Shown in pieces: positions 1-41,574 of a stretch of 41,574 bases of DNA. The translations under genes were made by a program, and so were the position numbers. Under the pieces are notes generated by a model that saw only the letters and a list, made by a program, of their open reading frames with translations, was not told the DNA's origin and did no database searches. How positions within the stretch are numbered: position 1 is the first letter of the stretch; each line of letters starts with the position of its first letter. Source of the DNA: Halomarina rubra (GTDB lineage: Archaea; Halobacteriota; Halobacteria; Halobacteriales; Haloarculaceae); contig NZ_JALXFV010000004.1 in the NCBI RefSeq assembly GCF_023699475.1, positions 43,256 to 84,829 on the forward strand. Direction: 5' to 3'.

Positions 1-533
1 GGGACGGCGACGTCGCCGGCGAGGGGCCGTCCGTCCTCGTCGAGCAGGTCGACGACGAGACGGAGCGTGAGCGTCCGTGTCCGTGGGCGCTCCGCGCGCG
101 GTGCGGGTTCGAAGTCGTTGGCATCGAGCGTCGTGGTCTCGACGACGTCGTACGTCCCCTCGAACGTCAGCGTCGTCTCGCCCGCGGGGTGGTCGGCGAC
201 CGGGAGGAGTTCGGTGGCGACCGGGTCGGTCCACGACTCGCCGTCGACGCCGACGAGCAGGGTCGCCCCCACCTCGTCGGGCGGATGGTCGAACCCCGCC
301 CACGAGCAGTCGACACACGGGCGGACGGTGAGTTCGGACAGCCAACCGTCGGCCTGCGTCACCGTCAGGTCGCTCTCGGCGAGCGACTCGTCGTCCAAGG
401 CGACGACCGCGCCGTCGGCCGCTCGCGACTCGACGCCGTCTCGCTGTGCTGTGCCGACTCGGTGCTCACTCGCGTCTCCGCCCGACTCGGACCCCCGCCC
501 GTCTCTCGTCTCGAACTGTTCTCGTGAGGCCAT
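1..533 (-). CDS. Conserved hypothetical protein, N-terminal part, cut by window edge
   Basis: An open frame on the minus strand begins with ATG at 533 and runs without a stop off the left edge (177 codons visible). The first ~40 residues are polar and low-complexity. The rest reads as an acidic beta-rich protein containing RPCVDCSWAGFD near residue 76, a two-cysteine CxxC that could bind metal but has no partner CxxC in the visible part. There is no signal peptide or membrane segment. An AT-rich stretch at about 555-575 lies upstream and could hold its promoter. I do not recognise the family. The codon use fits a real haloarchaeal gene, and opposite-strand frames here look like shadows. Confidence 0.6.
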   Translation of the reverse strand, partial: MASREQFETRDGRGSESGGDASEHRVGTAQRDGVESRAADGAVVALDDESLAESDLTVTQADGWLSELTVRPCVDCSWAGFDHPPDEVGATLLVGVDGESWTDPVATELLPVADHPAGETTLTFEGTYDVVETTTLDANDFEPAPRAERPRTRTLTLRLVVDLLDEDGRPLAGDVAV

Positions 534-782
534 GTTCTCTTCTGAGAGAGTAACTGACTTAAATTAATATCACGTTTTAGAACCGTTTTCGTCGCCTACC
601 CACCGACTGATTGCCGGACTGCTCGCCGATTGGATTTTCGACCCCTGGTGCGGCAGAAAATCCCACGACGGCGCACCGCTCGACCGTCGCCGTCGGACGG
701 ACTGTTGCACGCCGCCGCGACGGTAAGCGGTGGCTAATTCGGCATTCATCGCTGATTTAGGCCGGTCGCGCGAACGGTCGCC
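534..782. other. Intergenic region between divergent genes
   Basis: This 249-bp gap separates a leftward gene (start 533) from a rightward gene (start 783). It contains an AT-rich block at about 555-575, fitting a promoter for the leftward gene with a short leader. A weak TTTA box near 756 sits about 27 bp before the ATG at 783. No gene or repeat is visible in it. Confidence 0.4.
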
Positions 783-1502
783 ATGGACGTACTCGGTGAC
801 CTCGTCGCGCGCTCCCGTCGGAGCGCGGACGACGCGCTCCTCGTCCCGGCGCTCGGCCGGACGTACGACTACCGTCGGTTCTGTACGAACGCGTGGAAGG
901 TCGGGAACTTCCTGCGTCACCTCGGTGTCCGCGGGGGGCGCGACGTCGCGCTCGTCGGGAGGGGTCGGCCCGAACCCGTCCTCTCGCTGTACGGCGCGGC
1001 ACTGCTGGGCGCGACTGTCTCGTTCGACCCGCCAGCGACCGTCCCTACCGAGACTCGCGCGCTCGTGACGCCGACCGACCGACTCGGCGACTACGCCGTC
1101 GACGCGGTGACCAAGCGCGTCGCGTACGGCGACGCCCCCGAGGACCCCGACGTGGCGTACTTCGAACGGGACGTCTGGAGCGAGAACCCGACCGAACCCC
1201 CCGACCGGGTCGAACCGGACGGCGCGGCGCTGCGCGGTGCGGACGGGAGGACCTACACCCACCGGGAGGTGCTGGACGCGGCGGCCCGCGTCGCCGAGGA
1301 GTGGCACCTCGGCCCCGAGGACTCGGTCGCGGTGCGCGCACCGCTCTCGGAACCGGGCACCGTCGTCGCCGGCCTGGTCGCACCGCTGCTCGTCGGGGGG
1401 TCGATACTCCTCCCCGACGAGGGAGCGGTCGGGGAGTTCGCGGTTGCCGACGGCGACGCACCCGAGTCGGACGTCGTCGCTCCCGAGTCGGTGTTCGACT
1501 GA
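783..1502 (+). CDS. Half-length acyl-CoA synthetase-like (ANL superfamily) protein
   Basis: A 239-residue protein resembling the N-terminal part of AMP-binding acyl-CoA ligases. The region around residues 10-80 (dALLVPALGRTYDYRRF, then GRGRPEPVLSLYGAALLGATVSFDPP) has the fold signature of the first ANL subdomain, and residues 145-210 repeat a similar pattern (ADGRTYTHREVLDAAARVAE, then VAGLVAPLLVGGSI). The glycine/serine-rich phosphate loop and the C-terminal catalytic lysine that full enzymes need are both absent, and normal family length is 500-660 residues. It is therefore unlikely to adenylate acids by itself. It ends convergently 75 bp from the fatty-acid permease gene. It could be a regulatory partner or a decayed ligase; the intact frame and good codon use argue for a maintained gene. 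Confidence 0.75.
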   Translation: MDVLGDLVARSRRSADDALLVPALGRTYDYRRFCTNAWKVGNFLRHLGVRGGRDVALVGRGRPEPVLSLYGAALLGATVSFDPPATVPTETRALVTPTDRLGDYAVDAVTKRVAYGDAPEDPDVAYFERDVWSENPTEPPDRVEPDGAALRGADGRTYTHREVLDAAARVAEEWHLGPEDSVAVRAPLSEPGTVVAGLVAPLLVGGSILLPDEGAVGEFAVADGDAPESDVVAPESVFD

Positions 1503-1577
1503 CCGGACTACGGGTCGTCACGCGCCGGGCGAGAAGCGGAGCACCGAACGAGCAGGCGGTGTTCGGGTGGCCGCCAG

Positions 1578-3056
1578 TCAGGCGTGTGGCAACCCGAGGA
1601 ACACGGTCAGCGTGGTCGCCATGATGACGAACCCGACGAGCATCGCGACCGTCGAGTAGCCGATGATGTCGCGTGCTCTGAGATCCGCCAGTGCGAGCAG
1701 CGGGAGCGCCCAGAACGGCTGAATCATGTTCGTGAGCTGATCGCCCATCATCTCCAGGATGACCGCCGTCGACGCCGGCATCCCGAGTTGCTGGGTCGTC
1801 TCCAAGAGGATCGGTCCCTGTGCGGCCCACTGGCCACCGCCCGAGGGGACGAGGAAGTTGACCAGTCCAGTGCTGATGAGGCCGAGGACCGGCCACGTCA
1901 GCGGTGTCGAGACGCTGGCGAAGAAGTCCGCGATGGTCAGACCGAGCGCCGTCCCGGTGACGATGCCCGAGATGCCCGCGTAGAACGGGAACTGAAAGAG
2001 GATGCCCGAGACGTTCTCCACCGAGTCCTCCATCTGCTCGACGATTCCTTCCGGCGTCTTCCACAGGACGATCGCACAGAACAGGAAGAACGCGTTGATG
2101 CTGTTGAGCGAGAGACCGGCCAGTCCGTCCCCGCTGAGGAACCACGAGTTGACGAAGTAGTACGCCGGGAAGATCGCGATGAGGAGGGTGAGTCCCACCG
2201 ACCCGTTCAGTCGGTCGGCGGGCGACAGTCGCTCGGTCGCCGTCGGTTCGACGGGGTCGGCCGTGGCGGTTCCACCGTCGGCGGCGACACCGTCCGACGG
2301 CGTCATCTCCTCGACGACGCTGTCGGGGAGGCCACGAATCTCGTCGTCGTCTCGTGGGTGGAGTGCGGCCATCACGACCGGAATGACGAGGAGCAGCAGG
2401 GCGACCGTCGTGAGGTTCGCCAGACTGCCGATCGTCTCGGTGACCGGAATCCCGTTCGGTGCGTACTGGAGGAACTCGGTGTCCTCCTCGGTGAGCGACG
2501 CCATGAACAGCCCCGACGAACTCGTCAGCCCCGAGTGCCAGATCATCAGCCCCGTGTACCCGGCCGCGGCGACGAGCGGGTAGTGGAGCTTCGTCCCCCG
2601 TTTCTGGGCCTGGTAGGTCACCTGTCGGGCCATCACGGCACCGACGATCAGTCCCAAGCCCCACGAGATGAGCGCGCCGACCATCGCGACGAACGACGTG
2701 AACGCGACGGCCTGCGCTCGCGACCGCGGGACGCCGGCGATCCGTTCGAGCAGTCGAGTGACTGCCGGTGACTTCGCGATGGCGTCACCGGTCATCAGGA
2801 TGACCGCGAACTGGGCCATGAACGTCAGGAACGTCCAGACACCGCCGTACCACGCATCGAAGATGCTGGTGACGGCACCGAGCGTTGTCGAGACGTCCCC
2901 GCTCTGTAACTGGAGCGGGAGCGCAGCGAGGAACGCGAGCGCCGTCAGTACGATGACGAACACGTACGGGTCCGGCATGTACCGCATCGCCCAGTCTGCG
3001 AACTTCTCCCCCAACCGCCGAATCGGCGTGGTCATCGCCATGTAATTTCGTACCAC
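1578..3056 (-). CDS. AtoE-type short-chain fatty acid permease
   Basis: A 492-residue polytopic membrane protein of the AtoE/short-chain fatty acid transporter family (COG2031-like), which imports acids such as acetoacetate and butyrate. The family hallmarks are visible: an N-terminal MPDPYVFVIVLT helix start, ISWGLGLIVGAVMAR near residue 135, HSGLTSSSGL near 175, and PSGGGQWAAQGPI near 405. A charged loop at about residues 245-275 splits the membrane segments. The start chosen is GTG 3056 because a TAAAA-complement box at 3079-3083 lies ~25 bp upstream, fitting a leaderless transcript; ATG 3041 and ATG 3035 are alternatives. The acyl-CoA synthetase and methylmalonyl-CoA genes nearby suggest it feeds short-chain acids into CoA metabolism (inference). 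Confidence 0.88.
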   Translation of the reverse strand: MVRNYMAMTTPIRRLGEKFADWAMRYMPDPYVFVIVLTALAFLAALPLQLQSGDVSTTLGAVTSIFDAWYGGVWTFLTFMAQFAVILMTGDAIAKSPAVTRLLERIAGVPRSRAQAVAFTSFVAMVGALISWGLGLIVGAVMARQVTYQAQKRGTKLHYPLVAAAGYTGLMIWHSGLTSSSGLFMASLTEEDTEFLQYAPNGIPVTETIGSLANLTTVALLLLVIPVVMAALHPRDDDEIRGLPDSVVEEMTPSDGVAADGGTATADPVEPTATERLSPADRLNGSVGLTLLIAIFPAYYFVNSWFLSGDGLAGLSLNSINAFFLFCAIVLWKTPEGIVEQMEDSVENVSGILFQFPFYAGISGIVTGTALGLTIADFFASVSTPLTWPVLGLISTGLVNFLVPSGGGQWAAQGPILLETTQQLGMPASTAVILEMMGDQLTNMIQPFWALPLLALADLRARDIIGYSTVAMLVGFVIMATTLTVFLGLPHA

Positions 3057-3186
3057 GAACCGACTGAAACGGCAGCGTAAAAACGCTTGTGGCGAGTGCT
3101 TACAGTTTATGCGGTGCCGTCTGTCGATTCGAGCGATGTTATCCTGAACCCGTCCTTATTTACGGACTCCCCACCCCGATGGACGG

Positions 3187-4473
3187 GTGCGTTCCCGTCT
3201 GGCAGATCACGTCTACTACGGGTGGATCGTCGCCCTCAGTTGTTTCGTGGCCGCGGGCGTCATGTTCGGGACGACGTACTCGTTCAGCGTCTTCTTCGAC
3301 TCGCTGCGGTCGGGGTTCGACGTCTCGCCGGCCCGCGTCTCGCTCGTCTTCGGCGTCCAGACGTTCGCCATCTACGTCGGTGCAGCCCTCCTCGGCGGGG
3401 CACTCGACCGGTTCGGTCCCCGCCGGACGATGGCTGCCGGCGCGCTCGTCCTCGGTGTCGGGCTGTACGGGACGTCGCTGAGCGACTCCTACCCGTCGCT
3501 CCTGCTCACCTACGGACTGGTCACCGGCGTCGGAATGGGCTGTCTCTACCTCGTCGCCTACGCCGTCGTCCCCCACTGGTTCCACCGTCGCCGCGGGGCG
3601 GCGACCGGTCTCGCCAGTGCGGGTCTCGGTGTCGGCCTCCTCGTCATCGCTCCCTCGGCGGCCGAACTCGTCGCTCGTTCGGGGTGGCGAGTGACGTTCC
3701 AGACCCTCGCCGTCGCGCTCACCGCAGTTTCGCTGCTCGCTGCCGCCTTCCTCGCCGACACGCCCGAGGCGGTGGGGGCCGACCGCTCACACGAGTTCCC
3801 CGAGACGAGCGACACCGCAGGTGGGGACGACGACGCCCCGGAGGGACGGCCGGTCGAACGCTCCGCCACCGACGGGGGAACGTCGTCGACGAACGGGCGG
3901 AGCGCTCGGGAGACGGTTCGCTCGCTTCCGTTCGTGCTGGTCGTGCTCGGGTGGACGTTCATCTACGCGCCGCTGTACGTCCTCGTCAACCACGTCGTCC
4001 CCTTCGCGGCCAACGTGGGCGCGGAGTGGGCCGGCGTCCTCGCACTCAGCGTCGTCGGACTCGCTACCAGCGCCGCTCGTCTGGGTATCGGGGTCGGTGC
4101 GGACCGCCTCGGTCGAGTACGCGTGTTCGTCGGCTCGTCGTCGCTGATGGGGCTGTCGCTGCTCGCGTTGCCGTTCGCGCGCGGGCCGTTCGTCCTGCTC
4201 GGCGTCACCGCCTGTTTCGGCGTCGGCTACGGCGGCAACGGCGCGTTGCTCTCGCCGCTCGTCGCCGACCTGTTCGGGGCCGACCAACTCGGCACACTGT
4301 ACGGTATCGTCTCGCTCGCGTTCGCTGTCGCGGGACTGCTCGCCTCCCCGCTGGCCAGCGTCGGCTACCAGTCGCTCGGGTCGTACCTCCCGGTCTTCCT
4401 CGTGACCGGCGTGGTCGGACTGGTCGGCGCGGCCTGCGTAGAAGCCGCCGGCCGTCTCAGAGGCGTGCTCTGA
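3187..4473 (+). CDS. MFS transporter, oxalate/formate antiporter or monocarboxylate type
   Basis: A 428-residue major facilitator with about 12 hydrophobic helices. The opening YYGWIVALSCFVAAGVMFG and the pattern in helices 1-2 are typical of the OFA/monocarboxylate branch, and DRFGPRRTMAAGALVLG near residue 80 is the loop 2-3 signature. A polar, acidic cytoplasmic loop occupies about residues 195-245 between helices 6 and 7. The start is GTG 3187; the nearby ATG at 3179 is in another frame. The substrate is not identifiable, but the neighbouring AtoE permease and acyl-CoA synthetase make an organic acid plausible. It ends 15 bp from the convergent synthetase gene. Confidence 0.85.
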   Translation: MRSRLADHVYYGWIVALSCFVAAGVMFGTTYSFSVFFDSLRSGFDVSPARVSLVFGVQTFAIYVGAALLGGALDRFGPRRTMAAGALVLGVGLYGTSLSDSYPSLLLTYGLVTGVGMGCLYLVAYAVVPHWFHRRRGAATGLASAGLGVGLLVIAPSAAELVARSGWRVTFQTLAVALTAVSLLAAAFLADTPEAVGADRSHEFPETSDTAGGDDDAPEGRPVERSATDGGTSSTNGRSARETVRSLPFVLVVLGWTFIYAPLYVLVNHVVPFAANVGAEWAGVLALSVVGLATSAARLGIGVGADRLGRVRVFVGSSSLMGLSLLALPFARGPFVLLGVTACFGVGYGGNGALLSPLVADLFGADQLGTLYGIVSLAFAVAGLLASPLASVGYQSLGSYLPVFLVTGVVGLVGAACVEAAGRLRGVL

Positions 4474-4488
4474 GGCCGGCGTGTCGAC

Positions 4489-6477
4489 CTACCGCGCGTC
4501 TTCGACGTTCTCCAGGGCGCTCGGGTTCTCGATGGAGCTCATGTCGCCCAGGTCCTCGCCGGTGTAGGCGGCCTGGATGGCGCGCCGAATTATCTTCCCG
4601 GACTGCGTCTTCGGGAACTCGTCGACGAACAGCACCTCGCGCGGGCGGAACGGTTTCCCGAGTTCCTCGCCGACCTGTTCGCGCAGTTCGTCGCGCAGTT
4701 CCTCGCTCTCCTCGACGCCCGCGTCGAGGATGACGTAGGCGACGACGGCGGTCCCGGTGGTGTCGTCGGGCGCGCCGATGGCGGCGGCCTGGTTGACCGC
4801 CTCGTGGTCGATGAGCGCGCCTTCGACCTCTGCGGGGCCGACCTTCCGTCCGGCCACGTTGAGCGCGTCGTCCGCGCGGCCGTGGAGGAACCAGAAGCCG
4901 TCCTCGTCCTGCTGTGCCCAGTCGCCGTGGTCCCACATCGGCGGGTCCTCGAAGCTACTCCAGTAGGTGTCGAGGTAGCGTTCGTCGCCCTCCCACAGCG
5001 ACTTCGTCATCGAGGGACAGGAGTCACGAGCGACGAGGAAGCCCCGTTCGTGGTCGTCGGCGACGCTCTCGCCCTGGGAGTCGACGATGTCGACGGCCAT
5101 CCCGAGGCCGGGTTTGCCGAGCGTACAGGGTTTGAGCGACATCCCTGGGAGGGGCATGAGGAAGCAGCCACAGATCTCGGTCCCCCCGGAGATGTTGATG
5201 ATGGGCGTGTCGCCGTTGCCGACGTGCTCGTAGAACCAGAGCCAGGACTCGGGGTCCCACGGTTCGCCCGTCGACCCGAGCAGGCGCAGCGAGGAGAGGT
5301 CGTAGCCCTCTAACCACTCGTCGCCCTTCTTGCGGAGCGCGCGGATGGCGGTCGGGGAGATGCCGAACACCGAAAGCTGGTGGCGGTCGATCATCTCCCA
5401 GAAACGGTCCGGTTCGGGGTAGTCCGGTGCGCCCTCGTACATGAACACCGTCCCGCCGAAGGTGTGGTTGCCGATGAGCGTCCACGGCCCCATCATCCAG
5501 CCGATGTCGCTCACCCAGAAGAAGCGGTCGGCGGGCTCGTGGTCGAACCCGAAGTAGATCTCCTTGGCCGTCTGCATCTGGACGCCGGCGTGGGTGTGGA
5601 CGATGCCCTTCGGCTTGCCGGTGGTCCCCGAGGAGTACAACAGCATCGACTCCTGGCCCGAGTCGAGCGACTTCGTGTCGTAGTGGTCGTCCTGTGTCTC
5701 GATGGCGTCGGTCCACCACGCGTCACGCGCGTCGTCGAACGGGACGCTCACGTCGCTGTCTGCCTCGCTCGCGCCGAGACGGTCGAACACGACCGTATGC
5801 TCGACGTGGCCGGCCTCCTCGATGGCCTCGTCGGCGGCGTCCTTGAGGGTGATGGGCGACCCGCGGCGGTAGAAGCCGTCGCCGGTGAACAGCACCGAAC
5901 ACTCCGCGTCGGCGATGCGCGTCGCGGTGGCGTCGACGCCGAACCCCGAGAAGATGGGAACGGCGATAGCGCCGACCTTGAAACAGCCGTAGAGGATGGA
6001 GACGACCTCCGGGACCATCGGCATGTAGAGACCGACCGTGTCGCCGGTGCCGACGCCGACCGACTCGAGGTAGTTCGCGACCTCGTCGGTCTGTCTCCGG
6101 AGTTCGTGGTAGGTGACCTCCCGGACCTCGCCGTCCTCGCCCTCCCAGATGGTCGCCACTTTGTTGCGGTGGTCGCTGTCGACGGCGGCGTGACGGTCGA
6201 CGGTGTTGTGCGCGACGTTGAGTTCGCCGCCGACGTACCAGTCGGTGAACTGTGGGCCGTCGGTCGTGTCCCGAATCTGGTCGTACCCCTCGTAGAACTC
6301 GATGTCGAGGTACTCCGGGAGGAGGTCCCAGAACCACTCGACGTCCTGTGAGCGCTCGACGAGGTCGTCGTAGCTGTCGATGTCGAACTCTGCCATGAAC
6401 TGGTGGACGTTCGTCGCCTCGACCGTCTCCTGGTCGGGGTCGTACACCACTTCGTCGAGGTCCGGTAGGCTGCTCAT
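4489..6477 (-). CDS. AMP-forming acetyl/propionyl-type acyl-CoA synthetase
   Basis: A 662-residue ligase of the acetyl-CoA synthetase branch of the ANL superfamily, which makes acyl-CoA from a short acid, ATP and CoA through an acyl-adenylate. Visible motifs are the phosphate loop YSSGTTGKPKG (about residue 280), the SGGTEI core near 430, the DHGDWAQQDEDGFWFLHGRADD hinge region near 535, and the C-terminal PKTQSGKIIRR with the catalytic lysine near 630. The start is ATG 6477 (MSSLPDLDEVVYD). The longer frame upstream crosses the divergent promoter region and has no family character. Acetate versus propionate cannot be decided from motifs alone. Context with AtoE and methylmalonyl-CoA genes favours short-chain acids including propionate (inference). 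Confidence 0.9.
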   Translation of the reverse strand: MSSLPDLDEVVYDPDQETVEATNVHQFMAEFDIDSYDDLVERSQDVEWFWDLLPEYLDIEFYEGYDQIRDTTDGPQFTDWYVGGELNVAHNTVDRHAAVDSDHRNKVATIWEGEDGEVREVTYHELRRQTDEVANYLESVGVGTGDTVGLYMPMVPEVVSILYGCFKVGAIAVPIFSGFGVDATATRIADAECSVLFTGDGFYRRGSPITLKDAADEAIEEAGHVEHTVVFDRLGASEADSDVSVPFDDARDAWWTDAIETQDDHYDTKSLDSGQESMLLYSSGTTGKPKGIVHTHAGVQMQTAKEIYFGFDHEPADRFFWVSDIGWMMGPWTLIGNHTFGGTVFMYEGAPDYPEPDRFWEMIDRHQLSVFGISPTAIRALRKKGDEWLEGYDLSSLRLLGSTGEPWDPESWLWFYEHVGNGDTPIINISGGTEICGCFLMPLPGMSLKPCTLGKPGLGMAVDIVDSQGESVADDHERGFLVARDSCPSMTKSLWEGDERYLDTYWSSFEDPPMWDHGDWAQQDEDGFWFLHGRADDALNVAGRKVGPAEVEGALIDHEAVNQAAAIGAPDDTTGTAVVAYVILDAGVEESEELRDELREQVGEELGKPFRPREVLFVDEFPKTQSGKIIRRAIQAAYTGEDLGDMSSIENPSALENVEDAR

Positions 6478-6568
6478 GCCCCGGAGTGCTTCGCGCGACG
6501 ACAAGTAACTTGTCTCGCCGCCGGGCGTTCGCCGCGCGTTCGGCCGGCCGGTTCCCTCCCGGAGAACG

Positions 6569-6573
6569 TTTTT
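6569..6573 (+). promoter_or_regulatory. TATA-like box of the GNAT gene
   Basis: A TTTTT box centred 28 bp before ATG 6599, the spacing expected for a leaderless haloarchaeal transcript. It lies in the divergent interval with the acyl-CoA synthetase start at 6477. Confidence 0.5.
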
Positions 6574-6598
6574 GCCCTTCCCGAGACAACCGTCGCGC

Positions 6599-7180
6599 AT
6601 GTACGTGAGGGACGCGAAAAACCGAGAGGAGGTGTGGCTGCTCGACCACATCGAGGCGATGGGTCTCGACGAGCAGTCGTTTCGGTCCCGGGACTACGTC
6701 GTCGCCGTCGACGAGGAGTCGGACACAAAGGCGGGGTTCGGCCGCATCCGCATCCACAAACCCCAGGACGCCCCCGAGGTCTGTGAGCTGACGAGCATCG
6801 GCGTCCTCGACAACTGGCGGGGACAGGGTGTCGGCGCACACGTGATCGAACGACTCGTCACGACCGCCGAGAGCCAGGGGTTCGACTCGGTGTACGCGCT
6901 GACCGACCAGCCCAACTACCTCTCGCAGTTCGGGTTCCGGGCGGTCGAACGCGAACAGTTACCGGACGTGCTCGACGAGCGCCTCGAAGAGAAACGGGAG
7001 ACCCTCGTCGAGGACGCCATCGGGATGCACCTCGACGTGGGTCGGTTCCGGATGCCCGAGGAGCTTCGTGAGCGGTTCAAGACGGCGGCGGAGGACCGTG
7101 CGCCCGCGCCGGACCCGGACGCCGAGGAGTTCGGCATCGACCCCGAGAAGGCGACCTACAAGTACGACACGGGGCGCTGA
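6599..7180 (+). CDS. GNAT-family N-acetyltransferase
   Basis: A 193-residue protein with a GNAT acetyl-CoA fold. The conserved motif A is CELTSIGVLDNWRGQGVGAH at about residues 62-80, with the Q/RxxGxG/A pyrophosphate loop as RGQGVG. It is followed by GFDSVYALTDQPNYLSQFGFR, the typical motif B. A helical, acidic C-terminal extension of ~70 residues is specific to this group. The start is ATG 6599, because a TTTTT box at 6569-6573 lies 26-30 bp upstream. The acetylated substrate is unknown. Its 3' end overlaps the convergent DMT transporter gene by 25 bp. Confidence 0.85.
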   Translation: MYVRDAKNREEVWLLDHIEAMGLDEQSFRSRDYVVAVDEESDTKAGFGRIRIHKPQDAPEVCELTSIGVLDNWRGQGVGAHVIERLVTTAESQGFDSVYALTDQPNYLSQFGFRAVEREQLPDVLDERLEEKRETLVEDAIGMHLDVGRFRMPEELRERFKTAAEDRAPAPDPDAEEFGIDPEKATYKYDTGR

Positions 7181-8103
7181 CCGACGAGACGCTCGCCGAG
7201 CGCCGCCAGCGCGTCACGCTTGAGGAGGGCGAACCCGAGGAAGATGACGGCGAACCCGGTCGCCGTCGCCATGTCGACGAACTCGCCGAGCACCAGCCAA
7301 CTCATCAGCGCGGCGACGACCGGTTCGAGGTAGCCGATGAGGTTGATCTCGGTCGGCCCGACGCGGTCGAGTAGCTCGAAGTACAGCAGGAACGCGACGA
7401 CCCCCGAGACGAGCGTGAGGTAGAGGAACGACGCGACGGCAGTCGGCGTCAGGTGAATCTGGGCGAGCGTCTCGCCACGGGCGACCCCCGCGACGTGGAG
7501 CATCGCCGACCCGCTGAGCATCGCCCACCCCTCCATCGTCGCGATGGGGAGGTCGGTGTCGAACGGCCGGGTGAGCACCGCACCGAGCGCGAAGCTCGCG
7601 CCGCCGAAGAAGACCAGCGCGATACCCATCGCGTCGTCACCGAGCGCGCTCGGGTCGGGGTTGGCGACGAGGACGACGCCGACGAAGCCGAACGCGAGGC
7701 CGAGCATCCCGAGGCCCTCGATGCGACCCTCTCGGAGGACGACCGCGGCGAACGCGACGGTCAACACGGGCGACAGCGAGACGATGACCGCGGCGATGGC
7801 TCCGGAGACGTACTGTTCGCCCATGTAGAGGAGACCGTGGTAGCCGGCGATGATGAACGCGCCCGCGACGAGCGTGACCGCCCACTCGTCGCGACCACGC
7901 GGTCGCCAGCGGTCGGTCGTGTAGGCGGCGTACCCGAGTACGACGATGCCGGCGAGGTCGTAGCGGAGCGCCGCGAACAGCATCGGCGGGACGTGGTGGA
8001 GGCCGACCTCGATGGCGACGAACGACGTCCCCCAGAAGGTGGCGAGCAGTGCGAACAAGAACGGGGTACTTGGGAGAATCTTCCAAAGAGTAGCGCGAAC
8101 CAT
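7156..8103 (-). CDS. EamA/DMT-family transporter
   Basis: A 315-residue drug/metabolite transporter with ten predicted helices in two EamA repeats. The first repeat covers about residues 10-145 (FWGTSFVAIEVGLHHVPPMLFAALR, then the second-half signature ALVAGAFIIAGYHGLLY). The second covers 155-295 (FGGASFALGAVLTRPF, then GPTEINLIGYLEPVVAALMSWL). Members often export amino acids or other metabolites. It is divergent from an Lrp/AsnC regulator, suggesting control by that regulator and an amino-acid-like substrate (inference). Its last 25 bp overlap the end of the acetyltransferase gene on the other strand. Confidence 0.88.
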   Translation of the reverse strand: MVRATLWKILPSTPFLFALLATFWGTSFVAIEVGLHHVPPMLFAALRYDLAGIVVLGYAAYTTDRWRPRGRDEWAVTLVAGAFIIAGYHGLLYMGEQYVSGAIAAVIVSLSPVLTVAFAAVVLREGRIEGLGMLGLAFGFVGVVLVANPDPSALGDDAMGIALVFFGGASFALGAVLTRPFDTDLPIATMEGWAMLSGSAMLHVAGVARGETLAQIHLTPTAVASFLYLTLVSGVVAFLLYFELLDRVGPTEINLIGYLEPVVAALMSWLVLGEFVDMATATGFAVIFLGFALLKRDALAALGERLVGQRPVSYL

Positions 8104-8305
8104 TGGTATCTACTCCAAGCTCGCTGACGCCCACGGTTAAACCTGTCTACAACAGATTGGGATAGAGTGGAACAATAGTGTCATGATATTATTGATAGCT
8201 GCTGTAGCTATCGATGAAACTGGTTGAAACTGAATCGAAGTGGTGTCGCGTGTTACTCCGGGACGCACCCGATGGTTAGTTGGTCTCTCACGACGAGCGA
8301 AGCGC
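8104..8305. promoter_or_regulatory. Divergent DMT/Lrp promoter region
   Basis: This 202-bp AT-rich interval carries a TTAAA box near 8139 for the leftward transporter and a TTA-rich box at about 8276-8278, 28 bp before ATG 8306, for the regulator. A clear palindrome lies between them (see the separate entry). Confidence 0.5.
8191..8215. promoter_or_regulatory. Operator-like palindrome
   Basis: GATAGCT and AGCTATC (8194-8200, 8206-8212) form a perfect 7-bp inverted repeat around a 5-bp spacer, and two further outer bases match. It sits midway between the divergent DMT transporter and Lrp/AsnC regulator genes. An AsnC/Lrp dimer would be expected to bind such a site, so this is the best candidate operator for autoregulation and for control of the transporter. 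Binding is inferred. Confidence 0.45.
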
Positions 8306-8788
8306 ATGGACGAGCGCGACGTGCGCCTGTTGCGGGCCATCGCCGACCTCGGGACGGGGAGTCCCGAGGCGCTCCACGAGGAGACGGACATCCCGGTGTC
8401 AACCATCCACTACCGGCTGAACAACCTGCGAGAGGACGGCGTCATCACCAACGACCTGTACGACCTCGACCTCGAAGCCGTGGGGTTGGGCGTGACCGTT
8501 GTCGTCGAGATCCTCGCGGACCTCGACGAACGCGACGTCGTCGAGGGCGAGATACTGGACATCGAGGGCGTCACCCACCTGTTCTCGACGATGGGCGAGA
8601 CGGACTTCATCGCCATCGCCCGCCTCCCCGACGCCGACCAGGTGGGTCGTCTCATCGACGACTTCGAGCAGGTCGGGGAGGTCGAGCGGACCAACTCGAC
8701 GTTCGTCATCGACGCCATCCACGAGGACGCCCGCGCGCTCGAGTCGTACGACCTCGAGACGTTGTTGGACGCGCTGGTAGACGAGTAG
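8306..8788 (+). CDS. Lrp/AsnC-family transcriptional regulator
   Basis: A 160-residue regulator. Residues 1-60 form the winged helix-turn-helix (ERDVRLLRAIADLGTGSPEALHEE, then VSTIHYRLNNLREDGVI as recognition helix and wing). Residues 65-150 form the RAM ligand-binding/dimerisation domain (VTVVVEILADLDERDVVEG, then GETDFIAIARLPDADQVGRLI). The start is ATG 8306; the upstream extension in the same frame has no domain content and covers the likely promoter. It lies divergent to the DMT exporter, the usual layout of an Lrp-type regulator next to its target. The effector is unknown. Confidence 0.88.
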   Translation: MDERDVRLLRAIADLGTGSPEALHEETDIPVSTIHYRLNNLREDGVITNDLYDLDLEAVGLGVTVVVEILADLDERDVVEGEILDIEGVTHLFSTMGETDFIAIARLPDADQVGRLIDDFEQVGEVERTNSTFVIDAIHEDARALESYDLETLLDALVDE

Positions 8789-8904
8789 CGCGGTTCGGAG
8801 TTCCCGCCGAGTGCAACGAGCGGGAGCACGGACGACGAGCCGGGCGAGTCGTCCGGAGGGAGCGGAGCGACCGAGAACCACGGTAAAACGAACGGCAGAC
8901 CGCG
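8789..8904. other. Convergent intergenic region with short inverted repeats
   Basis: This gap between two converging gene ends holds purine-rich short inverted repeats (GACGAC/GTCGTC and a GGAGCGGAGCGACC segment). They are of the same style as the hairpins downstream of other genes here. A terminator role is possible but unproven. Confidence 0.3.
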
Positions 8905-9624
8905 TCAGCCGTGCGGGGTGGCGTGAGTCGGTCCGTAGCGCCCGTCGACGACCACGAGGACCACGCTCGCGACCACCAGCGGGACGAGCGTCAGCAGGTA
9001 GGCCGTCAGCGTCGGGCCGGGGTGGACGGCGACCTGGAAGAACGGCAGGTTGTGGCCGGGCCCGAGCGCTATCGCGACCGCTCCGGCGGCGACCGCCAGC
9101 GCACCGCGACGACGACGGGTGAGCAGCCAGCCGACTCCAGCGCCGGCGAGCGCCGTGACGAGGAGGAACTCGACGACGAACCGGAGAGCGACCGCCGGGA
9201 CGTCGACCGCCGCCGTCCGGACGGCACCGTCGACGGTCGGCAGGTAGGGCGCGCCGACCTGGACGAGGGCCACCGTGGGAACGAGCACGAGGACCGACCC
9301 GACGCAGAGTGCGAGGGAGCGACCGAACAGACCGGCGGGAAGCCGTGGCTCGACAGTTCTGAACGCCACGTCGACGAGCGCGCCACCGAGACCGGCGACG
9401 ACGACGCCCACCGGTGCGACGAACCAGATGGGGAGTATCCACAGCGCGTGGAGGACCAGGAAGACGCCACAGCCGACGAGCCCGGCGAGAACGCCCGGCA
9501 GGTAGTTCCACGGCTCGACGTCGGGCGCGAACCGGGTCCACCACGGTCGGGCACCGGCTTCACCGTCGCCCGGCGGTCGTGCCCGTGCCGGGACGGACTC
9601 GCTCCGCTGCTGGTCGTAGTTCAT
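8905..9624 (-). CDS. Integral membrane protein of unknown function (6 helices)
   Basis: A 239-residue protein with a ~40-residue charged N-terminus (MNYDQQRSESVPAR) followed by about six hydrophobic helices, for example YLPGVLAGLVGCGVFLVLHA (~43), FVAPVGVVVAGLGGALVDVAF (~68), LALCVGSVLVLVPTVALVQ (~108) and TAYLLTLVPLVVASVVLVVV near the end. I recognise no enzymatic motif. It is divergent from the methylmalonyl-CoA mutase gene and probably transcribed alone. It is confidently a gene because of coherent membrane topology and codon use; the function is unknown. Confidence 0.75.
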   Translation of the reverse strand: MNYDQQRSESVPARARPPGDGEAGARPWWTRFAPDVEPWNYLPGVLAGLVGCGVFLVLHALWILPIWFVAPVGVVVAGLGGALVDVAFRTVEPRLPAGLFGRSLALCVGSVLVLVPTVALVQVGAPYLPTVDGAVRTAAVDVPAVALRFVVEFLLVTALAGAGVGWLLTRRRRGALAVAAGAVAIALGPGHNLPFFQVAVHPGPTLTAYLLTLVPLVVASVVLVVVDGRYGPTHATPHG

Positions 9625-9770
9625 GACCGCTTCTCTCCTCGGTAGCTACGCCGTGTCGGGGCTTAACACCGTCTCTGCGCCGCCGGGCCGTCCGGGGGTC
9701 CGTCGAGCCCTCCGCGTCGCCTCACCGGCCTGCGTGCCCTCGGGCGACGCGGGCCCCGAGGAGACAACGG

Positions 9771-9775
9771 TATAG
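9771..9775 (+). promoter_or_regulatory. TATA box of the methylmalonyl-CoA mutase gene
   Basis: TATAG centred 26 bp before ATG 9799, giving a leaderless start and supporting that ATG over the in-frame upstream codon at 9775. Confidence 0.55.
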
Positions 9776-9798
9776 TGGCCGGGCGTGAGTCGGTAGGT

Positions 9799-11475
<1,677 letters not shown>

Positions 11476-11503
11476 CCGCCACCTCGGCGTGTAGCCACCA
11501 TGC

Positions 11504-11507
11504 TTTT
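11504..11507 (+). promoter_or_regulatory. TATA-like box before a small ORF
   Basis: A TTTT box inside GCTTTTCC, centred about 26 bp before GTG 11532. The same spacing is seen for the mutase and epimerase genes on either side, supporting a leaderless transcript for the small ORF. Confidence 0.35.
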
Positions 11508-11531
11508 CCCGTCGCTGGCGTGTGTCCCGGC

Positions 11532-11621
11532 GTGTTCGAGACGCTCCCGTTCGTCGGCCTATTGGTCGGTGGGTTCGCCGCGGACCTGTTGCTCACGCCG
11601 TCTGGCGACGACTCGCCGTGA
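11532..11621 (+). CDS. Putative 29-residue leaderless small protein
   Basis: A GTG-initiated 29-codon frame between the mutase and epimerase genes. It would encode a hydrophobic peptide (core FVGLLVGGFAADLLLTP) with an acidic tail, compatible with a single membrane segment or amphipathic helix. Support comes from a TATA-like box at the leaderless distance and from G/C-ending codons typical of the neighbours. I know of no family. It could also be a spacer frame open by chance, given its length. Confidence 0.35.
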   Translation: MFETLPFVGLLVGGFAADLLLTPSGDDSP

Positions 11622-11643
11622 CCGAACCACGCCGCCACGACGC

Positions 11644-11648
11644 TTATT
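11644..11648 (+). promoter_or_regulatory. TATA-like box of the epimerase gene
   Basis: TTATT within GCTTATTGT, centred 27 bp before ATG 11673. It suggests the epimerase has its own promoter rather than relying only on read-through from the mutase gene. Confidence 0.5.
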
Positions 11649-11672
11649 GTCCCCTCGGGCGCACCACGGGGT

Positions 11673-12059
11673 ATGCAGTTCCACCACGCCGGAATCGCCA
11701 CGACCGACTCGGACGCGCTGGCGTCGCTGTTCTCGACGCTGTTCGAGACGCGGGTCGTCCACGAGGAGATGTTCGGCGACCTCTACGTCCAGTTCCTCGA
11801 CGTGGGCGACGGCTACTTCGAACTCCTCGAACCGACCGACGAGGGGACCGTCCAGCGGTACCTGGAGAAGAACGGCCCCGGCATCCACCACCTCGCGATG
11901 GCGACCGAGAACATGCCCCGAACGCTCCAGCGCGTCCGCGACCAGGGCGTCGAACTCATCGACGAGGAGCCACGCCCCGGCGCGTGGGGCCACGAGGTCG
12001 CGTTCTGTCACCCCGCCTCGACGGGCGGTATCCTCGTCGAGTTCGTTAGTGAACACTGA
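11673..12059 (+). CDS. mce: Methylmalonyl-CoA epimerase
   Basis: A 128-residue glyoxalase/VOC-fold protein that racemises (S)- and (R)-methylmalonyl-CoA. It has the two beta-alpha-beta-beta-beta units, metal-ligand histidine in MQFHHAGIATTD at the N-terminus, ELLEPTDEGTVQRYLEKNGPGIHHLAM at about 50-75 with the second metal-binding histidines, and GGILVEFVSEH at the C-terminus with the final glutamate ligand. The length (about 130-140 in the family) is normal. Its position directly downstream of the mutase large subunit supports the assignment over other VOC enzymes. Confidence 0.92.
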   Translation: MQFHHAGIATTDSDALASLFSTLFETRVVHEEMFGDLYVQFLDVGDGYFELLEPTDEGTVQRYLEKNGPGIHHLAMATENMPRTLQRVRDQGVELIDEEPRPGAWGHEVAFCHPASTGGILVEFVSEH

Positions 12060-12145
12060 GTCCTCGCCGTCGTGTAGGTCTCTGTATCAGACGTAAATCA
12101 TAAACGAAAGATAGTTGGTCACGATTCACGGACGGCCGGCTGTCA

Positions 12146-14290
12146 ATGCGACGACGTACCTTCCTGACGGCGCTCGGTGTGACGGGCGCGGCATCGCTCG
12201 GGGCGACCGGCGCGGCCCGGACCGTGCTCGCACAGTCGAGCGACACCATCGAGCCGCTCATGTTCGACTCGACGGCGAGTCTCCTGAACGCGAACGGCGA
12301 ACCGCTGACCGACGACTCGGTCGTCGCGGTGTGGGCCGAACCCACGGCGTTCAACGTCGACGAGGACGGCGACGGCGACGCCGTCTCCTACCCCGACGGG
12401 ACGCCGATTCCGCTCGTCGCCAGCGCAGGTGGCGTCGTCGCCTTCGGTGCGCCCATCGGGCAGGACGACACGGACTTCAACTACGGTAACGAGGAGTTCC
12501 TCCTCAACGTGCTGGACGCCGAGACCGGTGGGTCCGGTACCATCGCGTTCGACTACGGCCACGACCAGTTCTACGGGCCGTGGACGTTCGAGGCGTTCCT
12601 CGGCTACGCGGAGGACGACGGCTACGACGTGAACTGGACGGAGACGCTCGCCGACGACCTCCCCGACAGCGACGTCGCCGTCGTCACCTCCCCCAGCGAG
12701 GCGTTCACGCAGTCGGAACTCGACGCCGTGAGCGCGTTCGTCGCCGACGGCGGCACCCTGCTCCTGTTCGACCAGTCTGATTTCCGGAACTTCGACGCGA
12801 CGGACAACGCCAACGCGGTCGCGGCCGCGGCGGGCGCACCGTTCCGGTTTAATGACGACCAGGTGCTCGACGCCGAGAACAACGTCGGCCCCGACTTCAT
12901 CCCCACCACGTCGAAGTTCAACGACGCGTTCGACTACTTCGCCGACCGCGAGGGCCTGGGTTTCGAACTCGACCGCGAGGCGACCTACCCCGTCGAGGTC
13001 GTCGAGGTCACCGACGGCGACACCGTCGACGTCCGTTTCGAGGGCGGCCAGACCGAAGCCATCCGTATCCTCGGCATCGACACGCCCGAGAAACCGAGCG
13101 CCGCGTTCGCAGAACGCACCCAGGAGTGGGAGGGGATCGAATCCCTCGACTACCTCCAAGAGCAGGGCCTCGCCGCGACGGCCTACGCCGAGGGCGAACT
13201 CCCCGCCGGGTCGACGGTCGACCTCACCTTCGACGAGAACGAACCGGTTCGCGACGAGTTCGGGCGCGTCCTCGGGTACCTCACCTACGACGCCGACGGC
13301 TCCGGTACTCGGGACACGCTCTACAACGAGCAGGTCGTCCGCGACGGGTTCGCTCGCGTCTACGACTCCGGGTTGGGTCGCCACGACCAGTTCCTCGCCG
13401 CGGAGTTCGAGGCGCGTGCGGCCGGGAAGGGTCTCTGGTCGGGCAGCGAACTGCCCGCTCCCGAGGTCCGCAACGACTCCGTCGAATCGCTGTACGTCCC
13501 GCGAGCGGCGGCCGTCGAGAGCGCTACCGGGCGACTCGACGAGCGAGTGCCCGTTCGTGCCAGCGAGACCGCCTCGATACCGAACGCGCCGCTCGTCGGC
13601 GTCGACCAGCAGGCTGGCGTCGCGATGGTCGGGTCGCCGTTCGTCGACGAGTCCTACGAGGCAGCGGAGGACTACCCCGTCGACACGAGCGAGTACGACA
13701 ACTTCGCGTTCCTCACCCACCTCGCCGACAGACTCGCCGAGCGCGAGGGCACGCCCGTCGTCGACGGCGGTCACGGGCAGTTCGGTGCGGGCTACGCGCT
13801 CTCGGCGGAGGACGCCGCCTACTACAAGCGCTACCTCGAAGGCGTCGGCCTGGGGTTGCAGGGCGTCAACGACGTCACCGGCGGGTTCGGTGCCGACCTC
13901 CTCTCGCGGGCGAGCGTCTACCTCCTGACCGCGCCCGCCGACCCGTTCACCGACGCCGAACTCGCCGCGCTCCAGTCGTTCCGCGACGACGGCGGTGCGG
14001 TCGTCCTGCTCGGCGGCGACGTGCCACAGAGCGCCCGCGAGAACCTGAACGCGGTCGCCGAAGCGCTCTGCTCGGACCTCCGTCTCGGCGACGCCGTCAC
14101 GGACACGACGAACAACGTGAACGACGACCCGGCGGTGCCTACGACGTCGAACTTCGACACGTGGTTCCGCCTGTTCGACGCCTACGACGGCGACACCGAC
14201 TACAAGGGCGCGCGCGGCGGCCCCGGCGTGCCCGGCTGTGAGGGCCGACGGACCGCCGCGGGCAACGGGAAGAAGAAGGGCAAGCAGTAA
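12146..14290 (+). CDS. Secreted SNase-type nuclease embedded between two copies of a GATase/DUF4350-like domain
   Basis: A 714-residue exported protein. Residues 1-30 are a Tat signal (MRRRTFLTALG, ending near LAQ). Residues ~281-433 are a thermonuclease domain: VTDGDTVDV, then R307, D312 and E315 in IRILGIDTPE with the spacing of staphylococcal nuclease R35/D40/E43, and R374 in DEFGR matching R87. It is flanked by two related domains (~35-265 and ~445-685). Each has a (Y/G)GHxQF block, a line reading VVTSPSEAFTQSELDAVSAF or TAPADPFTDAELAALQSF, a DGG(T/A) strand, and a final P-TTS-(K/N)-F. They look like ThuA/GATase-type folds. The C-terminus is lysine/glycine-rich. It probably hydrolyses extracellular nucleic acid, with binding roles for the flanking domains (inference). 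Confidence 0.85.
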   Translation: MRRRTFLTALGVTGAASLGATGAARTVLAQSSDTIEPLMFDSTASLLNANGEPLTDDSVVAVWAEPTAFNVDEDGDGDAVSYPDGTPIPLVASAGGVVAFGAPIGQDDTDFNYGNEEFLLNVLDAETGGSGTIAFDYGHDQFYGPWTFEAFLGYAEDDGYDVNWTETLADDLPDSDVAVVTSPSEAFTQSELDAVSAFVADGGTLLLFDQSDFRNFDATDNANAVAAAAGAPFRFNDDQVLDAENNVGPDFIPTTSKFNDAFDYFADREGLGFELDREATYPVEVVEVTDGDTVDVRFEGGQTEAIRILGIDTPEKPSAAFAERTQEWEGIESLDYLQEQGLAATAYAEGELPAGSTVDLTFDENEPVRDEFGRVLGYLTYDADGSGTRDTLYNEQVVRDGFARVYDSGLGRHDQFLAAEFEARAAGKGLWSGSELPAPEVRNDSVESLYVPRAAAVESATGRLDERVPVRASETASIPNAPLVGVDQQAGVAMVGSPFVDESYEAAEDYPVDTSEYDNFAFLTHLADRLAEREGTPVVDGGHGQFGAGYALSAEDAAYYKRYLEGVGLGLQGVNDVTGGFGADLLSRASVYLLTAPADPFTDAELAALQSFRDDGGAVVLLGGDVPQSARENLNAVAEALCSDLRLGDAVTDTTNNVNDDPAVPTTSNFDTWFRLFDAYDGDTDYKGARGGPGVPGCEGRRTAAGNGKKKGKQ

Positions 14291-14310
14291 GCGGTCGCCC
14301 CGAACCGGCG

Positions 14311-14913
14311 CTACCGTTCGTCGAACCACTCCTCGGCTCGCTTCTGGGCGGCGTCGTCGACTCGACTAGGAGCGTCGCGGAACCACGCCGCACCGTGTAG
14401 TTCACCCGGTTGCACTCGTATCTCACCGCCCGCGTAGTCGGCGTCGAAGAAGACGAACAGCATGTGACACACCCGGTCGTCGTCGGGGGCCGTACACCGT
14501 CGCGTCGCGTGCTCGACACGGAACAGGTCCGTCACCTCGCAGTCGACGCCGGTCTCTTCGCGAACCTCGCGGACGGCAGCCTCCTCGAACGTCTCGTCGG
14601 CCTCTCGGCCGCCACCGGCGACGCCCCACGAGTGGAGGTCGCGGTTGAGAATCATGAGCGCGCGCTCCTCGTCGGGGTCGGGCGCTGCGCTCTCGGGCAT
14701 CGACTCGGTGAGCGCGGCGAACTGCTCGGCGGTGCGCGTGACCCAGCAGTAGCCGCCGCCGACGTAGCCCGCCCTGGACAGGTCGGCGAACTCCTCGAAC
14801 TCCTCCGGTGGGGACTCCCAGCGTTTCTCAACGAGTTCGACACCGTCCGTGCCGTACTCCTCCAGCAGTCGCTCGTGACGGCGCTCGACCGTCTCGCGGT
14901 TGATGTGGGCCAT
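14311..14913 (-). CDS. Nudix hydrolase
   Basis: A 200-residue protein with a complete Nudix box at residues 101-123: G, five residues, E107, seven residues, then REVREETGV, including the metal-binding REVxEE glutamates. It hydrolyses a nucleoside-diphosphate-linked substrate, which cannot be named. The N-terminal ~80 residues (MAHINRETVERRHERLLEEYG) form a helical extension found in haloarchaeal members, and HSWGVAGGG precedes the box. It lies convergent to the nuclease gene, with 20 bp between stops, and 30 bp downstream of the nitronate monooxygenase-like gene on the same strand, so the two may be co-transcribed. Confidence 0.88.
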   Translation of the reverse strand: MAHINRETVERRHERLLEEYGTDGVELVEKRWESPPEEFEEFADLSRAGYVGGGYCWVTRTAEQFAALTESMPESAAPDPDEERALMILNRDLHSWGVAGGGREADETFEEAAVREVREETGVDCEVTDLFRVEHATRRCTAPDDDRVCHMLFVFFDADYAGGEIRVQPGELHGAAWFRDAPSRVDDAAQKRAEEWFDER

Positions 14914-14943
14914 GGGGTTCTCAGCAGAGCTATCGACGGTACT

Positions 14944-15948
14944 TCACTCGCTCGAAAGTCGGCCGAGGGTCGCCTCGGCGTCCGCGGCGAGTGCTTCGAC
15001 GACCGTTCCGGCCGGCGGGACGTCCTGGATTCCGCCGACCCCCTGTCCGGCGTACAGAGCCATCGCCTCGACGTCGCCCTCGGTCGTGGGCGTCGGCGGG
15101 TCGTCGTCGTAGCGTTCGATCTCGTACTCGCCGACTCGGGCGACGAACTCGCCCTCGTTCGGACGCGTTCCCGGGGCCGGCCGACCGGCCCGCTCCCACG
15201 TCTCGACGGTCGAGTTCCGGAGCACCCGGTGGTCCCGTCCGGGCCACCCACCGTCGAAGCAGTCCGTTCGGACCGTCTCGTCGCCGTCCGCGGCCAGCAG
15301 TCGGTCGCGGTAGACGGGGTGGCTCGCCGCTTCGGCCGTCGCGACGAACCGCGTCCCGAGGTACGCGCCGTCCGCACCGAGCGCGAGCGCAGCAGCCACG
15401 CCTCGACCGTCCGTGATGCCGCCCGCGGCGAGCACCGGGACGTCGACCGCGTCGACAACCTGCGGGACGAGCGCCATCGTCGAACTCTCGCTGTCGAGGT
15501 GGCCGCCAGCCTCCGCGCCCTGCGCGACGACGGTGTCGACCCCGGCCTCGGCGGCCGCACGGGCGTCCTCGGGGGTTCCGACCATCGCGACCGCGAGCGC
15601 GTCGGCGTCGTGGACGCGCTCGACGTACGGTGTGGGGTCGCCGAACGAGAACGCGACGACCGAGACACCGGCGTCGAGACACACAGCGAGGTGGTCGTCG
15701 GTCGGGTACCGCGTCGTCGCGTCGTCGAGGACGAGGTTGACGGCGAACGGTTCGTCGGTCAGGGCGGCGGTCTCTGCTATCGCGCGTTCCGCGGCCTCCG
15801 GCGAGCGCCACGTCACGGCGAGACTCCCGAGGCCGCCCGCCGACGAGACCGCCGCGGCGAGTTCCGGGCAGGTGACGCTCCCGACAGGGGCCTGGACGAC
15901 GGGGTGGGTCACCCCCACCATCTCGGTGAAACGGGTACTGAGCGCCAT
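14944..15948 (-). CDS. Nitronate monooxygenase-like FMN enzyme (2-nitropropane dioxygenase family)
   Basis: A 334-residue TIM-barrel FMN protein. Residues 1-35 carry MVGVTHPVVQAPVGSVTCPELAAAVSSAGGLGSL, and VVAQGAEAGGHLD near residue 140 is the family flavin/catalytic signature with its histidine. VPVLAAGGITDGRGVAAALALGADGAYLGTRF near 185 is the phosphate-binding region. Such enzymes oxidise alkyl nitronates; related sequences are used in lipid metabolism, so the substrate is open. The start is ATG 15948; a 9-residue upstream extension in the same frame looks non-coding. It is upstream of the Nudix gene and probably in one operon with it. Confidence 0.87.
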   Translation of the reverse strand: MALSTRFTEMVGVTHPVVQAPVGSVTCPELAAAVSSAGGLGSLAVTWRSPEAAERAIAETAALTDEPFAVNLVLDDATTRYPTDDHLAVCLDAGVSVVAFSFGDPTPYVERVHDADALAVAMVGTPEDARAAAEAGVDTVVAQGAEAGGHLDSESSTMALVPQVVDAVDVPVLAAGGITDGRGVAAALALGADGAYLGTRFVATAEAASHPVYRDRLLAADGDETVRTDCFDGGWPGRDHRVLRNSTVETWERAGRPAPGTRPNEGEFVARVGEYEIERYDDDPPTPTTEGDVEAMALYAGQGVGGIQDVPPAGTVVEALAADAEATLGRLSSE

Positions 15949-16004
15949 GGTTCCCCGTTCACCGACGGTCGTCAAAAGGGTACGTCCGGGCGCTCGCTCG
16001 ACGC

Positions 16005-16649
16005 TTACTCCGGGGCGGGGCCGAACGACTCGACCTTCGCGGCGTCGGTGTCGAAACCGTGTTCGGCGAGCGCCTCGGTCGCCTGCTCGACGAAGTCGGC
16101 GAAGCCGTAGACGAACGCCTGCTCGTCGCCCGCGGTTTCGGCGAGCGCGCGCGTCAGATTCTCGTCGGTCGAGACGAGGGTGACCGTCGCGCCCGCCTCC
16201 GAGAGTGTCGACAGTCGAGACTCGTGGAGCGGGTCGTCGTCGCGGTAGACGACGGTCGCGTCGTTGCCCTCGGAGAGCGCACGTTCGGCGATGCCGACGG
16301 CCGCACCGACGCCCGGCCCGCCCGCGAGGACGAGCGCGTGCGGTTCGCCGTCGTAGTGGGCGTCGCCGAACGGCCCGGCGACGGTGACGGTGTCCTCGAC
16401 TTCGAGGCCGGCGAGACGCTTGCCGACGACGCTCTCGGGGTCGTAGGTGAGCGTGACTTCGAGGGTGTCGTCGGCGTCGGGCGAGGAGAGGGTGTAGAAG
16501 CGCGACTCGACCTCGCCGTCGACCTCGACGCCGAGGCGGACGAACTGGCCGGGGAGGGCGCTGAAACCCTCGGGGGTGGCGAGTTCGAGGGCGACGGCGT
16601 CGGTTCCGACGGAGTGAACGGCGACCACGGTGGTCTCGGTCTGGTCCAT
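16005..16649 (-). CDS. FNR-like FAD/NAD(P) oxidoreductase
   Basis: A 214-residue protein of the ferredoxin-NADP reductase fold. The FAD domain has PGQFVRLGVEV (~33) and the flavin motif RFYTLSSPD (~50). The nucleotide domain has HALVLAGGPGVGAAVGIAERAL (~105) and a late FVYGFADFVEQATEAL block. It lacks a C-terminal iron-sulfur domain and ends in FGPAPE. It could pass electrons between NAD(P)H and ferredoxin. It is divergent from korAB, which makes reduced ferredoxin, so a joint redox role is plausible but not shown. Confidence 0.83.
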   Translation of the reverse strand: MDQTETTVVAVHSVGTDAVALELATPEGFSALPGQFVRLGVEVDGEVESRFYTLSSPDADDTLEVTLTYDPESVVGKRLAGLEVEDTVTVAGPFGDAHYDGEPHALVLAGGPGVGAAVGIAERALSEGNDATVVYRDDDPLHESRLSTLSEAGATVTLVSTDENLTRALAETAGDEQAFVYGFADFVEQATEALAEHGFDTDAAKVESFGPAPE

Positions 16650-16759
16650 GCCTCCTGTGCGTTCGTCCGGTTCGAAGGTGTGTCGGTCCGAGAAAGTGGA
16701 CGTGTGCGTTCGCTATTCAGAACTCTTTTGCGGTGTCGCGGGGTAGCCTCGCGGTACGT

Positions 16760-18523
16760 ATGCCTGCGGACCTCAACTGGGCCATCGGCGGGGAGGCTGG
16801 CGATGGTATCGACTCGACTGGGAAGATCTTCGCCCAGGCGTTGTCGCGTGCTGGTCGCCACGTCTTCACCTCGAAGGACTTCGCCTCCCGAATCCGCGGC
16901 GGGTACACCGCCTACAAGATTCGCACGAGTGTCGACCGCGTCGAGAGCGTCGTCGACCGACTAGACATCCTCATCGCGCTGACTCAGCGCACCGTCGAGG
17001 AGAACATGGACGAGCTCCACGAGGGCTCGGTCATTATCTACGACGGCGAGCGCACCACGATGCAGGACCTCGAGATTCCCGACGAGATGGTCGGCCTCGA
17101 CGTCCCCCTCAAATCGCTCGCGGAAGACGCGGGCGGTGCCATCATGCGCAACATCGTCGCGCTCGGCGCGGCGTGTGAGGCGACGAACTTCGACGTCGCA
17201 TTCCTCGACGAGTCGCTCAACAAGCGCTTCGGCGCGAAAGGCGAGTCCATCGTCGAGAACAACAAGAAGGCCGCCCGACTTGGCCAGGAGTACGTCGAGG
17301 AGCACTTCGACCTCGACACCGACTACGACCTCGACACGACCGACGAGGACTACGTCCTGCTCAACGGCGACGAGGCCATCGGCATGGGTGCCCTCGCCGC
17401 TGGCTGTCGCTTCTACGCCGGCTACCCCATCACCCCCGCGACGAACGTGATGGAGTACCTGACGGGCCGCATCGAGGAGTACGGCGGCGGCGTCGTCCAG
17501 GCCGAGGACGAACTGTCGGCCATCAACATGGCGCTCGGCGCGGCGCGCGCCGGTGCCCGTTCGATGACCGCGACCTCCGGGCCGGGTATCGACCTGATGA
17601 CCGAGACGTTCGGTCTCGTCGCGACCACGGAGACCCCGCTGGTCATCGTCGACGTGATGCGCTCGGGCCCCTCGACCGGGATGCCGACCAAGCAGGAACA
17701 GGGCGACCTGAACATGCTCCTGTACGGTGGCCACGGCGAGATTCCACGCTTCGTGGTCGCGCCGACGACGGTCTCGGAGTGCTTCTGGAAGACCGTCGAG
17801 GCGTTCAACTACGCCGAGAAGTACCAGACGCCCGTCTACCTCGTCGCCGACCTCGCGATGGCGGTCACCGAACAGACGTTCCCGCCCGAGGAGTTCGACA
17901 TGGACGCCGTCGAGGTCGACCGCGGCAAGGTCGTCGCCGACGACGCCATCGACGAGTGGCAGAACGAGAAGGGCCAGTTCCAGCCCCACCTCGCCACCGA
18001 GGACGGCGTCTCCCCGCGTGCGTTCCCCGGCCAGGCCGGCGGCGCACACATGACGACCGGTCTCGAACACGACGCCCTCGGTCGCCGGACCGAGGAGGAG
18101 GAGGTCCGCCTCGAACAGGTCGACAAACGGACCCGGAAGGTCGAGACGGCGCGAGAGCAGGAGGACTGGGACTACCGCGAGTTCGGCGATGCCGACTCCG
18201 AGAAGCTCGTCATCTCGTGGGGCTCGAACGAGGGGCCGATGCGCGAGGCGATGGAGTTCCTCGAAGAGGACGGCGTGAACGTCCGGTTCATCTCCGTCCC
18301 GTACATGTTCCCGCGTCCGGACCTCACCGAGGAGGTCGAGGCCGCAGACGAGGTCATCGTCGTCGAGTGTAACGCGACGGGGCAGTTCGCCGACGTCGTC
18401 GAACACGACACGCTCACCCGTGTCACGCGCGTCAACAAGTACAACGGTGTCCGCTTCAAGGCCGACGAACTGGCCGAAGAAATCAAGCAAGCGCTCGGCG
18501 AGAGCGCGGAGGTGACCGCATGA
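16760..18523 (+). CDS. korA: 2-oxoacid:ferredoxin oxidoreductase, alpha subunit (fused gamma-alpha)
   Basis: A 587-residue subunit of the enzyme that decarboxylates a 2-oxoacid (2-oxoglutarate for Kor) to acyl-CoA and reduces ferredoxin. Residues ~5-185 form the gamma domain (IGGEAGDGIDSTGKIFAQAL, then SRIRGGYTAYKIR). Residues ~205-585 form the alpha pyrimidine-binding domain with YPITPATNVMEYL and TATSGPGIDLMTETFGL, then MPTKQEQGDLNM. The gamma-alpha fusion is the usual archaeal/bacterial KorA layout. The start is ATG 16760; in-frame codons upstream fall in the promoter. The stop overlaps the korB start by 4 bp, indicating translational coupling. Confidence 0.93.
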   Translation: MPADLNWAIGGEAGDGIDSTGKIFAQALSRAGRHVFTSKDFASRIRGGYTAYKIRTSVDRVESVVDRLDILIALTQRTVEENMDELHEGSVIIYDGERTTMQDLEIPDEMVGLDVPLKSLAEDAGGAIMRNIVALGAACEATNFDVAFLDESLNKRFGAKGESIVENNKKAARLGQEYVEEHFDLDTDYDLDTTDEDYVLLNGDEAIGMGALAAGCRFYAGYPITPATNVMEYLTGRIEEYGGGVVQAEDELSAINMALGAARAGARSMTATSGPGIDLMTETFGLVATTETPLVIVDVMRSGPSTGMPTKQEQGDLNMLLYGGHGEIPRFVVAPTTVSECFWKTVEAFNYAEKYQTPVYLVADLAMAVTEQTFPPEEFDMDAVEVDRGKVVADDAIDEWQNEKGQFQPHLATEDGVSPRAFPGQAGGAHMTTGLEHDALGRRTEEEEVRLEQVDKRTRKVETAREQEDWDYREFGDADSEKLVISWGSNEGPMREAMEFLEEDGVNVRFISVPYMFPRPDLTEEVEAADEVIVVECNATGQFADVVEHDTLTRVTRVNKYNGVRFKADELAEEIKQALGESAEVTA

Positions 18524-19386
18524 GTTCCGACGTTCGATTCACTGACTTCAAGAGCGACAAGCAACCGACGTGGTGTCCCGGCTGCGGTGACTTCGGGACG
18601 ATGAACGGCATGATGAAGGCGCTGGCGAACACGGGCAACGACCCCGACAACACGTTCGTCGTGGCCGGTATCGGCTGTTCGGGCAAGATCGGGACGTACA
18701 TGCACAGCTACGCGTTGCACGGCGTCCACGGTCGCGCCCTGCCGGTCGGCATCGGCGTGAAGACGGCCAACCCGAACCTCGAAGTGATGGTCGCCGGCGG
18801 TGACGGTGACGGCTACTCCATCGGTGCGGGTCACTTCGTCCACGCCGTCCGCCGCAACGTCGACATGACGTACTGCGTCATGGACAACCGCATCTACGGG
18901 CTGACGAAGGGGCAGTTCTCCCCGACCAGCCGCGAGGACTTCGAGACCTCGACCAGCCCCGACGGCACCCACCAGCAGCCGGTCAACCCGCTCGCGCTGG
19001 CGCTCGCCTCGGGGGCGACGTTCATCGCCCAGTCGTTCTCCTCGGACGCCCAGCGACACGCCCAGATCGTCCAGGAGGCCATCGAGCACGACGGCTTCGG
19101 CTACGTCAACGTCTACTCGCCGTGTGTCACGTTCAACGACGTCGACACCTACGACTACTTCCGCGACTCGCTCGTCGACCTCGCGGACGACGAGGACTAC
19201 GACAACACCGACTACGACCAGGCCAAAGAGGTCATCCTCGACTCCGAGAAGGAGTACCAGGGCGTCATCTACCAGGACGAGGACTCCGTCCCGTACGGTG
19301 AGCGCATGGGCTTCACCGAGGACATGTCCCAGATTCCCGACGGCGCGCCCGACAACGCGATGGACCTGGTTCGCGAGTTCTACTAA
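18520..19386 (+). CDS. korB: 2-oxoacid:ferredoxin oxidoreductase, beta subunit
   Basis: A 288-residue thiamine diphosphate and [4Fe-4S] subunit that pairs with KorA. WCPGCGDFG at about residue 17 gives two cluster cysteines, GIGCSGKIGTYMHS near 50 a third, and YSPCVTFND near 205 the last. The TPP motif is AGGDGDGYSIGAGHFVHAVRR near 90, continuing to the metal-binding asparagine in MDNRIYGLTKGQ. The length is normal for the family. It begins inside the last codon of korA (4-bp overlap). Together they supply the oxidative TCA step from 2-oxoglutarate to succinyl-CoA in haloarchaea; related subunits act on pyruvate, so the substrate assignment is by similarity. Confidence 0.93.
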   Translation: MSSDVRFTDFKSDKQPTWCPGCGDFGTMNGMMKALANTGNDPDNTFVVAGIGCSGKIGTYMHSYALHGVHGRALPVGIGVKTANPNLEVMVAGGDGDGYSIGAGHFVHAVRRNVDMTYCVMDNRIYGLTKGQFSPTSREDFETSTSPDGTHQQPVNPLALALASGATFIAQSFSSDAQRHAQIVQEAIEHDGFGYVNVYSPCVTFNDVDTYDYFRDSLVDLADDEDYDNTDYDQAKEVILDSEKEYQGVIYQDEDSVPYGERMGFTEDMSQIPDGAPDNAMDLVREFY

Positions 19387-19609
19387 GCGACCTTCTTCAT
19401 CGTCGGGTCGCGCTTCGCGCGACCACTCTCCACGGGCGACTCGGGGGTCGCCCGTGGGGAAGCGAGACGGCAGCGCCATCTCGCCCTCCTCGAAAAACGT
19501 CCCCAGAACGCGAAGCGTTCTGGTGTGCGCGTCAGAGCTCCGCTCTGACGAACGTCGATGAAAAAGGCCGCTCGACGCGCTTCGCGCGTCTCGCGGTGAA
19601 CCGCGCTCG
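19387..19609. repeat. Run of five short triloop hairpins downstream of korB
   Basis: Five inverted repeats follow one another. At 19406-19424 an 8-bp stem closes loop TTC. At 19431-19456 a 10-bp stem closes a 6-nt loop. At 19503-19523 a 9-bp stem closes GAA. At 19531-19549 an 8-bp stem closes TCC. At 19574-19590 a 7-bp stem closes TTC. Stems are mostly perfect and G+C-rich. The 19503 hairpin is the exact reverse complement of one at 26115-26135, so this is a shared repeat family rather than chance. A terminator or RNA-stability role after korAB is possible. No gene is visible in this stretch. Confidence 0.65.
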
Positions 19610-19693
19610 TGTTACTCACGCGGACGCCGAGTCAATTATTTTCGTGCAAGAAGCAGCTGACTCAGCTGTTAGATAGAGAGCGTGGGTCAATCA
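19610..19693 (+). repeat. Palindromic intergenic element, copy 1 (diverged)
   Basis: A diverged copy of the ~110-bp element described at 37746-41533. The left arm (19610-19637) matches TGATACACACGCGGCAC with substitutions. The right arm (19668-19693) reads GTTAGATAGAGAGCGTG, then GGTCAATCA. It is 84 bp, so the middle is shorter than in other copies. The stop codon of the small membrane protein gene on the minus strand lies 25 bp to its right, the same placement as in the cassette array. Confidence 0.55.
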
Positions 19694-19717
19694 CCATCTT
19701 GACCGACACTTGGTGAC

Positions 19718-20023
19718 TCATCCGACCCAATAGGGCAAATCGAACACATACGATACACCGAGCAGGAAGAAGCCCGCCACGGTGCTGAGAAGCGCAATCC
19801 AAGCGAATGGAACGATGAGTGATTGTCTCAGAGAGTTCGCGCCAGCACTGAATTCGCCCCACCCAGCGAGAAGGGCGACTCCAACGAGAATCCCCGCACA
19901 CCCTCCAGTAACAATGGCCCCGTCTGCTATCGTAGGAGAGCCCCACAGTGAGCCGACTTGCCCGCCCGCGAGTATCACCCCAAGTAACAGCGGGACGATT
20001 CCCAGTTCCCTCCTGAGAGACAT
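19718..20023 (-). CDS. Small three-helix membrane protein, unknown
   Basis: A 101-residue protein with three hydrophobic helices: IVPLLLGVILAGGQVGSLWG (~8-27), AIVTGGCAGILVGVALLAGWG (~35-55) and IVPFAWIALLSTVAGFFLLG (~70-90). The start ATG 20023 is preceded on the minus strand by a TAT box centred ~27 bp upstream. It occupies the unit between repeat element 1 and the left arm of element 2, with lower GC than the korAB side. I do not recognise the family. It is a credible gene because of promoter, topology and placement. Confidence 0.6.
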   Translation of the reverse strand: MSLRRELGIVPLLLGVILAGGQVGSLWGSPTIADGAIVTGGCAGILVGVALLAGWGEFSAGANSLRQSLIVPFAWIALLSTVAGFFLLGVSYVFDLPYWVG

Positions 20024-20101
20024 ATGCGGAACGGTGGTTCCTCGGCCATACAGCTACTGGTTCCCAGAAGTGGTAGTGACCACTCCGGGATTGATTTCGA
20101 G

Positions 20102-20138
20102 CGATACACACGCGGCACGGGTCTATCAATACCGGCAA
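20102..20138 (+). repeat. Palindromic element, left half-copy
   Basis: The left arm of the repeat element: CGATACACACGCGGCAC followed by GGGTCTATCAATACCGGCAA. Its inner 18 bp (20121-20138) are an inverted match, with one mismatch, to 20641-20658. The two halves thus bracket about 500 bp carrying a small gene instead of the usual ~35-bp middle. Confidence 0.6.
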
Positions 20139-20302
20139 GACTGCCTTGGCGGCGACCACTCGGAGTTACGTCGCGAGAAGTTTGCTTCCCTCGATATGCA
20201 CAGGAGGGGTATCTTCTTGTGTGCACGAACCAACCACCTGTGTCCACGAATGGGACGGACGGACCGCCTGAGTATCAGGTGACCCTGCCCTTTCCGCCGT
20301 TC

Positions 20303-20310
20303 TTTATATA
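20303..20310 (+). promoter_or_regulatory. Strong TATA box of the small gene at 20368
   Basis: TTTATATA, the clearest TATA box in the window, lies 58-65 bp before ATG 20368. It predicts a transcript starting near 20333 with a ~35-nt leader, or translation from GTG 20356. It may drive the gene enclosed between the two half-elements. Confidence 0.5.
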
Positions 20311-20367
20311 CTGTTCTGATTTGAGTGACACCGATAGAACTAGGATTCAGGGGTCGTGTGTACGAGT

Positions 20368-20628
20368 ATGCGTATTCGCACTGACGGTGACTACGCCCAT
20401 CGGAAGGAGGCGATCGAGCAGACCGCCCGGTTCTACGACCAGAACAAGACCGCGAGCGTGGTGAATGCCTGCGAGGACATTCCACGACTCGCGAGGGCCG
20501 TCGAGGAACTCCTGGCACGTGACGACTTCACTACCGAGCAGAAGCGAGAGATTGCCGACCTCCTCGATCTCGGCCAGAGCTTCAGTGTGACCTATTCCGA
20601 AATCACCACTGTCGGTCGGAACGAATAG
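20368..20628 (+). CDS. Small haloarchaeal protein, DUF7692-like
   Basis: An 86-residue acidic helical protein. MRIRTDGDYAHRKEAIEQTARFY at the start, a KTASVVNACEDIPRLARAVEELLA helix pair, and an EQKREIADLLDL helix resemble the small haloarchaeal proteins I associate with DUF7692, often on plasmids and accessory islands. The family name is from memory and needs a search. The start is ATG 20368; GTG 20356 would add four residues. The gene lies alone between inverted half-elements at 20102-20138 and 20641-20678, with its stop 12 bp from the right half, suggesting it moved with, or was trapped by, that element. The function is unknown. Confidence 0.65.
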   Translation: MRIRTDGDYAHRKEAIEQTARFYDQNKTASVVNACEDIPRLARAVEELLARDDFTTEQKREIADLLDLGQSFSVTYSEITTVGRNE

Positions 20629-20640
20629 GCGTCACATCGA

Positions 20641-20678
20641 TTGCCGGTATTGTTAGACAGAGAGCGTGGGTGTATCAG
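20641..20678 (+). repeat. Palindromic element, right half-copy
   Basis: The right arm: TTGCCGGTATTGTTAGAC (20641-20658), then AGAGAGCGTGGGTGTATCAG. The first 18 bp are the inverted partner of 20121-20138 (17 of 18). The outer arm matches the right ends of the array copies at 37.8-41.5 kb. It sits just after the stop codon of the small gene at 20628. Confidence 0.65.
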
Positions 20679-20801
20679 CCAGAGGGCAACGAGCAGTGGT
20701 TGGTCGGCTTCATTGTGCTCATACACAGCGCACATCCACTAGCTCCATTTCTGGCAGAAATGTTATTTCGTTGTCGGTGGATGAGTGGCTGGGCCACTGC
20801 T

Positions 20802-21182
20802 ATGGACGAAGTTTCAGTCGTTACACAAGCCAGTTTGAGAGCGCCAGACGAGGCAAGCGACGTTTCACGAGAGGAAGTGTTCGAAACCGAGGACACCATC
20901 GTGGTTCAGTCGCGGGTCTCCGGTGGAGTCACGACCGGATGGCATCACAACGGCGACAGGCACGTGTACGGCTATGTCGTGGCGGGCCACGCCATTCTGG
21001 AGTACGGACCAGGAGGTCGAGAGTCGGTCGAACTTGATGCCGGTGACTTCGTGTACGTTCCACCACACACGATTCGGCGAGTAGTGAACCCGACTGCCGC
21101 TGACTGGGTAATCGCCATCAGCTTCGTTGGCTCCGGCCCGCCTGCCGTATCCGTCGACGGCCCCGAGTCAGATACCGGATGA
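20802..21182 (+). CDS. Cupin-domain protein
   Basis: A 126-residue single-domain cupin. Motif 1 is GWHHNGDRHVYGYVVAGHAILEYGP (about residues 47-70), with metal-ligand histidines in HHN and RHVYG. Motif 2 is LDAGDFVYVPPHTIRRVVNP (~78-97), with its histidine. The sequence fits small cupins that bind a metal and a small ligand; activity cannot be deduced. The start ATG 20802 is preferred because the longer reading upstream runs into the repeat element, though ATG 20781 is also possible. It lies between element half-copies at 20641 and 21253. Confidence 0.8.
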   Translation: MDEVSVVTQASLRAPDEASDVSREEVFETEDTIVVQSRVSGGVTTGWHHNGDRHVYGYVVAGHAILEYGPGGRESVELDAGDFVYVPPHTIRRVVNPTAADWVIAISFVGSGPPAVSVDGPESDTG

Positions 21183-21567
21183 CCGAACCGACCTGTTCGA
21201 TAACCCCTCAGTGTACTGCCCGCCTATAGACGAAACACACTCAATCTGGGAGTTGATACGGTGTTAGACTCGCGGCACGTCTCTAACAACCCCGGCAGGC
21301 TGTGCGGTATGTCCGTGGGTCGTACCGCGAACGAGCACAGCGAGTGAGCGGGATGACTGAACCCTTGAGCGTAGCGAAGGGGTGAGGGAATCCTTTTGCC
21401 GCCAGAAATCTCCGTTTTCTGGCTGCTAACCGAAAGCCGCCGGCTTTCGGTGATGGTCCAGCTTTTACCCTGGGGGGGGGATTTGCCGCCCCACCCGTAG
21501 ATAAAAGGTGGCAAGGGGTGGTGCCTTCCGCAACCCCTAATCAGTGGACGCTCGTCAGAAACACTGC
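21183..21567. repeat. Intergenic region with a truncated repeat element and hairpins
   Basis: No gene is seen in these 385 bp. At 21253-21300 there is a left-arm copy of the palindromic element (GTTAGACTCGCGGCACG then TCTCTAAC) with no right arm. It is followed by a GTACCGCGAACGAGC segment shared with 23575 and 26044, a near-perfect stem around 21405-21422 (CCAGAAA/TTTCTGG), and a 23-bp palindrome at 21429-21451 with an 11-bp stem. A run of nine G occurs at about 21472-21480. These look like accumulated mobile or terminator-like repeats at the junction between the accessory patch and core genes. Confidence 0.55.
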
Positions 21568-22407
21568 ATGAGCCAACAGCCGTCGCTCTCTCCGGAGGAC
21601 GTGCCGCGAGCACAGAACATGCCCGTGTTGGGCCTCGGAACGTGGGAGAACGACGACCTGGACCAGTGTGCCGAATCGGTCGAGACGGCGCTGGGTCAGG
21701 GCTACCGACACATCGACACCGCACAGGCCTACGGCAACGAGGAGGCCGTCGGTCGGGGCATCGAGAACTCCCACGTCGACCGCGAGGACATCTTCCTCGC
21801 GACGAAGGTGTGGATCGACAACCTGAGCCGCGACGACGTCGTCGACTCCACCCAGAAGTCGCTGCACAAACTGGGCGTCGACACGGTCGACCTGCTGTAC
21901 GTCCACTGGCCGGCCGGCGACTACGACCCCGAGGACACGCTCGGTGCGATGGAGCGACTCGTTGAGGACGACGCGGTCGACCGCATCGGCGTGAGCAACT
22001 TCGAACCCCACCACCTCGAACGCGCGATGGAGGCGACCGAGGGGACGATTTTCGCCAACCAGGTCGAGATGCACCCGCTGCTCCAGCAGGAGGAACTGCG
22101 CTCGTACGCCGACGCGGAGGGCATCGAACTCGTCGCGTACTCGCCGCTCGCCCGCGGGAAGGTGATGGACGTCGAAGAGCTCCAGGACATCGCGGCGAAA
22201 CACGACGTGACGCCCGCGCAGGTGAGCCTCGCGTGGCTCCGCGAGAAGGGCGTGACGACCATCCCGAAGGCGACCGGCCCCGAACACATCCGGGACAACT
22301 TCGAGTCCATCGCGCTCGACCTTGACGCCGAGGACATCGCGGCCATCGACGACATCGACCGCGAGGAGCGACAGGTCGACCCCTCGTTCGGCCCGGACAA
22401 CTGGTAA
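21568..22407 (+). CDS. Aldo/keto reductase
   Basis: A 279-residue NADPH-dependent aldo/keto reductase. The catalytic tetrad is visible: D50 and Y55 in YRHIDTAQAYGNE, K80 in FLATKVW, and H113 in LLYVHWPAGD. The cofactor-binding end of the barrel reads VTTIPKATGPEHIRDNFES near residue 230, with the lysine that binds the NADPH phosphate. GVSNFEPHHLE (~145) is the second family signature. The start is ATG 21568 (MSQQPSLSPEDVP); GTG 21544 in frame is less likely. The substrate is unknown. It stands alone in this strand context. Confidence 0.9.
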   Translation: MSQQPSLSPEDVPRAQNMPVLGLGTWENDDLDQCAESVETALGQGYRHIDTAQAYGNEEAVGRGIENSHVDREDIFLATKVWIDNLSRDDVVDSTQKSLHKLGVDTVDLLYVHWPAGDYDPEDTLGAMERLVEDDAVDRIGVSNFEPHHLERAMEATEGTIFANQVEMHPLLQQEELRSYADAEGIELVAYSPLARGKVMDVEELQDIAAKHDVTPAQVSLAWLREKGVTTIPKATGPEHIRDNFESIALDLDAEDIAAIDDIDREERQVDPSFGPDNW

Positions 22408-22516
22408 GCCGGCCGCACCCGCCGTTCGAGGTCTCCACTCGCCGTCGTCGTGTTGTTTTCACTGCGGGAATACTCGTAGACGGAACTTTCACGTAACCTG
22501 CCTTCTCAGGGTGGGC

Positions 22517-23281
22517 ATGGTCGTCGAGCGCGAGCAGTACGGGGTGGTCAGCGGCGTCCGGGCGGACGTCTCGCAACTCCACGAACACTGGATGGCAGTC
22601 GTCTTCCCGCGAGTTCAACAGACACACAGCGTCGTCGGGCGGTGGCGACCCGACGGAGCGCTGAAACAGGGCGCTTTCTACGTCTGGGGACTCCTCGGTG
22701 CGCTCGCGCTGCTCGTCACCTACCCCTTCTTGCTGTTCGGGTTCGCGACGCGATTCTTCGTTCGGCGTCTCGACTCGACGGCGACGCGACTCGGTGCGGT
22801 CGGTGTCGTCGGTCTCACGGCCGTCGTCTGGGGGGCGCTGACGGCGTTCGTCTGGGTCCAGTCACAGTTCCCCACGGAGGCGTTCACGGCCGTCGCGGCC
22901 GCCAGCGTCGTCGCCGTCGTCAGCGCGGGTCTCGCCGCGCTGTTCACGAAGGTCGGCGGACGAGCCACGACGGTCGTCCTCGCGTACCCCGCGGCGATGA
23001 ACGCGCTGTTCCTCCCGCCGGTGGTCGCGGCGCTGTACTCGCCGACGCTCGCGGCGTCGGTGCTGACCGGCAGCGAGTCGTTCGCCGTCTGGCTGCTCGA
23101 CAACGTGCTGGTCGTCGGTGACGTCAACGCCTACCTCCGTTCGGCGTTCAGCCTCGAAGGCGGCGCGTACGTCGCCATGTGGTTCGCCATCGCCGTCCCG
23201 GTCGGGTGGTTGCTCGGCCTGCTCGTCACCCTCGCCGACGTCATCCGACCCAAACCCGGGTCGAAGTCGACCGAGGCGTGA
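22517..23281 (+). CDS. Membrane protein of unknown function
   Basis: A 254-residue protein. The first ~50 residues are soluble (MVVEREQYGVVSGVRADVSQLHEHWM). About six hydrophobic segments follow, including FYVWGLLGALALLVTYPFLL (~55), LGAVGVVGLTAVVWGALTAF (~90), AVAAASVVAVVSAGLAALF (~125), VVLAYPAAMNALFLPPVVAALY (~150) and a last VGWLLGLLVTLADVI before a lysine-rich tail. No family was recognised. The start ATG 22517 is chosen because the in-frame sequence upstream has no membrane or domain character and overlaps the intergenic region. Confidence 0.75.
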   Translation: MVVEREQYGVVSGVRADVSQLHEHWMAVVFPRVQQTHSVVGRWRPDGALKQGAFYVWGLLGALALLVTYPFLLFGFATRFFVRRLDSTATRLGAVGVVGLTAVVWGALTAFVWVQSQFPTEAFTAVAAASVVAVVSAGLAALFTKVGGRATTVVLAYPAAMNALFLPPVVAALYSPTLAASVLTGSESFAVWLLDNVLVVGDVNAYLRSAFSLEGGAYVAMWFAIAVPVGWLLGLLVTLADVIRPKPGSKSTEA

Positions 23282-23311
23282 TCGAGGCGGTCGAAACCGG
23301 GACCCACGGGC

Positions 23312-23316
23312 TTATT
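23312..23316 (+). promoter_or_regulatory. TATA-like box of the small membrane protein gene
   Basis: TTATT within GCTTATTCTC, centred 26 bp before ATG 23340, a leaderless arrangement matching that of the epimerase gene. Confidence 0.5.
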
Positions 23317-23339
23317 CTCCGGGCTCCCCTACCGTGAGC

Positions 23340-23528
23340 ATGGAGTTCGACGCCACCAGAACCGTCGCGATTTTCATCCTGTTGATCGCAGTCGGGGCAC
23401 TCGCACTGTTCGCGACACCGATGGAGCAGTCGACCATCCTGATGATGGTCCTCCCGTCGATGGTCGTCGGCGGACTCGTGTTTCTGCTTCTCGGCGTCAA
23501 ACACGGCGAGTACCGCGCGATGCGCTGA
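23340..23528 (+). CDS. Small two-helix membrane protein
   Basis: A 62-residue protein with two hydrophobic helices, VAIFILLIAVGALALFATPM (~9-28) and ILMMVLPSMVVGGLVFLLLGV (~33-53), and short charged ends (MEFDATRT and KHGEYRAMR). The leaderless promoter fixes ATG 23340 as the start. DUF-type haloarchaeal small membrane proteins of this kind are common, but I cannot name the family. Confidence 0.7.
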   Translation: MEFDATRTVAIFILLIAVGALALFATPMEQSTILMMVLPSMVVGGLVFLLLGVKHGEYRAMR

Positions 23529-23574
23529 GTGCCTTCGTCGAGGGAGTTTTAATCGGCACTATCCCTACGTGTCG

Positions 23575-23665
23575 TGCCGCGAGTGAGCGCTACGCGAACG
23601 AGCGGCCTTTTCGTCGTCGCTTATTGGGCCGAGTGGTACGCGAAGCGCACCTGGGGTGTAAGAAG
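23575..23665. repeat. Repeat-bearing 3' flank of the first PP-loop gene
   Basis: Holds a GCGAGTGAGCG/GCGAACGAGCGGCC tract and a GTACGCGAAGCGCAC inverted repeat. Related versions of both lie in the 3' flank of the paralogous gene at 26041-26190, in the same order, so the duplication extends beyond the coding sequence. Confidence 0.45.
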
Positions 23666-23671
23666 GTCCGG

Positions 23672-24625
23672 CTACATGTAGCCGAGGTCGCGCAACCTGG
23701 CCATGAGGTTCTCCTTGTCCTGGGCGCGTCCCTGGCGCTCGGTGGTACCTTCGAGGTCCTGGAGCCACGCGGGGGCGTCGGCGGACTTCGCCGACCCTTT
23801 CTCGGTGCCCAGTGAGCGAAAACCCTCGAAGTACTTCGGGCTGACCGGGATGTCCTCGGCGGTGAACCCCTCGGGCATGTCGTCGTCGTCCTGCGGGACG
23901 TGGCCCTCCGGCCAGCCCTCGACGGTGTCGGGGACGATGAAGTGCCAGAACGCGTCCCACAGCGCCCGTTCGTCGAACTGGACGATGGAGTGGACGCGGT
24001 CGTGGGGCGGGTACTTCTCGGAGTCGTGGCGCGGGCTGAAGAACGTCTCGTCGGCGCGCGCTTCCTGTTCGTCCCAGCGGACGCCCGAGAAGATGCCGTC
24101 GAAGCCGTACTCGCTGACGACGTCGTTGAGCGCGACGGTCTTCAGCAGGTGGTTGCCGCCGAGGCTGTCGGCCTCGAAGCGGAACGTCTCGCCGTCGTGG
24201 TCCGCGCGGGCGAGTTCGTGGCGGTTGGTCTCGGTGAGCGAGTCGACCGGGACGTCGTCACCGGGCGTGTGGCTCTCGAAGACCGGGTCGTCGTTGCGCG
24301 CGACGACGAGTTCGAGGTCCCACTCCTCGGCCCAGCGGTGGACGAACTCGACCACCTCGTCGAAGTGCTGGTAGTGGTCGATGAACACGACCGGCGGCAC
24401 GTCGTAGCCGTACTCCTCGGCGACCTGGAGGACGACGTACAGCACGAGCGTCGAGTCCTTCCCACCGGTCCACATCACGGCGGGATTGCGGTACTGTTCG
24501 AGGGCGACGCGCGTGACCTCGATGGCCTTGCCGAGTTTGTCCTCGAGGGAGGGGTAGTCGGCGGCGGTCTGGTCGCGGCCCTCGTCGTAGTCGAGCGAGA
24601 GGTACTCTGGGAACTGTTCTGCCAT
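23672..24625 (-). CDS. Cysteine-free PP-loop ATPase, CysH/CysD-like (paralog A)
   Basis: A 317-residue member of the PAPS reductase/ATP sulfurylase-small-subunit superfamily (COG0175-like). The PP-loop is TGGKDS at residues 53-58, and VRWDEQEARADE near 205 is the conserved arginine/acidic block that CysD-type proteins share. YPPHDRVHSIVQFDERALWD follows. The protein has no cysteine, so it lacks the C-terminal redox cysteine that PAPS reductases need; an adenylating or nucleotide-transfer role fits better. No CysN partner is visible. The start is ATG 24625, 28 bp from a TATCTA-type box. It is a close paralog of the protein at 26195-27163 in the same orientation. Confidence 0.83.
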   Translation of the reverse strand: MAEQFPEYLSLDYDEGRDQTAADYPSLEDKLGKAIEVTRVALEQYRNPAVMWTGGKDSTLVLYVVLQVAEEYGYDVPPVVFIDHYQHFDEVVEFVHRWAEEWDLELVVARNDDPVFESHTPGDDVPVDSLTETNRHELARADHDGETFRFEADSLGGNHLLKTVALNDVVSEYGFDGIFSGVRWDEQEARADETFFSPRHDSEKYPPHDRVHSIVQFDERALWDAFWHFIVPDTVEGWPEGHVPQDDDDMPEGFTAEDIPVSPKYFEGFRSLGTEKGSAKSADAPAWLQDLEGTTERQGRAQDKENLMARLRDLGYM

Positions 24626-24760
24626 TGCCGATTGAATCACCGTTCCGACGTATCTACTTTCCGGCGCGTTTGGTAACTCGTCGCACGCACTCGTCGGTCT
24701 CCCGTCGACGCCCCGTCGCGCTCGTCACGACCTCGCGGTCTCGCTCCCCACCGAACGGGG

Positions 24761-24925
24761 TCACCCGACCGACTCGCGCTCCTCGACGGCCCTGACGACG
24801 AAGTTCGCGAGGTCCTCCCGGGAGTGGTCGACCTGCAGGTGGTCTCTGAGTGCGTCCTCGTGTTCGTAGCCGTGGTGACAGAGCGGGCACTCCAACAGCA
24901 CCAGGTAGGCCGTGGTGTCGGTCAT
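24761..24925 (-). CDS. C2H2-type zinc-finger small protein
   Basis: A 54-residue protein with one finger: CPLCHHGYEHEDALRDHLQVDH at about 15-36, i.e. CxxC, a 12-residue linker and HxxxxH. A helical acidic tail (EDLANFVVRAVEE) follows. The start ATG 24925 has a CATAT box centred ~28 bp upstream on the minus strand. Such single-finger proteins are frequent in haloarchaea, where they may bind DNA or protein; the role here is unknown. It lies just upstream of the PP-loop gene in the same direction, separated by 135 bp. Confidence 0.75.
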   Translation of the reverse strand: MTDTTAYLVLLECPLCHHGYEHEDALRDHLQVDHSREDLANFVVRAVEERESVG

Positions 24926-25014
24926 ACCCCTCGTTCGGTGATGCAACGATATGAGTTGTCAACTCACGACAGAGAGAGTGACTGGTTCGCGTGTGAATCG
25001 CACCCGCGTCAGGG

Positions 25015-25018
25015 TTTA
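25015..25018 (+). promoter_or_regulatory. TATA-like box of the esterase gene
   Basis: TTTA in GGGTTTATGCC, centred ~28 bp before GTG 25045. The A of this box begins the ATG at 25018, so that ATG is more likely promoter sequence than the start codon. Confidence 0.4.
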
Positions 25019-25044
25019 TGCCTCGGCCGGCGGAACGCTCCACG

Positions 25045-26007
25045 GTGCAAGCCCCCGAGATTCACCCGCAGGCCCGAGAGTACCTCGACCGACAGGAACG
25101 TCTCCCGCTGTACCCGCTTCGGGACCGGAACCTGCGGTTCTTGCGGTCGCTCATGCGCGTGACCGACTGGTTCCAGAACCGCAATCCACCAGTCGTCGGG
25201 TCGACAGAGGACCGAACGATACCCGGACCGGCCGGCGACCTCCCGGTCCGTCTCTATCGTCCCGACGGCGACGGGCCGTTCCCGACGGTCGTGTTCTTCC
25301 ACGGCGGTGGGTTCGTCCTCGGGAGTCTGGGCAGTCACGACCTGTTCTGTCGGCACCTCGTTCGCGAGAGCGGGTGTGTCGTCGTCAGCGTCGACTATCG
25401 CCTCGCGCCCGAACACCCCTTCCCGGCGGCCGTCGAGGACGCCTACGCAGCGACCGAGTGGGCCGCAGCCAACGTCGAGACGCTCTCCGGAGACGGTCGT
25501 CTCGCCGTCGTCGGTGATAGCGCGGGCGGGAACCTCGCGGCCGTCGTCTCGCTGTTGGCCGCCGAACGGGGCGGCCCCGACGTCGACTACCAGGCGCTCG
25601 TCTACCCCGGCGTCGGCATCACGGGCGAGCGACCGTCCGCCGAGGAGCACACGGGCATCGTGTTGCTCGAAGAGGACCTGGAGTGGTTCCGCGAGAGCTA
25701 CTTCGGGAGCGACCTGAACCTGCGCAACCCCTACGCCGACCCGTTCCAGGCCGAGGACCTCTCGGGGGTCGCGCCCGCCACGATAATCACGGCCGGGTTC
25801 GACCCGCTCCGAGACGGCGGGAAGGCCTACGCCGAGCGTCTCGTCGCTGACGGCGTCCCGGTGCGCTACGACAACTACGACGACATGATCCACGGCTTCG
25901 CCACGGCCCCCGGCGCGAACGGTATCGACCGCGCACACGAACTGGTCGCACAGATAGCCGACGACCTGCGCGACGCGTTCGGATTGGAAGCAGAGCCTCG
26001 CGAGTAG
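25045..26007 (+). CDS. Alpha/beta hydrolase, HSL-type esterase/lipase
   Basis: A 320-residue carboxylesterase of the hormone-sensitive-lipase family. The oxyanion loop is HGGG at residues 86-89, the nucleophile S159 in GDSAGG, the acid D253 in GFDPLRDGG, and the histidine H283 in MIHGF. A helical cap (~1-60) and the DYRLAPEHPFPAAVED block (~117) are typical. It hydrolyses short-chain esters; the natural substrate is unknown. The start GTG 25045 is chosen on leaderless spacing; ATG 25018 is the alternative and would add nine residues. It sits between two paralogous PP-loop genes. Confidence 0.9.
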   Translation: MQAPEIHPQAREYLDRQERLPLYPLRDRNLRFLRSLMRVTDWFQNRNPPVVGSTEDRTIPGPAGDLPVRLYRPDGDGPFPTVVFFHGGGFVLGSLGSHDLFCRHLVRESGCVVVSVDYRLAPEHPFPAAVEDAYAATEWAAANVETLSGDGRLAVVGDSAGGNLAAVVSLLAAERGGPDVDYQALVYPGVGITGERPSAEEHTGIVLLEEDLEWFRESYFGSDLNLRNPYADPFQAEDLSGVAPATIITAGFDPLRDGGKAYAERLVADGVPVRYDNYDDMIHGFATAPGANGIDRAHELVAQIADDLRDAFGLEAEPRE

Positions 26008-26040
26008 ACGGTCGGGTGCCGGAGAAACGAACGTTCGTTC

Positions 26041-26190
26041 AGTCGTACCGCGAACGAGCGACAGCGGGTGAGCGGCCTCTTTATCACCGGAAACCGAAGG
26101 TTTCCGGCTGTTGACCAGAACGCTTCGCGTTCTGGTGATAGCGTAGCGTTTTCGAGGAGTGGTGCGCGGAGCGCACCCGACGACGAGAAA
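26041..26190. repeat. Intergenic hairpin cluster between esterase and paralog B
   Basis: Contains a GCGAACGAGCGACAGC tract and three triloop hairpins: 26087-26107 (9-bp stem, GAA), 26115-26135 (9-bp stem, TTC) and 26161-26177 (7-bp stem, GGA). The middle one is the exact reverse complement of the hairpin at 19503-19523. The region lies between convergent genes, so a bidirectional terminator is a reasonable reading. Confidence 0.6.
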
Positions 26191-26194
26191 GCTA

Positions 26195-27163
26195 CTACAT
26201 GTAGCCGAGGTCGCGCAGGCGCTCCATCAGGTCCTCTTTGTCTTGGGCGCGGCCTGCGCGCTCGGTGGTGCCTTCGAGGTCCTGCAGCCACGCGGGTTCC
26301 TCGGCGGACTTGTCGGTCGACACTTCACTCCCCAGCGAGCGGAAGCCGGCGAAGTACTTCGGGCTGACCGGGATGTCCTCGTGGGAGAGGTCGTTCGGCA
26401 GGTCGTCGTAGTCCTGGGGGACGTGGCCTGCGGGGTAGTCCTCGACGGTCTCCGGGACGACGAAGTTCCAGAAGGCGTCCCAGACGGCACGCTCGTCGAA
26501 CTGGAGAATCGGTTGAACGCGGTCGTGGGGCGGGTAGACGTCCGGGTCGTGACGGGGACTGAAGAACGTCTCGTCGGCGCGCGCCTCCTGTTCGTCCCAG
26601 CGGATGCCCGAGAGGATGCCGTCGACGTCGTACTCTTCGAGCGCGTTGTTGAGCGCGACGGTCTTCAGCAGGTGGTTGCCGACGTACGTGTCGAGCAGGA
26701 ACGGGAAGCTGTCCTCCTCGTACTCGAGCAGGTTACGGACGTGGTGCTGGTTCTGCTCGTTGAGGTCGTCGATGGGAATGTCGTCGCCCGGCGTGAGGCC
26801 GTTGGCGTCGACGTACTCGCCGACGTCCGTGTTCTGGGCGTAGACGACGTCGAGGTCCCACTCCTCGGCCCAGTGGTCGACGAAGTCGTGGAGCTCGTCG
26901 AAGTGCTGGTAGTGGTCGATGAAGATAGCCGGGGGCATCTCCAGGTCGAACTTCTCGGCGACCTCCTTGACGAAGTAGAGGACGAGTGTCGAGTCCTTCC
27001 CACCGGTCCACATGATGGCGGGGTTCTCGTACTCCTCCAGACCGATGCGCGTGACGTCGATCGCCTTCTCGATCTTGTCCTCGAGGTTCGGGTAGTCCTC
27101 GGGGGTCTCGCCTTCGCCGTCGGTGTAGTCGACGTCCAGATAGTCGGGGAAGTCGTCTGCCAT
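26195..27163 (-). CDS. Cysteine-free PP-loop ATPase, CysH/CysD-like (paralog B)
   Basis: A 322-residue paralog of the 23672-24625 product, alike through almost the whole length including TGGKDS (53-58), IDHYQHFDEL, SGIRWDEQEARADETFF, PVSPKYFAGFRSLG and the C-terminal RLRDLGYM. The least similar part is the central segment at about residues 110-155. It too has no cysteine. The start ATG 27163 has a TTTA box (27191-27194 complement) ~29 bp upstream. The pair arose by duplication and now flanks the zinc-finger and esterase genes. Because the catalytic core of both is intact, two substrates or conditions are likely (inference). Confidence 0.83.
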   Translation of the reverse strand: MADDFPDYLDVDYTDGEGETPEDYPNLEDKIEKAIDVTRIGLEEYENPAIMWTGGKDSTLVLYFVKEVAEKFDLEMPPAIFIDHYQHFDELHDFVDHWAEEWDLDVVYAQNTDVGEYVDANGLTPGDDIPIDDLNEQNQHHVRNLLEYEEDSFPFLLDTYVGNHLLKTVALNNALEEYDVDGILSGIRWDEQEARADETFFSPRHDPDVYPPHDRVQPILQFDERAVWDAFWNFVVPETVEDYPAGHVPQDYDDLPNDLSHEDIPVSPKYFAGFRSLGSEVSTDKSAEEPAWLQDLEGTTERAGRAQDKEDLMERLRDLGYM

Positions 27164-27325
27164 CTCGTAATTACATATTATTACTTCCCATAAACCGCTT
27201 GTGGCCTCTCCCAGCGAGCGCGACAGTTTCGCAGCCGCTGCGAGGCGTTTGCGGGGTGCTGGCACGTCGCTCGTCGAGTGAAAGACCGGTCGCTCGGAGG
27301 GTGGTGACCGAAAGGGGTCGCAGGA

Positions 27326-27934
27326 TTAGCTGATGAACTTGTTGTCCCGCCAGTTGACGCCGTCGGCGGGACCGTTCTCGCGTGGGTCCTCGACGACTTC
27401 AAGGCGTGCAGCGCGCTCCTCGCCGTCGACGATGCGAGTCGCTTCGAGCGTGCCGTCGACAGCGGTGATGGCCGTCAGCGCGCCCTTCTCACACTCCAGG
27501 GCGAGGCGACAGAGCACCTCGAACATCGGGTACTGGAGCGCGGTGTTCTGGAGCACCGTCTCGCGGTCGCCTTTGAAGCAGGCGTACTCGACGAGTTCGG
27601 AGGGGCGCTCCATCTCCTCTTCTTGCTGGCCGAACGCGCCCCACTGCGGGCCGCCCGAGGGGCCGGTGTTGAACGGACCGGAGTTCTCCTCCTCGTCTTC
27701 GTCCTCGTCGAGGTAGATTCGGTTCTCCGTCACGCTGGCTTTGAGCTGTGCGGTCGGGGTGTACTTGCTGATGTTGTCCTCGGCAGCGACGGCGCTGACG
27801 ATGAGCGTGTTGTTCCGTCGAGTGATCTCGATGTCGGCGATCTCTGCGGGCAGGTCGGGGTCCTCGAAGAAATCGTGTACGTCTTCGAGTGGCAGTTCGA
27901 GCGTCGAGTGAAGGCTGTATACGTGGCTGGTCAT
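27326..27934 (-). CDS. Conserved haloarchaeal protein of unknown function
   Basis: A 202-residue acidic protein. Residues 1-70 resemble a small alpha/beta domain (MTSHVYSLHSTLELPLEDVHDFFEDPDL). A DEDEDEEEN stretch lies near 80, followed by a Gly/Pro-rich hinge (FNTGPSGGPQWGAFG), and a C-terminal ~90 residues with FKGDRETVLQNTALQYPMFEVLCRLA. No catalytic motif is recognised. ATG 27934 is preferred; the only good TATA box (AATATAAG, about 28013-28020 complement) is ~82 bp upstream, implying a ~55-nt 5' leader, unlike the leaderless neighbours. It is possibly a regulatory protein, but this is a guess. Confidence 0.7.
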   Translation of the reverse strand: MTSHVYSLHSTLELPLEDVHDFFEDPDLPAEIADIEITRRNNTLIVSAVAAEDNISKYTPTAQLKASVTENRIYLDEDEDEEENSGPFNTGPSGGPQWGAFGQQEEEMERPSELVEYACFKGDRETVLQNTALQYPMFEVLCRLALECEKGALTAITAVDGTLEATRIVDGEERAARLEVVEDPRENGPADGVNWRDNKFIS

Positions 27935-28055
27935 GGATGTATCGCAAGCTAACCGGGGGCGAGTCCCTCCCCGCGACCGGAACTGGTCATCTCCCTCTAG
28001 GGATTTGAGGCTTATATTTTCTGCCCTTTTTGTCACTCTTCGACAAGGGGTCGGG

Positions 28056-28397
28056 TTACGCGTTCAAGGTCGCGCTGAGTTCGCCACGTTCGTCGAGTTC
28101 CGCGAGAATGTCGCTCCCGCCGACGAACTCGCCGTCGACGTACGTCTGTGGGATGGTCTCCCAGCCACTCTGCTCGTCGAGCGCCGCCCGGTAGTAGTCG
28201 AGTGCCTCCAGCACGTCCACCGTCGCCACGTCCTCGCGGTGTTGTTGGATGAGACCGAGCGCGCGTCGCGAGTAGCCACACTGGGGCATCAGCGGCGTCC
28301 CCTTCATGAACAGGACGACGTCGTTCTCGGCGATGGTCGACTCGACGGTCTCGCGAACCTCCTCTTCGCTGAGCGACGGCGTGGGGTCGAAACTCAT
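28056..28397 (-). CDS. Monothiol (CGFS-type) glutaredoxin, CGYS variant
   Basis: A 113-residue glutaredoxin of the monothiol class used in Fe-S cluster transfer. It has the VVLFMKGTPLMPQCGYS block with the active-site C40, giving CGYS in place of the canonical CGFS. The WETIPQTYVDGEFVGGSDIL segment (~75-95) carries the conserved TIPQxYVxG and GGSD glutathione-binding features. The start ATG 28397 has a TTT box ~27 bp upstream. It is divergent from a thioredoxin-reductase-like gene 169 bp away, suggesting a shared redox theme. Confidence 0.88.
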   Translation of the reverse strand: MSFDPTPSLSEEEVRETVESTIAENDVVLFMKGTPLMPQCGYSRRALGLIQQHREDVATVDVLEALDYYRAALDEQSGWETIPQTYVDGEFVGGSDILAELDERGELSATLNA

Positions 28398-28537
28398 ACA
28401 CGAAGATTCGTCGCCGCGTGGAAACCCCTTTCGCCAGCACCCCGACAGCCTCAACCGACCGGTCGACGGGTCCGGTGACTGGCCGGCCCTACGACGTGGC
28501 GCGCGGTGGTGCGAGGAGCGCACGCCCGACTAATCCG

Positions 28538-28541
28538 TTAT
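28538..28541 (+). promoter_or_regulatory. TATA-like box of the TrxR-like gene
   Basis: TTAT in CGTTATGTG, centred 27 bp before ATG 28567. It supports that start over ATG 28540, which lies in the box itself. Confidence 0.45.
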
Positions 28542-28566
28542 GTGTCCGGCCCTCGAAGACCGTCCA

Positions 28567-29598
28567 ATGACCGACGAGTATCAGGTGACGGTAGTCGGCG
28601 GCGGCCCGGCGGGACTGACGACGGCGCTCTACACGACGCGACTCGGCCACGACACCGTGGTCGTCAACCGCGGTGGCGGGCGCGCGGCGATGATGCTCGA
28701 CACTCACAACGTCATCGGCGTGCCCGAGGACGTCAGCGGCAACGAGTTCCTCCAGACCGCCGTCGAGCAGATTCAGGGCTACGGCGCGGACTACGTCCGG
28801 GACACCGTCACGGACGTCGAGCGAACCGACGACGGCCGGTTCCGCGTCACCGCTGGCGACACCGAGGTGCTGACCGACCACGTCGTCCTCTCGACGGGGT
28901 TCAACGACGTGCGCCCGGACCCGCCCCTGCCGCGGACTGGTCGTGGCCTCCACTGGTGTCTCCACTGTGACGCCTACATGTTCGTCGACCAGCCGGTGTT
29001 CGTGATGGGCACCGGGGACGCCGCGGCGACGGTCGCGATGATCATGCTCAACTTCACCGACGAGGTCGACCTGCTCACTCGCGGCGACGAACCGGAGTGG
29101 AGCGAGGAGAAAGGGAGACAGCTCGACGCCCACCCCGTCGACGTGATCCACGAGGACGTCGACTCCATCGAGAAGGGCGAGGACGGCTGGCTCGAAGCGT
29201 TCGTCTTCGAGGACGGCACTCGACGCGAGTACCGCGGTGGCTTCCCGATGTACGGGTCGAACTACAACAACTCGCTCGCGACCGCCCTCGGCGTCGAACT
29301 GAACGACGACGGCACCGTCGCCGTCGACGACCACGGCCGGACGAGCGTCGAGGGCGTCTCGGCGGTCGGTGACCTCACGCCCGGCCACAACCAGATTCCA
29401 GTCGCGATGGGCGAGGGTGCGAAGGCGGGCATCGGTATCCACTACCGCCTGCGGAAGTACCCACGCTCGCTGGAGGAAATCGAGTCCGATGGCGAGGTGA
29501 CCGAGACGGACGTCCCCGGACTCTCCGAGCGCATGCGCGAGCGCGCGAACGAGCACAACGCCGACGCGCCCGCGCCAGCCACGGCCGACGACGACTGA
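28567..29598 (+). CDS. Thioredoxin-reductase-like FAD/NAD(P) oxidoreductase
   Basis: A 343-residue flavoprotein. GGGPAGL at residues 11-17 binds FAD, the redox pair is C131-LH-C134 (CLHC instead of the common CATC), MGTGDAAA near 148-154 is the NAD(P)H Rossmann motif, and SAVGDLTPGHNQIPVAMGEGA near 275 is the second FAD motif. The C-terminal tail is acidic and alanine-rich. It probably reduces a thioredoxin or glutaredoxin-like partner. An LH dipeptide between the cysteines may shift the redox potential or substrate (inference). It is divergent from the glutaredoxin gene. Confidence 0.87.
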   Translation: MTDEYQVTVVGGGPAGLTTALYTTRLGHDTVVVNRGGGRAAMMLDTHNVIGVPEDVSGNEFLQTAVEQIQGYGADYVRDTVTDVERTDDGRFRVTAGDTEVLTDHVVLSTGFNDVRPDPPLPRTGRGLHWCLHCDAYMFVDQPVFVMGTGDAAATVAMIMLNFTDEVDLLTRGDEPEWSEEKGRQLDAHPVDVIHEDVDSIEKGEDGWLEAFVFEDGTRREYRGGFPMYGSNYNNSLATALGVELNDDGTVAVDDHGRTSVEGVSAVGDLTPGHNQIPVAMGEGAKAGIGIHYRLRKYPRSLEEIESDGEVTETDVPGLSERMRERANEHNADAPAPATADDD

Positions 29599-29613
29599 AG
29601 CGGGTATCGTCGG

Positions 29614-30696
29614 CTACTGACTGGTGACTGGCTCTTTGACTTCCCAGCCGTCGTCGGTCTGTCGAACGCTTCCATCAGCCATCCGCTCGCCGAGTTCGCC
29701 GAGCGTCATGAACCGAACCTCTCCCGAGGCCTTGACGTACTGGATGAACGCCTGGAGCTCCGAGAGACGCTCGTCCGTGTCGAAGAACTGGTAGTGGAGC
29801 ATCTGGATGTAGAGGCCGTCGTCTTCGACTGCCCAGTCGTAGCGTTGTTCGAGCGTTTCCTGATTGTAGAATGCCCCGGTCGTCCAGTTCGCCACGAAGC
29901 CACCGTTGTTCGGCGCATGGAGGATGCCGTCGCGCTCGAACAGCCCGGTTTCGTTGTAGTAGTCGTTGGTGAACAGACTCCCACCGGAGACGATACTGTA
30001 ATCAGCGTCGCGGAGTGCATCGACAGTCGCCTTGTCGTACGTGTCCATTGGGGGCACGAATGCGGTCGGTCGCTCGCCGACACACTCGGTCAGCGTTCGC
30101 GTCCCGCTCTCGATGTACGCTCGTTGCTGGTCCGGGTCCAGACCGCCGAACTCGCTCCCACCGTGGAACGCGGTCCGTCGCTCGTGGGTGTAGCCGTGCA
30201 GCGAGACCTCGAACAGCTCTGGGTGCGCACGCTGGTTCGCACGGAGGTACGCACAGAGGTCGCTCTCCAGAATCGTACTCGTCTCACCGACCTGTGGGAT
30301 GACGCCGAGCGTGACCGGGACGCCCTCCTCGATGAACACCTGGTCGACGGCTCGCATCGTCTCCGGTCGGTAGTACGGCTGGATGTCGTCGTTCCGGAAG
30401 ACGACGATAGCGTCGTACTCGGTCCAGGTCGTGGACTGGGATGGCTCTCCTGCAATCGCGGTGGGACTGCTGAGTGCGTCACTGTCGCCGGCGAGCGGAC
30501 CGCCGCTACTCGGGCCGGCCTCTGTCTCGACGAAGCCAAACGGACTGGCGAGTGCTCCGGTCGCGACGCTAGCGAGGACGATGATGAGCGCCACACCGAC
30601 GCTGCTCCAGACGACTGCTCGCCCAGTCGACCAACTCCCCCAATCGGGCTGGGTCTCGGCGCGTTCTTCCCCGGATGGTGACTGCTCGGCACTCAT
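29614..30696 (-). CDS. Membrane-anchored polysaccharide deacetylase (NodB fold)
   Basis: A 360-residue protein. Residues 28-50 (AVVWSSVGVALIIVLASVATGA) are a single N-terminal membrane anchor, then a Ser/Gly-rich linker to ~90. The catalytic domain has RNDDI with D103 and D104, and SLHGYTHE with H167 and H171, i.e. the Asp-His-His metal site. VPPMDTYD (~225) is the conserved proline-rich block, and MLHYQFFDTD the late histidine region. It would N-deacetylate a surface glycan. It is in the same direction as the glycosyltransferase upstream, 161 bp away, consistent with an exopolysaccharide operon like those for poly-N-acetylglucosamine, although the polymer is not proven. Confidence 0.85.
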   Translation of the reverse strand: MSAEQSPSGEERAETQPDWGSWSTGRAVVWSSVGVALIIVLASVATGALASPFGFVETEAGPSSGGPLAGDSDALSSPTAIAGEPSQSTTWTEYDAIVVFRNDDIQPYYRPETMRAVDQVFIEEGVPVTLGVIPQVGETSTILESDLCAYLRANQRAHPELFEVSLHGYTHERRTAFHGGSEFGGLDPDQQRAYIESGTRTLTECVGERPTAFVPPMDTYDKATVDALRDADYSIVSGGSLFTNDYYNETGLFERDGILHAPNNGGFVANWTTGAFYNQETLEQRYDWAVEDDGLYIQMLHYQFFDTDERLSELQAFIQYVKASGEVRFMTLGELGERMADGSVRQTDDGWEVKEPVTSQ

Positions 30697-30799
30697 TACA
30701 CCCGAATAGCCCTACAGGCTCATTGTTAGTCATAGATGAGGGACATTTAATGAGTGGTGAGATTCGTTTCGTCGAACTGTTTTACACAGATGCGAGGAG

Positions 30800-30830
30800 G
30801 AAGCTCACGGCGTTAGCCGTGGGAGGAATT
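30800..30830 (+). repeat. IS200/IS605-like end hairpin
   Basis: CACGGC-GTTA-GCCGTG (30806-30821) followed by GGAGG is the hairpin style typical of right ends of haloarchaeal IS200/IS605 elements. No transposase gene adjoins it, so it is a solo end or remnant in the interval between the deacetylase and glycosyltransferase genes. Confidence 0.4.
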
Positions 30831-30857
30831 CGATGAGGGTCGTCGTTCGTCGAGTCC

Positions 30858-32594
30858 TCAGACCCGTTCGGCGACAGGGTCCTGTGCCAACCGCTTCACG
30901 TTTGCCCACTTGCGGTCGTGACTCGATAGCGTGTACGCGATGCTGACCGCAATGACGACTGCTTGGAACAGCGGGTAGGCGACAACGAGGGGTATCGCAT
31001 ACGGGACAAGCCGGAGGCTTTCGCCTTCGAGGCGAATCGCGAGTGTCGCCAGGAACGTTCCGACGAGGGCGAAGTATGTCACCATACCCGCGACGGTCTC
31101 GAGGTTGCCAGTGAGGACACTGAGGCCGACCGCGATGGTGACACCAACGGCGACGACTGGTGCCAGAAGCATCGTTCCAAGCCGGAACGGAAAGACGAGT
31201 CGGTGGAGATAGCGAGAGGCATCGCTAGCGAATACATCGGCGTGTTTCTGGAGCACTTCGAGGTTGCCGCGGTTCCAGCGGACACGCTGCCGGTAGAGGT
31301 CACGCCAGGAGTACGGCGCTTCTGTCCAGACGCGTGCCGAGGAGTGTCTGATCGTCCAGCCCGCTTTCAGGAGTTTGATAGTGACGTCGAAGTCCTCGGT
31401 GAGGGTGTCGTTGTCGTAGCCGCCGACCTCGAGAAGTGCTTCACGTCGGAACGCACCGAGACAGCCGGGAACGACCGGGATTGCGCTGAAGTAATCGAAC
31501 GCTCGCCGGTATGTGTTGATACCGAGGACGTATTCGAGGGTTTGGAGCCGGCTGACACTGTTCTGCCGGTTGACGACGCGGACGTCACTAGCGATGCCAC
31601 CGACTCGCGAGTCGGTACCAAAGGAGGTGACGATGCGCGCCAGTGCACTCGGTTCAACGAAGCTGTCGGCGTCGATGATGATGACGATCTCACCCGTGGT
31701 CGCCTCGAGGCCGTAGTTGAGTGCTGCGTGTTTGCCACTGTTGGGTCTCGTGTGGACCCGTGCTGCGGTCCCTGCGTGCTCACGTGCCTCCGTGAGCGTG
31801 CCATCGGTACTCCCATCGTCGACGACCAGCACGTCGAGTTTCTCACTGGGGTACTCCGAGGCGAGGATGTGGTCGATACACCGTCCGACGTATCCTTCCT
31901 CATTGTATGCCGGGACGATGACGCTCACCGTTGGGAGTGATGTCTCCGAGTATGCATCATCAGTCGTGGTATAGCGCTGGTAGACTGCGAGTGGGACGAC
32001 GAACCAGACGTAGACGAAGAACACGACGAACGCCGCGAGGAACAGCGGGGAGCCTGCCTCTCCAGTCCAGAGCCCTGCCAGAGTTGACCCCGCTAACGCC
32101 CCCGCGATGAGCGTCACTATCCAGAGCGTGAGTGAAACGGGTTCTAGTCGATGACCGACAGCGCTTGCTCCCGTGGTGATGAACACCGATGCCGAGACGC
32201 CCACCACGATTGAGAAGAACATTGTCTCCAGATTCAGGCTGGACGTCAGCCAGAGTACGGTGGTGATGCCGGCCGTGATGAAGCCGGCCATCCAGAGCCT
32301 CGGCCGAACGGTCACTCGAACGCCGAACAGTCGGTCGAACACGGTTGGCCATCGCTTCGAGGCGAGAAGCGTCATGCCCACCACTGCCGTGAGGATGCCA
32401 CACCCAAGCAACACCCACAGCGGCACGAACGTGACGCCGACGACCAGCGAGACAAGCAAGAAAAGCCCACAGAGGAGCACGTTTGCGTTGATGGACCGAA
32501 CTGCCGCGGTGCTCACCGGAGACACTCCTGAGTCCTGTGAGGGTCTTCGTGGCCTAGGTGGCTGTCTCGACCGGTCTCGACCGACTCGCGACAC
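30858..32594 (-). CDS. Processive family-2 glycosyltransferase (PgaC/hyaluronan-synthase type)
   Basis: A 578-residue membrane glycosyltransferase. About five N-terminal helices (35-205) precede the GT-A domain at ~220-450, with VVDDGS (D259-D260), IIDADS (D308-D310), TEDFDVTIKL (399-408) and QRVRW (436-440), the D, DxD, TED and QxxRW set of processive synthases. About three C-terminal helices (470-555) follow. Such enzymes polymerise and export a beta-linked polymer. The start GTG 32594 is the longest, with no ATG in the frame; GTG 32516 is an alternative that skips the Arg/Pro-rich tail. The downstream deacetylase and the divergent GH26-type hydrolase complete a surface polysaccharide locus. 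Confidence 0.88.
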   Translation of the reverse strand: MSRVGRDRSRQPPRPRRPSQDSGVSPVSTAAVRSINANVLLCGLFLLVSLVVGVTFVPLWVLLGCGILTAVVGMTLLASKRWPTVFDRLFGVRVTVRPRLWMAGFITAGITTVLWLTSSLNLETMFFSIVVGVSASVFITTGASAVGHRLEPVSLTLWIVTLIAGALAGSTLAGLWTGEAGSPLFLAAFVVFFVYVWFVVPLAVYQRYTTTDDAYSETSLPTVSVIVPAYNEEGYVGRCIDHILASEYPSEKLDVLVVDDGSTDGTLTEAREHAGTAARVHTRPNSGKHAALNYGLEATTGEIVIIIDADSFVEPSALARIVTSFGTDSRVGGIASDVRVVNRQNSVSRLQTLEYVLGINTYRRAFDYFSAIPVVPGCLGAFRREALLEVGGYDNDTLTEDFDVTIKLLKAGWTIRHSSARVWTEAPYSWRDLYRQRVRWNRGNLEVLQKHADVFASDASRYLHRLVFPFRLGTMLLAPVVAVGVTIAVGLSVLTGNLETVAGMVTYFALVGTFLATLAIRLEGESLRLVPYAIPLVVAYPLFQAVVIAVSIAYTLSSHDRKWANVKRLAQDPVAERV

Positions 32595-32873
32595 GTGTCG
32601 TCATTCGATTTCACACCATCGGAGGGTCCATTCCACGCACGACCGTCCGAACACGACTGTATCTCCGCCATTACTGTACTGTCGATATTACTGTTGGGGC
32701 TTTGTTATTTACAGTATGAATGTACCAAAATTGCTCATTTAATCCGTTGCAGTACTCGAGTTCGAAAATATCTGGGTTGCAGGCCGTTTAACGACTCATT
32801 CTAGCGTTTGCTGATTCGAAGTTTCAGCGGCCACTGCCCCTATAACAATCATCTTTCAGTCACTACAGTGTGT
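32595..32873. promoter_or_regulatory. AT-rich divergent promoter region
   Basis: This 279-bp AT-rich region, distinctly poorer in GC than the first 19 kb, separates the divergent glycosyltransferase and GH26 genes. A TATAA box (32841-32845) lies ~31 bp before ATG 32874. Several AT-rich boxes around 32690-32740 could serve the glycosyltransferase. No gene is seen in it. Confidence 0.45.
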
Positions 32874-34106
32874 ATGAATCGTCGGACCTTTCTCGGTCTC
32901 AGTGGTGGGGCGGTGGGGGTCTTCCTTGGTGGTGCACAACTGTACAACACCATCGCTCGACGCACAGCCAGCGACGACTCCGACCCTATTGGAGAATCGC
33001 TCTCCTCTGGGTCGCCAACGTCGACGCCAACGACCACCGAGGTGCCGTCGACTGACACCTTGATGTCCGAATCGACACCGCAGTCGTTCGAGACGCGCTC
33101 GGGCCACCTGTTGCTCGGTGTGACGCCACAGGACGGCACCTTCACCCGGCTCGCTGCCCTCGAACGATGGCAAGGTCGAGAGAACGCCGTCGTCGGTGTC
33201 TTCGCCGATGTCGGTCTCTCTGCGGACGAACTCCTGACGTTTGGTGAATCGGTGTTGACCCCGATCTGGGAGCACGGGAGTATCCCGCACGTCATTTGGC
33301 AACCGTTCGTGGATGGTCGTGAGGGGACGCCTGCGAGGGTTCCCCAGGACATCGCCGAGGGGACCCACGACCGCCTGTTCGAGCGGTGGGCCGACGTGTT
33401 CGACCGATGGCTCCGCCCACGCGAGGGTACCGAGCGTCGACTCTACCTGAATTTCGCCCCCGAGATGAACGGCGATTGGGTGCCGTGGGACGCCTCAGGC
33501 GGTGAGACGACACCCGCTGATTACGTCCAGATGTACCGACGAGTCCATGACATCGTGATGGCGACAGGACTGACCAACAATCACGTCCAGTGGGTCTGGA
33601 CGGTCAATCACGTCGGCCGCGGTTCGTGGTCGTTCGAGGAGTTCTATCCCGGCGATGATTACGTCGATTGGTGTGGCATCCACGGCTACAACTGGTCGAA
33701 GTGGGGTGGGTGGATCGCTCCCGAGCACCTCTACGGCGCTGCTCTGACCGCTATTCGAGGCGTGAGCTCGAAGCCGGTCGTAATCTCCGAATACGGCTCG
33801 TCTTCACATCTCGACGGAACTACCGATGTCGTCAAGAAAGGCCAGTGGATTCGCGAGGCGTTCGCGTACTTCGAGGCAGAGGACATTCGGATGGCGCTGT
33901 GGTTCAACTACGAGAAAGAAACCGACTGGGCGATTTTTGGGGGCGCTCGGGGAACGGAGACGGTCCGTGACGGTTCACGAACGTATAACGCCTACCGCGA
34001 GTACCGCAACGCGGTGTCCAGTCCGGGAGTCCTGGCTGCGTATCCTGACCACCCACGGCGACTCACCGACGAGGAGTTCCGCGGTGCGTTCGGCTCAGAC
34101 CTTTGA
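32874..34106 (+). CDS. Secreted GH26-type glycoside hydrolase
   Basis: A 410-residue exported protein. A Tat-type signal (MNRRTFLGLSGGAVGVFLGG) and Ser/Thr-rich linker (~30-75) precede a TIM-barrel domain. LYLNFAPEMNGDWVPW has the acid/base E198 in the H/P-EMNG context of GH26, and PVVISEYGSS has the nucleophile E306. Trp-rich loops (WVWTVNHVG, HGYNWSKWGGW) match mannanase/lichenase-type GH26. It would cut or remodel a beta-1,4-linked glycan. It is divergent from the glycosyltransferase, so it may act on the same polymer. Substrate assignment within GH26 is open. Confidence 0.85.
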   Translation: MNRRTFLGLSGGAVGVFLGGAQLYNTIARRTASDDSDPIGESLSSGSPTSTPTTTEVPSTDTLMSESTPQSFETRSGHLLLGVTPQDGTFTRLAALERWQGRENAVVGVFADVGLSADELLTFGESVLTPIWEHGSIPHVIWQPFVDGREGTPARVPQDIAEGTHDRLFERWADVFDRWLRPREGTERRLYLNFAPEMNGDWVPWDASGGETTPADYVQMYRRVHDIVMATGLTNNHVQWVWTVNHVGRGSWSFEEFYPGDDYVDWCGIHGYNWSKWGGWIAPEHLYGAALTAIRGVSSKPVVISEYGSSSHLDGTTDVVKKGQWIREAFAYFEAEDIRMALWFNYEKETDWAIFGGARGTETVRDGSRTYNAYREYRNAVSSPGVLAAYPDHPRRLTDEEFRGAFGSDL

Positions 34107-34149
34107 AAACGTGATTGTAGTCGCTGAAAAATTGGCTCCCCGATTTGGA

Positions 34150-34323
34150 TCAGCCACCCTGTCGCCATCCACACTGCCCACATCTGGTTGGGACTTCCTC
34201 ACCGTTCGGTGTGACAGTGACGCTGATTCGGTAGCTCCCACACTCCGGACACTTCGCCGGCTCTACTTCCATAGTGCCCCCCTCATCTGTCTCTCTGAAT
34301 GAATTATTTGTGACGTTTGTCAT
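34150..34323 (-). CDS. Zinc-ribbon small protein
   Basis: A 57-residue protein with a CPECGSYRI and TRCGQCGW pair, i.e. two CxxC knuckles ~18 residues apart, a rubredoxin/zinc-ribbon fold. The N-terminus (MTNVTNNSFRETDEGG) is polar. ATG 34323 is taken as start; ATG 34272 would leave just the ribbon. Such haloarchaeal proteins are common and may bind nucleic acid or protein. It is in the low-GC accessory region, 43 bp from the convergent GH26 gene. Confidence 0.65.
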   Translation of the reverse strand: MTNVTNNSFRETDEGGTMEVEPAKCPECGSYRISVTVTPNGEEVPTRCGQCGWRQGG

Positions 34324-34409
34324 AATGATAACCCATTGTTTTGTTAGCAATTCTTGTGTATCCGAGTATCGGGGGTGCAGAAGGTGGCTCACTTCGACGC
34401 AAGGATCGT

Positions 34410-34440
34410 CAGCTACCCACGACTGACGCCGTGGGTGTCC
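34410..34440 (-). repeat. IS200/IS605-like end hairpin, opposite orientation
   Basis: ACCCACG and CGTGGGT (34415-34421, 34430-34436) form a 7-bp stem. In minus-strand reading the core resembles the hairpin at 30806-30821 (CCCACGGCG then TCAGTCGTGGG). No transposase is adjacent. It could be the far end of a mobile unit or an unrelated solo end. Confidence 0.35.
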
Positions 34441-34443
34441 GCC

Positions 34444-34668
34444 TCAAATCTGTGTGAAATACAACGTGCTGCCGACTTTGTAGAGATATCCCTTTGCAAG
34501 AAGTTCTGAAAGTGCGATATCCGCATCGGCTCGCTCGAACGGACCTGCTTCGAGGAGGCTAACTGCCTGGTCTGGCGAAAGGCTCGCTGTGTCTAGAGTG
34601 GCTTGCTGGAGATGTTCCAGCGCATCCGATGCATACGGACTGAGTGACGTTTGGCCCTCGTGTGGCAT
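34444..34668 (-). CDS. Small winged-helix-like protein, unknown
   Basis: A 74-residue acidic protein. SPDQAVSLLEAGPFERADADIALSELLAKGYLYKVGSTLYFT reads like a helix-turn-helix followed by a two-strand wing, with no metal site. A DNA-binding role is possible but unproven. It starts at ATG 34668 (MPHEGQTSLSPYASDALEHL) and ends just beside the IS-like hairpin. No family is recognised. Confidence 0.6.
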   Translation of the reverse strand: MPHEGQTSLSPYASDALEHLQQATLDTASLSPDQAVSLLEAGPFERADADIALSELLAKGYLYKVGSTLYFTQI

Positions 34669-34796
34669 TCGCAGCTATCTATGCTATTGACTCCCTCTAT
34701 TTCAATCTCCGGTCGAACGGGGGTTCTTCTCCGGACAATCTCTCAACGAGATTGTTCGCTCAACCGAAAGCCTGGGACGGCCGGTCCGTCGAGGAG

Positions 34797-35702
34797 CTAC
34801 AACTCGCGGACGCGTAAGCTGAGGCGAGCAGCCGCATCGACACTCGAGATGGCGAACGGCTTGAGCCCGCCAGGCTCGGGTGCCTGGGAGACGAGATACA
34901 CCGTGTTTTTCGTTCCTTCACGGAAGTTGCCACCCACGGTCGCTCGTTCAGTCCCCTGCTCGCTGATGACGAAGGTGTCGTCTTCGGCGACTTCAACGTA
35001 GTCTGTCGCATCGCCAAACGTTGCCTTCTCGACGAGCGTCTCTCCACCGCTGATCGACCCATCGACGTTCGTCTCACCTGCGGTCATCACGCTGACCCGC
35101 CCAGCATCTGGCAGGGCATGGACGAACCGTACGTACGTTTTGTCCGGCTCGGGCAGTTCGGTCCGCCCATACGATGGTGGTGATTCGCCTTTGTTGTCGA
35201 TGAGCGAGAGCAACTGGACCGGTGGCTCGTCATACCCCTCGGAGACGGCTTCACCGGCAGCCAAGAGCGTGTGATTCCGGCCGGCTTTGAACTTAAAGCG
35301 GTTGACTTCGACAATCGGGTTGTCCTTTTCTCCTGCGGGGGTAATCTTCAGCCCCAGTGGAATCGCTGGAATATCGGCGTACTCTGCGGGGATGTTCGGT
35401 CGAATTGAAGTGTACTGGAGATTCTTCTGAATCGGCACTTCACCCAGCTCCCTGAACTGTGGCAAGAACCCATAGACATCGACCGGAGGAGCGTCCGGAA
35501 CTACGTGGCCAAACCGGACACGGGCGGTCTTGATTCCTTTGCCGTTGGTCAACTGGTTCATCATTCCCTCGCCGGGGGCATTGCCGTTTCCGTTGCCTTT
35601 GTCCTGAGCGGCGACGACGCCTGCCCCACCAACACCTGTCAGCGCGCCAGCCGCGCCCAAGAGCTTCAGTATGTCCCGTCGTGTCGACTGTGAGTCTCCC
35701 AT
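34797..35702 (-). CDS. Exported DUF4397-domain protein
   Basis: A 301-residue protein with a Tat signal (STRRDILKLLGAAGALTGVGGAGVVAAQ). It has two related beta-rich repeats: ARVRFGHVVPDAPPVDVYGF near 60, and YVRFVHALPDAGRVSVMTAGE near 185, the VRxxHxxPDAxxVDV signature of DUF4397. Such proteins are secreted or cell-wall-associated. No lipobox is present, so it is likely released or held by other means. It is separated from the surface-polysaccharide genes by two small genes and lies within the lower-GC accessory region. The role is probably in the cell envelope. Confidence 0.85.
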   Translation of the reverse strand: MGDSQSTRRDILKLLGAAGALTGVGGAGVVAAQDKGNGNGNAPGEGMMNQLTNGKGIKTARVRFGHVVPDAPPVDVYGFLPQFRELGEVPIQKNLQYTSIRPNIPAEYADIPAIPLGLKITPAGEKDNPIVEVNRFKFKAGRNHTLLAAGEAVSEGYDEPPVQLLSLIDNKGESPPSYGRTELPEPDKTYVRFVHALPDAGRVSVMTAGETNVDGSISGGETLVEKATFGDATDYVEVAEDDTFVISEQGTERATVGGNFREGTKNTVYLVSQAPEPGGLKPFAISSVDAAARLSLRVREL

Positions 35703-36029
35703 AGTGCAACCGCACTATCCGACTATCGTGTGTTAGTTACTAGTGCGAATTACGTTAAAATATTCTATTACATAATGTGTGTATTGTGTATGGCACAATC
35801 ACAGCTCACCGATGGTTGGGAGGATTGGAGGTTCTTCTCCCAGAACACGTGTCGTTGTCTTCTCTTTCAACGGCCAGCTGAACATTCACAGCGCTCATTT
35901 TCAACTGGCTAACTGTGTCTCAAATACCTCTCTGGAATGAAATGCCCCAGCCTGTGGCAACTCTTATTTTCTCATGAGTGGACGAACACTGTGGTGAGGT
36001 GACATGAGGTTGTCGTCTCCGGCGTTGAT
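35703..36029. promoter_or_regulatory. AT-rich divergent intergenic region
   Basis: A 327-bp AT-rich spacer between the divergent DUF4397 and ABC-permease genes. A TAACTAAC-type box (about 35727-35737, complement) sits ~30 bp before the leftward ATG, and TTATTTT near 35966 could start a transcript ~37 nt before ATG 36030. A short frame at 35730-35912 has no convincing protein character. Confidence 0.4.
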
Positions 36030-37268
36030 ATGCACTGGCGCGAGTCGGTCGGTCTGGCCTGGGATGCGGTTCAGAGCCACCGCATTCGCTCCCTGCTGAC
36101 GACGATCGGCGTCGTTATCGGCGTCGGTGCAATCATCGCGCTCATCACGCTCAGTGGGAGTCTCCAAGCTGGGTTGGTCGGAAACCTTGCAGGTGATGCC
36201 TCGACACTCAACGTCTGGGCCGGCCCGACTGCAACGCCTGACACAATTGGGTCGGGTGCACGACCGGTGTTCACTGAACGGGACCGAGTAGCCATCGAAC
36301 AACTCGAAAGCGTTGAGCAAGTGCTCGTCCGCGGGAGTGTTGGGCTGTCTGCAATTGAACTTGGCAACGACACAGTGGCCGGCCGTGGTGCCGTCGCTGT
36401 CGACGCGGCGTACTTCGAGTCCATCCGTTTCGAAAGCGGTCGAGGGTTCAACAGCGGTGAACGTGCAGTCGTCGTGAACCCTGCTGGTGCTGGTCTCTTC
36501 CGTGACAATCTCACCGTCGGGTCGACAGTCCAGTTAACGCCACCACGCGGTGAGCCAGTGGATGCTAAGGTCGTGGGTATCCTTCCAGACTCGAACGCAG
36601 TCGACCCGTTCGATGGCCTCGGTGAGAAGCCACGATTCTACGTCCCGATTGACCCGTTTTACCAGCAATCGACGACGCTACAGGGCGTAAACGAATCGAC
36701 CGTCGTCTACCCTATTATGTTCGTCCGACCCACAAGCGTCAGTGAGGCGACGACGGCACGCGAGGCAGTCCGGTCGTATCTCGAAGACGACTCCGATGCC
36801 GCGACGCTCATGCCACAGGGGTATGCATTTTCCATCCAGACCACGGGGCAGTTCTTGACCGTCTTGCTCTCGTTCGTCCGGACGCTCTCGCTGTTCGTCC
36901 TCGGTGTCGCTATCATCGCTCTTGTCGTCGGAAGCGTCGGTATCGCGAATGTAATGCTCGTCAGCGTCACCGAGCGGACCCACGAGGTCGGCGTGTTACG
37001 AGCGATCGGTGCTCAGCGCCGAGAGATACTCACACTGTTTCTCATCGAAGCGGGCTTAATCGGAATTATTGGCTCGGCCATAGGTGTCGCGGTAGGGCTT
37101 CTTGCTGGGTACGTTGGAACTGTGATTCTCGAGGTTCCATTCGTCATCTTCTGGGAGTGGACCGGTCTCGCATTCAGTGTGGGTGTCGCTGTGGGTATCC
37201 TCTCGGGGGTGTATCCTGCCTGGCGAGCCTCACGTATCGAGCCCACACAGGCGATGGGCTATGAGTAG
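36030..37268 (+). CDS. MacB/FtsX-type ABC transporter permease
   Basis: A 412-residue permease. The N-terminal MHWRESVGLAWDAVQSHRIRSLLTTIGVVIGVGAI holds the first helix of MacB-type permeases. A large extracytoplasmic region (~55-270) follows. The FtsX core is at the C-terminus, with helices near 285-310, 335-365 and 375-400, and ends in PAWRASRIEPTQAMGYE with the coupling helix. These permeases need an ATPase and often work with a periplasmic-type adaptor on lipoproteins or peptides. No ABC ATPase is encoded in the window, so either it lies elsewhere or the system is broken. It is adjacent to a lipoprotein gene 87 bp downstream. Confidence 0.87.
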   Translation: MHWRESVGLAWDAVQSHRIRSLLTTIGVVIGVGAIIALITLSGSLQAGLVGNLAGDASTLNVWAGPTATPDTIGSGARPVFTERDRVAIEQLESVEQVLVRGSVGLSAIELGNDTVAGRGAVAVDAAYFESIRFESGRGFNSGERAVVVNPAGAGLFRDNLTVGSTVQLTPPRGEPVDAKVVGILPDSNAVDPFDGLGEKPRFYVPIDPFYQQSTTLQGVNESTVVYPIMFVRPTSVSEATTAREAVRSYLEDDSDAATLMPQGYAFSIQTTGQFLTVLLSFVRTLSLFVLGVAIIALVVGSVGIANVMLVSVTERTHEVGVLRAIGAQRREILTLFLIEAGLIGIIGSAIGVAVGLLAGYVGTVILEVPFVIFWEWTGLAFSVGVAVGILSGVYPAWRASRIEPTQAMGYE

Positions 37269-37324
37269 CAAAGCCAGAACTCTGCCCTCCAAACTCTCAT
37301 TGTCAGCGGCTACTGTCCCCGAAA

Positions 37325-37329
37325 GTTTA
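37325..37329 (+). promoter_or_regulatory. TATA-like box of the lipoprotein gene at 37356
   Basis: GTTTA within AGTTTATGC, ~28 bp before ATG 37356, a leaderless start. It supports ATG 37356 rather than the in-frame ATG at 37329, which is part of the box. Confidence 0.45.
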
Positions 37330-37355
37330 TGCTCGAATTTAGTCGAGCGGTTGAC

Positions 37356-37745
37356 ATGCCTCCCCTTCGACTGCGCGCAAGCGTGCTCGCTGTTCTTCTC
37401 GTGCTTCTCGTGTCGATAGCAGGATGTACACTCCCGAGCACGGGAGGCAGCACCCAAACAGACACGCCCACACCACCGACCACGACGGCCTCGGCGCCGG
37501 ATGCTGTGCGAACGCACTGTCCGTACACGCTCGATACAACGCAGGTTGCTGACGACGATATTAGCCCCAGAACCACACAGTACAACTACTCGAATCTATC
37601 CGGGTCACGACAGCGGGAGGTCAAGACCGCTGTCGAGGACGGCGGGATCGTTCTCGGCCACTCAGTGCCGGACATTTGGGGCTACCACGATGTTGTCGTC
37701 TGGTATCAAGGCGAGGCATACTCCGTCGGATTCGTCGGGTGCTGA
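37356..37745 (+). CDS. Lipoprotein, unknown function
   Basis: A 129-residue protein with a signal peptide (MPPLRLRASVLAVLLVLLVS) and lipobox IAGC, whose cysteine would be lipid-modified. A Thr/Pro-rich linker (~28-50) follows, then a small domain with one further cysteine (THCPYTLD) and a C-terminal FVGC. The signal has no twin arginine in the usual form, so a Sec or Tat route is open. The stop codon is 1 bp from the first repeat element (37746-37857). No family is recognised. Confidence 0.75.
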   Translation: MPPLRLRASVLAVLLVLLVSIAGCTLPSTGGSTQTDTPTPPTTTASAPDAVRTHCPYTLDTTQVADDDISPRTTQYNYSNLSGSRQREVKTAVEDGGIVLGHSVPDIWGYHDVVVWYQGEAYSVGFVGC

Positions 37746-37857
37746 GTCGTTAGACTCGAGGCACAACTCTACCAGCTGCGTCACTCCGAATCGCTGTGAA
37801 AGAAACTACTCGCGTCGATTGCCTGGTTTGTTAGATACAGAGCGTGTCTTTCATTCG
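37746..37857 (+). repeat. Palindromic cassette element, copy at 37.7 kb
   Basis: A ~110-bp element. The left arm is GTCGTTAGACTCGAGGCAC, the middle has CTGCGTCACTCCGAATCG, and the right arm GTTAGATACAGAGCGTG. The inner ends (CTCTACC and GTTAGAT) are imperfect inverted repeats. It lies between the stop codon of the rightward lipoprotein (37745) and that of the leftward lipoprotein (37912). Confidence 0.75.
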
Positions 37858-37911
37858 GAACTCAATACTACGGCTGTATCGAAAGGGCCGCGCTGGAGAA
37901 AGGACGCGCAC

Positions 37912-38346
37912 TCAGCAAATTGAGCTGTTCACTATCTCGACGCTCCCGTCGGAGCCTACGGATACTTCAATCCATTCGCAGATTCCAAGCCCCCTCTGCC
38001 ACACCGTCTCTCCATCCATTGAAAACGTGATATCGTAGGACTGACGACCGAGTGCGTCATCGAGTGTCAATTCGTCATCGGCCTTCAGTGAGTGCGTTTG
38101 TTCGTAGACCGGTTCGCTGTTGTCGTGCTCAGTAACCAGAACAGTGAGTGTGAGGTCGTCTCTGGCTCTGATATCGAACTCGGGAGGTCCCGGAGTTGCT
38201 AACTGGGGAGTTTCTGTTGGCGATGGTGCCGACGTGGTTTGAGCCGAGTTGGTCGAAGTCGATTGAGGGTCTGCTGTCGATGCACACCCACTGAGTCCAA
38301 GGGTGAGGCCAGTTCCAACAGTGGAGAGGAGGGCACGGCGGTTCAT
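37912..38346 (-). CDS. Tat lipoprotein, unknown function (cassette gene)
   Basis: A 144-residue lipoprotein. MNRRALLSTVGTGLTLG is a Tat signal and LSGC the lipobox (C21). A Ser/Thr/Pro linker (~25-55) precedes a beta-rich domain with FDIRARDDLTLTVLVTEHD and GLGICEWIEVSVGSDG. The last residue is cysteine (NSSIC), which with ICEW may form a disulfide. It reads like a carboxypeptidase-regulatory or immunoglobulin-like domain, but this is a guess. A box reading GAAGACACTTACC on the minus strand is ~25 bp upstream and recurs before two other cassette lipoproteins. Confidence 0.72.
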   Translation of the reverse strand: MNRRALLSTVGTGLTLGLSGCASTADPQSTSTNSAQTTSAPSPTETPQLATPGPPEFDIRARDDLTLTVLVTEHDNSEPVYEQTHSLKADDELTLDDALGRQSYDITFSMDGETVWQRGLGICEWIEVSVGSDGSVEIVNSSIC

Positions 38347-38367
38347 ACCACGATTCGGTCAACAGGT

Positions 38368-38380
38368 GGTAAGTGTCTTC
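38368..38380 (-). promoter_or_regulatory. Shared promoter motif (first of three)
   Basis: GAAGACACTTACC on the minus strand, ~25 bp before the lipoprotein start at 38346. It matches GAAGGTACTTATC at 39701-39713 and GAAGATACTTACC at 41403-41415, each with the same distance to its start. Confidence 0.45.
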
Positions 38381-38387
38381 TGTGAAG

Positions 38388-38499
38388 AGTGTTCGACTCG
38401 CAGCACATGTCCAACAGCTGCGTCACGCCGAATCGGTGTCAAAACAACCACTGCTTCGCTTGCCGGTTTTGGTAGACAGAGTACGTGAGTGTACAAGCT
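38388..38499 (+). repeat. Palindromic cassette element, copy at 38.4 kb
   Basis: Same orientation as the previous copy. The left arm is GTTCGACTCGCAGCAC, the inner left box GTCCAAC, then GCTGCGTCACGCCGAATCGG. The right arm is TTGCCGGTTTTGGTAGAC then AGAGTACGTGAGTGTACA. It lies just before the start side of the lipoprotein gene and 10 bp from the stop of the gene at 38509. Confidence 0.75.
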
Positions 38500-38508
38500 G
38501 CAGCCCAC

Positions 38509-39078
38509 TCAATCGAAGCGGTCGGCTGTCAGTCCGAGTTTGAAATCAATCCGTGTATGGAAGTCGTGAGCAAGGTCCCCTCTGTCGAGGGGGAGTGAGT
38601 ATCCAGATGCCTCTACGTAGTCATACAGCGCCCAGTGCGCATAGTCGAACTCTTCTTCGAAGCTCCAGTTGCTCTGCGTCGGATACGAGAGGTGCTCGTG
38701 GTAGACCTCTGAAGCGTATTCGTAGTACGTGGTCGCCTCCGGTTCGTCGAGCATGAGTAGTCCGTCTCCATGCCACTCGTGGAGTATCGCATCGCGTACG
38801 GGGTCGTCAGTAACTGCCACGAGTTCGTCCCACATTGGTCGGACGAATTCGAACAATCGGATAGCCCGCCTGTGATTCCCGGCGCGTACGTCGGCGCTGA
38901 TGGCTTCGAGTGCGTGAGCGTAGCCGATGAACGACGAGTGCTTGGGTTCATAATCGGCGTCGATGAATCCAGCGAACGCTCTCAGAGCGTAGTATTCGGC
39001 TGCGATTTCGCTATCGCCTCTGTCATCTAATTCGGTGGCTTCTCCGTACAGGGACGGGAACAGTTCTCGCAACCCCAT
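38509..39078 (-). CDS. Unknown soluble protein (cassette gene)
   Basis: A 189-residue acidic helical protein (MGLRELFPSLYGEATELDDRG). The pattern of repeated helix pairs (ALEAISADVRAGNHRRAIRLFEFV, then ATTYYEYASEVYHEHL) looks tetratricopeptide-like or immunity-protein-like, with no catalytic residues visible. The start ATG 39078 has a TAAG-type box ~29 bp upstream on the minus strand. Its stop abuts the repeat copy to its left and its promoter abuts the copy to its right, so it fills one array unit. The function is unknown. Confidence 0.65.
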   Translation of the reverse strand: MGLRELFPSLYGEATELDDRGDSEIAAEYYALRAFAGFIDADYEPKHSSFIGYAHALEAISADVRAGNHRRAIRLFEFVRPMWDELVAVTDDPVRDAILHEWHGDGLLMLDEPEATTYYEYASEVYHEHLSYPTQSNWSFEEEFDYAHWALYDYVEASGYSLPLDRGDLAHDFHTRIDFKLGLTADRFD

Positions 39079-39121
39079 TCTTGACGACTCGATGAACCGG
39101 ATCGACTTAGCTCTCAGTCTG

Positions 39122-39233
39122 GTCGATACACACGCGGCACACGTCTACCAGCTGCGTCACGCTGAATCGGTGTGAAACAAACTGTTCGCGTCGCTGACTG
39201 GTTTTGGTAGACAGAGCGCGTGGGTGTATCAGT
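39122..39233 (+). repeat. Palindromic cassette element, copy at 39.1 kb
   Basis: The best conserved copy. The left arm is CGATACACACGCGGCAC, with inner boxes GTCTACC (39143-39149) and GGTAGAC (39206-39212) that are exact inverted repeats 70 bp end to end. The right arm ends in GTGGGTGTATCAG, and the outer ends (GATACAC and GTGTATC) are also inverted. Confidence 0.8.
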
Positions 39234-39257
39234 TTGTCAGTCTCGATCCAACAGCGG

Positions 39258-39677
39258 TCAACAGCACGGGTCCACGTCACTCTCCGATAGAGGTGCCGTG
39301 CCGCTACCGTAGACCTCATCGGCCATTCGGACCCCGAGGGCATAGTGATTGGTTTTATACTCGAGATACGTTTCTTCTCCCTTCATCCGGTTGGAAAAGG
39401 ATTCCATGGCGCTTGCCTGTTCATCATTGTCGTCCAAGCATGCCCGAACGACGCCGTCGTCAACTCCCGTCTGAAGAATCGACTGCTCAGAGTCAGACAA
39501 CTCGGAGAATCGGATAATCGTTGCTTGTTCAGGTACCGTATCGGTACGCTTGACCGTAATTTCTCCGTCGTGTGGCATTGAGGTGCCGAAGAACCCCTGA
39601 CTACAACTACCCGAACAGCCAGCGAGCATCGACGCAGGGGCGAGACCGAGGGAGGCGAGGAGGGACCGACGGTTCAT
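39258..39677 (-). CDS. Tat lipoprotein, unknown function (cassette gene)
   Basis: A 139-residue lipoprotein. MNRRSLLASLGLAPASMLAGC carries RR and the lipobox LAGC. The mature protein has cysteines early (GSCSQGFFG), in the middle (ACLDDNDEQAS), and as the last two residues (DPCC). ITVKRTDTVPEQATIIRFSELSDSEQSILQ suggests a small alpha/beta domain. The start ATG 39677 is ~28 bp from the motif GAAGGTACTTATC. It fills the unit between the copies at 39.1 and 39.7 kb. The family is unknown. Confidence 0.72.
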   Translation of the reverse strand: MNRRSLLASLGLAPASMLAGCSGSCSQGFFGTSMPHDGEITVKRTDTVPEQATIIRFSELSDSEQSILQTGVDDGVVRACLDDNDEQASAMESFSNRMKGEETYLEYKTNHYALGVRMADEVYGSGTAPLSESDVDPCC

Positions 39678-39700
39678 ATGTGCGAATTCAATGACGATTC

Positions 39701-39713
39701 GATAAGTACCTTC
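39701..39713 (-). promoter_or_regulatory. Shared promoter motif (second of three)
   Basis: GAAGGTACTTATC on the minus strand, ~28 bp before ATG 39677; see 38368-38380. Confidence 0.45.
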
Positions 39714-39732
39714 TGTAAAAAGGAAAAAGAGT

Positions 39733-39841
39733 GTGATAGACTCGCGGCACGTGTCTCTCAGTTGTATCAATCCGAACTGGTCTGGAATCAGCGCTGTTCG
39801 GTGTTCACCGGAATTGATAGACAGAGAGCGTCTGTGTACCG
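39733..39841 (+). repeat. Palindromic cassette element, copy at 39.7 kb
   Basis: The left arm is TGATAGACTCGCGGCACG then GTCTCTCAG. The right arm is GAATTGATAGACAGAGAGCG then TCTGTGTACC. It is more diverged in its middle than the 39.1-kb copy. To its right lies a tnpB remnant rather than a cassette gene. Confidence 0.72.
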
Positions 39842-39845
39842 TGAG

Positions 39846-40083
39846 TCAGCGGCTCACGAGTGAACTCGTGGGCTTGTCAGTGGACAGCCAATCTCCCGAC
39901 GAGAACTCCCCGTCAGGTGTAAGCGTCCCTGACTTCAGAGCCAGCTGACTCGTGGCTCGACCAGCCGAACGCGTTCGGCTCGACTGGCCATAGTCGTGCT
40001 CCGCGAACCACTGGAACGCGACGTTCCGCGCCGCGTTATGACCCCTCTGGATAGCTTCGCGTAGCCAACGCCGAGCGGTGAGC
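39846..40083 (-). pseudogene. Remnant of IS200/IS605 tnpB, C-terminal end with end hairpin
   Basis: On the minus strand a frame reads GHNAARNVAFQWFAEHDYG, then a tail with GTLTPDGEFSSGDW. The xHNAARN block resembles the final DRDxNAAxN (RuvC-III) motif of TnpB, but the catalytic D is replaced. An in-frame stop lies just upstream near 40083, so only the last ~75 codons remain. The hairpin GCTCACGAG/CTCGTGGGC (39852-39873), typical of IS200/IS605 right ends, overlaps its end. No TnpA is present. The element is dead but marks past transposon activity in the array. Confidence 0.5.
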
Positions 40084-40102
40084 TACTCTGGGCAACTCTC
40101 AT

Positions 40103-40120
40103 GTATACTGTGGCGTATAC
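40103..40120 (+). promoter_or_regulatory. VapBC promoter/operator
   Basis: Two GTATAC hexamers, each self-complementary, separated by TGTGGC. The first overlaps the TATA-box position (~23 bp before ATG 40129). The symmetric arrangement is what an autoregulating VapB dimer would bind. This is an inference from context. Confidence 0.45.
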
Positions 40121-40128
40121 GGACTTGC

Positions 40129-40338
40129 ATGAGCAAGAGCATTCGTGTTGATGATGAGACTCACTCGGCGCTCGCAGCACTGAAAGGTGACGACGAAACC
40201 TTCAACGATCTGCTCGCTCGCCTCCTTGAGGAGCGACGTAAGTCCGTCCGCGAAGGCGCGGGCCTCTGGGAAGGGACCGACGCCGCGGAGAAAGCTCGCG
40301 ATGCCCGAAAAGAGATGAAACGGAGCGTCGGGAAGTGA
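40129..40338 (+). CDS. vapB: VapB-type antitoxin
   Basis: A 69-residue antitoxin. MSKSIRVDDETHSALAAL is the DNA-binding N-terminal part, and a helical, charged C-terminus (FNDLLARLLEERRKSVREGAGLW, then KARDARKEMKRSVGK) would wrap around the toxin. The start ATG 40129 is chosen by the promoter; the longer upstream frame is not protein-like. The stop overlaps the toxin start by 4 bp (GTGA), a standard coupled toxin-antitoxin layout. It neutralises VapC and probably represses the pair through the GTATAC sites. Confidence 0.85.
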   Translation: MSKSIRVDDETHSALAALKGDDETFNDLLARLLEERRKSVREGAGLWEGTDAAEKARDARKEMKRSVGK

Positions 40339-40727
40339 CGCTATACGACAGTAGCGTTCTCATCGATTACCTCGATGGTGATGATACCGCCGTTGAGTAC
40401 ATCGACGCACACCTCGACGAGCGAGCTGTTACGACGCCGCTAGTGATGTTCGAAGTGTACCAGGGGGAGGTGTTCAAGTCGGGCCCCCCGGATTTCGACG
40501 CCGTAGAGAATGCATTGGAGTGGGTTGACGTCATTGAGGAGACCGGCGACCTTGCCCGTGTGGCCGCTGAACTTCAGTCGAATCTCCAGCGCCGAGGCCA
40601 GACGCTCGCCGCTCGTGACGCGTTCATCGCAGGGACAGCGCACGGATTCGGTGAATCGCTCGCAGTCGCGGATTCGGACTTTGACGTCGATGGAATCACT
40701 GACGAAATCGACGTGGACTTTCTCTGA
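40335..40727 (+). CDS. vapC: VapC PIN-domain toxin (ribonuclease)
   Basis: A 130-residue PIN-domain protein. The acidic metal site is D5 (YDSSVLIDYL), E40 (MFEVYQGE), D95 (AARDAFIAG) and D113 (VADSDFD), all present, so it should be an active endoribonuclease. It begins with GTG 40335 overlapping vapB. Its stop is a few bases from the repeat copy at 40731. It is the one rightward unit in the array, where all other array genes point left. It may stabilise the array against loss, as TA pairs do in other cassette arrays (inference). Confidence 0.9.
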   Translation: MTLYDSSVLIDYLDGDDTAVEYIDAHLDERAVTTPLVMFEVYQGEVFKSGPPDFDAVENALEWVDVIEETGDLARVAAELQSNLQRRGQTLAARDAFIAGTAHGFGESLAVADSDFDVDGITDEIDVDFL

Positions 40728-40730
40728 ACA

Positions 40731-40838
40731 GCATCCGACTCGGTGTACGGCGAACCCGCTGAGCCAAGTCGAATCGGCGTCGAAGAATCTGGAGCGTTGC
40801 TTGCCGTGTTTGTTAGACAGAGAGCGTGAGTCTATCGG
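40731..40838 (+). repeat. Palindromic cassette element, copy at 40.7 kb
   Basis: The left arm is diverged (CCGACTCGGTGTACGG). The middle still has GAGCCAAGTCGAATCGGCG, and the right arm is well conserved: TTGCCGTGTTTGTTAGAC then AGAGAGCGTGAGTCTATC. It separates the convergent vapC and lipoprotein stop codons. Confidence 0.7.
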
Positions 40839-40841
40839 GTC

Positions 40842-41381
40842 TTACGCGTCGTTGACGCGTCCGTCCCAACTGTAGCTGTTCACTGTCGTCTCGTTTGGCG
40901 CCCGCTCCAACGGTGATGTCGTATCTACGCGGAGAAACCCGACTGAGTGGTCCTCGTCGACGGCTTTCATGTACGGGTCAACGGTGGCTGTCCCCCCGAT
41001 TGAAAGAGTGTTGAAGACGGACCGGGACACATGTCCGTTCGCCGGTTCGGATCCATCCTCTGGAACGATGTTCGTGTCGTAGTGAACGTACGAGTATTGA
41101 CCGCTCACCCGTTCGTGTATCTGTTCGGAAACAGCCATCGAGTGGCCTTGGAAGATTCCAGAGAGGATGTCTGGGTACTCTCCCGTCACCAACCGTTCTT
41201 CTGGTTCGTATGTGAGTACAGCGGCCACGACGTCAGAAACAGTTCCATCGTCGGTCGGTACGCCGATGGTGAGGGTCTTGGTCGCGACCGTCCCAGAGGT
41301 GGTTTGACCACTCGAACAACCAGCTAAGCCAGCAACGCTCGCGGCCCCAATCAGACCAAGAACCTCTCGTCTGGACGGCAC
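40842..41381 (-). CDS. Tat lipoprotein, unknown function (cassette gene)
   Basis: A 179-residue lipoprotein. MPSRREVLGLIGAASVAGLAGC holds RR and the lipobox (LAGC). The mature part has TLTIGVPTDDGTVSDVVAAVLTYEP and SGIFQGHSMAVSEQIHERVSG. No family is recognised. The start GTG 41381 is preferred over ATG 41390, because the motif GAAGATACTTACC (41403-41415) lies ~26 bp upstream of the GTG and the N-terminus then has a normal Tat form. Its stop is 4 bp from the repeat copy at 40.7 kb and its promoter is close to the copy at 41.4 kb. Confidence 0.72.
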   Translation of the reverse strand: MPSRREVLGLIGAASVAGLAGCSSGQTTSGTVATKTLTIGVPTDDGTVSDVVAAVLTYEPEERLVTGEYPDILSGIFQGHSMAVSEQIHERVSGQYSYVHYDTNIVPEDGSEPANGHVSRSVFNTLSIGGTATVDPYMKAVDEDHSVGFLRVDTTSPLERAPNETTVNSYSWDGRVNDA

Positions 41382-41402
41382 AATTTCCATGATGACCACT
41401 GA

Positions 41403-41415
41403 GGTAAGTATCTTC
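41403..41415 (-). promoter_or_regulatory. Shared promoter motif (third of three)
   Basis: GAAGATACTTACC on the minus strand, ~26 bp before GTG 41381; see 38368-38380. Confidence 0.45.
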
Positions 41416-41421
41416 AGGTGA

Positions 41422-41533
41422 TTGATACACACGCGGCACGGGTCTACCAGCCGAGTCACCACGAACTGACGTGAAAACAACCCCCGTTCATTGCTTGCCG
41501 GTTTTGGTAGATAGAGAGCGTGAGTCTATCAGC
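41422..41533 (+). repeat. Palindromic cassette element, copy at 41.4 kb
   Basis: The left arm is TGATACACACGCGGCACG. The inner boxes are GTCTACC (41442-41448) and GGTAGAT (41506-41512), 71 bp end to end, and the right arm is AGAGAGCGTGAGTCTATCAG. It is about as well conserved as the 39.1-kb copy. It is the last copy inside the window, and the array probably continues beyond the right edge. Confidence 0.8.
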
Positions 41534-41548
41534 GGGAGATCCAAACTC

Positions 41549-41574
41549 TCATAGTTCTGCCAGTTTCGTCGTGC
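41549..41574 (-). CDS. Possible 3' end of the next cassette gene, cut by window edge
   Basis: On the minus strand a frame ends TTKLAEL then TGA at 41549-41551, 16 bp to the right of the last repeat. Every leftward gene in the array ends 4-55 bp to the right of a repeat copy, so a leftward gene end is expected here. Only eight codons are visible, so the call is positional. Confidence 0.25.

Follow-up and report, generated by a model that had tools for sequence, protein, structure and literature searches.

Paired palindromic cores as junctions between mobile gene cassettes in a probable haloarchaeal capture system with its own tyrosine recombinase

Repeated sites in the window, here the whole analysed stretch of 41,574 nucleotides from a Halomarina genome, most probably connect mobile gene cassettes that belong to a cassette-capture system of haloarchaea, one with a dedicated tyrosine recombinase, a reading to which we assign a probability of about 0.84. 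The system is best read as a gene-capture platform that follows an integron-like logic with an independent enzyme and an independent site. It is likely a separate class of such platforms, one that arose from a virus-type tyrosine recombinase, independently of the IntI integrons, and that occurs in most genera, with at least two matched enzyme-site types and with superintegron-sized arrays. A literature search found no cassette platform described for haloarchaea.

In the Halomarina site of ~105 bp, an L and an R core, each a 25-bp palindrome, point towards one another, and the spacer between them has a fixed length (54-57 or 13 bp in most sites). Each core contains two recombinase arms of ~9 bp flanking a 7-bp centre, and the centres of the L and R cores differ. 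The window contains single-gene cassettes connected by these sites (Table 1), which were scored with an HMM made solely from copies outside the window. The window sites reach 93.6 to 50.8 bits (E values of 3e-28 to 6e-15), whereas the whole window, dinucleotide-shuffled 20 times, gave at most 8.7 bits. Copies of the element occur genome-wide, with at least 66 matches in the window's genome, which the initial annotation did not register. The coordinates and scores show that the boxes described in the initial annotation are real: the minus-strand inner boxes ATCTAAC, GTTGGAC, GGTAGAC and GTCTAAC occur as claimed there, every element in the window comes after a gene stop, and the estimate of ~70 bp from box to box follows from an outer-to-outer spacing of 54-57 bp in the window's genome. 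What that description did not recognize is that each site arm is a palindrome by itself, with the form box-N11-box. A second core type, with a 93-bp site and a spacer of 39 bp in 71 of 77 sites, is found beside integrase relatives of other genera. This type came to light when the surroundings of distant integrases were searched for palindromes in general; most of the other output was GC-rich coding noise. A search of viral contigs for the core pattern gave no matches.

Table 1. Recombination sites and cassettes in the window (E values from the outside-window model).
Feature	Position	Strand	Cores or genes	Remarks
Site 1	37749-37854	+	L core 37749-37773, R core 37830-37854	X-Y spacer 56 bp; E 1e-23
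Site 2	38391-38495	+	L core 38391-38415, R core 38471-38495	E 1.2e-23
Site 3	39125-39230	+	L core 39125-39149, R core 39206-39230	E 1.2e-27
Site 4	39735-39840	+	L core 39735-39759, R core 39816-39840	E 2.2e-21
Site 5	~40754-40836	+	L core (left arm) decayed, R core 40812-40836 intact	E 5.8e-15, partial
Site 6	41424-41530	+	L core 41424-41448, R core 41506-41530	E 2.9e-28; 44 bp before contig end
First cassette of array	37329-37773		lipoprotein-like ORF 37329-37745 (+)	closes at site 1 L core; other core not found
Cassette 1	37830-38415		one lipoprotein-like ORF 37912-38346 (-)	R core to L core; no Pfam match
Cassette 2	38471-39149		ORF 38509-39078 (-)	function unknown
Cassette 3	39206-39759		lipoprotein-like ORF 39258-39677 (-)	
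Cassette 4	39816-40755		VapB antitoxin 40129-40338 (+), PIN-domain toxin 40335-40727 (+)	left arm of closing site decayed
Cassette 5	40812-41448		lipoprotein-like ORF (-)	start near 41388, stop 40842
Single cassette	19668-20127		R core 19668-19692, L core 20103-20127, ORF 19718-20023 (-)	
Single cassette	20613-21287		Y + R core 20613-20676, L core 21263-21287, cupin ORF 20670-21182 (+)	

The same unit is found across genomes. Every delimited Halomarina cassette (113 of 113) has an L end and an R end, as do 87 of 93 second-type cassettes, with like ends in 6 of 93. About one ORF per cassette is present in 84 of 102 Halomarina and 58 of 78 second-type cassettes. The genes run in either direction, and the contents vary between cassettes, with toxin-antitoxin genes among the cargo; cassette 4 of the window shows domain matches to VAPB_antitox (9e-13) and PIN (6e-10). 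One array holds more than 25 sites within 37 kb. The X and Y flanks of the single cassette at 19668-20127 are swapped, as though the cassette were inverted.

The enzyme associated with the cores is a small tyrosine recombinase with R, K, HxxR, W and Y invariant in the family. Its gene, missed in the initial annotation, lies on other contigs of the window's genome. In H. oriensis and genome G000 the Halomarina integrase is flanked on either side by L cores at 41-47 bp, and the integrase of G007 has an L core 41-47 bp away on the 3' side. In the integrase tree, a 20-row clade carries a type-2 core 40-134 bp away in all rows except G045, the Halomarina/G284 clade is paired with type-1 cores, and the distance from the integrase 3' end to the core is 40-45 bp in most linked copies. 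Among relatives outside both core-bearing clades, no cores are found near seven haloarchaeal and two viral genes. No type-1 core lies alongside the 57% identical integrase of G047, and a search of the PhiCh1 and HCTV-5 integrase regions for cores of both types found none. The linkage of enzyme and core in Halomarina and the 20-row clade overturns a scenario raised initially, that no recombinase would be associated with the repeats in any genome. The models tested do not identify this dedicated tyrosine recombinase as IntI: an NCBIfam scan at E<=10 gave no match to integron-integrase models above cut-off and returned only XerA/XerC/XerD-type models, at 26.8 bits against a cut-off of 220 bits. 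The recombinase matches the virus-type integrase PHROG_216 (1e-18). The integrase copy of the window's genome has a stop codon at an invariant Trp; a second copy, 63% identical, looks intact, but the only core next to it is weak and lies at a contig end. Many of the arrays lack a neighbouring integrase, and in G006, where arrays are present, the integrase search gave no match. The sequence association of enzyme and sites suggests that this enzyme catalyses cassette movement.

Identical cassettes are found in unrelated locations, and their identity ends at the cores. A 250-bp cassette shows 99.2% identity between G000 and H. oriensis, with both mismatches within one outer arm and with flanks that are unrelated beyond X and Y. 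G000 has three copies of a 361-bp cassette, which between them take both orientations with respect to X/Y, and a 424-bp cassette shows 95.9% identity between two Haloprofundus genomes, at different locations. Whole arrays are replaced at one locus as well: two Haloprofundus plasmids have a backbone that is 84-86% shared and ends at the terminal cores, between which zero cassettes are common to both.

Each cassette thus defined comprises about one gene between an L and an R core, both palindromic and facing inward, and the recombinase gene lies beside a core at the head of arrays. In the proposed mechanism, which includes a putative circular intermediate, the recombinase would act on duplex DNA, joining like cores, L with L or R with R, in their centre. 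A direct exchange of L with L or R with R in adjacent cassettes would yield a circle of one cassette and one composite site, and by the reverse exchange the circle would be inserted at any matching core. The putative attI equivalent, a core situated 40-45 bp from the stop of the integrase gene, would be among such targets and may be the preferred point of cassette entry. An inverted exchange would flip the cassette.

A DNA-inversion switch similar to a shufflon, in which the enzyme chiefly flips cassettes for expression variation and cassettes spread only via ordinary homologous recombination, is unlikely. PhiCh1 Int1, 42% identical, lies within an annotated tail-fibre inversion segment, the cores are inverted in each cassette, and the 361-bp G000 cassette occurs in both orientations. 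However, the L-R order is constant along the arrays from cassette to cassette, so that like cores form direct repeats, and the unlike centres of L and R should disfavour inversion. Such a switch also fits poorly with the replacement of whole arrays, in which the breaks fall at the cores and no cassette is shared, and with the unrelated flanks around shared cassettes. Inverted cassettes occur, yet exchange and replacement leave the clearer footprints.

It is still less probable that the cassettes are passive modules like the dif modules of Acinetobacter, driven by the host Xer enzymes, with the integrase as a mere neighbour. The match between integrase clades and core types, the near-constant distance between core and integrase 3' end (40-45 bp) and the lack of cores at integrase relatives outside the core-bearing clades all argue against this, as does the separation of neighbours by two cores and a fixed spacer, where dif modules share one site. 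Inverted palindromic duplex-type cores flanking every gene, toxin-antitoxin genes within cassettes and the arrays that lack an integrase would fit passive modules. Least credible is a transposon or MITE origin, with terminal inverted repeats around single genes carried by chance, an idea that draws on single cassettes with matched inverted ends standing alone in unrelated locations. At three insertions of one cassette, no target-site duplication is seen by eye; the units are arrayed head to tail with near-constant spacers of 39, 13 or 54-57 bp, their contents change between cassettes, and the enzyme linked to them belongs to the tyrosine recombinases.

The preferred reading, a cassette-capture system, has a wide range within the class. 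The 93-bp site model of the second type finds matches in 241 of 292 Halobacteria genomes and 66 of 77 genera, and in none of the 69 genomes from the rest of the phylum. Haloarchaea exchange genes heavily, and the cassette system may be one of their main routes of gene swapping. If true, it would account for many small orphan genes and for 'site-specific integrase' annotations on haloarchaeal plasmids. An integron-like system built independently a second time would also separate the essential features of an integron, a dedicated recombinase, cassettes with sites and a site by the recombinase, from dispensable ones, namely IntI and folded single-strand sites. The system is directly testable in tractable hosts.

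Folding and covariation tests, proposed with the initial suggestion of attC sites, speak against membership. Pairing between the L and R arms was equally high in 343 of 500 and 103 of 500 column shuffles, showing no covariation beyond column make-up; RNAalifold shows no stem of the R''-R' or L''-L' type; single-strand fold z-scores range from -2.9 to +0.8, most of them unremarkable; and an Rfam search of the sites returned nothing relevant above threshold. Since pairing between the cores lacks covariation, duplex recognition is favoured over attC-like folding. The sites are therefore rejected as integron attC sites by folds, covariation and Rfam, and the system as an IntI integron by a recombinase below the integron-integrase cut-off and by its duplex-type palindromic cores.

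Among known systems, the haloviral integrases of PhiCh1 (Int1), HCTV-5 and ChaoS9 belong to the same enzyme family, with 42-50% identity and identical catalytic residues; PhiCh1 Int1 stands at 42%. In contrast to the haloarchaeal integrases, the viral ones stand in no cassette array, those of PhiCh1 and HCTV-5 have no type-1 or type-2 core near the gene, and the PhiCh1 gene lies inside the invertible segment mentioned above. The dif (pdif) modules of Acinetobacter likewise carry genes between tyrosine-recombinase sites of the duplex type, which are inversely oriented and have a short central spacer, and the modules shuffle. They have one 28-bp site common to neighbours, alternate between C and D modules and use the host XerC/XerD (PMC13141974). 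Haloarchaeal neighbours, parted by an L and an R core with a fixed spacer rather than a single shared XerC/XerD site, show a uniform L-R polarity and a linked dedicated integrase, and do not belong to this group.

Reports of archaeal integrons are confined to metagenome genomes carrying IntI or attC and leave Halobacteria unmentioned (Ghaly et al. 2022, PMC9668308). Like IntI integrons, the haloarchaeal system has arrayed gene cassettes each with a recombination site, same-direction arrays of one-gene cassettes with a recombinase gene and adjoining site at the head, other arrays without integrase, cargo of toxin-antitoxin genes and genes of unknown function, and GTTRRRY-like boxes. Unlike them, it has a recombinase that the models tested do not class as IntI, sites of two conserved palindromic cores with a fixed spacer where attC is variable and folded, no pairing covariation, cassette genes that face both ways, and an integrase that can be flanked on either side by a core with a cassette. 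The integron analogy drawn initially stands for the organisation, with one-gene cassettes, arrays and a dedicated recombinase, and falls for membership by enzyme, sites and covariation; 'convergent', which the initial annotation had allowed for, is the better word.

A haloarchaeal cassette-capture system is the best explanation, with a probability of about 0.84, for the units, borders, exchange footprints, enzyme-site link, and range observed here. Its sites consist of two cores, L and R, with their outer sides facing across a spacer, and its cassettes are the units, mostly of one gene, between an inward-facing R core and L core. When a model of the Halomarina (type 1) site is trained on copies that lie elsewhere than in the window, it detects six sites within 37749-41530 (E 3e-28 to 6e-15), one of them with a decayed left arm, and half sites at 19.6-21.3 kb; shuffling the whole window 20 times with dinucleotides preserved gives a best score of 8.7 bits. 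The window elements are genuine and score far above chance level. On rechecking, the initial annotation was right about both the box sequences and the box-to-box distance of ~70 bp.

Each arm of the type-1 site is a 25-bp palindrome in its own right, the L core reading GtTAGACncGTGCCGCGaGTgTAtC from outer to inner and the R core GnTAGACagAGAGCGTGgGTCTAtC, and every Halomarina site counted contains one of each. The spacer measures 54 to 57 bp in H. rubra and mostly 56 to 57 bp in H. oriensis. Most sites of the genome G007 have a spacer of 13 bp (or 0), and some cores there abut (C2:603928-603953 and 605159-605184); across both site types, the lengths are 0, 13, 39, and 54 to 57 bp. The long spacer divides into a 33-bp half, X, and a half of about 17 bp, Y; both are conserved and are also found singly at array ends. 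Several H. rubra contigs end in or beside recombination sites (C11, which carries the window, at its end, 84829; C13 at its start and end; C9 at its start; C16 at its end), probably through repeats interrupting assembly, and C11 and C13 may be neighbors.

Halomarina cassettes have a median length of 609 bp and are bounded by inward-facing cores, with L at one end and R at the other in 113/113. A single ORF is present in 84 of 102, and a lipobox-like leader opens 33 of the 88 main ORFs. Other cargo in the window includes VapBC and a cupin, the majority of cargo being of unknown function. Genes face both ways in cassettes of both types; therefore, one common promoter could not serve all cassettes. 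Similar lipoprotein genes (MKRRALL...GCS...QPGCSxY) in a type-2 cassette (G098:C1:85295-86059) and a type-1 cassette (G007:C4:93937-94616) hint at gene flow between the two systems. Two similar minus-strand genes at 23672-24640 and 26195-27265 of the window (322 and 356 amino acids; DNA segments about 80% identical) are apparently a duplicated pair with no connection to the cassettes.

Identical cassettes occur in unrelated surroundings. A 250-bp cassette of H. rubra (C14:309561-309810) shows 99.2% identity with an H. oriensis cassette over exactly the cassette length, with unrelated flanks past the X and Y ends and its sole two mismatches in an outer core arm. A 361-bp cassette is present in three H. 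rubra copies with unrelated outer flanks; with respect to X and Y, both orientations occur among them. A 393-bp cassette is common to the genomes G001 and G007. Across the compared cassettes, mismatches are concentrated in the outer arms and not the centers, which points to exchange within the central 7 bp and would fit a tyrosine recombinase acting on duplex DNA.

H. rubra contains PF00589 proteins, and one tyrosine recombinase family in Halomarina is flanked by two inverted L cores, 41 to 47 bp from the gene except that the 5' core in G007 is 79 bp away. In G007, the integrase heads an array of about 9 kb with an X core at one end and a Y core at the other. Decayed copies are also seen. Given the in-frame TGA in its C14 copy, H. 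rubra may rely on its C16 integrase, or the system may be inactive there. R91, K158, H217-x-x-R220, W243, and Y252 (H. oriensis numbering) are conserved without exception throughout the family, PhiCh1 Int1 included. No NCBIfam integron integrase model scores above the cutoff, XerA/C/D matches are weak, the best PDB matches are weak and of the Xer or Int type, and the best virus family is PHROG_216. Among 59 genomes, the type-1 model is positive in Halomarina only. The genome G284, from another family, carries a 75% identical integrase in the same architecture with a variant core; X copies at both outer ends of this element form terminal inverted repeats.

Integrase genes and a neighboring core in Halomarina and G284
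Feature	Location	Size	Remarks
Integrase, H. oriensis	C2:5006-5821	271 aa	between inverted L cores
Integrase, G007	C1:1975798-1976655	285 aa	array head
Integrase, H. rubra C14	L040:8704-9519		closest H. rubra copy to H. oriensis protein; one in-frame TGA replacing invariant Trp
Integrase, H. rubra C16	L162:7757-8512		intact, 63% identical copy
Weak L core (14 bits), H. rubra C16	L162:8565-8589		after the 63% identical integrase, right at contig end
Integrase, G284:C10	L158:12346-13086		core CTAGAGAC...

Integrase relatives, most about 45 to 50% identical, occur in 41/77 haloarchaeal genera, with plasmid carriers including Natrinema salinisoli, Haloprofundus halobius, and Haloarcula marina. A second core type around 18 of them gives 85 matches, compared to none in shuffled sequence. 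Its R core is TGCTGAATA-N9-TATTCAGCA, an L partner also exists, and the outer-to-outer distance is 39 bp in 71/77 sites; 87 of 93 type-2 cassettes pair an L end with an R end, and the genome G098 carries >25 sites across 37 kb. The 93-bp site model, with rough E-values and scoring limited to 14 candidates in any genome, matches in 241/292 Halobacteria genomes (66/77 genera) and in 0/69 non-halobacterial genomes of the same phylum.

In a tree of 33 integrases, enzyme clade and core type go together: type-2 cores lie 40 to 134 bp from the gene in 19 of the 20 members of one clade (support 100/99), and type-1 cores accompany the genes of the Halomarina/G284 clade (100/100). Seven haloarchaeal relatives outside both clades have no core within 350 bp, nor does the whole region retrieved around PhiCh1 Int1 and the HCTV-5 integrase. 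The 3'-side core lies 40 to 45 bp from the gene in most linked copies and is R in one type-2 subclade and L in the other, tracking the tree. This linkage overturns the possibility, raised in the initial annotation against its own reading, that no recombinase accompanies the repeats in any genome. The integrase would catalyze cassette movement, presumably through circular cassette intermediates, with entry expected preferably beside the integrase.

A natural experiment is provided by two Haloprofundus plasmids, NZ_CP083668.1 of H. halobius and NZ_MN918442.1 of Haloprofundus sp. MHR1, with backbones 84 to 86% identical. Identity extends almost to the inner edge of the first L core (L204:1687-1713), stopping among its final bases at L204:1711, and restarts at L204:9445, within the last R core (9436-9462). 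These terminal cores enclose 7.7 kb versus 4.5 kb of cassettes with none in common, the match being limited to the sites themselves. A second array starts at the same core in both plasmids (L204:14487-14513), and two further cassettes are common to Haloprofundus genomes at different locations, with breaks at cores.

The repeat ends at 37746-41533 had been likened to integron attC simple sites. This identity is rejected for both types since L-arm/R-arm pairing, which an attC hairpin would require, is no better than in shuffled columns; the apparent complementarity arises because the boxes are common to both arms. Folding energies give z from -2.9 to +0.8, and Rfam yields nothing relevant. Archaeal integrons have been described from IntI and attC in metagenome genomes, in a text from which both "Halobacteria" and "haloarchaea" are absent (PMC9668308), and the word "cassette" is absent from a review of archaeal tyrosine recombinases. 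The open literature yielded no description of haloarchaeal cassette arrays; subscription journals were not covered, and a prior description is possible. Dif modules are described elsewhere (PMC13141974). The haloarchaeal system is integron-like in its logic, with an independent enzyme and an independent site.
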